Below, one piece after another: positions 1-64,000 of a stretch of DNA of 64,000 nucleotides. Position 1 is the first letter of the stretch; the number at the start of each line of letters is the position of its first letter. A program made the position numbers and the translations under genes. Below the pieces are notes generated by a model that saw nothing but the letters and a program-made list of their open reading frames with translations, searched no databases and was not told where the DNA came from. The stretch spans positions 4,151,631 through 4,215,630 of the forward strand of contig BCIO01000001.1 of assembly GCA_001599975.1 (NCBI GenBank), given 5' to 3'. The DNA comes from Cystobasidiopsis lactophilus. Its lineage: Eukaryota > Basidiomycota > Agaricostilbomycetes > Agaricostilbales > Chionosphaeraceae.

Positions 1-110
1 AACCAACTGCTGCTCCACATGTCGAGAAAAATATGGGATATTGCGGCGGCTGTGGCACGCCACATGCACCCGGAGCGCATTTCTGTCCGGGATGTGGCGT
101 TAAGGTGTGA
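1..110 (+). CDS. C-terminal fragment of a zinc-ribbon protein (gene enters from the left edge)
   Basis: The third forward frame is open from base 3 to a TGA at 108-110. It encodes a tail ending in YCGGCGTPHAPGAHFCPGCG followed by VKV. Two CxxC knuckles (CGGC and CPGC) separated by about ten residues are the pattern of a short rubredoxin-like zinc ribbon, as found at the ends of many eukaryotic and prokaryotic small proteins. The rest of the gene lies outside the window, so the protein cannot be named. A chance ORF with two evenly spaced CxxC pairs right before a stop is unlikely. Confidence 0.6.
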   Translation, partial: PTAAPHVEKNMGYCGGCGTPHAPGAHFCPGCGVKV

Positions 111-423
111 AGGCTCGCAAGGCTCGCCAAAGCTCTGCTTTCGATTTATCGCATTTGTATTTACTTTGTCCCATGCTGCACGATCTTGAACTGTATCGAT
201 CTAACCCCATCTCAAGTTCGCATTGGTCATTGGCAGTATTTATCGAAGGAGGCGTGTAAAGAAATGCCTTTCAAGGTTCTAAAATGAAGTGGAATATTGG
301 GCGGTCAGGCTAGCTAGATCAACGGTGAGCCCTTTTCGGATTAAAAGCGAGCGTCCAGAAATGTATCCCCAAAACCGCAGGTGGGCGGCAGTCGTACTTT
401 TCCCAGAAGGAGTGCGAGGTGTT
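111..423. other. Convergent 3' intergenic region
   Basis: About 310 bases between the zinc-ribbon stop and the stop of the pyruvate dehydrogenase gene on the other strand. It is AT-richer than its flanks and holds the 3' ends of both transcripts. I see no ORF or repeat of note. Confidence 0.5.
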
Positions 424-2131
<1,708 letters not shown>

Positions 2132-2277
2132 TATTCGTGCTATCGCAAAGGTGCCAGCTCAACAAAATCGGTGCTGTTCATCGCCAGTTTTTTTTTCCCC
2201 CTTCGGGCTCATTGTGGCTGGACGCAGTTTGGACGCATGATAACACCAATAAAGATTTCGTAAATGCAAATACAGTG

Positions 2278-3900
2278 CTACAGCTCGTAAGAAGTGTCTA
2301 GGGACGAAATGTTGGGCGTGCAGTCGACTTCGACGGTGGCGTATTCCTCGGGTGTGAGAAGCTCCTTGGCGACTGTGTGCAAGCAGATTGTCAGTAATAA
2401 GGCTTTGACGAGTAGCATTTGGACATACGCAAGTGGTAGCCCTGAAAGAAGCAGCATCCATCAGTCAAAAGTCCTGTGAGAGGTGAATTGGAAGAAACTA
2501 AACGCACCTGCATGCACCAAAACTCCTTGGTGATATCTACGACGGTACGGCGGAGCTCCGGAGTCCAATCGTTGAACGAAGAGAAGATCTGGCGCTTGGC
2601 GCCTGGGGTAAGTTGGGCCACGGTCAGCGCCCGCCGTGGGTCGCCCGAACAATTCACTCACTGCCATACGCCTGGGTGCCTTCGTCGAGTTCGAGAACAC
2701 AAGCAAGCTGCTCGAGAGTCGGGACTTCCTCTGGTGGCAGCAAGAAGCGAACCATGTTGAGCACAGAGGGCAGCGGCAGCGATCGCAGATCCTCGTAGCG
2801 CATGACCAGCTTGGGGATGGCGACAGCGTGCCAGACCTGCGTCACACACTCAGTCAGATGATGTAAACGAGGTGAAAGGGGTTGGGCGCACGGCATGAAA
2901 CTCGTTCCACCGGTGGGCCAGGAGTTTGACGTCTGCGACCTGTTGTTCGGTCTCGCCCAAAGTGACGTTGTAGCGCATGGTGTGGACCCTCAAGTCATGG
3001 TGGAACTCCTTGTAAGCGGTCTGGAACTGCCAGTAGCTAAACAAGGTGTCGATGGGGTTGCGGATGACCTCAACGATGCGGTCGTAGCGCAGCTGGCCGA
3101 CCTCGCCATTGCCTGTCCCCCGCCCGTGCAAAGCAGGGTAGTGCGTCTTGACGAAGAAGTGGGTGGTCCGGTCGCACTCGGCCACAAAGGTCTCCCGCAG
3201 CGACTGGTCGCAATACCGGCTGCTCGTCAAGTAGCCTGTGGCCCTCTCGACCAAGGATCGGACAAAGCTGTTGCCTGTTTCGTTCACAACATGAAATTGA
3301 GACCCTTTTGTGTTGTAAAATGAAATGTAGACAGCGAGACGAACCTGAGCGCGGGAAGCTTGCGAACACGGTGCTGGGGTAGTTCTCCCTGGGATATAGG
3401 ATGCGGGTCGTATTGTGCGAGCAAGTTGGGTTCAGCTTTTGATGCAGTTCAGTCGCCCAGGAGCCGCCTTCGACGACGGTCTCGCTTTGCGCAGTCTGCC
3501 AACGGGGATTAAATGCGCATGAGCTCGCGCCGTGTTAGAAGCGTGCTTACAGCCAGCCTTGGCTCGTCGTCGTCTAATGAAGAGCCGTCCGAGACCAGCT
3601 CGGTATACTTGTCCACGATGGGCTTCGGGTCCGTCAACAGGGCGGCGAGCAAGATGACAACAAGGGTCAACCCTCCAAAGAGTTGGAACACTGTTTGCCC
3701 CAAAACGCGTCAGTTTGGCACCAGCAACGAGTTGCGAGTCACTGACAGCGTCGCCTGCGATTGCTGGGCACGGGGGCAGAGGGCAAGGGCGCGTCATGCG
3801 CATAAACTGGGTAGGAATCGGCGGAGTTGTCCAAGAACTTTTCCTCGTCGTCGTGGTAGGAAGGCATGGGCGATGGCGTCTGCCGCGGTGAGTTCTGCAT
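2278..3900 (-). CDS. Membrane-anchored sulfotransferase (WSCD-like)
   Basis: Probable PAPS-dependent sulfotransferase of the Golgi or other secretory membranes. The N-terminus (MQNSPRQTPSPMPSYHDDEE) is cytosolic in type. It is followed by one hydrophobic segment (LFGGLTLVVILLAALL), giving a type II anchor. The catalytic domain shows the 5'-phosphosulfate loop FASFPRSGS, then FFVKTHYPALHG, the 3'-phosphate motif VIRNPIDTLFSYW, and MRYEDLRSLPLPSVLNMVRF. The stretch LVERATGYLTSSRYCDQSL matches the E-x-TG-x-x-TGS/SS-x-Y-x-D signature I know from animal WSCD1/2 proteins, so this subfamily is the likely relative. The last exon ends ...NISSLDTSYEL with TAG at 2278-2280; an intron near 2375-2427 joins YHL to LAKELLTPEEY. 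The acceptor substrate cannot be read from sequence. It shares a 296-base promoter with the divergent gene at 4197. Confidence 0.8.
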
Positions 3901-4196
3901 GGTTTGAATGGTGGGCAGAGAGCAGAAGAGAGGCCAAGGGAACGGCAACCTTTTGAGGGCATTCCTCAAAACAAAACACGCGAGAGGGTGCCGCAGTCGA
4001 CCGGTCGACCGTTTGGCCCTTGGCGTGGCAAGTTTGAGGGAGCAGGGCGCTCTTGACGAGCGTTTGCCAGCATCAGCAAGATCACATTTTGAGGCATGCA
4101 GGTTCAAGCACACGGCCGACAACATGCAGACTTGCTCCTTGCTCTGCAGCAACCACACAATTGACCAGGCGTCATCGCTGGGGTTGATCGCCCTCC

Positions 4197-5232
4197 ATGG
4201 ATGATTTCAATTTCGACCTGCTCACAGACGCCAGCACGCCCCCGCCCTCTGCGCAACAGCCATCCAGGAAGCGAGGCGCGAACGGCGAGCAGTTCTCTGC
4301 CCACAAGAAGAGGCCCTTCAAGCCCCAGCCCGCTCCTGCTGCCCACAACGATGACGAGGGCGATACCACGCTCGTAGACGAGTTGCAGGACTATGATTTT
4401 AGCGCAGGTCAGCCTCTGCTTTGCGTTCACAGACCGGCCTGGGTCTGAACTTTGCAGGGGCTGGAACAGTGGATTCCTCGCAATTGCCCAACAAAGCCAA
4501 TGGCCTGCATACCGAGGTGATCGAGGAGGAGGAAGTCCAGCAGCCCGTGTTCCAAAAGCCCGCGACCACGCCCTTCAAGACGTCGTTCAAGCTGCCCCAG
4601 TCGCTCCCCGCCAAAGCCCCTTCTTCCGACGCCCTCCCCGTTGCCCCTGTTGACGTTGCCCCTGATGACGATGATGACTTTGACCCGTCGAGCTTCACTG
4701 GCAACCAGAGCTCGCCGGCGCCGAACAACGAGGCCGAGCACCATATAGGATCTGGCTCTGTGGCGGGCAGCGAGAGTTTGGTGCCACCTGACGAGGAGCA
4801 GCCGCAGACGCAGGAGGAAATGCAGGAAGACCCGCCCGCCACGTCCAAGTGGGAGACCGCGACCGACTCGGAGTGGATCGAAGGCGGCAAAGAGTGCGTG
4901 GTGGTGTTCCGTGTTTTCTCCCTGCGTCGCTCATCTCCTTCTACATCCAGCCTGTTCGAGCGCTTCGGTCAGCTGCAAACCCGCTTCGTGGAACTGGATA
5001 GGTGGGCTTGGCTCTGACTTCAGTGTGAAGGCGAAGACACTCATGAGAACGCCGAGTCTGCAGACTGCAGAGCGACCGGCGCGAGCAAATCAAGTCGAAG
5101 CTCAAAGACCATGTGAGCAAGCTGAACGCCAGGGATGCCGAGTTCAAGGCCATCAAGGAGGGCTTGGCGGAGAGGATGCAGTTCGGAGGCCTGTTCAGTG
5201 GTGGTGGTGGCGGCGCCGCTTCCTCCTCTTAA
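4197..5232 (+). CDS. Unrecognised acidic protein with C-terminal coiled coil
   Basis: I do not recognise this gene. ATG at 4197 starts MDDFNFDLLTDASTP. The first exon (about 70 residues) holds the basic patch SRKRG...HKKRPFKP. After an intron, a long acidic, Pro/Ser-rich stretch follows (GLHTEVIEEEEVQQPVFQ, DVAPDDDDDFDPSSF). Two further junctions with matching phase (donor within GGCAAAGA; acceptor ...ATCCAG, and a second intron ending ...TGCAGAG) join it to DLFERFGQLQTRFVELD and then SDRREQIKSKLKDHVSKLNA, a heptad-like charged helix. The protein closes with GLFSGGGGGAASSS and TAA at 5230-5232. The basic N-terminal patch and acidic middle suggest a nuclear or scaffold protein, which is inference only. 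It lies head-to-head with the sulfotransferase gene. Confidence 0.65.
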
Positions 5233-5405
5233 AGGCGCTGCCTGATATCCGTACCTGGGACTCCCATCCGTGTCTTTGCTGTGTTCTTACAAAACGAGTG
5301 CTTGAGAAAGCTGTGCTCTACGACCCAGCATCTCGTGAAGGCCTTTGCGTGAAGGTCGCGCTCAATGCGCCCGCTTGCTCCTGCACCTCGAACAAATCAG
5401 TCGCC

Positions 5406-6252
5406 ATGGGTAACGGCGGCTCTCAGATCCTCCGCGAGATGGAGGCCAACTCCAACTGTGAGCGCGCGCTGCTTGAGCAAGCCGGTGCCCCCGAGCCTGA
5501 AGCGTGCCCTCTCCCCCAGTCTCGGCGCAGGAGATCAGTCGGTTGCGGAAGCGGTTCATGAAGCTGGACCGGGACGGCTCTGGGTCGATTGACAGGGACG
5601 AGTTCCTGCAGATACCTGCGATCGCGAACAACCCATTGGCGTCGCGGCTGATTGCCATCTTCGACGAGGAGTGGGTGCTCAGCATTTCCGTCTGCCCTGC
5701 GTTCTGCCCTGACACAATGCGCCGCGCGCCGCAGTGGTGGCGGCACAGTCGACTTCCAAGAGTTTGTCGTCGGCCTCAGCGCATTCAGCAATCGCGGCGA
5801 GCGAGAGGAGAAGCTAAAATGTAGGGGTCGCCTGCCCATCATCAGTGCTTTGTGTCTGATTTGGCCATCGTCGTCCCCACAGTCGCCTTCAAGGTGTACG
5901 ATATGGACCGTGACGGATACATCTCGAACGGCGAGCTGTACTTGGTGCTCAAGATGATGGTCGGCAACAATCTCAAGGTGCGGCGCCGTCCCTCCCTTTG
6001 TGATCTGCATGGGTCTTGAATGCTGCTGTACTGCACAGGACCAACAACTACAGCAGATAGTGGACAAGACGATCATGGAGGCGGATCTGGACGGGGACGG
6101 CAAGCTGGATTTCGAAGAGTTCAAGGCGATGGTGGCCAACACGGTGCGTTGACGGTCCACACTTCTTGATCCTCTGGTCCAAGGGCTCATCCTTCGCTTG
6201 TAATACTGCACAGGACATCGCCAAGTCGTTGACTATAGATGATTTGTTCTGA
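5406..6252 (+). CDS. CNB1: Calcineurin regulatory subunit B
   Basis: Ca2+-binding regulatory subunit of the Ca2+/calmodulin-dependent phosphatase calcineurin, which activates Crz1-type transcription factors in fungi. The protein begins MGNGGSQ, a standard N-myristoylation signal. It carries four EF-hands in the usual order: [36 protein letters not shown] and [12 protein letters not shown], each with Asp at positions 1, 3 and 5 of the loop or the known variant. Exon 1 is 5406-5457; the intron (62 nt) ends at ...CCCCCAG and gives N-F-S-A-Q-E-I. Further introns interrupt DE|DGGG, after EEKLK, after NNLK and before [15 protein letters not shown] is at 6250-6252. Length (about 175 residues) fits the family. 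Nothing is missing. Confidence 0.97.
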
Positions 6253-6823
6253 AAAGCGAGGTCAGTCAGCAGCGTCACCTCGCGCCCATCTTGCCACTTC
6301 GCTCACCAAAGTCTCGGGGGGCAATACAGGGTCTATTTTCGTGTCGGTCGTGCTCCAGTGCAGCACTCTCATACCTCTCTCATATCCTCCAAATCGAGGG
6401 AAGCTCTCTGTGCGCTCCCCTCCTCGACGTCACCTTCGCCACGACCCAAACGCCTTCCTCCTCGCTTTCGCCCTTCTCCATGTTGTCTCGCCCAGATCCC
6501 TTCTTTTCTCACGTGCATTTGATACCTCCCTACCAGGACTCGCGTAATGCCCTTTCATGGTCTTGCCTTCGGCTCTCCGGTCAGATTTCAACTCCTCCGA
6601 CTGCCATTCTCGTCGGCAAAAGGCCCCGGCGGCCCTTTGACTTGCATGCTCATGGGAGATTCTATGTGGCTGATTTGATCGAAGCGATGCCGTGGCAAGA
6701 CTTGCTGGCAAATGCCGCTTCTTCGGGCCGCGTCTCCTGCTCAGCTTTGCTTCCTTCTCTGAACCCCGCCATCCTTACCGCAGGAACTGACCACACCCGA
6801 TCAATTTTCCGAAAAGAGCCACG
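6253..6823. other. Promoter/leader region of the ABCC transporter
   Basis: About 570 bases between calcineurin B and the ABC transporter, both forward. The distal half (6340-6560) is pyrimidine-rich on the + strand (many CCTC/TCTC runs), common in fungal 5' regions. ORFs here lack protein-like composition, and I see no repeat. Confidence 0.4.
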
Positions 6824-9800
6824 ATGGGAACAACTTCACTGCGCAAGGCTACAGCAATGGCACTGCGGGCAAGACAAAGAGCAGAAGGGCGCCTGTACTT
6901 GCACCTGCCCACAAACTTCTGCAGCGGTACCGCCATCATGGTTTGTCTTCGTGAATGGTCGTTCGCTTCTGGGCCTCTCTCCGAGTGCCGAGTGGACGTC
7001 AACCTGCGCTTCGAGGTCACCGTCTTGGGCCTGCTGCCCACTTGCCTCTTGCTCTTCGCCGCCGCTTTGAGAATCGCTTACCTTTGGCAGCACTGGCCCA
7101 AGGCATCGGCCAGACCGACGACTAGGGCGTGCATCCTGAAGCTTGACTTGGCCGGCTGCCTGTTCATCACCGCGCTTCTGCAACTGGTCGCCTGGTCTCT
7201 CCTCCAAAATCGTCACCCAGAGTACCATTCTGCCATGGCATTGTCCTATTTCGCTCTGAAGATGGCCAGCAATGTGAGTTCGGGCCTCGCCTCCCTTCCC
7301 GGCATCTTCGCCTACGGTCGGAAGGCTTAAGATGCATCTTCTGCCTTCACCAGGGCCTCATCGTGCTGTGGCTTGCCATTGAACAGCGATGCGTCCTTCA
7401 GACAACCCATTTGCTAGCCGGCCTGGTCCTTCTGCAGATCGTCTGCGACGCCGTTAAAATCCGGACTTTCGCCCTCCTGGGCTTCACCCATGGCCACCCG
7501 TTCTTCTTCGGGGCTCTGCTCGCAAACTTTGCTCTGGCGTGCCTCTTGTTCCTTGCCGAGCAGCTCCTCCTCGACACGCCCTTGTCGTCTCCTCGGAGCC
7601 TCGTCTCCGAGATCTTCTTGGTTTGGTTCTGGAAAATCATCCTTAAGGTGCGCTGAGCACCCAAGGCCCTTGTGCGCTGACACCTGGCCCTGACTCCTGG
7701 CATGTTTGCAAAAGGGCTACAACCACACCTTCAAAATCGAAGAGCTGCCTCAAACCCTCGACTCGTCCGACATCGACTACGAGACCTTTCGACGCGTTTG
7801 GGAGCAACAATCCAAGACCATCAAGGCCCCGCTCTTCATCGCGCTGCTGCGAGCGTTCAAATGGCAGGTCTTGGTGCCCGTCGTGCTGGCCATAATGCTC
7901 GGGGTCTGGACTGCGGCGCTCCCCTTGGTCTTGAAGGCTTTGCTGATTTATCTCGAGTGAGCTGGTGCCACAACTTTTTGCCTTATCAGCACCGCTCACT
8001 GGAGGCGGTCAGCTCGAAAGGAACCGACCACCCTCAACCCGAGCTGACCGGGTGGTTCATTGCTCTTGCCTACAGCTTGCTCACTATCCTCTCAATGTTG
8101 TGCTTCACGGGCATGAATAACTTCTCCTTCAAGCTAGGGAGCCGATTTCGGGCGGTCCTGTGCGTACGCCCGGTTGCCACAGCGCGTGTGCTCAACCCCT
8201 TTGCAGGATGCAGGCCGTCTATCGCAAAGCCCTTGTCATTTCTAAGCATGCCATGTGAGTACCAGTGCGGATCCATTTAAAGCGCGAAAGTGAAGCTGTC
8301 GCCACCGTCCAGGGATGTCGACGTCGGCCCTGGCAAGCTAACCTCCTACCTCTCTGTCGACCTTGAGCGAATCACCTATGTATCTGATGTGCGTCTCAAT
8401 TTCATTCAACGTCTCATCGTTTCCTAATTTCCCGTGTGCTTTCGTCCCTCCTCTTAGGCGCCCGGCACGATCATTCAACTTGCTGTGTTGTTTGTTTTGG
8501 GGCTCCTGTGCGTCCATTCATGATGCATTCGACTTCCAGACTGACACGAAATCCATGCGCAGAATCATATGGCATGAGTTGAACGCGGCATCGGTTGTGG
8601 CTACCGCGATCTGTGTGGTGCTCGGAATCTTGACCCTACCACTGACTGCAAACTTCTCATCGGCCGCTCAAGACGACTGGTCCGCCTGCACTGATCGTAG
8701 AGTCAGACTGGTGAGTGGGCCGACGAGCATTGAAGAACTCTGAGCTAAAGATCTGGCCAGATTGCTTCAGTGATAAATTGTGTCAGTCTCGCATTCTCCG
8801 CCGAAATGACCCTTTATTGCCTCAATTCTGGCCTAAAGATCCGTTCGGTCAAATTCTCGAGCTACGAAGGTGTGATTGCGCGCAAATATTTTGCTCTCCG
8901 CGAAAAGGAAGTCAGTACATATTACACTTCTTTTTGGGTAACCAAGTTCAATGGGCTGGAAAAAAAAACCCAGCTAAAGGCGATGCATCGCTACCGAGTG
9001 GCGTGGCTGGCGAACGGTACTCTGCAAAATGTGCGCGTGGTTGTGCAATGCTTTGAGAGTCCAATGCTAAGGTCTGTCTGTCTTAGGGCACCTTCTGCGT
9101 CTTTCGAATTGTCGCTCTATCTGCATATGCCCTGTCGCCGCACATTGACTTTGGCCGAACGCGCATCTTTGTTGTCCTTGCTGTCCTCAGCGGCTGGTCT
9201 TCTTGCTACTTCACAGTAAGTTGCGGCCCAACGTGTGGAAACAGACCTTCCTCAACTAGTCTGCCTTAGGTTGTCTGGCAGTATGGGCAGATGTAAGCTG
9301 CGAGCTGATTAAGAAGTCTCAAGTCGCCTGACCAGCGCGCCACAGACTGTCGGCCGTTTCCAGTTTCGGTCGCCTCGAAGCATTCCTGACACTCCCGGAG
9401 CGCATGGAAACTGAGCCTTCCATGCTTACCTCGCCAGACGAGAAGACAGAAAAGGTCGTGGCTGTTGTCTCCTTCGACAGTGTCGACATCGGCATCGGCG
9501 GCAAACGCATTCTGTTCGGCCTACGGGGGACGGCAGCTCCTGGTGGCCTCACCATTCTCGCCGGCCTGACTGGATGTGGCAAATCGACGCTACTTTCTGC
9601 GATCGTTGGAGAGTGTGATGTGCTTGACGGGCACCTTGCCGTTGACCGCTCTCAACCTATTGCCATTTGCACGCAAGACGCTTTCATCCGTGTTAATCTT
9701 TCCATTCGTGACAATATCTTGTTCGAGCTACCCATGGACATTGCGCGCTACGAGGCTGTCATCAAGGCTTGCGCCCTGGACGTTGACTTTGGAGAGTACG

Positions 9801-12634
9801 CCTCAGTTTCTCTGTGTCTTCGTGCATCATAATGACCTCTCCCTTCCTCAGATTCGAACTCAGAGATCTGCATCAGGCGCAAGGCCTCTCCGGTGGTCAA
9901 AGGAGCCGCGTTGCTCTTGCTCGAGCCATCTACGCTCGGACGCGTCTCGTTTTGCTGGACGTAAGCTCATTTGCTTCAAACTTTGTCGGATGGCAGAGCC
10001 AAGATCACACACGGATTGTGCGTAGGACGTCTTTGCTGCCCTGGATCCAATCACGGAAGACCAATGTTTCGAGGCGTTGTTCGGCGAGGCTGGCTTGTTG
10101 ACCGGAAAGACCGTGATCATGGCATCGAACGACGGTACGTTGGCGTGGCCTGATTCGAAAGCGCAATTGGACTGGCTGACGAGGGGACGTCAGTCAAGCG
10201 CTTTCACCAAGCTGATCACATTTTCTTCATGAAAGTCGGCACTATCGAGGCAGAGGGCACCTATAAAGCTCTGCTAGACACCTGTCCTACGTTTCGCGAG
10301 CTCGTGTCACTCCAGCAGCTGCGCGTTCAGAGCTCCACCGATCCAAATGCAGCAGGCCTTCAGGCAAGCAATCTAGCAGCTGTCAGCTTGCTCTCCGATA
10401 CGAATGCGGAGGATCTGGATGAAGATACGGACGGCTGGCAGTCAACTTCATCTTGGCATGCCGTCAAAGGTTGGCTCCGCCTAGCTGGCTTCCGGCGAAA
10501 CCTTCAAAGCATCGTCACTTGTCTCGCCGCTTGGCCGGTGTTTCAGATAGGCTTTCTGCTGTATACGAACGCTTGGGTTGATGGAGGCAATTTGCCCGCC
10601 GCATCCTGGGTAGGCGGACTTGTGGCCCTCTCCATCTTCTATCTTGTGGCTGCGGCTAGTTGGTGGTACACGATACTGGTTGTTTCGCCCATCCACACCA
10701 CTAGATTGGTACATCAAGCGCAGCTTCGCGGATTTCTGAACGTGAAGGTCGACTTCTTCCTTAAGCACTCGGTCGGGTATTTTTTAAATCGGCTATCGAC
10801 GGACGTATACATGTCAGAGTCAGAATTCGGCCACGAACGTGAGTGTGGTTGAAGAGAGGCACGCCCGACATTCTTGCGGTTGGCTAATTCTGCGATTATC
10901 AGTTCTCAACATCCTACAGTCGGCAGCCTTTATGTTCTCCACTTCCATTGTCGTGGTCATTGGCAACAATTGGTCGGCATTGGTCGTCTTTTGTTTTGCC
11001 GTCTTCATAGAAAGTGCGAGGCGCCTTTACGGAAGAACGTCCAAACAAGTGCGCCGAATGAAGCTAGATCGCCCTTGCGTTTTCTCACGCTACTTTGTGC
11101 GCAGCTTCGAGCGCTGGAAGCCAAGTTGAAGACGCCTATATATTCGTCATGCTCAGAGAGTGGGTTTTTGAGCTCCTTCTCGCATCCTTTATTCACATGA
11201 CAAGCAGTATCCGACTCAGGTGCACTCGTCATAATTCGCGCCTTCAAGAAGCAGCCTCAGCTTCTCAGAACAACTACACGGGCCATTAATATGTCCAACA
11301 CTCCCTTCTACTTGCTTCGGACGGCGAGGGTGTGGAACGTCCAATACGGCGGCATCTTCAATTCCACCTTGACCCTTGTGTTGGCGCTGTTGGCGATCGG
11401 CACGGCGTCAGAAAACTCATCTCTACTCGCATTAGGGTTGATTCAAACTCTCGACCTGACCAACGTGGGTTTCTTCATACTGGCTTCGTCGGAGCGAGAG
11501 GTGCTCAAGATGACTGTTCAGATCATGAACTTTTTTCTGCTGAACGTACAGTTTTAATCCCTTTAGTGGCCTTTATCACACCCTCATCCGACTGTTTTAA
11601 GATTACTGACACCGAAATCAATTCCGTGTCCGTTAATCGGCTGCTGGCAATGGGCGAACTTCCGCGCGAAGATCCAGCGGTCGACTCTTTGTTGCGCGAG
11701 CCTATTGCCAAGGGCCAGGCTCTTTTCACGAAAGGAATGATTCGGTTCGACCGCGTGTGCCTGCGCTACTCGCCCACCGGGCCCTTGGCGCTACGCCAGC
11801 TGGACTTCGCCATCCCGCCTGGCACCAAGGTCGGCATCTGCGGTCGAACGGGCTCTGGTAAGAGCTCGACCCTGTCAACTCTGTTCAGGATGGTCGACAT
11901 CGAGGACGGCTCGATCGAGATCGACGGCAAGGACATCCGCACCATGGACCGCTTCACGCTTCGTGATTCCATGTGTAGGATGCCTTTCCTAGGTGCAACT
12001 TGACACCGCAGCTCACGGTGATGGTACCGCAGCGATCGTGCCGCAGGAGCCCGTCGTTCTCGCTCTGACTCTGCGGGAAAACGTTGACCCAGAGGGCAAC
12101 GCCACCGACGCCGAAATCTGGGAGGCGCTCGAGCGCACCCATGTGAGGCATACCTATCCCTGAGGACTCTCTGACGCGCGTCTGACAAGATGAGGCGCGG
12201 GTTACAGTGCAAAGACTTTGTGGCCAAATTGCCTGGCCAGCTCGACCACGAGGTCCCGGTCAACGCCGCCTCCCTGTCTCGTGGGCAACTACAGCTCATT
12301 GCACTGGCCCGAGCATTCTTGCGCAAGCGAAAGATCCTCTGCCTGGACGAGGCCTCGGCGTCCGTCGACTTTGCCACCGACCAGGCCATTCAAAAGACTC
12401 TCCGCTCCGCCTTCAGCGACTGCACTATGGTCGTCGTGGCTCATAGAATCTCGTGCGTATCTCGCATGTCTATAGTCCACGACTCATCGGAGGAGGGAAC
12501 GCAGGACGATCATTGACATGGACCTCGTGCTGGTACTGGACAAGGGCCGGGTCGTGGAGCAGGGCAAACCGGAGGACCTTCTCCAGCTCGAAAACGGGTA
12601 TTTCAGGCGGCTTGCAGGGGAGCTCGAGTCGTGA
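6824..12634 (+). CDS. ABC transporter, subfamily C (MRP/YCF1-like), full length
   Basis: Multidrug-resistance-associated type exporter of organic anions or glutathione conjugates, at the plasma or vacuolar membrane. An extra N-terminal membrane domain (hydrophobic segments from about 6990 to 7640: [46 protein letters not shown]) is followed by a linker and TMD1 ([20 protein letters not shown]). NBD1 has Walker [11 protein letters not shown]-loop CTQDAF, signature [17 protein letters not shown] and Walker B LVLLDDVFAALD. TMD2 follows (about 10480-11560). NBD2 has Walker [11 protein letters not shown]-loop AIVPQEPV, signature [15 protein letters not shown], Walker [13 protein letters not shown] and H-loop VVVAHRIS. 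In NBD1 the residue after Walker B is Asp, and the H-loop reads VIMASND, without His. TGA is at 12632-12634. About 20 exons; several borders in TMD1 (8000-9350) are uncertain, as is the choice between ATG 6824 and a later one near 6938. Confidence 0.9.
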
Positions 12635-12735
12635 TTTGCATTCTGCAAGGCCTCCGCAGGGTCAGCCACCCTTTCTTTGCACCGGCCACCTTCACGATGA
12701 CCTGACACGCCCGCCGCCGAACGTTCTCTTACAAA

Positions 12736-13652
12736 ATGCAAGCGCTTTCCACACTGCCTTCTCGTCTCCGGCATGCTGTCCAGAACAAAGCCCGCCAAAG
12801 CTCCCAGCTGGTCCTCGACGCCCTCTTCATCCTCCTGGCCGTCGTCCTATCTTTCCTTTCTGCTTCCGTCCTAGCCGCCCTCGACGTAGCCGAGTTTCTG
12901 AAGCTTCCCTTCTGGACGTCCAGGCTGCTGCACCTGCAAGAGCTGCGAGAAATGGCTTTGCGATTGCGAGAGCCATCAAAGCCAGCTCGCAGTGACGTCT
13001 CTGCTCTGGAAAGGGCACTCGAAGCCGAAACCGCTCTCGATGAACCGCTTTACTTGGGTCATCTCGACAAGTGAGCTCTCCTCGCTCGAGCTGGAGGGTG
13101 AAATGCTCAAGGCTTGCTTGCAGGCGAACCGAGAAGCCTATGACAGACGCGTCCTCTTTTCGCTCAAATCGCTCAAATCGCTCGAGCTCTGGCACCGCGG
13201 CCCATCCTCCCTGGAAGACCGTCCAGTGGTTCACGCCCCCAGACGCCGAGATTGACAAGCCCGTGGTCACAGAGGTCGAGGTGCCTGTGTCAAAAGCTAG
13301 TTCCTCTCGATCTTGCCTTGTCGTCCTCAAAGACAATATCAACACGCACCCTCCCAAGCTGTCGTCATCAAAGACCAGTGAGGACGCCGACAACTTGGCC
13401 AAGGCATCGTCCCCGACGGCATCCAGATTGTCTAGACCGGACAACTACGCCGAGAGCAAATCCCTTGTCCAGCCCGACAGAGGCCGGCGCTCCTCCAGCG
13501 CTTCCCTCACCACCTACGAAAACCCGACGAGACACCGCAAAAACGTCTCACAATCCTCAGTCAGCTCTGTCGACATCCTCGATCGCGTCGGCATTCCCAC
13601 TTTGCACCAGCGATCAGGCTCAGCCTCACGGCGCGTGCCGACCTCATCTTGA
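12736..13652 (+). CDS. Small single-pass membrane protein, Ser-rich tail, unknown function
   Basis: Two exons, 12736-13070 and 13124-13652, joined by a 53-nt GT..AG intron (LDK|RTEK), give 287 residues. Residues about 22-48 are a strong hydrophobic helix (LVLDALFILLAVVLSFLSAS). A short helical, charged segment follows, then a Ser/Thr/Arg-rich, probably disordered tail (NRSNRSSSGTAAHPPW, DRGRRSSSASLTTYENPTRH) with many basophilic-kinase type sites. I do not recognise a family. The ATG lies only 101 bases after the ABC transporter stop, so the two same-strand genes are closely packed. Its TGA is 17 bases from the stop of DRG1 on the other strand. Confidence 0.7.
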
Positions 13653-13669
13653 ATTCGTCATGGATTGCA

Positions 13670-15722
13670 TCATAGATTCACCTGTATGCAAGCGTATGAG
13701 ATTGTGTGTATGCGGGATAAGAGATGAGGGACGGACCGCTTCACTATCGACACCACGTCTTCGTCTTCCAGCACTGTCCGCCGAGTGCATTCAAAAGGGG
13801 GACCCAGTATCGCAATAGAAGAAACTCACCATGGTCCACGCCAACTTTTTGGCCTCTTGCATGCTTCGCCGACCGGCCGTAGCAAATGGCATACTTCATC
13901 TGTTTGGCAATGTCCTTGTGGATGGCGTTGCAAAAGTCTTCGACGGTGCAGCGGGCTCGCTTCAGAACGACGGGAGAGTCGTCTTGTATACTTGTATGAG
14001 TTAGGATCAGAGGCTGGCAGCGCGAGAGAACTGACAGTCTGGCAATTTGCCCCGAGGCTTCGTGTAAACCCGGACAAGGTCAAGCTTCTCCCACATGCCC
14101 TGGTCACCTCGAGTTAAGACTGCGCAAAACGAGAAAGAAACAATGTGACTCACGTCCAAGAGCTCGTCGATGTTGAGCCAGTCGCGGACGCTGATGGGCA
14201 CAGAGTTTGGAATTTTGTAGAGAAGATCTGGGCTTGAAGCATCAGCAACTCTTGGAGGTCCGGAGAACGCAAAAAGAGCTTACCGAGCTCTTCTATGCTG
14301 ATGGCGTCGATCTTGTTCAGCACGTAGAGCGCCGGCATGTAGACCCGGTTGCCTTCGCAGGCGTCGATGAGCTCTTCTACCGTGGCATCGCATCGAAAGG
14401 CCACGTCGCAGTTGGTGAGTCGGTACTCCGAAAGCACGGCCTTGATCTCCTCCGGTTCCAGGTTGTTCAGGGGGACGGTGTTGGTGATGCTGATGCCGCC
14501 TTTTTCCTTCTTTCGAATCACGATGTTCGGCGGCTGCTTGTTCAGCCTGATGCCAAACCCTTCCAACTCGTTCTCGATTACTGCCTTGTCCTTCATCGGC
14601 TTTAGCACGTCCAGGACGATGAAGATGAGGTTGCACGATCGAGCCACCGCGATGACTTGGCGACCGCGACCTTTGCCGTCTTTGGCTCCTTCAATGATCT
14701 GCGAGTGGTGTGAGAGTATGCTCCGGACTGCCTAGAGAAGACTTACACCCGGGAGATCTGGAAGCACAACGTCAGTCACCGCGAGCAGCTTTTGCGGTAG
14801 ACAGACTTGCGCACCTAGGATCTGAACTTTTGCACCATTGACCTGCAGTGTTCCAGGGACGGTTGTGAGAGTCGTGAACTCGTAAGCTGGACTACCTATG
14901 AGCGCGCGTTGGGAGCCTTCAGGAGAGCCTCAACGAACCTGCCACTTCCGAAGCTGTTGTTTGGTGCGATTGAGCAATTATCGACTTGTATAGATGACGG
15001 GCGGCCTACTCGTCCCCGTCAAGCCGCTCATTAGACTTGATTTGCCGACACTGTTCAGTTTTCGGCAATGAGCAAAACCAGGACCCAGTGCAGGCGCGCA
15101 GGCACTCTTCCCACACTCACGATGGAAAACCAATGAAGCCAACGGAAGCAATGCCGGTTCTTGCGACGTCGAAGCCCTGCGTTTGAATGGCACAGTGAGT
15201 CGCATCATCTCAGCATCAGGCCAAAAGCGCGCACAATGCCACCACCGCCTCCTCCTCCAGTTGGCGTCAAGAGCTCTCGTTTTAGCTTGGCAAGTTTTGC
15301 CTTCAATTGACCCAGATGGTAAGATGTTGCTGAGAGGGGAGGCAATGAGCAAAAGTTGTCTCGGTCGCATGCGCAAGGTGATGGAGCCAACCTTTGTTCT
15401 GAATCGCAGCAAAGAGCGTCTCAGTCTCGAAAGCATTGATTGGAACGCTCGAAAAGGTCTCAAAAGTCACCTTCTGCGTCTTGGCCATCTCCCTGCGAGA
15501 ATCATGCATTTTGAACTTTGGCCATGACCTCCATGTCCGAAGGGCACCTACGACTCCTGTTATGTGATGCACAGATCTCAAAAGTCAGCACCAATCGGTT
15601 CAAAGCCGTCACATCGAGCACTTGCAATCTCTGCATGCCAAAATGTTCGCTTTGAGCACCAAACATGTCTTTGGAAACCAGGAAAGCGCCTTGCCCTTTA
15701 TTTTGTCTACCGTTGTCGACAT
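13670..15722 (-). CDS. RBG1: Developmentally regulated GTP-binding protein 1 (Rbg1/DRG1 type)
   Basis: Obg-family translation GTPase that works with a DFRP/Tma46-type partner on polysomes. The start MSTTVDKIK at 15722 and, after unresolved splicing, [20 protein letters not shown] match the conserved DRG N-terminus. Then come G1 ([19 protein letters not shown]), [14 protein letters not shown] (G2), DLPG (G3, followed by [14 protein letters not shown]), NKID (G4) and the TGS region ([50 protein letters not shown]). [16 protein letters not shown] with [11 protein letters not shown] places it in the DRG1/Rbg1 rather than DRG2 branch. Two exons are tiny: 15392-15398 (7 nt) and 14747-14757 (11 nt). 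The protein runs about 22 residues beyond the usual ...VKR/KK end to a TGA at 13670-13672. The junction between MSTTVDKIK and EMAKTQ is not settled. Confidence 0.93.
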
Positions 15723-16549
15723 GTTGGGCAGTAACTGGTGCGTGTGTGTTTTGTTAACGACGTCGTCGGCTGAGCCTGGGAGCCAGGTGAGTTGGCAGTC
15801 GACGGACGGCAGTTGAGGCTCTTTCTTCTTTCTTTTCTCCATTTTCTCACGGTTTTCAATGCGTTTTCTCGCCTCTTGTCTGAGCTCTGCCATGAGTACT
15901 AACAGCGCAGAACTGTTCTGTCGATGGCGAGCGATTCAGCTTCAGAATTTGGCGCTTCCGGTCTGGCCTTCTCGTCTGACTTCACCTCCTTTGCAACGCG
16001 CAAAAAATTTTGGGGCCTGCCATCATCTCGCCACACTTTGACGCATCTTCAGCCTCCTCAACAAAGCGTCCCCATCTGTTCTCTGAGTAAACCCAAAGCT
16101 TTCCATGTCAAATTCCTCGTCTGCTGTTTTGCTTTTTGCAAAAATTCCCTCCCAAGCAGAAGAGAGCCAAAGTGTTAGCAAAACCAAGCGGCCCTTGGTC
16201 GCATTTGGATGTCTTAACGCCCTTTTGGAGCTCTGATTCTATTTTCCCAAATCAATGCTTCGGGCTGGTGATCCGCACATTCCTCCCCTCCAGCTGCCTG
16301 TTCCCGTTTAGATTGGAGTTTTGCAATTGAAAGCTCCCTGCTCATGTCACAAAGCACGACGTCACAAGTCAACAGGCGAAAGGAAACTAGTCCGAGAAGC
16401 AAAGTGGAAGCGCGAGGTTTCAACGAGCACTACAATGGCCGACACAACGGGGCGCCAGAGCGCGGAGAGAAATGAAGACAAGTCACAAGCATAAACTAGC
16501 CCCTCTGATGCTTATGATGGTGCACGAAACAAAAGCCACGGAGAGTCTT
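15723..16549. other. Upstream region of DRG1; no secure gene
   Basis: Some 830 bases between DRG1's start and the stop of the next minus-strand gene. It holds forward ORFs at 15924-16178 (MASDSASEFGASGLAFSSDF...) and around 16108-16234 that could be remnants or a very short gene. Neither has a recognisable domain or a convincing splice partner. CT-rich tracts near 15820-15850 suit a promoter/5' leader of DRG1 read on the minus strand. Confidence 0.35.
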
Positions 16550-19500
16550 CTATGGCTTGGTGTAGCCTGGAATGCCGGGACGACCGGCCTTGTTGCCAGC
16601 TTTGGCGGCGGCGGCGGCGGCGGCAGTGCGCTCCCTGTAGCTTTTAGGGGCGACGACTGCATGCAATTGAGCCGCTGATCGAAATTTGGAAGGGCCAAAG
16701 AGCACTCACAAGGCACCGAGCTCGTCTCCCAGGACGAGGCCGGCGAGGTTTTGGCTTCAGCGAAATCCAAAGGAACAGGCGTCATGGCCTTGGGCGCGGT
16801 AGCTGGTGTAAATCAGAGCTGTCAGCGGAGGCAGCAGCTAACAACGGGTGAGAGAGCACGACGCACGAGGTTGCTGCGAGCGAGGAGTGCGATTGCTGAG
16901 GGCCTGGAAGTTCTCGACAGCCTGTTGGTCTCGGACTGGTCGTTGGGCCCAGAGTCCTGGAGAAGGCTGGTGGCGAGTCGGGATGTGGAAGAACGGGGCG
17001 TCGCTATCCGTCGAAGCCTTAGCGCCATGCTTCTTCGCTCCTTTGCGAGCCGCCACCTCGGTCCACGCATCGGGCTCCGGCTCCACCTCGGGCAGCTCCC
17101 AGCCACTGTTGCCACTCGCAGGCGAGTCCCAGCTCTTGGTTTCAGACATGGCGTCGGGCAGGGTGCAGATGGAAGCGGACGAAGAACCCGAGCTGCCGCC
17201 ACCTTGATCAAGGGACGGGCTGGTGTCCATCAGTGGCGAGGCACCAGCTTCAGTCTCATCCTCCTGGGCCTGCGATGCACTGTCGCTAGGGTGGATGACG
17301 ATGGGCGGGAAGTCTTGCGGGTTCAGAGCTTGCTGCGACTGGAGCCTGGCGGCGAATGACATGCCAGGTTGGGAGCCCAGAGTCGAGCTGACCTTCAGAG
17401 TAGAATTAGAGGTTCCCGAAATGAGGCTGGGCAGCTCTCGTCGGGCGATCTCATGCAAGGTCGGCGAAGTACTCAAACCCAGAGCGTTGCTGGAGTTTGG
17501 AATGCGAGTTTTCGAATCGTCATGCTGCGCAGAGGGGGCCAAAGAATGGGATTCGCCGCTGGTGTTCGCTTCGTCGGTGCCTTCGCCGTCAGTATGGTCC
17601 GAGGTCATGACCTCTGGGCTCTGGACCAGACTCGGAGTGCCGAACTCGTCAGGGGCGAAATCGACAGTGTGCTGCCAGTTGCTCGCACCATCGAAAGTGG
17701 GAGCGAGGTATACCGGAGCAGACACGGATTGGGCGTGCGCGGCCAAGGCAGGGTTGGGGCCGACGAAAGGTGGCGCTGATGCGGCCTTCTGGGGTCCAAA
17801 CTCGGGTCTCTGCGGGTCATAGAGAAGGCCTGGAGGTGGATAGGTCTGGTGAAAATGAGTGGTGGCCGGCCAATGAGTGGCGGCCGGCCACATCCTCTCT
17901 TGCGCCGATCCCATATAGCCACCGGGGAAAGCTGGGTCGTGCGAGCTCCACATCATCTGGTTTTGGTGCTGGTTTGGGGTCCAAGCGGGTGGCGAGAAGT
18001 AAGGAGCCTGGCCCCAATTCGCCGACGCGTCCACAGGTTCGATGGGCGTGTGTGGGACTGGTGGCAACAGGTGGAGTTCGCCAGCGGAGGATGAGCCAGG
18101 CGAGGTATATCCATCATGCGAAGCTTGGTCGGAGCGAAGGATCTGAACGTCGCCGGGCAAAAGTGCAGAAGCGGGGTTGGCTGGTTTGATGAGGGACGGG
18201 GTCCATTCGGACGCCAACGCGGACAGCTGGCGATGGGACGCATCTTGGGGGTTCGAGATAGGAGGGAAGCTGAAGGAGTGAGGCTTCGAGTCGTAAGACT
18301 GGTTGACGCCCCTGACACCGTGCTGCTTGCGGTGCTTGCGGTCACCAGTGGTCAAGGAGTATGCACGGCGAGCTGGCTTTGGAGTAGCTGGCCTGCGCTC
18401 AGGTTTGGATTCGTTAAAGTGAGACGGCGAGCTTTGCTGCTCCTCTTCGAGCTTTTCGCAGAACGAGACTGAGTAGCGAGGGCGCAGAGGGTTGCGGCTG
18501 GGGTTCGGAGCGTCCGACTCGGTAGGCTTGACACTAACTTCTTCTGGCTTGTCTCGCTTGGGCGAGACTTTGGGAGAGGACGAGTCCAAGAGACGGCCGT
18601 ACGGCGTGAAAGACACGATTTTGGACTTGGGCTCGCCTTCCACTTTGACGACTGCGGCTATTCCTTCATCAGACTTCTCCTTGCTGACGACAATTTTGGG
18701 AGTGAAGCTAGTAGGGAGGACCACGACGCGGCCGTCTGGCTCGCCAGCGGCACTGTGTTCGCCGGTGGCTTCCCAATCGCTGGACGAATCCTGGTCCGAG
18801 GACAGCGTTGAGCTACTGGATTCTTCTTCCTTCACTGAGGCCAGGACGGGAATGACAGCGCCAGCCAACTTTGGCGACGGCGGGCCGGCGACGACGACGA
18901 TGGCAGGGCGGGGGGCTCGATGTGTGACTGATTGGGCGGGAGACACGAAGGGGGCCAATGGCACCGTGGGACTGGTGCAAAGTCGTCAGTGAGGGTGAGT
19001 TTTCAGCAGAAGGCACCACGCAAAAGTGAACCTACGTGTGGGTGCCGGAAGGGGTGGCCGCGTACGAGCTCTCGGCGCTCTGGTGGTTGATGTGGCGAGC
19101 CGTTCCAGCCGAAGCAGAGGTGAGCCTGACTCGTTTGAGCATGGCCGTAGGAAGCGAGTAGACGAGGGCCAGAAGAACGAGAGCAAGCCACAATGGGTAT
19201 ATCACCAGCAGCTTGAGGCAGGCGCCGACGAGGTCCACGAATGGTCGGCTTACGGGCGAGTTGGCCACCGAAAAGAATGTGTTCAGCCAGAGTTGCGCGA
19301 AGTTTCCCGCGTACTCCTGTATGGCGGGAGGGACACTGTGACGAATGCCGGCCGCCGTCAGCTCCATCGCCTTATCGCCTTTCCGCCAGTGTGGGAAGAC
19401 TCAACTGGACACCCGACTCTCCAGCCTGAATCGCGATGATCTCTTGGTCGTCGAGAGTGAGGGCAACGGGGACAGAGAAGCTTTTTCGGAAGGACAAGAA

Positions 19501-20030
19501 GCGCTGGGACGAAGGCAGCCAGGAGGCGCCAAAGAGGGGCCTGACGATGATTTTGAGCCTCAGAGTGTGGCTGTGTCAGGGTGTGCTCTCAGTTGGAGGC
19601 CTCAAAAAAGTTTATCAGAGGGGGGAGTGGCTCAAACGTACCCGTCGCCCTGTCGCGCTCGTTCGAGCCAGACAAACCAATCCATGGTCTGGATCCTGAG
19701 GCCGTTGTGCTGCTGAGCAATTCGGACGAGCTGCTGGAGCTGTTCGCCAGGGATGGTGAGCTTGACGGCGCCCCAAGCTTGGACGTAAACACGCCGCGCA
19801 AAGGCGGCCTCCCCTGTGCTGCCTGCATCGGGGGCGACCGAGAACTGGCCAGGATCAGCTGGAAGGGCCGTGTCCAAGAGCTGGAACCTCGAAGGAGCCT
19901 CGTCCATCTCGTGGTCGAGGACACAGGTCAGCGCACCGACCTTCGCTCCCAGGATCTGGGCGGCGCAATTTGTGGTCAGCCTCCCGAAGTCAAGCCTCAA
20001 ACCTCGTATAGATTCATCACTTCTGAGCAT
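16550..20030 (-). CDS. Large disordered membrane protein; one gene, or two abutting genes split at 19367/19372
   Basis: I do not recognise this protein. The 5' part (20030 to about 19372; starts MLRSDESIRGLRLDFGRLTT) is a globular-looking domain of roughly 190 residues (QAWGAVKLTIPGEQLQQLVR, WLPSSQRFLSFRKSFSVPV). The 3' part has a hydrophobic hairpin-like segment (LLVIYPLWLALVLLALVYSL). A 55-60 nt intron (THT|PTVPLAPF) follows, then about 690 residues of Ser/Pro/Glu-rich disorder ending in a poly-Ala run and GRPGIPGYTKP (TAG 16550-16552). In genomic DNA the first ORF stops (TAA 19372-19374) four bases before an ATG at 19365-19367. A 69-nt intron (donor GTTGAG after GTCCA; CTGAC branch; acceptor ...GTCACAG) removes both codons and keeps frame (SGV-H-VPPAIQEYAGNF), so I favour a single gene. 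Two tightly spaced ORFs, 16550-19367 and 19372-20030, are the alternative. Confidence 0.6.
16604..16623 (+). repeat. (GGC)n microsatellite
   Basis: Six to seven tandem GGC units. On the minus strand they encode the short poly-Ala run near the C-terminus of the disordered protein, before KAGNKAGRPG. A likely length-variable site. Confidence 0.8.
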
Positions 20031-20184
20031 CCATCGTCAGCTTTCGATACAAACACAATAACGCCACTGCGCCACAGCTAGAACGTCCATTCTTCATTCC
20101 CTCCCACCTTGGCCCTCCGTCCGTGCCGACCTCTTGCGACGGGTTCGAAGCGAGCAAGAGTGCACTTGTCGATGAAAGCGTACT

Positions 20185-21034
20185 TCAAACGCGCTTCTTC
20201 TCCTCGTAGTATTCTGGGTAGTGGGCCGAATAGCCGAGGATGTATTTGGCGACGAAAGACACTCCAGCATGGAACACTTTGGATGCAGCGAGAGGCAAAG
20301 GCATGGCAAGAACCATCTGAGATCAAACTTTGAGAACAAGAAGGGTAGAGCAGAGAGCCAGATCACTCACATCGTGCTCCCACAACATCAGGACTAGCTG
20401 AAAGAAGGACGGTGCGATTTTGTGCTTTTCACAGTCGAGCATATACCTGCAGCTCATCCAGCCTTAGACATCAAGAGGTACCTTGAAGAGCTAGACTCAC
20501 CCGTAAAAGCAGCGGATGAAGAGGTCGTCGAAGCCACCGGGGTACTCGTCAACATGCACTTTGACAACAAAGTCCTCCGTTTGCCCTTCCAGCGGTCGGT
20601 ACGTATGAACGGCTAAAGGCGGAACGGTGAACTTTTCGCCTTTTGAAAGGACCACTTCCTTGCCCTCGAGCACGCCGACCATCTTGCCCTGGAGCACTGC
20701 CGTTTTCGCCAGCTCAAATCAGCTCCCAGCGATCAACTTCCTATGCGGAAGGGCAACGTGCCTTCGAAATACTCGGCTTGCTTCAAGTGAATGTGAGGAG
20801 GAGGGCCGGAAGTGGTCCCAGCGTAGTGCGTGTCTTTTCAAACGGGAAAAGGGGGTGTCAGCTCTGTCTTATTGCGCCCGATAAGCGAAGGTCAGACTGA
20901 CCAATCAAGTAGAGAATGCCATCTTCCGTCTTGTAGGTTATCTCGCCCGAGTTCCCTGGCAGCTTAAGCACTTCATGCTTGCCCCACGGCGAACGCGGCG
21001 GTTTGGGAGCTAGCCAATCTTGGATGAACGCCAT
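20185..21034 (-). CDS. Cupin-domain protein
   Basis: Single-domain beta-barrel protein of about 200 residues, beginning MAFIQDWLAPKPPRSPWGKH (ATG at 21034). The cupin core is plain: HYAGTTSGPPPHIHLKQAEY, then FEVLQGKMVGVLEGKEVVLS and GEKFTVPPLAVHTY. The metal ligands of the family (HxH, Glu and a later His) are present as HIH, AEY and VHTY. The join EYFE|VLQG uses a non-canonical GC..AG intron (20697-20761). The C-terminal part (PGGFDDLFIRCFYG; YMLDCEKHKIAPSFFQLVLM; MPLPLAASKVFHAGVSF; YSAHYPEYYEEKKRV) is typical of fungal cupins annotated near oxidoreductases. Stop TGA is at 20185-20187. The substrate is unknown. Confidence 0.85.
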
Positions 21035-21647
21035 GCCCGCGAATCTCTAGTTACAGCACAGGTGATGGTCGTATCAGAGCAGAGGGAGTAGGGCGAAGTG
21101 TGCATGGAGATCCGCAATGTCTCATCCAAAAGCGAAGGCGGGCTTGGCAATCGCAGATCAGACGAGCTCCGTGGGCCGGTTCGCGTGCGCGCACTGTTGC
21201 TTATCTAGAAAGTGCACTGGTGGAATGAAGACGCAGACAAACGCGCAGGATCGCAAACCAGAGCGCGCCGAAAGAACCCCGCTGTTCGACAAACATCCGG
21301 TAGTGGCTGCAGCTCGCTGAACGCAGTCGTCGCTTCCGTCACTTTCAACGAACATAAAGAATTCGCAGAATCACGGCCACTTGGTCACTGCCGGTGGCAG
21401 CAGTCAATTTCGCCGAGTGGGTGGCGAGCGACTTAAGGAGCGACATGCTGAAACTTGATTCGCTCACCATCTCCCGCTGGCGCAGGTGGTCCACGGTCGA
21501 CTGTGATGCTGCCTGATGCGCGTAGATCACTCTGAATCAGAGCTAACAGAGCGAGCACTCTCCACGTCGCGCCACGCTCGTAGTCTTTCTGCAGTCCCTT
21601 TCATGCTTCGAGCTTGCCGCCCTTGGATCCCTTGCAGGCTGGCCCGT

Positions 21648-21675
21648 GCTGTTGGCACTTTGCTGTTGGCACTTT
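21648..21675 (+). repeat. Perfect 14-bp tandem direct repeat
   Basis: GCTGTTGGCACTTT occurs twice head-to-tail (21648-21661, 21662-21675) in the divergent promoter. It could be a duplicated factor site or simple slippage. Confidence 0.85.
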
Positions 21676-22093
21676 AATTGCTGTCTTAGCCGCCCATTGT
21701 TTGCCAACGCCAACTGCCTATTGTCTGAGGCGCCTCGATGCCGAATCCGTCGAGTGGCCAGGCTGCTGCGCGCCCTTCCTCGCAACCGAATGCATCTCTC
21801 GGTCTGAATGATGCTGCTCTAACGCTCCAAACTCAAAAGGTGTTGCTTGCAAGATCATCAGTGCTAGAGAAGACGAGGTGGCGAAGATGGCAATTTTGCA
21901 GCTCTAGGATGCTTTTTGTTCCTTGCCACGCTCATCTCCAAGTTCAACCCCTCTATACATTTCGATCATTTTCTGGACACCATGTGGTATGCTGCGATGT
22001 TTCTGGGTAGGAAAGAAGAGCCCAAGCCGCTGTTTCGCCACAGACATTTCTAACGGCTGCAAGCTCGTGAAAAGTCCTTGAGCCTATTGTCCC

Positions 22094-22145
22094 CGCTTCC
22101 TCTTTAACCGCTTCCTGTTTAACGGTCAAAATCTGAGTATAAAAA
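22094..22145 (+). promoter_or_regulatory. Tandem 15-bp element and TATA box of the RING-finger gene
   Basis: CGCTTCCTCTTTAAC and CGCTTCCTGTTTAAC lie head-to-tail at 22094-22108 and 22109-22123, differing at one base. They are followed after 14 bases by TATAAAAA (22138-22145), about 93 bases before the ATG at 22238. A CT-rich leader (CTCCACCGCCTCCTCTCC) fills the rest. Spacing fits a fungal core promoter with duplicated upstream site; no factor is assigned. Confidence 0.55.
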
Positions 22146-22237
22146 GCGCTCAAATCTCTTGCTCTTGCTCCACCGCCTCCTCTCCTCTTCGACTTTTCTT
22201 TTTGCGCTTTCCGGTCGACACAACTGCTCCCTCCATC

Positions 22238-23624
22238 ATGGCGACTGCTCCCTCCGGGCGCCTGAGGTCTGAACAAACTATCAACTACGCCGGGCTCCAC
22301 GCCGATGCAGCTCGCCGCGCACTCGCCCAAGTCGGCTTCCCCGTTCGCGCCTTCTTCTACGTCGACCCTGAGAAGCCACCATTTGCGTGGGAATATGTCA
22401 AGTACATCATGTTACTTGGTGTAAGTCAAGCTGCTTCAACGGCTCAATTCGTTCGCTGACCGTTGAGCATTGCAGTGTCCGCTCGTTGAAGAGGAGATCC
22501 GTGCCTATTACGAGGCCATCGTCAAAGAGCTCTTTCCCACTTACAACTTCGTAAGTAATGTTTAGAGCCAGGCGAGCCAGTGCCCCCGCCATTCCGAACC
22601 GTGCTGTGGGCGCCAACGGAGAAGCAAAGTGAGCCTCCCGCTGCCAAATCCTCTGCGAAGGCGAGTGAATCCTTCGGGGCCTCGTCTAAGTACGGTTTGG
22701 TATGGATGTGCCCTTTGTGAAAGGTTGGAAGAAGCTGCGCGGGGGGTGGATGGCGGAAAGCGGGTGGCCTTTTGCTTGATGATGACATTGCTTACCTGCT
22801 TTCGGGCAGAACCGCGCTTGGGAAAATCCCGCCTTCAAGGTTGTCATAAACCAATACACTGATGTCTCCAACGCTCGCATCCGAGCGTACAAGCGACCTT
22901 TCGACGTCGCGTTTTCAGAGTCCGAAGACCCTGATCAAACTTTGGACGCTCTGTAAGCTCAATTGCACACTGCTGATGGAGTCTTTTAGAGAGAGTACGC
23001 TTATGCTTGCTATTTCCCGTCAGGTTGAAATGCGGAGTCTGTTTCGAGACTGTGAAGGAGCCTGTCGGTCTTCCCAACTGCGGCCACACTGTGAGCTAAA
23101 CACCCTTTGGATTCTGCCCACCTACACATTCAGATGTTTTACTTAGTGGTGCGTCGGATGCTTGCCGCCTGCAAAATGCTACAGAGACGGCACTCCTGCG
23201 GTCAGTCGCTATTCCATTCCGGTCTCAACTTGAGCTCACATGATTGGCTCTCCAGTTGTACCGCTGTCACTTGTGCAATGCGCAAGCTACTGAGCTGACG
23301 CCCAAGAACATTCGCGTCGCCGACATCGCTGAATATCACGAGGTGCGTCTATCGCCTTGACCTTGAGTTGTCGCTCCTGACTTTCAACATCCCACACAGG
23401 CAAAGGAAGCTCGCGTGGGGCTGCCTCCGACTCTGGAAGAGATTTTGTCCCGGCAAAACGATGCTTTGGCCGGCTTGCAAGCCCAGTTCACCGCCTTTGC
23501 CACCAAGAATGCTGGCGAACCGGCTTTGAAGGACGCTTCCTTCTTGACCCTGATCCGCCAGGCCCTGTCTGTCGGCTTTTGGTCAACCGTCGATACTGCA
23601 AAGGCCGTGCGTAGCATCTTCTGA
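22238..23624 (+). CDS. RING-finger E3 ubiquitin ligase-like protein
   Basis: The protein starts MATAPSGRLRSEQTINYAGL and has about 110 residues before the finger (FAWEYVKYIMLLG; CPLVEEEIRAYYEAIVKELF; NRAWENPAFKVVINQYTDVS). The C3HC4 RING follows: KCGVCFETVKEPVGLPNCGH, then TWCVGCLPPAKCYRDGTPAL and YRCHLC. It needs the acceptor at ...TTTTACTTAG|TGGTGC; a nearer CAG would lose the third Cys pair, so the spacing decides the splice. C-terminal to the ring are RVADIAEYHEAKEARVGLPP and a helical region ending AVRSIF (TGA 23622-23624). About seven exons. The substrate and pathway are unknown. A TATA box and tandem element precede it. Confidence 0.8.
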
Positions 23625-23901
23625 GCATGGACAAGCTGTGGACTCGCTCTCTCGAGGGAAGACGACGGCAAGAGGGCCCGGAGACCACCGGATAGGCAAG
23701 CACAATTGGGAAGCTGTGGTCTCTTTTTAAGAGTGCGATTTGCAAAATGATAATTTGTCGAAATTTCATTGAACAAAAGGCACAATCCGGAGAGGTTTCG
23801 AGGGATAGAGCTATTAGTTTGCGAAGGAAGTGCCCGCTCCCCCTCTCCGAGACGAGCCCGCATCGGTGAACGTTTCTTGCCAGGCTGTCTCCCTCCTGTC
23901 G

Positions 23902-25401
23902 TCAACGTGAACATGGTGGATAGGAATGCGAAAAATGAAAACCCATGCTCGACTGCAAGCTCGATTTTGTGATCAGCAGCTCGAGCAGGCGGGATTCATC
24001 CCCATTTGTGAAAGAATGGCAGTAAATACAGCCCCAAGACATCATTGATTTGAGATGCAGTACACCCCTAGTAAGGCCTGAAGACCTTCCCAGGAGATAG
24101 CTTGAGGCTGGTGATCCCATTAAATCGACCTGCGAAAGAACGTGTGCCATCCTCACCACGACGGATTCTCCATCTGAGTCTGTACCAATGTAGATCTGCT
24201 GGCGCGGTAGTCTGGCCATCGTCCCCTCGAGATCAAAGACCGAGATCCGGAGATTGGCAAGCCGAGGGAGATAGAGAGGTCGGCGCAGGCCTTTCAAAGT
24301 GGGACAGCCTTTATGCAAAACGTTCAACGAGAGTTCATGGTGAAGAGCTTGAGCTTACACAGGTGATATAGGAAGTTGATAGGATTGACGGAAGCGAGAG
24401 TCTGGACGGGAGGCTTGGACGGGCTGATGAAAACGGCCTCACTTTGCGCCAGCTTTAGTATCGATCTTGGTGAAGTGGCAAGAGAAAGAGAGGGAGGCCT
24501 ACACTTGCACATCTCCCAAGATGCGCCCCTTCTCTGGCCAAGAAGGGCCACGGCCTCGACAGAACTTATGAACGATCTCCGCAGCGTCCTCGGCCATGGC
24601 ATAGGAGTCCCAGACAAGACCCTGAGCGTGCCCTAGGAGAATTAAGACGCATGCGGCCTGTTGACCCGAGTTGTGCTCAGCTCTCGCATCAAGCGACTCC
24701 AGGCAAGCTCACAAGAACCGCGCCAGATCCGACTGCAATAATAACCAACTGCCATACATGTAAGATCTGTGAGTTGATCGCCGATCCCGCGATATAAAGA
24801 GTGCTGACCTTTTCCAAATTTGGGCGCGACCCTCCCAAAACAGCCCAAACGGTGTTGAAGACCCTATGGGCTGCGTAAAATCTTGAGCCATGACAATGCT
24901 AGTCATGAGGTGTAGTAGCTTGACCTTACCGAGACAGGATTCATAGGCACAATCCGTCATGCGAGACTTGGACCCCCCAAGAGTAGGCCCTTCGCCCATG
25001 TCATAGTGAAAGGGGTTTCTATCTCGACAAATGATATAGCAAGCAGCTCGAAGCGGCCGACAGCACTGACGCAGTATCCGCTGCTTGATGCATTCTCCTC
25101 CAGAGGACGCCTGGAGGCCCGAGGAGCACACGCTCAGATGCGGCCATCAGCGCTGTGAGGAGAGATTGTGTGACTGACCGAATATCTTTTCATCCTCGTC
25201 TTCGAGCCCATCCTCAATACGAAGCGGGTTGCACTGCAGGACAGAGACCTTTTTGGACGATGTCCTCATTTGCGGCCGACGATGCGGGCGGCGGTCAATT
25301 TGCCTGTGCCTGATGGCCTGATCTCGGTTCGACGTGGACGACTCGTTCAACGAAGCCAGGAGAAGTACCCAGGAATGCGAAATGGCGGATGGTGGTCCCA
25401 A
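23902..25401 (-). CDS. F-box/LRR-like hypothetical protein (gene model partial)
   Basis: Several protein-like exons on the minus strand point to one gene, though I could not place every junction. In order: ...MRTSSKKVSVLQCNPLRIED (ATG 25269 is a plausible start), GVLWRRMHQAADTASVLSAA, SRFYAAHRVFNTVWAVLGGS then RPNLEKVSTLYIAGSAINSQ, GLVWDSYAMAEDAAEIVHKF, ISPSKPPVQTLASVNPINFL, and PTLKGLRRPLYLPRLANLRI then SVFDLEGTMARLPRQQIYIG. The recurring 'PNLxxLxI' and 'LPRLANLRISVFDLEG' phrases and the opening helix resemble the F-box plus irregular leucine-rich repeats common in basidiomycetes. That is inference from texture only. Outer limits are approximate, and the gene could be a decaying copy. Confidence 0.45.
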
Positions 25402-25827
25402 GTCAAGGACCGCGAGTGGCGGGGACCCGCATGATGTCGGTCAAAGTTTGGATTTGTGGTCGCTTCTAGGCACAGTTGCAAGATGATGGTTGGTTTGTTT
25501 TATTTCATTCCGAGCATTCCAAGAAGGCACGGTTCGGGGTTCCAAGGCGACAAGTTGGACTTTGGGGAGTCGAGGTGGCGAATCGGCATGGTGGCGCGCT
25601 GGGAGGGAGTTTATTCGTCGCGTAACAAAGATGAAGTGTCGTGAGAGAGGAGTAGCCACAGTAAATGCGCGATTGGTCGGTCCGTCGGCCCGTTGCCCTC
25701 CCAAGAGCGCCCCGAATTCCGTCCCTCCGTTGGCTCGCTTGGTCTGGGCGGGGGTTACATGGGGAGAGGCGGAAAGTTGTGCAAGAACGTAAAGAGAAGA
25801 ACTTTGTTGAGGTGGAGGGAGGGAAGT
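25402..25827. other. Intergenic region between F-box-like gene and ERV14
   Basis: About 430 bases holding the ERV14 3' end and the upstream region of the F-box-like gene. ORFs on both strands overlap without protein-like content. No repeat seen. Confidence 0.4.
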
Positions 25828-26718
25828 CTATGCTTGGTCGTCGGCCACTAGTGCCAAAATCATCCTGCGCGCCACCATGAGCACCGGTCAATTTGACCCT
25901 GGGGACATCAGCAGTCTCACCTATAGAGGTAGTAGACTGTGCGTGCAGCAAACAGATGAGTTGGGTACGCCAATAGCACAGGCAGAAAGCGCCACGCACA
26001 AAAGGACAGCAAGTAGAACCCGAGCTTGAAGAACGTCTCCTTCTTGTGCTGGCCGAGCGTGCGGAAGATCTCTGTGGCGTCGAACATGTGGTTCTTGTTC
26101 ATGACCTTGTTGACGTTGTAGAGCACGAGCGGTAGGTTAAGGAGGAAGGCGATGAATTGGAAGCAGACCAGGAAGAGCAAGGTGAACGCTGTGTGGAAGA
26201 TCATTTCCGGTAGCACGAACTGTGCGCTCTCGCGAAATCAGCATCATCAAATGCTAAAAGTAAGCAAGTTAACGCACCTGGTTGAGCTTGTTGCAGAGGT
26301 CGATGGGGTTGAGGTAGTCGCCTGGCGATTGGGAATTTTGGGTGGTTGCTCAGCCTCTGGCCTTGGTTGCGTTGGCTTGGGACTTACATTCTAAGTCGGA
26401 GAACATGATGATCTGTGAGGACCGCGAGGGAGTCAGCTCAACGTGACAAGAGCAAAGGTAACGAGCGGCCACGCACGAAGAAGACGGACGTGAACAGCAG
26501 CAAGGCCGACAAGATGACGGCCAGCAAGAACAACCACGCTTCCCCAATCTGTCACACACCACACCAAATCAGCATCCACTCCCTCCTAAACACGCAGCCC
26601 CGAGTCCCCAGAGCGAGCAGCAGCCAGGCGATATGGGCGGGCGCATAGAATTTGGGTTGCGCGGCGCTCTCTGCGGCCTCGCTGCCTGCGATTCGGGATC
26701 CGATTGAGGGCTCACCAT
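25828..26718 (-). CDS. ERV14: ER-derived vesicle cargo receptor, cornichon family
   Basis: Three-TM COPII cargo receptor that exports membrane proteins from the ER. Spliced product in order: M|IGEAWLFLLAVILSALLLFT, IMFSDLE..., then FVLPEMIFHTAFTLLFLVCF, QFIAFLLNLPLVLYNVNKVM, NKNHMFDATEIFRTLGQHKK, ETFFKLGFYLLSF|FYYLYR|MILALVADDQA. The motif IFRTL and the FYYLYRMI helix are family hallmarks. Length is about 135 residues, as usual. The first coding exon is just the ATG (26716-26718), followed by a 167-nt intron (26549-26715), then ATTGGGGAAGCG. Two small exons lie at the 3' end; the TAG is at 25828-25830. Confidence 0.95.
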
Positions 26719-26981
26719 CTTGAGCCTATTGATATGAGCTACTTGGTATGCGAGCTGCAGCTGGAGCTGGAGCAAGGGTTCGTCATGCACGCCCACCTGA
26801 AGTTGTGCGCGGGGAGTTGTGGTGCGAGCACTCGACCTGCGAAGACACTCTGTTGATCCGTGACAGCCAGCATTGGATCGTGCGTGACTCGCTCGACCTC
26901 AGAGGATCGCTCTGAGATTTTCGGTCACATCACAGAGCAGCTCAACAGCGAAAGCCCTTCGAGCTTTGACAGTTTTCGAAG

Positions 26982-27976
26982 ATGGCGGCCAGGTCGCGCT
27001 CGCCTGAGTCGATCAAGGTGCGTTGCTGCTGCTGCCTCATTCATAGCTTGAATACGGCTTTATCATTCCTGCGCACAGGCAAGTCCCAAAGCTGGCTCTC
27101 CTCGCCGCCATTCTGAAGTGACAGCGGATTCTGACTTGACGTACAGGCGAGTTGCCTTCTCTCCTCTCTGATTGCCCTCCAGTCTCATGAAACGGTCAAA
27201 CCGCAGGCCAACCCACCATTCATGATTCGCGCTTTCCTGACTCCGCTCCAGCAAAACTCGCACTACCCTCTGTCCGAATACACCGGCTCCTCCTTGCCCC
27301 CTTCCGCGCAAGAGGTGCAAATCTACGCCGCCAAGGACCACACTTTCAGGCAGGTGCTCACCACCTTGATCTCCGCTCGCACCTTGCCGCCCCAAGTTCG
27401 CTATTCCATCCGCCACGTCTACTTCGACCCGGACGAGGGCGCCGCGGGGGACTACCTCTCCAAGGATCTGGGCATCATGATGCTCAGAGACCTCACCAAG
27501 CCTCTGGAGCAGGTCAGGGGCGTGGGAGCGAGGAAGCTGGCGGAGGTCGGCTGGGTCCCAGGTGACTTCTTGGAGCTCGCCCTCATCCAGGATCGGGGAG
27601 AGGGCCCCTCGTCGAGTTTGCCTCCTAGAGACGAGGGATATGGGCCGTTTGGGATTGCTGGAGGCAGGGGCAGAGGTGGTCGCCCGCAAGGCCAAGATGG
27701 GTTCGGAGCGACTCGAGCACCACTCAATGCGCCCGTTCGTCCTTTTCCCTTAACTTGTCCATTTCTCCACTTACGAAGTTTAAACAGTGGTCTAGAGGAG
27801 GTATGGCCGGAGGAAGCAGCGAGAGGCCGTTTGGTGGTCGCGGTGGTGGAGAGCGCAGGGTTTCGGTCACCAATGGAGGCGGCGGCGGTGGCGGGCCGTG
27901 GGCAGACTCGGGCGCTGCTTCCGCCAAAAGGGACGAGGACACGGCTATGCCTGCCGCCCAGTCTCCCTGGGGCTAG
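26982..27976 (+). CDS. SAP18: SAP18 family protein (Sin3/ASAP-complex subunit)
   Basis: Ubiquitin-fold protein of the Sin3-HDAC and ASAP/PSAP splicing-linked complexes. Exon 1 (26982-27017) encodes MAARSRSPESIK. The next coding exon, most simply starting at TCTCATGAAACG near 27182, gives SHETVKPQANPPFMIRAFLT. The SAP18 core is clear: PLSEYTGSSLPPSAQEVQIY, HTFRQVLTTLISARTL, RYSIRHVYFDPDEG, SKDLGIMM, and GWVPGDFLELALI. A last intron (donor GTTCGT after GCGCCC, acceptor TTTAAACAG) leads to a Gly/Arg-rich tail (GGSSERPFGGRGGGERR) ending QSPWG, TAG at 27974-27976. RG-rich tails are common in fungal SAP18 and suit RNA-linked complexes. A small extra exon between 27080 and 27150 cannot be excluded. 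Confidence 0.88.
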
Positions 27977-28064
27977 CCTCTCTCCCACTAGTCTTGCAAA
28001 AAAAGCGTCGCCGGTGGCGAATCTCGGGGTCAGCGCTTGACCTGCATCGGCCCAAACCTGAGAG

Positions 28065-29323
28065 ATGGCCTCCTCCTCGGAGACGATGGGCACCAATGCG
28101 TTCCTGTCATACTTGGTCACCAACGGCTTGACCATGCCGCAAGCGATCTCGGTAGCTGCGACTCTCATCAAAGCCGGCCATAACTCGATTGAGCAGATCG
28201 CCCTCCTTGGCCCATCCACTTTGACCAAACTCAAGATCAACGACAAGTCCATACGAAAAGGCTTGTTAGATACAGCCAAGCGGGCCAAGAAGGTGAGACC
28301 GGGGCCATCTCTTGCGTTCGAAAGGGAGCAGCAATTCTTGAACCGAGCCTCCTCTTCCTTTCGCGCAGGGCATGACGGCAGCGCCCAAAAAGCGAACGAG
28401 GGACTCAGACATGGACCGCCCTTTGCCAACCAGCGCCCAAGACCCTAGCGATGCCATCCAGGAGTTCGACTTTGGCTACTCCGAGATCCTCGATCCGGAC
28501 GACCTGATGGCCAAGTTTGTCGTTGTCAACCGAGCCCCCGTCATGCTCGCTTGGGCTTCGATGGTGTGCGAACGCCTCTCCTTCACCCGCGAAGAAGCCT
28601 TGTCCCTGGCTCAAGCCTACACTTCGCTCAACGCCGTCTCCAAAGGCGCCAGCTTGGGCTTGATGCAGCCTCTGGCCAAGGACACTTCAAGTCAGGTAAG
28701 TCGCCCGCTCTTCAGCGTCCCACATTCTGTCTCAAGAAGACTGCCAGCCTTACGTTGAAGTCATGGGCCGGAAGGTGCCGGTGATAGGCCTCCAAGACGG
28801 AACATGGCGGGGCCTGGTCGATGGTCAGCAGGCGGACCCAGAAAAGGCATATCGGTACTTGAAGAAGAGCTTTCAACAGCAATTGGGTGCGGTGATGGGA
28901 GCCATGTTCCGATGTAGGCCGTCTGTCCTCCTTCACGAAGCCTCCGGACGCTCAAGGCCAGGTGCAGTGGCAGAGAGTTTCGAACCCGCCGAGCTCAACG
29001 AGAAGGGCTACGGTCTCTATTGTGCTTTCCGACCAGTTGGCGACAAGTGGGCCGAAAAGTCAAACTTCCGCCTCGAGAGCGTCCTCGAGCTTCGACGCCA
29101 CCTGACTCATCCCTCTCCCTCTCGATCGACCGTCAAATCGGAAAGCGATTCGCCTTCGCCTTCGAAGAAAAGGAAAGTGGAGGAGGCCGATGGCTTGGAC
29201 GAGTTTGACAGGGAGCTCGAAGACGACTTGGACTTGGCAGCTTTCGGTCTGGTCGAGCAGGCTCACGGGGTTGAGGTCAAGGCCAAAGTGGAAGAGCAGG
29301 ATCCAGATCCTCAAGTGGTATAA
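28065..29323 (+). CDS. Conserved-looking nuclear protein of unknown function
   Basis: Four exons. Exon 1 encodes MASSSETMGTNAFLSYLVTN and a helical domain (LIKAGHNSIEQIALLGPSTL) ending TAKRAKK. An intron gives ...|GMTAAPKKRTRDSDMDRP; then come DFGYSEILDPDDLMAKFVVV and RLSFTREEALSLAQAYTSLN. A third join (SSQ|PYVEVMGRKVPVIGLQDGTW) leads to KAYRYLKKSFQQQLGAVMGA. A fourth (FR|LAESFEPAELNEKGYGLYC) uses the acceptor TGCAG|TGGCAGAG. The tail holds a classic monopartite NLS (SPSKKRKVEE) followed by an acidic stretch. The well-formed helices and consistent phases make this a real gene. I do not recognise the family; the NLS suggests a nuclear site. Stop TAA 29321-29323. Confidence 0.75.
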
Positions 29324-29451
29324 CAGAAGTGCAAGGATTGTAACAAAAGGGATTTCCGAAGATATACAAGAGCGGGTGAAACAGACTGCGGGATTGGGGA
29401 ATGTAAAGACATGTACAGTAAATCAGACACTGGTCGACTCGTCAGTGAAAA

Positions 29452-31764
29452 TCATTTCCAGAGACATGAAGCGACCACGCACTCGACATTCATCTTCTCT
29501 TCGGCTGGGCCCATCCGACCGACGCCCAGTAAGACGCCGCCATGATCATGCTCCTCCTGGCCCTCCAGACGCCTCTCGAAGAAGTACCTCTCTGTGTCTT
29601 CCAGTTCCAGCATTTGGCTACCCGCGGCGAGCAGAGCAGCGAAAGTGAGTCGGTACTGCCCGATCTGCTTGAGGATGTCTTCTTTCTGTTTGTGGACGAG
29701 ATAGTGAGCTCTGTCAGATACTCTGTAGACTGATAACTGACAGGATGAAAGCCTTCAGGGTGCATCCATTCCTTCTTGCCATGCTCTGGGTCGGAGTCCA
29801 CCGCCTCCTCGTCGAGGCCTCGCGCCAGAACGGCTGCCACCCGCTCCGCTTCCGTTGGGTGATCCGTCTCAATCTCCTCTTTCATCTCCAATCGTACTCT
29901 TTGGGCCAGAGACTTGTCTGCCCGCAAGAGAAGCTGTGCTTTTGATCCAGAGGGCAGATTTTCGATCAATAGCGAGCGGGACTGGGCTTCAAGCTGAATG
30001 GCCAAAGACAGGACTAGTGCTGCCAATTCTTTGTTGTCGTACTTGTCGACCCTTTTGTTGAGCTTTTCGACCATCATTTGGATGTTGTACGGGTGCCTGC
30101 GACAACTGTTGAGTATGGCTTCGTCGAGCAGTTGGTCTTAACACTCACGAATGGTACTTCTCGAGTTCTCCTTCACTTGGGGCCATCTTGTCACTGGCCT
30201 TCTGCGCAAAAGAGTCCGCCATGCCTGTGAGAGTTCCGATGACGGTCTGTACGACAAAGTTGCTATACCAGAAACAGCTCAGCATTCTGTGTGAGAATTG
30301 AAAGCTCAGGACTGACGTGACCAAAGGCACAGCCATGATAGCCCAGACGATGAAGAAGACAATCCCTGTAGATGGCCTTCTTTAGGCGATCCTTCATTTG
30401 AAAAGATTGGACACCTCACCAGCTGGCGTAGAGGGACTAAAATCGCCGTATCCAATCGTCAAGAACGAGACGTAGCAGAAGTACATCGCAGTACCGAATG
30501 CCCAGCCCTCAAGGGCCTTGAAGATCGCGGCACCAACCAGCCAAAAAACCAGGAGCGACGCAGCTGACACCAGCAGGTCGAAGATCTGGTTCCATTTTTC
30601 CTGTTGGTTCTCCAGAGTTTGAAGCTCGGCCAGCTCGACGACGAGCGTGTGCTTCCGGTCCTCTGGGTCGTTCTGCCTCTTCTTCTCGAACTCCTCCTGG
30701 GTCAACTCCCTGTAGGTCCTTTTGCGATCTTCGGCCCGAGTGGAGATGAATGACACCATCTGTGCCAGCATGACTGCCAGCAGCGAGATGCTCATGACCG
30801 CGAAGGGGAAGTCTAAGACTCGAGTCGCATTGTACGTTGGTTCCTGCAACAAGAGCTTAGCTACTCTTCAAAAGCGTTGGCTTAGAACTTACGAAGTCGC
30901 CGAAACCGATGGTCAAGGAAGTAACAAGTGAAAAGTAGATGCCATCAATGTACGTCCAGTGCTCGATGCGGGAAAAGATGAGCGCTTGCACGGCGAGCAG
31001 GGACAGGAACAGCATGACGCTCAGAATGTCTGAAGAAGAAATGCTCTTAGAGGGCTACATATCCTGCCAAGACGGCGGCCTTACACCGTGCGCCAGCGAC
31101 CCGAACTTCTTCGCCTTTCTCGCTGTTTCCTTCAGCCTGGCCACGGGCCACAAAGTGGGTGACCAAGACAATTGCGATACATCCAGCAATGATCTGATGG
31201 GAAGAATCAGTCAAAGATGAAGGTGTCGAGCCCGAAGTTCTGCAACTTACGCAAGAAAGGACGGCTGCCCAAAATCCTTGAGAGTGGGCCTGATCAGGAT
31301 GACCGCTACCAAAAGGGCCATCTGGGATGAGAGTCAGCCGGTGCTCAACAGACTAGCATGGAGAGCTGAAAAACCTTACAAACGCAAAGGTTGACCAAGG
31401 CAAAAATGACCTTGATGACCCAACAGAGTACAGACCCTCTCATTGCAGTCCTCCACCATTCGTACCGCACCGTGAACCGAGCGACAAGGAGAGCGTTGGC
31501 GATGAGGTTGAACGCCAGCGAGAAGGACGACAGAACTAAGGAGCCTGTCTTGTCCGGAACATTCTGCAGGCCAGAGCTTGTGCTGATCGTAAACCAAGGC
31601 TGTGTCAGGCCGGGAATGTCCAATAGAGTCGAAAGAGGAGCGAAGAGGGCAGCAAGAAGTGGCAAATAGACGGCGCGGTTGAGCCAGCGCTGCTTTGTAG
31701 TCTGCTGGGCTTTGGCCTTTTGAGCGGCTCTCCTCACAGGAGCATCTAGAAGACTGAAAACCAT
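29452..31764 (-). CDS. TOK1: Two-pore-domain outward-rectifying K+ channel (TOK1-like)
   Basis: Fungal plasma-membrane K+ channel with eight TM segments and two pore loops. The start is MVFSLLDAPVRRAAQKAKAQ (31764). Early TM segments (YLPLLAALFAPLSTLL, LVLSSFSLAFNLIANALLVA, CWVIKVIFALVNLCV) come first, then others around 31350-31000. Pore 1 reads SLVTSLTIGFGDF, joined by an intron to EPTYNATRVLDFPFAVMSIS. A cytosolic loop (TYRELTQEEFEKKRQNDPED) precedes TM 7 and pore 2 (FLTIGYGDFSPST). The C-terminal cytosolic region (IQMMVEKLNKRVDKYDNKEL; RVRLEMKEEIETDHPTEAER) ends near MGPAEEKM... with TGA at 29452-29454. A 56-nt intron joins EGFHP to KEDILKQIGQYRL. Both selectivity filters (GFGD and GYGD) are intact, so the channel is likely functional. 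Confidence 0.92.
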
Positions 31765-32362
31765 TTCGACGGCGTCACAGGGGAAACGGTGGAGGAAGCC
31801 AAAGTTCGAGAGCCAAAGACGAAGAGAAGCAGGAGGATTGCGTGGCTTTCACGGTCCCTGACCGCCTTTATCGCTTGCAGTCTGTTCAAGCTATCATTAC
31901 AGCAGTCAAAAATGAGGTCGAGACGCCGTCAGAGCGCAAGGGAGTTCCGGCGCCAAAAATGGACTCCGCTCAGGTTGGCACGGTGCGTCATGGGTCTCTC
32001 GTGCGAACCTCGCGCTGGTCGCTCCTCTTGCCTGTGCCACCATTGCTTTCCTCTCTAAGATCATAGACCCACGGCCCATTCACACCGAACGAGCCACAGC
32101 AGGCAAAAACTCACTCGACGGGAACTTCCAAGTTCCACTTCGATGCCAATAGATCCGCTTGCCTCCTCTACGAGACAGGCCTCGACCACCAGGTTTGGTG
32201 CTTGTTAGAGTTATCAGTGACTCATCGCGTCAGCCACCACCTCCAAAATTCCTAATTGTCGCGCATGAAAAAAGATGGCGGGAGGTGGCGAGCAAATCGT
32301 CCAGCCATGAATTCCCAATTGACTGAAGGCCTCTGGGCGCTCTTGACTGCCTACCATCAATC
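31765..32362. other. Divergent promoter (TOK channel / membrane sensor)
   Basis: About 600 bases between two genes pointing apart. ORFs here are short and unconvincing, and no repeat or TATA-type box stands out. Confidence 0.4.
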
Positions 32363-34271
32363 ATGTCGCAACTCAAGATGCTGAACATTCCCCGTGCCCA
32401 CCTCAACGGCAAGCGCCAATGGCAGTGGAACGCGGCCGACACCGGGAGCTCGACCACTCAGTGGTGGACGCCTCAGCCGGGCGATGCTGCCTACTCGGCG
32501 ACCACTTCTTCATCCTCAAAAAAGAAGAACTCGACCAAGTCCTCCTCCTCCAAGTCGAAGACAAAGTCACACACGAAAACGAAGACATCGTCCACCACCG
32601 CCGCCCTCTTCACGCCTTCCTCCAACCCGTTGAAAATCGTCTCCTTGACCCAGACTCTGCCGACCACGACGACAGAGACGTCGGTTGCCACGTCGACCCT
32701 CCTGGCAACCTCGGTCCACACGCAGTTTGTCACCGTCGTTTCCACCACGTCGATCGCGCCCAAGTCGTCTTCAACTTCAACAAAGGCTTCCTCGGTGGCC
32801 ACCACTTCCAGCGTTACTCTCGAGTCACTTCTTTCTTCAGAGAGCATCTCGTCGGCGGACTCGACGGATCTACCCCTCTTCACGCCGTCAGGGGGGGTTG
32901 GCAAGCTCGTCTCTGGCTCCGACTCGCTCTTTGGCTCCTCGGCAGCCCCAGCATCGACCACCTCATCAGCGGGAGATCGTTCTTTCTTCAACACCTTGAA
33001 GCACTCGCCAGCTTACATCGCGCTCGCCTCCTTGGTCGCGGTGGCTATCGTCGGCCTCATCGCCGCGGGCGCCGGCTTCCTCATCCGCCGCCACTGCCAG
33101 CGTCGCAAGGCCACCCGCCGCAACTTCTCAGACCAAGACTCTTGGTTCCACGACCCTAAAACGGCCTTCATGGAGAGCAACTACGAAAAGCTCGAGTGGG
33201 CGACCCTGCCGGACGGCACGCCGGCTTCCTCCCACCATCCTGCCAGCCTCTCGAGGGCCAGCACGGACAAGAGCAAGCGAACTGTCAATGGCAACTTGGA
33301 GGAAGGGCTCTTGGTGCCATCTCCCGCGTATCTTGGCAACAACATGGCAAAGAGTGAGTTTGCCGCGCTTCATCCCATCCTTACCCCAATCTAATCGCTC
33401 CTCTCCAGCTGCCTCTGCTCAAAGCTGGTCATGGATCAACATGGGCCGCAGCGACAGCCAGGACACCATCACCAAGCAGGACGGCTTCACCGCCTTGCCC
33501 GCGCGCCTCAGCCGGACCTTGAACCGCCTATCTCAAGTCGGCTCCTCTTCGGCGTCTTCCTCGGCGTCCAGCTCCATCAAAGCACCGGCTTCCACCCACT
33601 CGCGCAACGTCAGCGCCTCGACGATCAACTCGCTCCGCCCGCCTTCGCTCCACCCTTGGGGCTCGGTGCAGATGGAGACGGAGGAGGAGCCCGAGGAAGA
33701 GGAGGAGCAGGAGCGCCTCTCGCCCAATATCTACCTCGCGCCCCAGTCTCGCTTCTCGTCCTTCTCGACTCCAGGCGGACCGGCACTCCGAGACCCTCAG
33801 CACCGCGCATCGGTCGACAGCCAGGCCACCATGGCTGAGGCCCGCCAAAACGGTCCTCGTCGCGACTCCCACCTGCGCCACGAGATTGTGCGCGCCACCA
33901 GCTCGGCATCCTCCATCTGGTCGGCTGCGTCCGGCGCCACCGAGCGCACCTACGACCCCATGTCGGAGACCGAGCAGACCGAGCGCCGCAGCATTGCCGC
34001 CGTCGCCTCCACCTCCGTCCGCCGCCTGCCCTCGGAGTCGTCCACCTCGTCCTTCCAGTCTGGCCGTGTCTCCGCCTTCAGGCAGGCGCTCGCTCGCGGC
34101 GACATTCCCAGCCGCCAGAACTCCATGGCCACCACTGCCGACAAGCTGACCACCAAGCGGGCCAGCTGGGAGACCTTGGAGGCAGACGAGCTCCAGGCGG
34201 CACAAAGGGCCAGCAAGCTGCTCAAGGCCAGGGAGATGAGGGCTCGCAGCTCCGGCTCGGGCAGCGAATAG
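32363..34271 (+). CDS. Ser/Thr-rich single-pass membrane protein (Mid2/Wsc-like sensor architecture)
   Basis: Two exons, 32363-33353 and 33409-34271 (55-nt intron, MAK|TASAQSWSW), give 617 residues. The N-terminal half is Ser/Thr-rich and likely O-mannosylated (TSSSSKKKNSTKSSSSKSKT; TLPTTTTETSVATSTLLATS). One strong TM helix follows (IALASLVAVAIVGLIAAGAG), then a basic stop-transfer RRHCQRRKATRR. The cytosolic half is Ser/Arg-rich with an acidic block (EEEPEEEEEQE) and a charged helix near the end (ELQAAQRASKLLKAREMRAR). This is the layout of cell-wall stress sensors and other fungal mucin-like proteins. No cleavable signal peptide is visible in MSQLKMLNIPRAHLNGKRQW, so a signal-anchor topology or an unseen upstream exon must be considered. 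No WSC or GPI signal is present. The function is inferred from architecture only. Confidence 0.75.
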
Positions 34272-34552
34272 GCCATCTTCTTCACACTTTCGTTCTTTTC
34301 TTTACTAGGGGGCCTGGATGTAGCGTGCCAATTTGAACATTGCCCTTACCAAGACCCTGTCGACATTTTGAGTTCTGGTTCACGAGCGCGTGAAAAGCAC
34401 GACTCGCTGCAATTGACGTCTACCCTCCGCCAGCGACGCGGCCTTTGCGCCTTGAGCTTTTTGGTGCATTGAATCGTGCTATTATGAGCCGCGCAGAGTA
34501 AGGCTGCCAAGCCCTGCGCTTTCCAAAGGTAAACAAACAAGCTGAAAAGTGG

Positions 34553-37047
34553 ATGCATGAAACCAGGCTGCTGGACCAGCTGCTCGAAACCTCGCAGGGC
34601 GGGCGCCTGCCGTTGCTTCAGTTCTGCTCTTTGGTCAAGGCCGGAATACCGGACAGCAAGAACCTGCGGCCAAGAGCGTACCGAGTCCTGTGCGGGCTCG
34701 TTAACGAGAAGGACGACAAGTCAGAATGGGCGAAGCAGCTGCAGGCCGCCCGGGACTCGTACGCCGCTGCTGTGGAGGCTGTCATGGCGCGAATAGACAT
34801 GGACCCTCAGGTGAGCCGAGCCTATGCTTTTGGGACAATCCGAGGGAGCATTGGGCATTGACCTTCGCGAATGACGAAACGCAGGCTTCACGGTCAGAGA
34901 CGCTTAGAGCTGAAGACCAATACCTGCTAGAGACCGCGGCAGACGTCCACCGTACTGCCAACTCGCTCAGCTTCTTCGCCCACCAAGTCCCTCAAGATCA
35001 CAGCCTGGCCAACGTTCCGCACAACCGCCGCTGCTTCGACCTATTCCACCGCCTGCGCAAGTACTCGCGACGAGCTTCCAAACGGAGGGAAGACCGCTAT
35101 TCTGTGGACTCGACGTCCTCCAAAGGCTCGACGTCCTCCCAGCCGGCCGAGCAGCTATTTTGGTTTGAAGCACTGCAGCGACTACTCTTCGTGCATGCGT
35201 GCCTGAGCCCGACTGGATACGTACAAGGGCAGAACGAAGTGGCAGCAGCGTTGCTGTTTGTGTTCGGGACGGGGGACCAGCCGCAGTTCGCAGAGGCCGA
35301 TGCCTTCGTCGCCTTCTCCCGCCTGCTCGGCAACGGCCTCGGCGACCTCTATTCCACCCACGAGGACGGTGACTTCTTCCATTCCACCCCCATGAACGGC
35401 AACCAGCAACCGAGCGCCGGACTCTCTGCGACCTTGCGCTATCTGTGGAAGCGCCTTCAGGTCGTCCGCCCACAGCTGCACAAGCATCTCGAAACGACCG
35501 TTGAAGTGGAGCCCATCTACTTTGCGGTCAAATGGATCACCACGTTGTTCGCCCAGAGCTTCGACATGGCCACACTGCTGTCGATATGGGACTTTCTGTT
35601 CAGCTCCATCCTTTCCCCCGTTCTGCCCGGAAGTCGCCTACCCAACCTCATCCTCGCCACGATCGACGTTTCTCTGGCAATCATACTCTCAGTGGAGCCT
35701 TTGTTGGACAGCTCAAGCTTTGCTCTTTGCTTGTCGGTCTTGCAAAACTTCGAAGTGGAGGACACCCCAGAGCTCTTTCGCTTAGCTTTGCAAATGCAAA
35801 TGGAGCGGCAGGCAGCTGCTGGGGAAGAAGAGGAGGAGCAGCCGGTTAAGAAGTTGAGTTTGAAGGAGAGATTGCAGGCGGCGGCTGCCAGCTCGTCATC
35901 TCCCAAGCTCTCCTCTTCCGCCCTGTTCAGCTCACCGCCCTCTGCCTCAGCCACCAACCTCTCGAAGAGCATCAACAAATACAAAGAAAGCGATGCAGCA
36001 GCTTCTGTCTACAAGGCAGTCTCAAACCTCACCGCTTCAGCTATGACTTGGCGGGAGAACGCGCCGCAGACTCTCAGTACCATCCAAGGCAACATCCAAG
36101 AGACGGTCCAGAACTTCAATATTCAAGGGACCGTCCAGAACCTGGGGGAAAGTGTCAAGGGCGGGGCCAAGGCAGCAATGCGGCCGCCGGCATCACCGAC
36201 CTTCGACGCACCCTTCGTCCCTCCAGACTCTTCGCCACCGCAGACGATGAAGCCTCTCATTCTTGGCCAGTCAAGCGTCTTGAGCGAGAAGGGCACCTCC
36301 CCCAACACATCGCGGCGGTCATCCTTTGCGAGCCCGCCTCCTCTCAAGCAGGAGTGGCTCTCACCATCGCCATTGAACTCGCCCCTGGGTGCCCGCCCCG
36401 TCAGTCCTGCGCCGTCCTCAATCCGCTACAAGCCTCCAACGCAGGTCCACTCTCGGTCGGCGTCAATGTCACCCTACTCGGGGACAGGCTTCACGGCCGA
36501 TGACATGCCGCTCGTCGAGTCGGCCAAGCTAAACCGACGCCGACAAGGGTCCGAGCCCATCTCTCCATCGAGTGGCCGGACAAGCTGGCAAAACGGGTTC
36601 GACTCGTACTCTGTCTCGGCGGCGACCAACTTTCAGCAAATTCCAGAGACGCCACAGACGCCGCCCCTTTCTGCGACGAGCACGCACGCTCGTTCGGAGA
36701 GCCAGGAGGTGGAGATGCTGGCCACGCCACCTCACTCGCGCTCCAGCTCAATCGGCGCTTTGGCCAACTCGCTTGGCGGGTCGCTTTCCCTATCAACGAC
36801 GACAACCCCGCCTCGCACGGCGAGCATGTCTCACCTGATGGAATCGCCAACCATCATCAGCGGCTCACCTACCCTGTCTGCTATGAGCCCCTCCACAGCT
36901 CAAAGCATCAAGGCTCGACGCAAGCTCACGAGCAGCAGGCGCAACAAGTTGGGCTCTATTTCTTCGGTCAAAAGTGATGAGGTGGAAAGGCTTGCAGAGG
37001 CTGATGAGCCCGAGTCTTTCGATTTCATCGATGCGTATGGGGCATAA
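34553..37047 (+). CDS. TBC-domain Rab GTPase-activating protein
   Basis: Two exons (34553-34810, 34885-37047) encode 806 residues. The first about 400 are the TBC domain: FCSLVKAGIPDSKNLRPRAY begins it. The arginine finger lies in LLETAADVHRTANSLSFF and the glutamine finger in GYVQGQNEVAAALLFVF, so both catalytic residues are present. TMATLLSIWDFLF-type helices follow (DMATLLSIWDFLFSS). The order resembles TBC1D13/Gyp-type proteins. The second half is disordered, Ser/Pro-rich and dense in phosphosites (SPSPLNSPLGARPVSPAPSS; PETPQTPPLSATSTHARSES), closing with DEPESFDFIDAYGA. The Rab target is unknown. An upstream start was sought (MSRAE at about 34484) but does not splice in frame, so ATG 34553 is used. 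Confidence 0.9.
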
Positions 37048-37188
37048 ACAATTGTGCAAAGAACAGGCGCCGGCCCTTTCGACCTAATGCTTCTTCCGGG
37101 CCTGGCTCCACTGGATTGACAGCTCTCTGGTCGTTCTGTTTGCCACGAGCTGTTGAGTCACACTAAGAAGCGGCGAAAATGGCACGAC

Positions 37189-39547
37189 CTACATCCATCC
37201 CGGTGGCCAAAAAGTGATAAGGCGAGCGTAGAGCGGCTTGCGAGCAGCCAGCGCCGAGGGCGCCTTGCTGTCGCTTTTCTCCAGTTTGCTGTGCACCGTC
37301 CGAGAGATAAGAGGAAGGACCTAACCGAGCGAAAACAGCAAAGCACGCACAGCTTCTCCGATTCAAGGTTGGTGAACTCATCCGAGATCAAGCAAATCTG
37401 GTACAAAGCTTCGCGCATAGCCTCGTTCCATTGGAAGCGTTTTTTCGGTGGTTGCGCTGGAGCCATGTTCGATCTGAGGACGGCCGCGCGAGGAGATTGC
37501 GAAGGGAAGGGTGCTCACGTTCATCCGGGTCTACAGCCTCTACATCATCGTCCTTCTTGTCGACTTGCATGCTTCTGCTGGGATCAGCAGCCATCCAGCT
37601 GTCGTGATCCGTTTGGTACTTTGCAAAAGCCCTGTCGTACGCTGCCTGGGAAGCGACCATTTGCTCGTCGATGTTGGTCTTGAGAGTGCTTTCGAGGTTG
37701 TGCTGATCCTCGGTGAGCTTGGCAACTCTTCGAGGGTAGATGGCGCGCTTGACGAGTTTGGTGAGAGTGAATTTGTTGAGCGGAAAGATCTTCGTAAGGG
37801 CGGCAAAAAAATCATCGTCCTCGCCGTCCTCTCCTCCGATGTCGCCGTAGTCGACAGCTTCCATAGCGACGTCGAACAATGGCTCTTTCAGAGTTTCAGG
37901 GAAGACTTTCTTGCCATTCTGCTCAAATTTCTCTGCGGCCAAATTGAGCGGTCGGGTGAGCAAGACGAGGTTCCGATCGCGCACCTTTCTTGGCTAAAGG
38001 GGCAAGAGTGTCGATCAGCGCTTTGGTTTTTGATGACAGGGGTTTCTATGGCGCCGAGTACAAGTAAGCCACGAAAACCGAGCGCGAAGGGCAAACTCAC
38101 CGGCGGTTTCTTCGGCTTGTCCTTGTCCTTGGTCTCGTTGGCAGACTTGTCTGGCGTGTTGGTAGTTGCCATAGATGTCACGGATTTGGGGTCGACGGTA
38201 GCGAGTTTGACTGGTCCGCGAGCGACGGAGCCAGCCAGAACGGGGCGCGAGGGCAGCACGATAAGAGGCTCTGGAGACGGCGATTGAGCTTTGGACGAAG
38301 CCTTGCCTTTGGCGGCAGTCTTCTTCTTTGAGCCGGCTGCATCAGTGGGAGCAGACGCGGACGCTGGCGCCGCGACCTCTGATTTTCGCTTGCGGGTTTG
38401 CTTGGGCTTGTCGAGGGCCTTCACGGGCAACTCGCCAGGCCAGATATAAAACCCGTCACGCTCTGGAATGCCACAGAACTTGACGAGGTCTTGGTGCACC
38501 TCGGAATCGTCGACGAACGGGTCGTCCTTGTCGTAACCCTCGTCGCGGTCTTCCAGCCGGCGTCGCTTCTGCGGCTTGTTCTTGCTGTTCTTCGTCGACC
38601 GGCGCGACAGCAAAGCGCGAAGGGCATCTTTAGGCTGTGAATCCTCTTGAGGCTGCTCTCCTCCGCTCTCGTCCCCGCTGCTGATGTCGATTGGTTCTGG
38701 TTCGGGCTCCAGCAAAAGACCGGCGGCTTTCGACAGGTCGTGGATGTTGATCATGGAGCCTCCTTTTGGAATAGTGTTGGGTAGTGTGTAAGAGAGGCGA
38801 ATGGTGGGCTGGACGCGCTGCGGTTTGACGACGGCGACCGGAGAAGCGGCTCGCTTGCGCTTCCTCTTGACCTTCTTGGTGTCTGACGGTGGAGCTGCCT
38901 CATCGGTCGTGCCCGCTGGTAATGCGATGTCGCCTTTCCCAGCAGCTGACCCGTTGGGGATCAGCTTGTCCAGGTCCACCGCCGCATTCTCGGGTTCTTC
39001 GTCCAGCGCCACCGACCCGGTCTCAGCTGCTTGCACATTTAGCTTCAAGTGAATTGAAAAGGTAGAAGAATGGGCCGCACAAGAGCTGTCGTCATCGTCG
39101 TCGTCGCTGGACTCGTCGTCTTCGTCCGCTGCCGCAGGCTGCTTGATCACCAATTTGTTGGCCGTCTCTTCGCTGTCCGTGTCTGTGTTGGAATCCGACG
39201 TGATGCTGGAGTCTGTTTGAAGGCGACTGTCAGGGAAAGCTGGGAGTCTGGGACGCGAAGAGCCGCCTTGCCGTCGTTATACTGGCGCCCAGCCGGCGTG
39301 CCCACCGACACGCTCCGTTCATTCCGCACTACCAGTTGAGGGTTCTGAGCTCTCTGCAGACGGACGAAAAAAGCCAGCGATGAGAACGCGTCCCGACAAA
39401 TGAATCAAAACATCTGGTCCCACTCACGGCCTGTGCTTCCATCCTCGACAAAAAGTCGGAACCTTCGCGCTCGGCGAACTCTGGGGGCTCGCCATCGGGG
39501 TGCTGAGGTGGCAGCGGGCCTTTGGGACCCTTTGCCATCGATCGCAA
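37189..39547 (-). CDS. HPC2: HIR histone-chaperone subunit HPC2 / ubinuclein family
   Basis: Subunit of the HIR complex, which deposits H3-H4 independently of replication. The start is MRSMAKGPKGPLPPQ (39547). Exons follow with phases that work: EAQA|RAQNPQLVVRNE, and a 56-nt intron giving PAGR|HRLQTDSSITSDSNTD. The core ubinuclein (HRD/HUN) motif is plain: DEGYDKDDPFVDDSEVHQDL then VKFCGIPERDGFYIWPGELP. Basic and acidic tracts flank it (KKVKRKRKR; KPQKRRRLEDRDE). The second conserved region is NLAAEKFEQNGKKVFPETLK ... FPLNKFTLTKLVKRAIYPRR, then RFQWNEAMREALYQICLISD. After a 62-nt intron it ends KPLYARLITFWPPGWM, matching the 'WPKGWM' end of ubinuclein middle domains; TAG at 37189-37191. It is divergent from KAR5 with 267 bases between starts. 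Confidence 0.88.
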
Positions 39548-39814
39548 AGGGCCAGAGGGGTCAGCGTCGACAGGGGGACCTCAAACTCCCCAAACCGAGC
39601 AGCGTCGGAGGAGAAGAAGTCGATTTTCGGGGCCTGGACGAGCGGAGAGGGCACCACAAGCGGCGCGCGGCTGAGCTGCGAGCCTCCTCCTCGACGACCC
39701 CGTCGCGTGCCCCGACAGCGATTCAGACCTTTCCAGCTCTCGAGTACACGTTATCAGAAGCACAAGAGCCGAGCTGGCTTTGCGCGAGCTCCGTGCTGCC
39801 CGACAAGCGACGTC

Positions 39815-41827
39815 ATGCTGCCCCCGACCCTCCTTCATTTCGTCCTTCTTTCTTTGATTTCCAGCTCACCCAACAATGCTGCTAAGATGCCCGCCCTTGT
39901 CCTTTCAACTGCCTCTTCGACCAAAGCCGCTCGATTATCCCTTTCCGCTTTGTTCGGCAGCGGTGGGAGCCCTAGATCAGACTCCGACCTCGCATTTCTG
40001 CCCGCAACCGGCAAGTGCTTCACACAAGCTATCCCCGACGTCTGCAGCGTGCTGGAGCAAGCCTCGAACGAAGGCCCGCGCATGCTGGTTGCTGCCCGCT
40101 TGGCCGTGTGTGAGCTCCAAGCCGCAGGCCTTACTGTGCCGTCCGAATGCCAGCGCTTGGACCAAAGTCGCGTCTTGCCTTGCGTCGAAGCTCTATCCCG
40201 CTCCCCCCAGCAGTGGTCCACCTACTCTGGCTTCTCGTCCGACCTGCTGACTCTGTGCTACTCCATCAGCCGCAAGCGTGACATCGAAGTGGCTCGAGCT
40301 GCGTCCAACTCGTTGCTTGAGTTCCTGGACCACGTCGAGAGTTTTGAGCGTCAATCAGAGAACTGGAAGCAAGCCTTGAAGGCCGACCACACCGAAGTGA
40401 CGCTGAAAATCCAAAGCCTGGCCTCAGAGTTGGCCCGCAATCTGAACGTCTGTGGTCTTCTTTCCTGTCAGACAATCTCACATCTGACGTCCTTCGTGTA
40501 CAGAACTTCCAAGAACTCTCCCTACAGATGGACCTTATTCTCAACAAGCAACTCGCAGCGCGCGACCAGCAAGCTTTGGAACAGTCGCAGCACGCAGTGC
40601 AATTGAGCGCTCTATTTTCAGATTTGACCACCCTTCCAGGCCACATCGTTGATCTAGTCGGCGCCGAAGCTAGGGTCCTCATCGGCGGTATCGGCAAGGC
40701 CCTGGCGCAAAACGAAAAGAGTTGGGGCATTGCCTTGTCGAAGGTGCGAGCATGATCCCCGCGCTGGATGAAATCACCTAACCATTGGCGCACTCAGCAC
40801 GAAGAAAGTCTAGAGCAAGTGACATCGTCCTGGCTGCAAGCCTTTGCGGCTCAGTCAAACTCGCTGCACGACTCATTAAGCGCCGTTGAGCACCGCGTCG
40901 TATGTGCACCTGCTGATGGCCGCAGAACCCGGCTCATGTGCGAAACAGGCCTCGATGGATCCCACTCTTGCAGCTCAAGCCCAAACTGTCAAGTTAACGC
41001 ACCAACAAACGCTCGACCTTCTACGAGCATCTGCAGATCTGGATCTCGCCCTGAACAAGGCCCTGGAGGCCGCCAAGGAGAGTCATGTGCGTTCTCGGCC
41101 GACTGAAAATACAATCAGTATTTATGTGCAAGTTGAACCCTCACGCAGATTCTGCAAGATTCCGCACTGTCCCAAATCTCGGCCATCCATGGAGCGGTGA
41201 CGTCCCTCGGCGACATATCTGCGTTCTGGAAGCTGCCCTTTGGCTACAAATCTGCCACTATGGCCCTGTATTCGCTCTGTGAGGCAGGCCGTCTGCAGCC
41301 TTAGGCGGCCAGCTCAAGCTCACAGCCTGTCACCAGATGCCCTTCTTATCTCTCTCCTCATCAAGCCGACCTTCACTATCAAGCTCACACTCTTTTTGGT
41401 TCTCTCGTGGTCTCTCGGTCAGCAGATGGCTGGAATTGTCCGCTTTCAACGAACATTTGTGCGTCTTCGTGCCCTTTTCTCGGCTAATCGCCTCACGCCA
41501 AGTTCAACCGTAGGCCTTCTGCGCTGCCTTGACGGCCTCTCTCCTTCTGACGTATCTCGGCTTGACTTTCGTTTCTCGTCGAACCCGCCGGTTTGCTGCT
41601 CCAAGGTTCGATCGATTCTCTTCACCTCTAGGCGCTCCGCGCTGAAGAAACCTAATACCAGATCCGTTTCACCTCCTATCCATCTGGATGAACCGCCCCT
41701 AAAGCTTCTCCCGCAACCGCCTGTCGCACCCGTGCCTTTGCGCCCTCGCCGCCAATTTGGCACACCCTTGACCAATCGGCCGGCGCGGCTTAGAGTGGAC
41801 TCCTTTCGGGTGCCTTGTGTGCGATGA
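39815..41827 (+). CDS. KAR5: KAR5-like nuclear fusion (karyogamy) protein
   Basis: ER/nuclear-envelope protein needed for outer-membrane fusion during karyogamy. ATG 39815 begins a signal peptide (MLPPTLLHFVLLSLISSSPN). The Cys-rich lumenal head follows: FLPATGKCFTQAIPDVCSVL, MLVAARLAVCELQAAGLTVP, SECQ...RVLPCVEALSRSPQQW, STYSGFSSDLLTLCYSISRK. These are the C-E-L...W-x-x-Y-S-G...L-C features I know from Kar5/Tht1/Brambleberry. Coiled-coil exons come next (NFQELSLQMDLILNKQLAAR; HEESLEQVTSSWLQAFAAQS; SISAI-type ILQDSALSQISAIHGAVTSL). Two hydrophobic segments follow after small introns (LLISLLIKPTFTIKLTLFLV; FCAALTASLLLTYLGLTFVS) and a basic/Pro-rich tail ending TGA 41827. A shorter reading that stops at a TAG near 41305 would lose the membrane segments and is less likely. 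Confidence 0.82.
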
Positions 41828-41954
41828 CCGCCTGTATTTGTGTTCTCGCCTTGCATTTTTCAATACGAAGGTCAGACTCTGGCTGCGGCGTAAGTATCTC
41901 GCCGAGCGAACTTATGATGATGGCTACAACTCTAGTGTTCAACGGCATCAACTA

Positions 41955-42559
41955 CTAGGGAAAGTTCATTACAATTTGGTTGGGTTCGAGCGGTGCAGGT
42001 GGAAGTCCTCCGGCCATGACTGGCGCCCCCGACGGCCGGGTCGGCTTCTTCTCGTCCCCTCCTGAGTAGTAGCCACTATCGGTAGATGAGTCGCTGTATC
42101 TTCGCATGAGCTTCTGGCGCTCGGCCTGCAGCTTTCGCCGCCACTTCTCGTCTTCAACCTCCAGCATCATCTTGCGGAGTGTCCAAGCATGTCGTTCGTT
42201 CGCTCTGTAGACTTCTCCCTCCATGCGGCAATGGGGGCAAGCGCCGTTGGGGTTGAGAGCGAGGAAGCGTTGATTCTTCAACTTCTCCTCTGTCGCCACG
42301 TATCGTCATTCGGCGTCAACATGAGCATCGAAAAGTTTGGCTTACCTTGACTCTTCGGTTTGAAATGTATGATGCAGACGATGAAGGTGATGATCTGTGG
42401 TCTGAATGAGCCCAATTGAAGCCGAGGTCGGAACTTCCGAACAGGAGCAACCAGCGGGACGGCGAACAGAAGAACTTGTGCCGGTCGATCAGCCTTCAGA
42501 GCTAAGGGGGCATACGCAGCAGCTAGCGTACGATATTTCAAGACCTTATTCATCCCCAT
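41955..42559 (-). CDS. Small membrane/zinc-knuckle protein, copy A of a duplicated pair
   Basis: ATG at 42557-42559 starts MGMNK. The most consistent splicing gives hydrophobic segments AQVLLFAVPLVAP and IITFIVCIIHFKPKSQ. The last exon is joined at SQ|EEKLKNQRFLALNPNGACPH and continues CRMEGEVYRANERHAWTLRK. The tail is a charged helix (LEVEDEKWRRKLQAERQKLM), then Ser/Asp-rich SDSSTDSGYYSGGDEKKPTR. One CxxC (CPHC) after a short membrane stretch recalls fungal 'zinc-ribbon 15'-type small proteins, but the second Cys pair is absent. The call rests mainly on copy B at 45338-45923 having the same exon layout and very similar sequence. Stop at 41955. Function unknown. Confidence 0.75.
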
Positions 42560-43847
42560 GATGGCCAAACCAGAGTGGGACGCTGACAATGGCTCTTGCA
42601 AGACTCGAAGGACAGCCGAGTCTCTGCGATTCGAGATTCGGGAGGCGGCAGCAGCAGCAGCAGCAGCAGCAGCAAGCACGAGTGGTAAAGACAAGCAAGC
42701 AGGTCGAGGTAAGACAAGATGCGCTGGATGTTTGGAAGGTCTTGAACGTTCGACAGGTAATGCGTGAACAAAGGAAACTCTTCAATTTCAACGCCGACCA
42801 ATTCATGGCCACTGGTGAGGCTTCGAGTCCAACTGGAGGCTTTGAGGAGTCGGGTAGCGGCTTATGAGTGAGAGCATGCCCTTGAAGGGCCACAGTAGCC
42901 TTCGACAACGTGCAAAGAGACGAGCACTGCCGATAAGTTGTGCGCTTCAAGGTGGCAAAGTGATCGTGACTCCCGTTTTCGGCACCTCTTTGGCCAGACA
43001 CAGCTCTATCACGAATCCCAAAGGCCTAATAAAGGTATAAGGGTGGCGGTCCCTGCATAAAAGGCTTTCCCCGGGTTTTTCGCACCTTGCACCGGGGCGA
43101 CCAACACCAGTGGCAAGGCATGATTTGCGCGCTTACTGTTGTCCATTGGAGATAATGCGTCACAGTACCTTCTCCAATCTGAGAATCCGCCCTTAAAGTA
43201 TCTCTCACCGCCGCCTGTCTCTTTTCGACTTCGGACGGATGACGGCGCTCTTCTGCCAATTTGCCACTTCCCCGTGGCGACTCGCCAGTGCCCGGTGACA
43301 CACAGAATTGCCTCTTTTGGGATGTTTTGTGTCCCTTCGCGCCCGTGTTCGAGCTGCTGCCTTGCACAGTTCCGGTCAATGCTTCCGAGGCTGACTTGCT
43401 CGAAGATTGCCCCGCATGACTGCACAGGATATCATTTCTTCCTCTTTTGGAACGACCATTTTGAGATACCCACAAGCTTTCTGTGCAGTCCGAGTCCTTC
43501 GAAGTTGTCAGACACATTCGGGTCTTCCATGCCTATGCCGCCGAACAGTCTCTTCGTTTCCCTGATGCTGCTTGGACAACACGTCATAGAGCTACTAGCT
43601 CCGAGCTGCATTGTTGAGCCGTGCCTTCTCGACCGCTTCCGCTGCCGACTGAAGTCGGGCTCTTCCCTTTGTCCTCGGCGCTGAGCGGCTCCCAGTTTCT
43701 GACGTCTACCTTGTCTTCGCTCCACCAAGAGAGCAGCTGAATCTTGCAATACCTGCCTTCTATCTGACTACTCCTGCGAACCTGTCAAAGGCGGCAACAG
43801 TTGTCTAACTTTTCGACCCCAACCTCTCATTGGCTCAGAACGCCAGT
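42560..43847. other. Upstream region of copy A, including duplicated DNA and a CAG repeat
   Basis: Holds a CAG microsatellite close to the copy A start. A block at about 43025-43165 matches 46370-46530 upstream of copy B (shared phrases include TTGCACCG, GTCCATTGG and AATG/CGTCA). Forward ORFs at 42589-42867 and 43139-43684 have no recognisable domain and are not called. Confidence 0.45.
42648..42674 (+). repeat. (CAG)9 microsatellite
   Basis: Nine or so CAG units about 90 bases upstream of copy A's ATG, in its likely 5' leader (CTG on the transcript). The matching position upstream of copy B has only one or two units, so the expansion followed the duplication. Confidence 0.85.
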
Positions 43848-45014
43848 ATGCTGCGACGCATCTTAGTCAAGCTTCCAGTGAGTCGTATCTTTCCCTATTG
43901 CAGTGGGGATCTCTAATCCTCGCGGCCACTTTTTCCAACCTAGATTGCGAAAGCCGCCGCCGCCGCCAGCGCCACCACGAGGAAGAATTTTCCTGTTCTC
44001 TTCGAGCAAGTCTCTCAGGAGAAGGGTATTGCCAGGAACATTTCAACCGATCCACATACAAAGACGACCGCGAAGATCGTAACCGAGATGACGATCGCCG
44101 AGGACGCCATCAATGCTGCGCAATCTCTTTTGGAAATCGGAACGACTTCTTTACGATGCCTTCGTCCATCTCCAGCATGCAATAGCCCTCGTTTCTGGAA
44201 TACCGGCAAATTGATGGGGCTTGGCTGGCATCCGAGCGAAAGCGAGACTTGTTCGCACATCATGACACGCCTGGGGTGACCCAATCATTTCAGTCTTTGA
44301 TCTTCGTTACTAACAAAGTACGGCCAGGCTCATTCACGAGGTCCTGGCTCACAGACGCCTTCATGGACAAAAGAAACTCGGACATTTTCTGCTCTTTCCG
44401 TTTGCATTCTGGTACCGAGTAAGGTGGAATCGATACCAGCGACCAAATGATACTCACAGCCTTCTCAGAGCAAGGGTAGTGCTTTCGCCAAAGTTCATCT
44501 CGACTACACGCCGGATTATGCACAAGTAGTTAAAGAGCACTTCATCACGACGCACAATGTCCCCCGCAAACCTTTCCAATTTTCCATTTTGGGCTACTGA
44601 CAAGCAGTGGAGCAAATCGAGGGCCAAGGCATGACATGGATTGTGAGTCAAAAGGACTCTCTGCGTCTTTGCCGGTCTCATATCCCTTCGGGATCCGCTG
44701 TCAAGACCAGCAAAAACATTGCGTCAAAGGACCTGGAAGAAGAGGAGAATGTTTGGTGCCTTCGAGAGCTGCCACCTGGAACGGCTTATTGTGGTCGCCA
44801 CACGGCTTCACCTGAGGAAATGTTTCTCTTCGACATACTGCAGGAACACGACCATCAGGTTTCACCGGGCCCTCCACACGGAGGCTTGGAAGACGAAACA
44901 CGGGCATCAGTGGAGTTCAAAGTGGCATGCTTCCACTTCGACGACTTTCCAGTCAGTCACGATCTTCACAACGCTGAACACCGCCGTGTCTTTGCCCCTT
45001 CAGACATCGATTAG
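43848..45014 (+). CDS. Probable multi-exon gene of unknown function (model unresolved)
   Basis: ATG 43848 opens MLRRILVKLP, followed by a GTGAGT donor and, after a CCTAG acceptor, IAKAAAAASATTRKNFPVLF and EMTIAEDAINAAQSLLEIGT. Farther on are protein-like pieces: WLTDAFMDKRNSDIFCSFRL then HSGTE before a GTAAGG donor; SKGSAFAKVHLDYTPDYAQV then VKEHFITTHNVPRKPFQFSI; and ELPPGTAYCGRHTASPEEMF up to a stop at 45014. 'SDIFCSFRL' followed by later helices is vaguely BTB-like. I could not connect all pieces with consistent phases, and another frame (to 45087) competes at the 3' end. It may be one degenerate gene or two. Confidence 0.3.
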
Positions 45015-45337
45015 ATGGACTGGTTTTATCGCGCCACATTGCTCTTTATACCTATCATATGGGTTCTCCTTATACTTGCATACGTAGATTGCATCAAATG
45101 CAGGCTCATTTGGCTAGCAATCTATATTTCAGTGACCTCGCTTCCTTAACGCCAAATTTTGGGGGATTTTCTACAGGTCTCTACAGGTCTTTACTGCTCG
45201 AGCGCAGCGAGCGCATTACCATGCCCCATTATTAGGACTTTTGGGTGGCGGTTCCATTTTGCGGGTGTTCTCGGCGCATTCGTGCCTCGGGTCGATGTCG
45301 TTCCAACATTGTGGTGCTATTGGCTCCCTGGAGGTGG

Positions 45338-45923
45338 TCAACCCGAAGCTGGAACGGCCGGCACTGGAAGGGCCCCTGTCATCACTGGTTCGGCCGGCGC
45401 CTTGGCTGGCTTCTTCTCGCTCTCGCCTGAAAAGTAACCGCTGTCCGTAGATGAGTCACTGTACTTCCGCATGAGCTTATGACGCTCGGCTTGCAGCTCT
45501 CGGCGTCGCTTCTCTTCCTGGGCCTCCAGCATCGTCTTGCGCAAGGTGAAAGCATGTCGTTCGTTCGCTCTGTAGACTTCTCCCTCCATGCGGCAATGGG
45601 GACAAGCGCCGTTGGGGTTGAGAGCGAGGAAGCGTTGGTTCTTCAATTTCTCCTCTGCCGCCTCCATTGTCAGTCAGCCGAATGGTGGACATCCAGAACT
45701 AGTTTCACCTTGACTCTTGGGCTTGAAATGGATCACACAGAACAGAAAAGTTATGATCTGATCTTAAGATGAGCTAGAGTCGCAGCGATATCGAAGGTCA
45801 CAGACGGGAGCGACCAGAGGCACGGCAAAGAGAAGAACTGGCGCCCGCCGATTAGTCTAGGATCAAGCTGGCCCAGATGAGAGACAAAAACGAACTGTAT
45901 TTAACGACTCTGTTCATCACCAT
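45338..45923 (-). CDS. Small membrane/zinc-knuckle protein, copy B of a duplicated pair
   Basis: Paralogue of 41955-42559 with the same orientation and exon layout. The start is MVMNR (ATG 45921-45923). The hydrophobic parts are VLLFAVPLVAPV and IITFLFCVIHFKPKSQ. The last exon reads EEKLKNQRFLALNPNGACPH, CRMEGEVYRANERHAFTLRK, then a charged helix (TMLEAQEEKRRRELQAERHK) and SDSSTDSGYFSGESEKKPAK, ending AVPASG at 45338. Identity with copy A is highest across the CPHC region and falls in the Pro-rich tail. No obvious breaks, so both copies look expressed. Function unknown. Confidence 0.75.
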
Positions 45924-46552
45924 GATGATTCGACCACAGCGTGACGCTAAGTTAAGAATGCCAAGCGTCGCTGAACTTGAAGGTCAAGATAAAAAAGATC
46001 CACGCAGCAGGAACCTGTCTTCAAGAATTCTGGAGGACTGCCCAGGATGGAGAGATAGAACTATGCAGAGGGACAGAGCGGACAAGAAGGGTATGAACTC
46101 GCTGGGCGCTTGGAAGACTGGCTTGAGGCAAGGGCGAAGAGACAAAGGGAACGCCATCAAAGCCAAGAGTTGACCTTTGGAGGTCACTCCTTGCATTGGA
46201 TCGGGTCAAATGTAGCAGAATCTTCAGTCAGCGACAGAGCAAAGCAGTTCTCCGCTAAGAGAGGCGCCGTTCACGACGGCGCAGGCTTGAAGTTGGTGGC
46301 AAATTGTTGCAACACCCGTGGTCCTGTTGAACTCTCGCAGGCGTAGGCCTTATTCAAAGAATGCAATCAGCACACTCCGCGTGATAAGAGTGGTGGTCTT
46401 GAAACGAAAGGTTGCCCGCGAGTTTTCCGCGGCTTCAAGCTTGCACCGCGACCAGCACAAGTGGCAAAGGGCGCGATGATTTCCCCCAGCTTTCTGGTGT
46501 CCATTGGCTGTAATGTGTCATGATACAACCTCTGGCTACGCGCTGACCTGTT
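45924..46552. other. Upstream region of copy B / 5' side of the sugar porter
   Basis: Contains the second copy of the duplicated upstream block (about 46370-46530). It sits between divergent genes and may include the undetermined first exon of the sugar porter. Confidence 0.4.
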
Positions 46553-48330
46553 GTGAACAGGGATTTGCATGTACTTCTCCCGCCACATTTGATGCGAGAT
46601 GCCGCTCACTCTCCCGGCAGCTCTGCTTTCGGCTATGGCTTTCATATCGCTGCTTTGAACAGCTTGCAGAGTGCAATGACCTGCACTACCAACGACGCGC
46701 AACCCTGGTTCTTCTCATCCTGCATCCAAATGACCGTGCGTGCTCGCTTCGAGGGCGCGCAGTGCTCTTTAACCTGACACTGCAATTGGGAACGCAGGAC
46801 GCCCAATTTGGCTTTCTGTCCTCCATTTACACTATTGGTAGATTGCAGGTGTCGCGCCTTGGAGGAGCTCGGCTGAAACCGCCCTTCATTCAGGTGGCCT
46901 TGTTGGGAGTTTGACAGCGGGAGGACTGGCGGATCATCGAGGCCGCAAGAGTGCTGTCTTGGTTTCTAGCTTTTGCCTTGGCTCTGGATCAGCTTTGATG
47001 GGAGCCGGCGGTGGGCTTCGACCGTGGGCAGGCTGTCCTCTCACTCATTGCCCTTCCCAGGAACGCTCTTCCTTTTAATCATCGGCCGCTTCGTCTTGGG
47101 TGTCGGGTGCGGCATGGCGACCGTGCTGGTTCCCATTTATCTCGCTGAAATCAGCCCTGACAATCTGAAGGTCAGTTGCACTGTTGCTTCCGGGCTCCCA
47201 ATGCCAACTCTAGGTTTCTAGGGCAAAGTTGGCATCGCGAACCAGTTCGGCATCACGGCAGGCATCATGATTGCTCTTGCTCTAGGGTGAGTCGAATTCC
47301 TGGAAGATGCGTAGGCAAGGGTCTGAGACAGCGTCCACAGGATCCCGTTCGGCAAAGAGGGCGCTTGGCGCATCGTGCCCTTGATCTCAGCAGGGCTTTC
47401 CGGCCTACAGATTCTCACGGCTGGACTCATTCCCGAATCGCCGGTCTGGCAAGCGCGTCGGGTTAGCCTGGCCAAGGCCGATGCTTCTGAAGAGTCTGGT
47501 CTACTCACCCCAGATGGAGATCAAACGTCGTCCACGCTGCCCTCCTCTCACCACAAGACCCTCAGCATTGTCGAAGTAGTCAGCTCAAGTGATCCAGCTG
47601 TTCGCGAAGGCCTTCGGACGGTCGCCTGCGTGATGATCTTGCAGCAGGCTTGCGGAATTAACGCTGGTAATTAGCTTTCTTCGTTCCCGTTCTCTTTGTC
47701 AACTGATGAGCATGTCTCAGTCCTTTATTTCTCTACGAGCATCATCGCAGCGGTGCTCCCGACCTCGTCCAAATTCATCTCTCTAGGCATTGCGGTCACC
47801 AATTTCGTCACGACGGCTGCGCCAGCCCTTCTAATCGAGAAAGTTGGCCGTCGACCCTTGTTGATCCTCTCTGGCCTCCTGTGCGCCTCGACGACGTTCG
47901 TCTTGGGCTTTGGACTGGAAATCAATTCGGCGTTCTTTTCCTCCCTGGCCATCATCGGCTTCGTCGCTGCATTCTCAGTCGGTCTTGGAGCCATTCCGTT
48001 CGTGCTCATTGCCGAGGTAGTACCTTCGTATGCTACTGGGGCAACGGGGTCGTTTGCGTTGGCGTCAAATTGGACCGTCAACTTTTTGATCGTGCGTGCC
48101 GTTTTCTGGCAACGCCTCTCTTGCTCGTAGCTCACTTTCTCTCTTGCAGGGAGCCTCATTCAAGGTAAAGCTCTCCTGGGTGATCCTCTGCGTGGCTCAC
48201 TCTCGCTTGGCAGCCGATGAACAAGTGGCTCTCGCAGCGCTTTGGCGACGGCTCCATCTTTTTCGTCTATTCCGCCATCACGCTGCTACTGACGCTGGTT
48301 TTCTCGAGATTGTACAAGGCGCAAAAATGA
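46553..48330 (+). CDS. MFS sugar porter (glucose-transporter family)
   Basis: Twelve-TM sugar transporter of the Vps73/plant vacuolar glucose-transporter type. TM1 is GYGFHIAALNSLQSAMTC. Introns then give IQMT|DAQFGFLSSIYTIG|GLV, GSLTAGGLADHRGRKSAVLV (RGRKS loop), FLLIIGRFVLGVGCGMATVL, then VPIYLAEISPDNLK|GKVGIA and NQFGITAGIMIALALG|IPFG. The PESPVW motif, a central acidic loop, MILQQACGINAG, FVTTAAPALLIEKVGRRPLL, VLIAEVVPSYATGATGSFAL and the final TM (VYSAITLLLTLVFSRLYKAQ) follow, with TGA 48328-48330. The R-x-G-R-R/K loops, QQxxGIN and PESPxW place it in the sugar porter family. The 5' exon is unsure: 46553 is the upstream ATG in frame, and 46591 or an earlier exon are alternatives. Confidence 0.85.
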
Positions 48331-48519
48331 AAAATCATTGTTCTTTTTGGGAGGGTGAAGACTCGATTATCGGCTACTTTTGAAAAGGTTTAGACCTTTG
48401 GTTGACTTTTGGAGTTGCTGCTGGAGGCATTGGCGGTGAAGGAAAGAACGACCGGTTCCGAACAGAAGAAAGAGGATGACTTCTTTCATCAAGAAAGAAG
48501 AAAGGGGCGCGGGTGACAA

Positions 48520-50873
48520 TCACTCTTCGGGAGGAGCCTCGTCAGCGGCCTCGGCGTCTGGCATTTGCTCGTCGGCGTCTGATGCTTGCTCTTCGGGGGC
48601 GCCCATGACGACGCCGTTGGCCTTGGGAGGGGAGCGGAGGATGAGGGGAGCGTTGGTCACAGGCTGGTGGCTGGTCATGAGCAACACCTCTTCGGCGTCC
48701 TCTTCTTTCTCTTTGGCACGCGGCGTAGCAAGGACCAAGCAGTGGGAGCCGCCGCTGGTATGGCAATCGAAAGTGAGGACGAGCACAGGTAGAGAAATAG
48801 GAAGCAGACTCACGCAGAAGCCTTGATGACCTTGAGCTCTTCCAGCACACCCTTGATCATTTTGGGTTTGCTGACCTTGTCTGAAAGTGCCGCAATTTTG
48901 TTGAGACGCGTTATCTGGCAATCAGGCAGCAACTCACCAGCGTCGCCTTGTCCGAGTTGCCCGCCGACGCCGTAGCCGAACGAGTAAACGTGGCCGCCGA
49001 GGGAGACTGCCAAATTGTGCCTGTGGTCCGACCAAGATCTCAACACCGTAGAGGATCAAGGAGTTGAGAAACAGCTGCGACGCACCTGGTTCCAACAGCG
49101 AGCTGAACAATCTTGGCCTCCTTGTCGTCCTCTTCGGGGAAGGTCAGCTTGGTCGGCTCGGTGACCGCGACGGGCGGGACGTCGACCCTGGCGTTGGCGG
49201 CCTCGGTGGCTTGGATCAAGAGGTCCTGCTCTTCCAGCTCCATTTCGCCAGCGGCCACGGCGGCTCTGAGTGCGTCGGTCTCTTCGGCCATGACGCGCCT
49301 GAGCTCGGTGCGGGCGGCCTCGTTAGCCTCTTTGGCGGCTTGGACAGCGGGGTGAGAGTTGGGCAAGCCCAGCTGGTTGTCATCCGTGCGCCCGCAGGCG
49401 TAGACCGTGCCGTTGTCGAGCAAGAACAGGGTGTGATGCTCGCCGCCGCTGTGAGTGCAAGCATGCCCGTCAGACAAGCATTCGTCTTTGTAAGGAACGA
49501 CACTCACGCAATCTGAACCACCTTGTGGCCCTTGAAGTTGTCTGGCGCCAAGGCCTCGACGATGGTCGGCTCCTCGACAGTCGGTTCATCTTCAATGCCG
49601 GTTCTGTCGCGGTCTCTCTCAGTCAGCACCAAGTTTCGACCTGGAACAACGAGAAAATCAACGCAACTGGCTGAATGCGTTCGAGCCCCAAGCGTAGACG
49701 ACGCCATTGAGGTCCACGGCGAACGAGGCGTAGCTTCCCGCGCCGACAGCGACGATGTTCTTGAGGGCGATCTTGCGCGGGGTGGCCGACATGGTTTTGG
49801 AAGCGCGGCCCCGGGACTCTCGGCCCAAGCAGTGCTCGACGGGGGCGCCCCAGGTCCAGACGTGGCCATCGACGTCGAGGGCGAGGAAGTGGTTGTAGCC
49901 CGCGGCGACTGAGTGGAACCTGACTTTCAAAAGCGACTCGGGAGTCAAGGGCAAGGGCTGGATGAAGTCGTGGCCGTCGATACCGTCAAAGGGGATTGGA
50001 CCCTCGTTGTTCTGTGTGAAAGTCTTCCTGAGCAACACGTTTCGACTGCAAGAGGGGGACAGCAACGCACCCTGAATGAGCCCCAAAGCTTGAGCACGCC
50101 CTGGTTGGAGAGCGAGACAGAGGCTCCGTCAGAGCCAGAGACGCGGGTGGCGCGGTAGGTCTTGTGGTCCAAGTTGGCGACCAAGCCGGGGAGGGCCTCC
50201 TTCTTTTTCGACTTCTCCTTGGGCTCGGCGGTCTGGCGGCCCAGGGAGCCGTTGTCGTTCAGACCAAAGCTGAACAACTTGCCATCCGAGCCAATGGCGA
50301 GCGAGTGGAGCCCGAAAGCGGCCTCGACGTCTTCGAGTCCCCTTGGGCCGAGGACGGCTTTGCGCATCTTGTCAAACGCGGCCTGCTTGACCGGCTCGCG
50401 GACCTCGTCTTCTGGCTCTTCCTCCTCTTCGTCCTCGTCGTCAGAGTCAGGGGGCAGGCCCAGACCCAGCTGGCCGTCCTCGCCGGTGCCAAAGACAAAG
50501 AGGGATGGGATCAACTTGGCGTTCTGCTTGGGCTGCTTGAACTTGAACGGCAGGCTGAGGTGGGCGAGACCAGGCGCTGGCAAGGGGTTGAGCGTGCCAC
50601 TGGCGGCGGCGGAGACGACCCGGCCGCGCTTGGGAGGGCGCCCGCCTTCGTCGGCGTCTGTTTCACGCCAGCCCAGGCCCAGTCAGCGCTGACCTCAGGC
50701 TCAGCCAGGGAGCAGAGCGCACCTTCGTTGTAGCGCTTCTTGGTGCCAGTCTTCTTCTCGATCTTTTGGAGCGGGCTGAGGATCAACAAAATGCGCATGA
50801 CAGGCTGCAGCTCACTTTGGCGACTCGCTTCGACCGCCGCACGCCCACGTCCTTCGCTGCTTGGGGACGTCAT
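48520..50873 (-). CDS. PIM1: RCC1-type Ran guanine nucleotide exchange factor
   Basis: Chromatin-bound seven-blade propeller that loads GTP on Ran (yeast Prp20/Srm1, fission-yeast Pim1). The basic N-terminus (LQKIEKKTGTKKRYNE; GGRPPKRGRVVSAAASG) suits chromatin binding. RCC1 repeats follow: LFVFGTGEDGQLGLG, HSLAIGSDGKLFSFGLNDNG, GVLKLWGSFR, AAGYNHFLALDVDGHVWTWG, ASFAVDLNGVVYAWGSNAFS, GGEHHTLFLLDNGTVYACGR then TDDNQLGLP, and HNLAVSLGGHVYSFGYGVGG. The acidic tail (EEQASDADEQMPDAEAADEA) ends PPEE, stop at 48520. It carries two unusual insertions: an acidic one (DSDDEDEEEEEPEDEV) in the first blade and an approximately 80-residue helical one after DNQLGLP. The exact start is uncertain; the upstream exon before SPNPLQKIEKK was not fixed. 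Confidence 0.9.
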
Positions 50874-51217
50874 GCCAAGACTCCTGGGGTAGACAGATCC
50901 CGCACCTTTGGCGACCATCTTGAAGGCGATTGTCTGCCGACAACAAGTTTGGCGAGCGCCAGCCCAAAAAGCTTGTGATCGATTCATTACGCAAGACTTT
51001 CGGTGGCGAATGTTGCCGAGCACTAGAGCCATGCTTCCTCTACATTGCAAGCTCAGGCAAGAGTACAGGACTGCAGAAACGACAGAAGAGGTAGCCCGAA
51101 GGCACCCCAGGGAAAGAAGGCAGAGACAAGAGCTGAATCGTCCGTTCTCGATTTGAAGACGGGGCAGATTGTCCTTGGTATCCAACACACCCGCCTTTTC
51201 TAAGCTATCCCGGAGCA

Positions 51218-52530
51218 TCAATGAAGCGTAGGATAGCGGTGGCCAGACCGCTTCCTCCTGATCTTGTAGTCAGGTCCCTCCTCGGGAGGAGCGTCTTGGC
51301 CTGCAGGTCCGGCAGGAGGATTGCTGTCAGTCGTGCAGGCAATCAGTCTTGACTGTGAGCTACAAGACGAGTCAATACTAACGGTTGGGGCTTGAGCGCG
51401 TTTCCAGGAGGAGGAGGCTTCTTGCCCTTTGGTGGTGGCCTTGGTCGATGCGAGTCAGCCTCGACTTTGGTCCCCATGATCGGGACACTCACGGAGGAGA
51501 CAGCATATCAGAAGCGATGGACATCATCTTGGCCATGGCGCCGCCCATATTCATGCCTTTGCCCTTGCCCATGTCTTTGCCCATTGGTGGCGGAGGTGGA
51601 GGCGGAGGCCTGGCGATGCGTCAGCGCTAGTGTCTCACGTCTGGCGCTACACAAAGCTTACATGGAGTAAGCCGAAGCAGAGGAGGACTGGTCTGAGCTT
51701 GAGCTGGTCGAGGTCTCGTAGGCTCCGAGGGAGGAGCCAGACAGCGTAGATAGGTACTCGGTGCTGGTGGTCGTATCTCCGCTACTGGTCGAAAGGCCAG
51801 AGTAGATTGAGTTATCGGAGTTGTAGACGCTGCCATACGAGCCTGCCGTGCTCGTGCTTTAGCGTGATGCGCAACAAGGCGAGGCTGGTATGCGCTCACC
51901 CTCGGTGACGGTCCTGAGACAGTTCTATGAGGAATAAAACGAGCTTCGGGTAAAGTTCCAAGCACTTACTCAGTCTTTGTTCTGCTCGGCCCAGTGCATC
52001 AGAGAGTGGGAGCGAGATCATCAATCGAACCGCTCACTCAGTCAACGTCTTGGTCCTTCAGCCCAAAGCTTTCAGGTCCCGACCAAATGTGTCTAGAAGC
52101 GGAAGGCTCACTTGTGCTTTGTGACGGTGACAGTCTCCGTCACGGTATTCTGTCCGTATTGATTGTTGCCTGGTGGCGGTGGTGACATACTCATCATGGG
52201 AGGAGGAGGAGCAGAAGCGCCGGACTCCAAGCTCATTGGTGGTGGCGGAGGAGGGGGAGGAGCGTTGGAACCAAGGCTCATGGGAGGTGGTGGCGGGGGA
52301 GGTAGCCCGGAAGCGGCAGACATGGGAGGAGGAGGATTGGCCCCCTTAGGTGGCTGCGGCGGAGGAGGAGCACCCGAAGGAGCTGCTCCAGGCTGCATGG
52401 CAACAGCGGGAGGCGCCGCCATGCCAGCCATGCCGTTGCTTTGGTCGGAGAAGATGCCGAGGTCGCCAATGGGTGAAGCGGCAGCCACCAAGGCTAAGCC
52501 GGAGAATAGGATGGCCTTGGAGAAGAACAT
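51218..52530 (-). CDS. Secreted Pro/Ser-rich protein with micro-exons (paralogue of the gene at 53404)
   Basis: ATG 52528-52530 starts a signal peptide (MFFSKAILFSGLALVAAAS). Exon 1 continues into long Pro runs (GAPPPPQPPKGANPPPP and similar) and ends NQYGQNTVTETVTVTKHK. A chain of tiny exons follows with consistent phases: K|TKTLTE, then an 11-nt exon giving TKTE, then TVTEG. Next is a Ser/Thr-rich exon (YGSVYNSDNSIYSGLSTSSG) and more Pro/Gly-rich exons ([40 protein letters not shown]). The end is DYKIRRKRSGHRYPTLH and TGA at 51218-51220. RKR before the last nine residues is a good Kex2-type site. The TVTETVT...KTKTLTE part and the upstream DNA match the 53404-56512 gene. A structural wall or secreted peptide precursor role is inference. 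Confidence 0.7.
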
Positions 52531-53403
52531 CTTTGGCGTTGTTGATAAGGAAGGGAGAGGAGACAGTCCAGCTGGTCTCAAAACGATGGGCTAATGTGCG
52601 GCCAGAGCACCGAGAAAGGCCAAAGAAGCTCCTGAGCTTGCTATTGGGCGGATGCAATCACACAGTGACGCTAGTGAAGAGTGAAGAGGTGGTGTTTGTA
52701 GAGAGGAAAGAGAGAGACCAGGGCGGAGCGTCGCAGCGGCCCTTTTGCCTCGCAACGAATGAAATCACTTGGCGCCTTTGGATCGACACAGATGCAACAA
52801 TCCCTCCGAACCTTGTCCCGTGGATGTGCACCGCAGTGGGTCGATGATAGGGTTATGCCGCGCGAGTACCCTCGCTTCAAGTTCGCAGGGGTAGCATCTG
52901 GCCATGCCTTGTGGCCACCTAGAATGACGCACCACCTTCATTCACCGGTCCAAGAAGGTCTCATCAAGCAAGAAGGTGACATTGAAAGCAGACAACCAGG
53001 AAACAAGGCCGAACTACCCATTCCGGCAGATGAGGTCGAAGGCACAGCGAGGAAGTGGTGAATTTGCACGATGAGTCGTTGTCGTGGGCTCGGAACAGTA
53101 TGCGCTCGTAGGAAGTAATAGTGCGCATCCCTGCAGATGACTTGGAAGGAGAGGTCGTAATGAACGTGAAAATCGATCAAAATTCGCGAGGCGAAAGTGG
53201 CTGCAGCAAAGGGGAAAGGAGAGCCGCAAAAGCAGCCGTCCTGAATTCAAGCGAATGGATCTATGGGAGAGTGCCAACGAAAGTGGGAAAGGATTTTAAA
53301 GTAAGGAAGCCTTGGGGCGAGAAAGGAGAGAGAGATTGTCCATCTCGACGTGAGTCGATGAAGTTGTGATTGTCCGATTATCCTTGAGCCTTGCGAATGA
53401 TGA
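52531..53403. other. Promoter region of the 51.2-52.5 kb gene
   Basis: The first about 200 bases (52531-52740) are clearly similar to those upstream of the paralogue at 56512 (see the regulatory entries). The remainder holds no convincing ORF. Confidence 0.5.
52590..52705 (-). promoter_or_regulatory. Conserved promoter block shared with the paralogue
   Basis: On the + strand this block reads ...GCCAGAGCA...AAGAAGCTCCTGAGCTTGC...GGCGGATGC(A)ATCA...GAAGAGGTGGTG. The same phrases in the same order occur at 56578-56680 upstream of the related gene, at similar distances from each ATG. The conservation covers non-coding DNA, so it probably marks shared promoter elements or a recent duplication. 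Confidence 0.65.
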
Positions 53404-56400
53404 TTAGTGCTGCCCGAGGTAGCGGTCTGACCGCTTCTTGTGCTTGTAGCCACCGTATCCGCCATACCCGCCGCTAGACCCCGTCGAGCCAGAAGACCCG
53501 GTTGCGGTGGTGGCGGCGGCTGCTTCTGTGGAGATGGTCGAGGCTTGAGTCGTGCCGGATGTGACCTCGAACATGCCAATGCCCTTAGGGTGCGGGATCG
53601 CAGGGCCAACTCTGCACACCGGCTTAAGTCCCGAGCGCTTGATCGGAAATGTATAGAGAGAGCACGCACGCCTTGGGCTTGGAGGTCTTTTTCGCTGCCT
53701 TGCTGGTTGACGCCGACGATGACTTCTCAGCTCGCTTCTTGTACCCGTAGCCTCCGGCGCCATATCCACCAGCAGCAGCGCCGCCTGAACTCGAAGTGGC
53801 GGCAACCGCGGGTGCTGTCGATGAGGGAGTGACGGCCTGCGTGGTGCCAGTCGAGACCAAAAACATGCCGATGCCCTTTGTCTCGCGGATGCCAGGTCCA
53901 ACGCTGTGCTCGACATGATGAGCGCTAAGTCATGCATCGAGGCCACATAGAGCTCACGCTTTAGGCTTGGGCGTCTTGCGTGCTTTCTTGCTGGTGGCAG
54001 ACGACGACGACTCGGCGCGCTTGTACTTGTACGCACCCCCAGAGCCAACGGTGGGTGCAGGCTGGGACGAGGCTTCTGTCTTGCCTGACGAGACGATCTG
54101 GCATCCGACACCTTCGGTCTGCCTCTTGCCGATGCTACTCCAACCATCAGGTACATGGAGATGTTGACACGAGGCAAGAGATGCTCACTCTGCCTTGAGG
54201 CCACTTGATTGCCTGAATGCAGAATTGAGTCAAACACTGGAAGGAAAAGGCAGGTAGACGATGAGCTGCTCACTTCTCGCTACTGTCGCTGGCAGTCGTC
54301 GTGCTAGCTTCGGTGGAAGATGAAGTCGAAGTTGAAGCTTTCATAGGCTTGACCTCTTTGCTGCTGGTCGCGGTGTATTTCGAATCATCGCTGTAGGCGT
54401 AGGTGTTCCCGTCCGACGACGTGTAGTAAAGCGAAGTGTCGTAGCCGCCGGAGCCGTACTGGCCCATCTTGTGCGAGCCGCTGCCCTTGCCGTGGCTCAT
54501 CTTGCCATGCCCAGAGCCGTGACCTTGATAGCCGCTGCCTTGGTAGTCGCCACCTTGCTGGTAGCCTTGGTAGTAGCCGCCCTGGTAGTTGCCTTGGTAC
54601 TGCGAGTCGTCCGAGGTGTAGGCTTGCCATTCGTAAGAAGTCCCGCCTTCATGATCGCTAACGGTCTGCAGATTGGTTACATCAAACGGATGCTTGCACC
54701 TCTTGTGCATGAATGCGTACCTTGGTGGCGAATTTGGTCTTGTGGTAAATGACCCTGCACAAGCCCTGGGATGAGCGCAGGTGGCACCTTTGGGCGAGGC
54801 GCGGCTCACGTGGTAGGCTCCATCTTAGTCGACGTTTTGGTGATGGTGTGATAGATGTTCTTCGTCTTGTCGATCTGGACGAGCAACCAGGGCTGAGGGG
54901 CACTTCGAGCTCGCGGGCAGGACATCAACTTACGGTCTCCGTGCTGACGGTCTCGTAAGTGACCTGTAGACCGGTCAGCTTGAGTCGGAAGTGCAAAGGC
55001 TAGACGAACGGTAGTAGGCTCCAGGCGCGTGGAGGTGACAGTATCCGTTTGGCTGCAGGGGATGAGCTGGGAAGACTAAACGTGGAAGCCAAGAGAGTAG
55101 CTCACAACTTGGTCTTGAAGTCCGCTGCAGCACCAATGTGAGCTAAGACCATCACAGGTTCTGGAATAGATGGGCGCACTCTCTGTGTCGGTCCTACAAC
55201 TGGCTATCAGCTCTGTCGACCGGCGCAAGTTCAACGGCTCACTCGAATTTCGTCTGCGTTTCGTGAACCGTCATTGTGCTGCCACAAGGCGTTCAGCGAG
55301 CAACGCAGACCCATTAAAGGGACGCCCTACTCGTGTTCCGTAACGCGCTCTGTGACTGGCTTCTCGATCGCTGCAACGCTAAGTGAGCCAGAAACACACC
55401 GTAGGTCAGAGAGACCATTGCGCGCACTCATCGTCTCGGTCCTGCCATGCTATTTAGCTCTATTGGGAGGCAGACGTATTCGAGGGCTCACTCGAATTTG
55501 GTCTTCGTTTCGTGGACCGTCATTGTGCTGCAAAAAACAGTTGAGCATAAGCTGCAGGTCCATCAAAGGGATGCCCTACTCATGCTCCGTCCGGGTAACA
55601 TGCTCTGTGACTGGCTTCTCAACCGCTGCAGGATCGAAGTGAGCCAAAGAGCGCTTGAGAGGAATCGTGGTGCTCACTCTTCGTTTCGTGGACCGTCATT
55701 GTGCTGCCACAGGGAGTTGAGCAAGTGATGTAGCCCTACTGAAGGGATGGCTTACTCATGTTCGGTCTGAGTGACGTGCTCTGTGACTGGCTTCTCGACC
55801 GCTGCCAAATCCAAGTGAGTCTAAACAGCGCTTGGTCAGAGGAATCGTGGCGCGCACTCTGTGTCTCGAACATGGTCTTCGTCCTTCGCCCAAGGCTCAA
55901 AACCAATATAATCAGGCAATCGAAAGGGGCTCACTCGGTCATTGTGCTGCAAAAAGGACTGAGCAGAAGTTGCAGCCTCAATGAAGGGACGCCCTACTCG
56001 TGTTCCACGCGCGTCTCGTGCTCCGTCAGCGTCTTCGTCTTGTGCTCGACTTCGGTGACTGTTTCCGTGAGGGTGTCTTGGCCGTACTGGTTGTAAGAGC
56101 CACCCATGTCGTACGAGGACGTGGAGCCTTGGTGGTACTGGCCGGATTGATCGTAGTAGCCTCCGCTGGAATCATAGGACGTCGTCGAACTGGACTGGTA
56201 GTAGCTGTCATCGCTGGAGGTGCTGTCGTACTTGCTGCCCTTTCCGCCTTTTGGTGGTGAAGCTTTGCCCATGCCCTTGCCCGCGTCTTTTGATCCCGAA
56301 GGCTCGCTGTTGTACTTTGGAGCAGGAGGCGAAGGTGGAGAATGGTCTGACGGGGACTTGGAAGGAGGGTATTTGGGCTCGCTAGACGGTTTGGGAGCAG

Positions 56401-56512
56401 CGTGCGCTTCCAGAGGGGCCGGGGTGGAGCCGGCGGCGAAGAAGCCGGCGGGCGATTGTGCGGCGGCCGCAAGGGCCAAGCTGGTGAGGAGAAGGGCCTT
56501 GTAGATGGGCAT
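53404..56512 (-). CDS. Secreted repeat protein encoded by a chain of micro-exons, with Lys-Arg processing sites
   Basis: ATG 56510-56512 starts a signal peptide (MPIYKALLLTSLALAAAAQS). Exon 1 holds a Pro/Ser/Tyr-rich region (SPSDHSPPSPPAPKYNSEPS; GSYNQYGQDTLTETVTEVEH) ending TKTLTEHETRVEHE. From about 55990 to 54730 roughly 15 short exons (12-60 nt) follow, most joined within GA|C or GA|G codons. They encode Thr/Glu/His-rich repeats such as TMTVHETKTKFE and VEKPVTEHVTRTEHE. A Tyr/Gly/Gln-rich exon (YQGNYQGGYYQGYQQGGDYQ) leads to three C-terminal modules: GKRQTEGVGCQIVSSGKTEA..., VGPGIRETKGIGMFLVSTGT... and VGPAIPHPKGIGMFEVTSGT.... The first two end RAESSSSATSKKARKTPKPK and RAEKSSSASTSKAAKKTSKP; the third ends KHKKRSDRYLGQH with TAA 53404-53406. 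Phases agree through the C-terminal exons, so it reads as one gene. The family is unknown to me. Confidence 0.72.
55250..55990 (-). repeat. Tandem array of exon/intron repeat units (about 176-255 bp each)
   Basis: Recurring phrases on the + strand show the array: TCATTGTGCTGC at 55271, 55520, 55696 and 55939 (spacing 249, 176, 243), and CTCTGTGACTGG at 55348, 55603 and 55779. Each unit holds an exon coding about TMTVHETK(TKFE), an optional small one (TETM or TKTMFETQ), and one of up to 46 nt coding about VEKPVTEHVT-TEHE, together with their introns. The roughly 70-bp shorter unit lacks the optional exon. Introns are repeated along with exons, so the duplication took place at DNA level. Confidence 0.85.
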
Positions 56513-57478
56513 TTTGAGGTGCGTTGACAAGGGGAAATGAAAGACAGGCCAGCTGTATGAGACGCGAATCGATGTGCTGCCAGAGCAATGAAAAACCGAA
56601 GCAGCTCCTGAGCTTGCGGTCGGCGGATGCGATCAACGCAAAATGAAAGGGAGAGAGAAAGGGAAGAGGTGGTGGGTGCAGAGCAAAAAGGACTGAGCGA
56701 AGGCTGAGCGGCCTCCAATGTTTCAGGTCCTTGCTTGCTTCACGACGAATTTTCTAGGTGTCTGCGCCCCCTTTTTAAGCCTTCAGTCGTGCTGTGAGCT
56801 TACGCGTGGCGTAATCAACGCAATCATGCAATCGCAATGGTTGCAGAATTGGCGGAAGACCCAACATCCTGCAATGCGCGCACACGGCAGGCAGAAGCAC
56901 TCGATGCAGTCTCTCGTCGCGCATTTCGAGCCTCAAAAAGCGCACCCAATGCAAAGGGAGTTCACGCCCCCGAGCAGGATGAGCGAATGATAAGCGGTCA
57001 TCTGGCGGGCGATCTGGTTGCAAAGTTCGAAGAGTCGGCGGAAGGGGCAGCGCACCGTCATCTGGCCGGCATTCTGGCGCTCGGACAACTTTGCTGAAGA
57101 CGTACAATCACGGAAAGGCACAGAAAACAAAAGGGAGTCGACCTCTGTTGGCCACCGACGACCAACTTCATTCGAAATCTGGTGGCAAAAAATTAAGACT
57201 CGCTCTTGACTGTGGATTTGCGCGTTTTTTGCTGCTTTGGAGTGCTTCAATGACTTCTCTTGCCTTCTCAAATGGTTTCCGCGGTCGAACGACGCGCTTT
57301 CCAGGCGCGAACGTGAACTTTAGCGCGTCACCGTTGAAGACCGTGAAATCGCTTTTCTTGCTGGAGCCGTTATACCTTGACCACTTGGAGCGCTCTGACT
57401 CTTGCTCCTGCTCATCCACTTCCGGACACTTCGAAAGCCCTTCCAAAGCTCGAACTTTGCCTGTCTTTGATATCAAGC
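56513..57478. other. Promoter region of the micro-exon gene (divergent from the small gene at 57479)
   Basis: The proximal 200 bases match the promoter of the paralogue at 52530. A TTAAAAAG element on the minus strand (about 56771-56778) could be a TATA-like box. ORFs at 57091-57645 (+) and 57168-57677 (-) overlap a better-supported spliced gene and are not called. Confidence 0.45.
56575..56685 (-). promoter_or_regulatory. Conserved promoter block shared with the 51.2-52.5 kb paralogue
   Basis: Counterpart of 52590-52705: GCAGCTCCTGAGCTTGC, GGCGGATGCGATCA and GAAGAGGTGGTG appear in the same order. The spaced islands of identity in otherwise diverged DNA suggest selection on promoter sites. 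Confidence 0.65.
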
Positions 57479-57966
57479 ATGTTCTCGTTCGCCTCCAAGA
57501 AAGCATCCTCCAAGGCTTCGGCCAAAAAGCCAGTATGTTGAAGTCTGTTGCTGAATCCCCTTGCTTCTTTCTGATCCGCGCTTTGCCAAGGTCAAGACGG
57601 TTTCCTCTTTCCAAGCCTCTATGGCTTCCTACACGCACACCTTGAAGCACTATTTGGTGAGCAAGTCGTCCCTTCAATGACTTGATCTGGGCTCAACGGT
57701 TGGAACAGATGCCGAAAACGAAGGAGCCGTTGCTCGACCTCGATGACTGGGAGCCACCTCTCACCACTGTTTTCGAAATGCCGCAACGGTCGGCGTCGAG
57801 TTCTACCTCCAAAGCGCCTATGCCAGCACCCAGCAAGCGTTCGTCGGTGTGTGAGGCCAACAAGAGCAAGCTGGTCACTGGCGTTGCTCCGCTCCTACGC
57901 ATTGTCATCGCCGTGTCTTCCCCGGTCCCAGCGACCACCACCTTCACTACGCTTTCTTCGCCATAA
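57479..57966 (+). CDS. Small protein of unknown function (three exons)
   Basis: Exons 57479-57532, 57591-57656 and 57709-57966 join in frame through 58- and 52-nt introns to give 125 residues. The start MFSFASKKASSKASAKKP is Lys/Ser/Ala-rich. It continues VKTVSSFQASMASYTHTLKH then YL|MPKTKEPLLDLDDWEPPLTT, a Ser/Pro-rich stretch, and VTGVAPLLRIVIAVSSPVPA, ending TTLSSP (TAA 57964-57966). Splice sites are GTATGT..AAG and GTGAGC..ACAG. No family is recognised. The third exon alone is open from an upstream ATG, so a shorter product is possible. It is convergent with the large gene that ends at 58265. Confidence 0.55.
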
Positions 57967-58264
57967 ACACCAGAGCAGCTTTGTAAAAGGATGGCACTTG
58001 GCTGGCTGGTCTGCCTGTCGAAGGCACATGTGACATCCTGCACCTTGATGGCGCTTGGGGACCACGCAACCGGTTTTCGAAGGGGACCGGTTGGTTGTCG
58101 AGCTGGATTGGACGTGCGCACCAAGAAGGCACAGGGCTGGGATAGGATTCACTTCCGGTTGGGTCTCCGGCACGCTGTACAGCCTCTATGATCGCAGAGA
58201 ACGGGGAGTGAACAATGCCCAAGATTGCAGCCAAACAGGATTTCGTTAGACTAGTGTTACAACA

Positions 58265-61200
58265 TTACTTGGTTCCCACCAAGGAGCCCAAGAAAGACAC
58301 AAAAGAGCGCGAGGGTGCGATGTGGTCGGTTTGCTTGCCCAAGACAGGCTGTGAGACGGCCGAGTCTGTCTCTTCGCGAGGGTTGGAACCGCCAACCGGC
58401 TTGAGGTTCGCCTTTTTGAGAGCGGGGGTGACTCTGGGCGCATCGTAAGCACTGAAGGCGACTGAAGAAGCCCGGCTAGACGGGCCGCGCGATAGTGAGC
58501 GAGCGCGTGGGTTGTGGACTGGGTCCAAAAAGGACAAGCTGCCCGGGGCACACCGCCGCTGGAGGAGCGCGTCGATCCGAAAGAGCAGTTTTTGCCTGAG
58601 AAGCACCATATCTGAGCCCAGGCCACAATGACAGGGGGGCAGTGGCCCAGAAGGTTTCGCGCACCTTGTCCAGTGACCCGTCAAGTCACTTTCGTCCAAA
58701 TGTAGCTCGTCCAGAAACTGAGCAACGACAGCTTCGGGCGCCGGCTCTGGTGCGTCTGCCTCGTAGGCTGCCCTTTGCGCGTTTTTCAGAACGTTTTCCA
58801 GACAGCGCCAGTCCGCCTTGGTCCATTGCGAGTGCTGTCGGACTTGGTCGCGGCTCGGAATCGCCAGATGCATGGGGTCTCGCGAGATGGAACGGTGGCG
58901 GCGGTGAGCTGGAGGCAATGGCGACATGCTGGCTCGGAGTTCTACCTCGTCGATTTGCGACGCCACCTCAAGCTCGGCTTGGCGCAAAAGTTCGGCCAAG
59001 TCTTCCTCGCCTTCGGGTGGAAGTTCGGTCTCGTCTTCCTCGGGCACAAAGTCGTGATGGACCTTGAGCAAAGCAGCGACATGGGCAGCGACCGCTGGAT
59101 TGCTGCTTCGGATTTCGACCAGCGGCTCGTGGCTGCCACTCGGGCGGCGGGCCATACCGTCAGCATGGCCAGGGTTGCCTGTCGGAGACCAGGAGGAAGT
59201 AGCCTTGTGCGACGACTTTTTCATGATGTCGCGGGGCGAGGTTTGAGGTGCGTGGCCGAGGCCTGAGAACACAAACGGCTCGTTGAGCGGTGCCGCTTCG
59301 TACCGGCCACTTTCGTAAGCCTTGGTGCGAGCTGCCACAACCCCTTGCTGGACCGGGATCAATACGTTCGGCTGCTCTAGCTCAGAGCGCTGCGTTCTGC
59401 GAGGGCCCAAGGAGCTCGTAGAGGCTGCAACGAACGGCGGAATAAGCTTGAGTCCGCTGTTATAGCGTTCGAGGCTGTGAAACATACCCGCAGGCGGATT
59501 CGGCAGCGTTGGAGCCCAATCTTGCCCTGACGCGTTGAACCGAGGTGGTGAGCTCAGCCCGTGCGGCGGAAGCGCATGTTCGTCCACTGTGTCAATATTT
59601 GAGCGTTGATTGCCAAGGCCAGCTGCGAGAAGAGGGCACACCTGGCTGGGTCGACTCCATGTCACTGTCCGCATCATTCAGCGGGACCTCCTGCGACTCG
59701 TCGGCTATCCCAAGCGCATTCTCTGACGCTTCGCCCGGACTGCTGCTGGTTTCCAATGCTAAGGATGACCGCTTCTTGGAGGAGGGTCGAGCGGGAGTAC
59801 CTGGTCGGAGGTTCAGGCTGCTCCGCCTCTTGCTCTGGCTGTCATCTTCGGCGTCTGGATCCTTGAGAATGATTTGGGAGTCGGAATGATCCAGATCCTG
59901 AGACGGCGGAGTACTGGGACCGGCTTGCGAAGCAACGGGCGAGGTCGCCGAGAAGACGTCTTTGGCCCGCGATGAGCTGGGTGGCAGGCTTTGGAGTAGT
60001 GGGTTGATTTTAGACGACATGTCGGGTTGTGTTGGGCTGTTGAGGAGAATGGCGGAGGGCGAAGAGGCAATGTCGCTCAAAAGGTCCCTGGTGGCCTGCG
60101 ATAGGAGCCCGCCATCGTCGCCTGGACTACCAAAGCCGCCATCTGGGCTTGGAGACAGGTCACCGATACTGGAAAGTGACATGCTGCTGGGCACTTCGGG
60201 TGTCAAGAGCAGGCCGGCAGCGCCGGGGTTGCGGAAGGGTGACTTTTGGGCCGGCGGCGAAGTTGTCTGCGGCGGCGGCGAAGTCGGCTCTTCGTACGTG
60301 TTGTTCAGCGGTGAAGGAGCGGTCAGCTTGTTAGCCAGACTCTGACTGGCCGAAGGGCCTGGAGACATGGACTGAGGCATGCGCCTCATGGGAGATAGCG
60401 ATGGGATGGCCTTGACAGCCAAGTTTGGCGCTTTGGCCAAGAGTTGCGACGTTGAAGCTTGTGGCTGGGCATTGAAGCCAGACGAAAAGCCGCCCTGGAA
60501 GTTGATTGGCGAACCCAAGAGATTCTGAGCTGGCGGCTTGGGAGGGTTGGAGAATAAAGAAGTGGGCTGCTTGCTAGGCGCAAACAGAGAGGTGATGCTG
60601 CCTTGGTTACCAATCGGAGAGTCGAAGGCGGGCAGGTGCGGCGCATCTTTCGGGCGTGAGACAGATGCGGCGGGAGAGCGGAAAGGTGCTGGGATTCGAG
60701 ACTGCCCGGGTTGAGCCGGCACATTTCGAACTGGTGCTGGCGGCGAAGAGACGAATTGCGCCGGGGCAGTTTGCGGAGGGGGTGAAGGCGACACTGAGCG
60801 TTCGTCTTCAATAACAATGACCTCCGGCGCTGACTCCTCGTCTTCGCTGCTGCCCGCCGGCAAGGCAAACCGAACTTGGGGTGAAGGCAGCTCGAATCGA
60901 ACTTGAGGGGATGGCAACTCGAAGCGCACTTGAGGGGACGGCCGCGGCGAGGGTTGCTCCGGTGACTGCTTCTCGCGGCCAGGGCTCCCATCCAAGTGGT
61001 GCGCCATCCCATCGAAAGCCTCTAGCCGAGGTGGCGTCTTTTCCGGGACGTAGAAGCTGGGTGCGGGGGCGCCATCCACCGGCGAGCCAACCCGCGGCCC
61101 TTCGTCGTCGTCCTCTTCGAGCAGCAAGTCGCTGTCGTCCTCTTGACCGTCTCCTCGATCCTCGTCTTCTTCTTCTTCCTCCTCCTCCTCGACATCCTCT

Positions 61201-63079
61201 GGGTCCTGCACTTCATCCGAGAGCTGGTTTTGCGCGACGGCCGCCTCCTCTTCCAAGCCTTCGTCAATTGAGTGCGAGGCCTCGGCGGCTGAATCTGGCG
61301 AACCCTGGTCCTCCAGCATGTCTTCTTCCTCTTCTTCCTGGCTCAACTCGAGCTGCTCCTGGCTTGCATTCACCTCGCCTGCCTCCGCATCCTCCTCGTC
61401 GGACACATCCTGCGGCTCATCTGAAACCGGCAGCACGGTCGAAACCTCTTCGTCTTCGTCCTCTTCCTCCTCGAAATCTTCCTCTTGGCGGCTGACTTCA
61501 TTTAAGAGTGGGGAAGACGTTTGCTGGAGGCCAGCAGGCATGACGGTCCGGTCTCCGGGTGAGGAAGAGGTGAAGGCCGGGGAGGAAGTCTTCATGAAGG
61601 AGATGTCGGTCAGCTGAGCCGGTTGCAGGGCGGGCGACGAGGTGCCAGCGTCTGGGACGAGGGGCATGGCTTGGGTCTGAGGTGCTAGAGGTGAGATGGC
61701 GGAGGTGGTGGTGCGGCGGATGCGGAGCGAGTTGAGCTGGGCCATCAGCTGGGCCGGTGTCTGGAGGGGTTTCGCTGGCGTGGAGCGGAGCTTAGAAGGC
61801 GTGTATTGGGCGAAGAAGGAGGGGATGGGTAGCGCCGGCTCTGTGCGGGTCAGCACTTCGGGCAAGGTGAAAGTCAGCGGCGGTGGCGAAGGGCGGTAGG
61901 CAGGCTCTGGTGAGTCCTGTTCGACAGTTTCGACAGGTCGAGGTGGAGAATGTTGAATTCCTGACGCGGCTGGTGGACTTGGATCTCGAGGTGGCGAGAG
62001 GGCGTCCTCGAACACCTGCTCCTCCTCCTCCTCGTCTTGTTGGTCGTCTACCCCTTGCTCTTCTAGCGGTGGAGATGCCGGCGACTGATCTTCTATCACT
62101 GTATCTTCGTGTTGCTGCGGCTGAGGGGACGATGAATCGTGCAAGCTCGGGGCGTCGGACTGGTCCAAGTCGTCCGGCTCGCCGCCGTCGGCCGCCCAAT
62201 TGAACACCTCCTGAGCCGGCGCTGGCTGCTCTTCCCGCTCTTCTGGCAGCGTATCGTCTTCCACAAATTGGTCGTCGCCCTCCTCCAAGAACACATCCGG
62301 CCCGGCATGGTCGCCAAAGTCGTCTTGAAAGTTGTCGTACTCGTCCGCCTCGTCTACCGCCTGGGAGATGTCCAACAGCGAGGTCTCCTGCTGCTCTTCA
62401 TCTTCAAAGGCTTCATCGGCAGCGGGCAGCGGCGGCGGCGAGGGGGACGGCGGGAGGGCTGCCGGCGAGGCTTGTTTTCGAGAGAGCAGCCAGGCGGGAG
62501 CGGTCTCGGTGCGCTTGGCCTTTGTGAACGCAAACGTGTCCTCGTCTGGATGGTCGGCCTCTGAGCTCTCCACCTGCTGCTGTTGCTGCTGGGAGGAGCG
62601 GGCAGCAGAGGAGCCGCCTGGTGTCTGGCGCTTCTTCTTGGAGGAGGAGGGCAACAACAAAACAGCGGTCCGCTTCCGGATGGCGGTCGCCGTCAATGGC
62701 GTGTGGACGACCGAGGTGTGCCTGGAGTGGGCGGAAGAGGCCCGCTTGATGGACCGGCGGCCGGTCGAGGGGCCAACGATGAGCAGCTCGTCCTCTCCCG
62801 GCGACGGCTTTGGCGCCCGGCCCAGGAAGGTGGTCGGCTTGCGGGCGCTCGCTGGGATCGGTGTCTGAGTCAGGCTGCGCTTGCGGCTGTGGGATCTGGT
62901 GGGCGTCGCGTAGGCTGCGGCGTCCCGAGCGGCGTTCGAGTGGACGACGCCCAGCTTCGGCCGCTTGTTGTCTTTTTGGAAGTCAGTGCCTGTGGCTTGG
63001 CTGGGAGCAGATGCAACGCACGGCTTGGAGGACCGTCATCTTTGGGCCGCTTCTTGCCGCCACTGCCAGAATGGGCCAT
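58265..63079 (-). CDS. Very large, mostly disordered nuclear-type protein of unknown function
   Basis: About 1,500 residues. Exon 1 (ATG 63079) gives MAHSGSGGKKRPKDDGPPS. A 51-nt intron joins it to HNKRPKLGVVHSNAARDAAA. A basic region (RKRSLTQTPIPASARKPTTF; TAIRKRTAVLLLPSSSKKKR) and a long acidic/Pro-rich low-complexity centre (EEEEEEDEDRGDGQEDDSDL) follow. It includes three tandem copies of SPQVRFELP (third ...RFALP). The Ser/Pro-rich C-terminal half (SINFQGGFSSGFNAQ-type phrases) joins through an intron near 59592 to a tail with a possible folded domain (WTKADWRCLENVLKNAQRAA; VVAQFLDELHLDESDLTGHW). After a 65-70 nt intron comes RQKLLFRIDALLQRR. The last exon ends FLGSLVGTK, stop at 58265. 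Basic plus acidic tracts suggest a chromatin, spindle or nuclear-pore-linked role, which is inference only. Confidence 0.75.
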
Positions 63080-64000
63080 TCAGCTCGCTCTCAGAGAGCT
63101 TCACGGCAAGTTCATCGTGCTGGAGCAACAGTCGCTTCCTCCGCAGCGGCCATCTCCCGGCCTTGCTGCCTTCGTTGCCTCAAATGGTATTGCTTCTGAT
63201 GCTGTTCGAAATCGGGACTGCCTTGCTTGCTGCCCTCCCCAGACGAGCTCGAGGACGACGACGATCGCCTCCGAGCTCCGGCGCGCGCTGCTTCTCATCA
63301 ATTTCCTGGCTGGCCCTATATGCCTTGCTGGAAGATAGGTCAACGTGGTCGTAGAGAAGAGACTGGGTTTGCCCTTTGTGCCGGAGACCTTCTCAGAGTT
63401 GATTCTGCTGGGCTTTTTCTAACGCCCTGGAGCTGCCGCGCTGTCTCCTCGGGAAAACTAGCTCCCAGAGCTACCCTTAAGGCCTTGAAAATGTCTTCTA
63501 ACATTCTTGTCCTTGTTATCATGGTCTCACCAGTCCAATGTTGAAGCCGGGTTGAAGGTCTCGATCTGTGCTGTCTAAATGCCTTTCCATCTGCCAAGAG
63601 CCTAGATATACCAACGCCTCGGTGCTAGCTACTGTGAGTCATAAGAATGCTGCTTCCGAGGAGTTGGTTTTGACTTGTGTTTCAGAGGTGTACGTGTTTC
63701 AAGCAGCGGCCTCGTACCTATAAAAGGCCTGCCGCGCGCCTTATCCTGGTCAACCACTTCTCCCTCTCACGGCTCCGACAAGTTCTTTCATCGTACTCCA
63801 TATTTTTCGTCAGAAATACCCGGACCTCATCAAAGCTCGATGACTGGCACAAGGCAAGCCATTGTCTCTATCTACCAAGACTTGGTGGCGCTTATCAAAC
63901 ATGATAAACCTTAGAGAGCCCTTGCGTCTTGCTCCAGTCAGCCCTAGCTCAGCATTTCATCTTCCTGGGGCTGTGACTCCTCACTCTGCTGGTCCAAATT
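63080..64000. other. Upstream region of the large gene; possible start of a forward gene
   Basis: No confident gene. A short forward frame opens at 63901 (MINLREPLRLAPVSPSSAFH) and is still open at the window edge. Another short one is MTGTRQAIVSIYQDLVALIK at 63840, which ends at 63914. Either could be the first exon of a gene that continues to the right. Minus-strand ORFs here look like chance. Confidence 0.35.
63719..63726 (+). promoter_or_regulatory. TATA box
   Basis: TATAAAAG lies about 120-180 bases ahead of the two possible forward starts near 63840 and 63901. It is followed by a CT-rich leader (ACTTCTCCCTCTCACGGCTC), the usual pattern before a fungal gene start. Confidence 0.45.

Follow-up and report, generated by a model that had tools for sequence, protein, structure and literature searches.

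A tandem array of micro-exons in a predicted secreted-type protein gene of the basidiomycete Cystobasidiopsis lactophilus

Introduction

How does a fungal gene come to contain fifteen very short exons in a row, and what would such a chain encode? The question is raised by a locus in the genome of Cystobasidiopsis lactophilus (22.1 Mb, 8 contigs), for which a first-pass annotation had proposed a secreted protein built from a signal peptide exon and about 15 tiny exons, with whole exon-plus-intron units copied in tandem, and had drawn an analogy to the micro-exon genes of schistosomes. The locus was analyzed within a window, that is, the whole stretch of 64,000 nt (C1:4151631-4215630) in whose positions all coordinates below are given. 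The GC content of the window is 56.5%. Among its genes is one encoding calcineurin B, the closest solved structure to which is 6tz8, presumably a Cryptococcus neoformans protein.

Results

Structure of the array gene

Manual reading places the array gene on the minus strand, from an ATG at 56512 to a TAA ending at 53404, which is exactly the interval (53404..56512) first proposed. The gene comprises 21 exons with 2,037 nt of coding sequence and encodes 678 amino acids when the exon 19 acceptor chosen by the gene finder (below) is adopted. Introns range from 46 to 61 nt, fifteen consecutive internal exons (2-16) range from 12 to 65 nt, the frame is open after joining, and phases in the hand model are consistent across all 21 exons; the run of about 15 very short exons that had been claimed is present, and the gene finder agrees with it. 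The features are as follows.

55998..56512, minus strand: exon 1 (515 nt), with a signal-peptide-like N-terminus MPIYKALLLTSLALAAAAQS and a Pro/Gly/Tyr/Gln-rich part, followed by the opening stretch of the threonine array DTLTETVTEVEHKTKTLTEHETRVEH
55947..55997, minus strand: intron 1, GTAGGG donor
55704..55946, minus strand: unit 1 (243 bp), exons 2 (55935-55946, 12 nt), 3 (55858-55883, 26 nt) and 4 (55756-55801, 46 nt) plus introns
55528..55703, minus strand: unit 2 (176 bp), exons 5 (55678-55703, 26 nt) and 6 (55580-55625, 46 nt)
55528..55579, minus strand: intron 6, GTAGGG donor as in intron 1
55279..55527, minus strand: unit 3 (249 bp), exons 7 (55492-55527, 36 nt), 8 (55428-55441, 14 nt) and 9 (55331-55370, 40 nt)
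55279..55330, minus strand: intron 9, GTAGGG donor as in intron 1
55053..55278, minus strand: unit 4 (226 bp), exons 10 (55243-55278, 36 nt), 11 (55180-55193, 14 nt) and 12 (55106-55124, 19 nt)
54721..55052, minus strand: exons 13 (55010-55052), 14 (54934-54963), 15 (54810-54874) and 16 (54721-54754)
54274..54665, minus strand: exon 17 (392 nt), Gly/Tyr/Gln/His-rich, then Ser/Thr-rich
54189..54212, minus strand: exon 18 (24 nt)
53404..54134, minus strand: exons 19 (53958-54134), 20 (53670-53903) and 21 (53404-53611), each encoding one repeat

In most introns the total splice score is like that of background introns, and a CTNA motif is visible by eye near the acceptor. Signals are weak at two: intron 16 has no good branch site, and in intron 18 the hand-drawn acceptor is the weak one. 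Most of the junctions had been described as falling inside GA|C or GA|G codons, and this holds for somewhat over half of those in the first 12 introns. GA precedes the splice point with C or G after it in 11 of these 12 (12/20 overall), the codon is split as GA|N in seven (8/20 overall), and the remainder includes four split A|CG codons.

The model was compared with the output of a semi-Markov gene finder trained on 20 stretches of 10 kb from the same genome plus the window minus 52.9-57 kb (~260 kb in all), such that the array gene lay outside the training set and a neighboring paralogue (below) inside it. The training set yielded 102 predicted genes with 506 introns (median length 58 nt). 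With donor and acceptor floors lowered, the finder returned one gene in which 20 of the 21 hand-drawn exons are identical and exon 19 starts 3 nt later. The single 21-exon gene scored 206.6. The real region reached 208.3, with 15 internal exons of ≤66 nt in succession; when the micro-exon zone was replaced by order-1 Markov resamplings (100 of them, under the same floors), the best score was 89.8 and the longest run three. A chance frame is thus rejected. The longest run of such short exons in background genes was four (102 genes; 101 with the lower floors), in a sample that amounts to ~1% of the genome and in which some genes are cut at the ends of the 10-kb stretches.

A result that speaks against the one-gene model came from the stricter donor floor (1 bit), at which the finder split the locus in two, the downstream gene sharing 11 of the 21 hand-drawn exons. 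Taken at face value the split would mean two adjacent genes, the first ending TEHE-stop in an unspliced intron 6 and the second starting further downstream. However, the run that produced it left out donors scoring ≤1 bit, and its downstream model starts at 55418, within intron 8 of the full model, with no signal peptide discernible by eye. Two genes are very improbable, and we reject this reading on the grounds that the lower-floor run joins all 21 exons. The predicted structure of a single gene is well supported.

Tiny exons do not in themselves set the gene apart. Predicted internal exons of ≤15 nt account for 29 of 430 in the background, and the window holds two conserved housekeeping genes with exons of 10-15 nt: the gene for pyruvate dehydrogenase E1 beta has a 10-nt exon, and that for the Rbg1 GTPase has exons of 15 and 11 nt, the joined proteins in both cases aligning to solved relatives without a gap there. 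Tiny exons are thus ordinary in this fungus; what stands out is the long tandem chain.

Tandem units

Two sequences recur along the chain as often as had been reported, that is, four and three times. TCATTGTGCTGC, which comprises the acceptor and the beginning of each 'A' exon, has four copies in the gene (eight genome-wide) at spacings of 249, 176 and 243 bp; CTCTGTGACTGG lies within the 'C' exons in three copies, with C exons spaced 255 and 176 bp apart. The units as a whole, introns included, align as four copies, which bears out the proposal that exons and introns were duplicated together, and the exons are the better conserved part: over the six unit pairs, identity is 280/348 (0.805) in exon columns vs 437/760 (0.575) in intron columns, six mixed columns being left aside. 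(Loose gap costs are uninformative for this comparison, as unrelated introns then also averaged 0.76.) Unit 4 is the most diverged copy, and exons 13-16 are perhaps an older, diverged duplication, judged by eye from the pair TRLEPTT-VTYET / TKMEPTT-VIYHK.

Changes among the copies are of a kind that leaves the frame intact. Coding lengths differ among units 1-3 by 24, 12, 24 and 6 nt, unit 2 is without the A/B intron and retains phase, and the last exon of unit 4 is 21 nt (seven residues, an odd number) shorter than that of unit 3. Pooled over six copy pairs, which are not independent, there are 14 synonymous changes over 42.0 sites and nine nonsynonymous changes over 153.0; the C6-C9 pair, taken alone, indicates little constraint (two over 8.0 and four over 28.0 sites, respectively). 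Phase-2 introns make up 13 of 20 in the array gene vs 146 of 463 in the background, again with the caveat that unit copies are not independent. The first-pass annotation had further predicted that exon groups symmetrical in phase could be skipped without loss of frame: all 11 symmetric omissions tried keep the frame, and all three asymmetric single-exon omissions tried lose it.

These observations bear on the possibility that the array is decaying or non-coding, with most of the duplicated segments not being exons at all. Weak donors at three introns and the absence of clear constraint in the C6-C9 pair are what such a reading would predict. Against it stand the excess of exon over intron conservation, the frame-preserving length differences, the greater synonymous than nonsynonymous change per site, the background-like splice scores of most introns, and a threonine register (below) that is intact over 11 splice junctions; a non-coding array is extremely improbable. 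A currently unstable array was also considered and, from this one genome, rejected: the average difference between copies is about 20% in exon columns and 42% in intron columns, and such divergence argues against recent homogenization or current instability. The sequence supports growth of the threonine array by tandem duplication of exon-plus-intron units. Each unit both starts and finishes in phase 2, so that gain or loss of an entire unit could leave the frame unbroken.

Threonine register

From the tail of exon 1 through exon 12, a segment of 131 residues that crosses 11 splice junctions, all 41 threonines fall on one parity. Random placement of threonines did not match this in any of 20,000 trials, a null that ignores the ancestry of the copies by duplication. 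Through exon 16, which takes the array to about residues 146-336, the count is 58 of 61 threonines in 191 residues. Pairs of threonines peak at lags of 6, 12, 18 and 24 (39, 38, 35 and 38 pairs), other even lags giving 28-31 against an expectation of ~17-19; an arrangement with threonine at every second residue and an extra period of six is thus supported by the sequence. The register is partly inherited through duplication, yet survives the differing insertions and deletions of units 1-3. It also serves as a check on the splice model, since it would not survive a junction misplaced by an odd number of codons. Another possible acceptor for exon 3, which lies 12 nt further upstream, keeps both frame and register.

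Of the 11 symmetric omissions, nine keep the threonine register. The two that do not are omission of exons 11 and 12 (11 residues) and omission of unit 4 (23 residues), either of which leaves 17 threonines out of register. Symmetric steps in units 1-3, on the other hand, change the protein by even numbers of residues, so that the length of a rod could be adjusted with its threonine face unbroken. The micro-exons of units 1-3 might on this basis be a ruler that sets the length of a rod with a single threonine face, a suggestion that we put forward as speculative and quite unlikely to be right. TxT faces occur in insect antifreeze proteins. Were the ruler reading true, fungi would possess a surface rod adjustable by splicing or copy number, possibly surface-active or ice-binding-like.

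The tandem paralogue

Immediate comparison is provided by a second gene on the same strand, and by a block of DNA upstream of each gene.

51218..52530, minus strand: tandem paralogue, 8 exons, 307 aa (gene-finder model; the gene is within the training set)
56523..56710, minus strand: upstream block of the array gene, similar to the upstream block of the paralogue (52541-52730)

The paralogue has a signal-peptide-like start, the segment NQYGQNTVTETVTVTKHKTKTLTETKTETVTE, whose three micro-exons measure 18, 12 and 14 nt, and the C-terminus RRKRSGHRYPTLH; all 12 threonines of its array fall on the same parity. It is predicted to be a short-form version of the plan of the array gene, with three micro-exons. 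The upstream blocks match at 75% over 112 bp of the query (E 7.6e-10) and score 84, where 200 single-base shuffles reached at most 28. A BLASTP comparison of the array protein with the paralogue gave E 4e-14 without low-complexity or composition correction, and this value is therefore to be read alongside the motif and promoter matches. Probing the genome with the threonine motif, the C-terminus and the upstream DNA matched only the array gene and its paralogue. Exon-by-exon genome searches were of limited sensitivity (in two of them the paralogue was not among the matches listed), so further members may be missed.

N-terminus and C-terminal repeats

That the product is of secreted type, with a signal peptide in the first exon, agrees with an N-terminus that is signal-peptide-like by inspection and hydropathy. 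Hydropathy indicates no further strongly hydrophobic stretch past the N-terminus of the 678-aa protein, which contains one cysteine and no N-glycosylation sequon.

At the other end, exons 20 and 21 each carry the pattern AVGPxI..KGIGMF..GTTQA..GGY..KKR, with a weaker version in exon 19. Alignment scores were 126 for exons 19 and 20 (maximum over 300 shuffles, 54) and 147 for exons 20 and 21 (67); for exons 19 and 21 the score of 31 falls below the shuffle maximum of 44.5. KR occurs at residues 476, 511, 588 and 669, followed by fragments of 35, 77, 81 and 8 aa, the last being SDRYLGQH; exons 19-21 hold three of the four sites, plus the KR at the start of exon 19. The rule for KEX2-processed repeat proteins asks for a signal peptide and for cuts at KR or RR into at least four fragments, at least three of which share one pattern, the C-terminal fragment excluded (PMC6339444). 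Here there are five fragments, including the N-terminal one, and the repeats conform to the pattern only in part; from its sequence the array protein thus comes close to this class.

It follows to consider whether the protein is a KEX2-processed peptide precursor (KEP), in which the released C-terminal peptides are functional and the array is a mere spacer. The four KR sites are as expected of such a precursor, and the paralogue, too, ends in KR followed by a tail of nine residues, SGHRYPTLH, which by eye resembles SDRYLGQH. However, the fragments of the array protein are long and unequal compared to alpha-pheromone peptides of 9-24 aa (PMC6339444), and the paralogue has a threonine array without the repeat series. 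We consider it possible, but rather unlikely, that the array is a spacer.

Splicing outlook

If introns of the array gene were retained, translation would often end at once: for 12 of its 20 introns the frame meets a stop after no more than two codons, vs 80 of 463 in the background. Retention of intron 1 gives E-stop immediately, as does that of the other GTAGGG introns, 6 and 9; intron 4, which also precedes an A exon, has the donor GTAAGC. GTAGGG is therefore the donor of three of the four introns that precede A exons, vs one of 528 predicted background introns, although the three are copies of one ancestor and count once, and the training floor of the donor model discards such donors, which means that their rarity in the background is partly built in.

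It is conceivable that these features form a splice-tuned ladder, in which the weak GTAGGG donors found where units meet, every one of which overlaps a TAG in frame, lead through retention or skipping to shorter secreted proteins without C-terminal repeats, or to different array lengths. The quick stops and the preservation of frame in every symmetric omission, and of register in most, are consistent with this; so are Cryptococcus neoformans isoforms that include exon skipping (PMC3990503) and the proposal that micro-exons of Phanerochaete P450 genes promote alternative splicing (PMC1184071). But the register is lost in two of the 11 omissions, phase-2 introns that start GTGA, GTAA or GTAG usually give an immediate stop, and retention in Cryptococcus commonly gives a stop or frameshift (PMC3990503). 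On balance we regard a tuned ladder as unlikely.

For introns this short, intron definition is expected, and so mostly constitutive joining. Were the introns of 46-61 nt recognized in this way, the tiny exons would need no recognition themselves, and the chain would be spliced constitutively into one mRNA.

Comparison with known genes and proteins

Searches of a protein database found no relative of the 679-aa hand model (best 7,995 candidates scored) or of its C-terminal exons joined together (6,004 candidates); a control TBC-domain protein of the window, recognized by Pfam, likewise had no match in 7,997 candidates, so that little weight can be placed on these negatives. The C-terminal repeat had no relative among viral contigs and prokaryote genomes, neither of which includes fungi. 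Pfam gave no family for the array protein and the PDB no match for the threonine array. A literature search, with most subscription papers outside its reach, found no fungal gene of this build.

A study by Davis et al. in 1988 reportedly described tandemly repeated schistosome exons with 81-base repeats. The array gene is alike in that the repeat sequence sits in tandemly repeated exons, and unlike in being fungal and in having each repeat cut into two or three micro-exons.

The likeness to schistosome micro-exon genes that had been suggested survives in part. The array gene shares with them a series of very short exons, beginning after a signal-like exon, symmetric exon groups and a secreted-type product (PMC5825161, PMC4015677, PMC10526429). 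In the schistosome genes symmetric exons of only 6-36 bp account for about 80% of the coding region (PMC5825161), whereas exons of ≤36 nt make up 271 of 2,037 coding nt (13%) here, or 511 of 2,037 under the looser range of 3-81 bp (PMC10526429). Only five of the 11 exons of ≤36 nt are multiples of three, the rest being symmetric only in groups, and introns of 46-61 nt contrast with introns of up to 5 kbp in the schistosome genes, which also yield protein variants by alternative splicing. The array gene therefore falls outside the schistosome definition.

Other comparisons, drawn from the available parts of the papers, are also partial. Aphid bicycle genes (PMC9168663) have many micro-exons, an excess of phase-2 exons and secreted-type products, as here, but the array gene has phase 2 at 13 of 20 introns rather than at nearly all. 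KEX2-processed repeat proteins and Ustilago Rep1 (PMC6339444, PMC7329392, PMC9769878) resemble the array protein in their signal-peptide-like start and KR-separated internal repeats; the array protein differs in having only three repeats, of 59-78 aa per exon, preceded by a large threonine array, and in those parts of the three papers we found no micro-exon structure described. Phanerochaete P450 genes, with exons encoding 2-10 aa, show that tiny exons and small introns are found together in another basidiomycete (PMC1184071), and the part of that source available describes no tandem exon-plus-intron array such as the one found here. A functional micro-exon is also known in Trichoderma (PMC11121469).

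Discussion

The reading that we favor, and hold to be reasonably probable, is that the locus encodes a secreted structural or surface protein: an array of duplicated units, constitutively spliced, would give a threonine rod, followed by repeats released by KEX2. The array itself may form an extended beta-type rod, possibly O-mannosylated, one face of which would carry threonines and the other charges. Cutting of the KEX2 type at each of the four KR sites would release the C-terminal repeat fragments, and the product may act at the cell surface or outside the cell in the manner of Ustilago Rep1. New in this analysis are the threonine parity, the paralogue with three micro-exons, and the KEP-like C-terminus with one repeat per exon.

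A gene of this kind would give a fungal example of a repeat protein assembled from micro-exons copied in tandem; micro-exon genes are best known from schistosomes and aphids. Its exon structure appears to be tied to a strict protein rule, threonine at every second residue, and it would offer an example of how, in a fungus rich in introns, a secreted repeat protein can lengthen while its frame stays intact. There is also a practical corollary, in that ordinary splice-site floors can make a gene finder split such genes.

Micro-exons in other genes

Micro-exons occur in two housekeeping genes of the window, where homology supports them, and are predicted in the tandem paralogue of the micro-exon-array gene:
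424-2131 (-), PDH E1 beta gene; 10-nt exon
13678-15488 (-), Rbg1-type GTPase gene; 15- and 11-nt exons
51218-52530 (-), tandem paralogue; three micro-exons and an upstream block resembling that of the main gene

Several exons of 2-21 nt, part of which may be prediction errors, are also predicted at another stretch, L024, in adjacent genes for mutually similar membrane-type proteins:
L024:2086-4083 (-), predicted gene
L024:1-1392 (-), predicted gene

Among the predicted background introns of the genome, C at donor position 4 is common: GTGCGT accounts for 78 of 528, GTTCGT for 33 and GTGCGC for 30.

C-terminal tails

Both the main gene, at 53404-53611 (-), and its paralogue, at 51218-51323 (-), encode a C-terminal KR, a candidate KEX2-type cleavage site, followed by a short tail. 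These tails, SDRYLGQH and SGHRYPTLH respectively, share S, RY and the final H; each is perhaps a released peptide.
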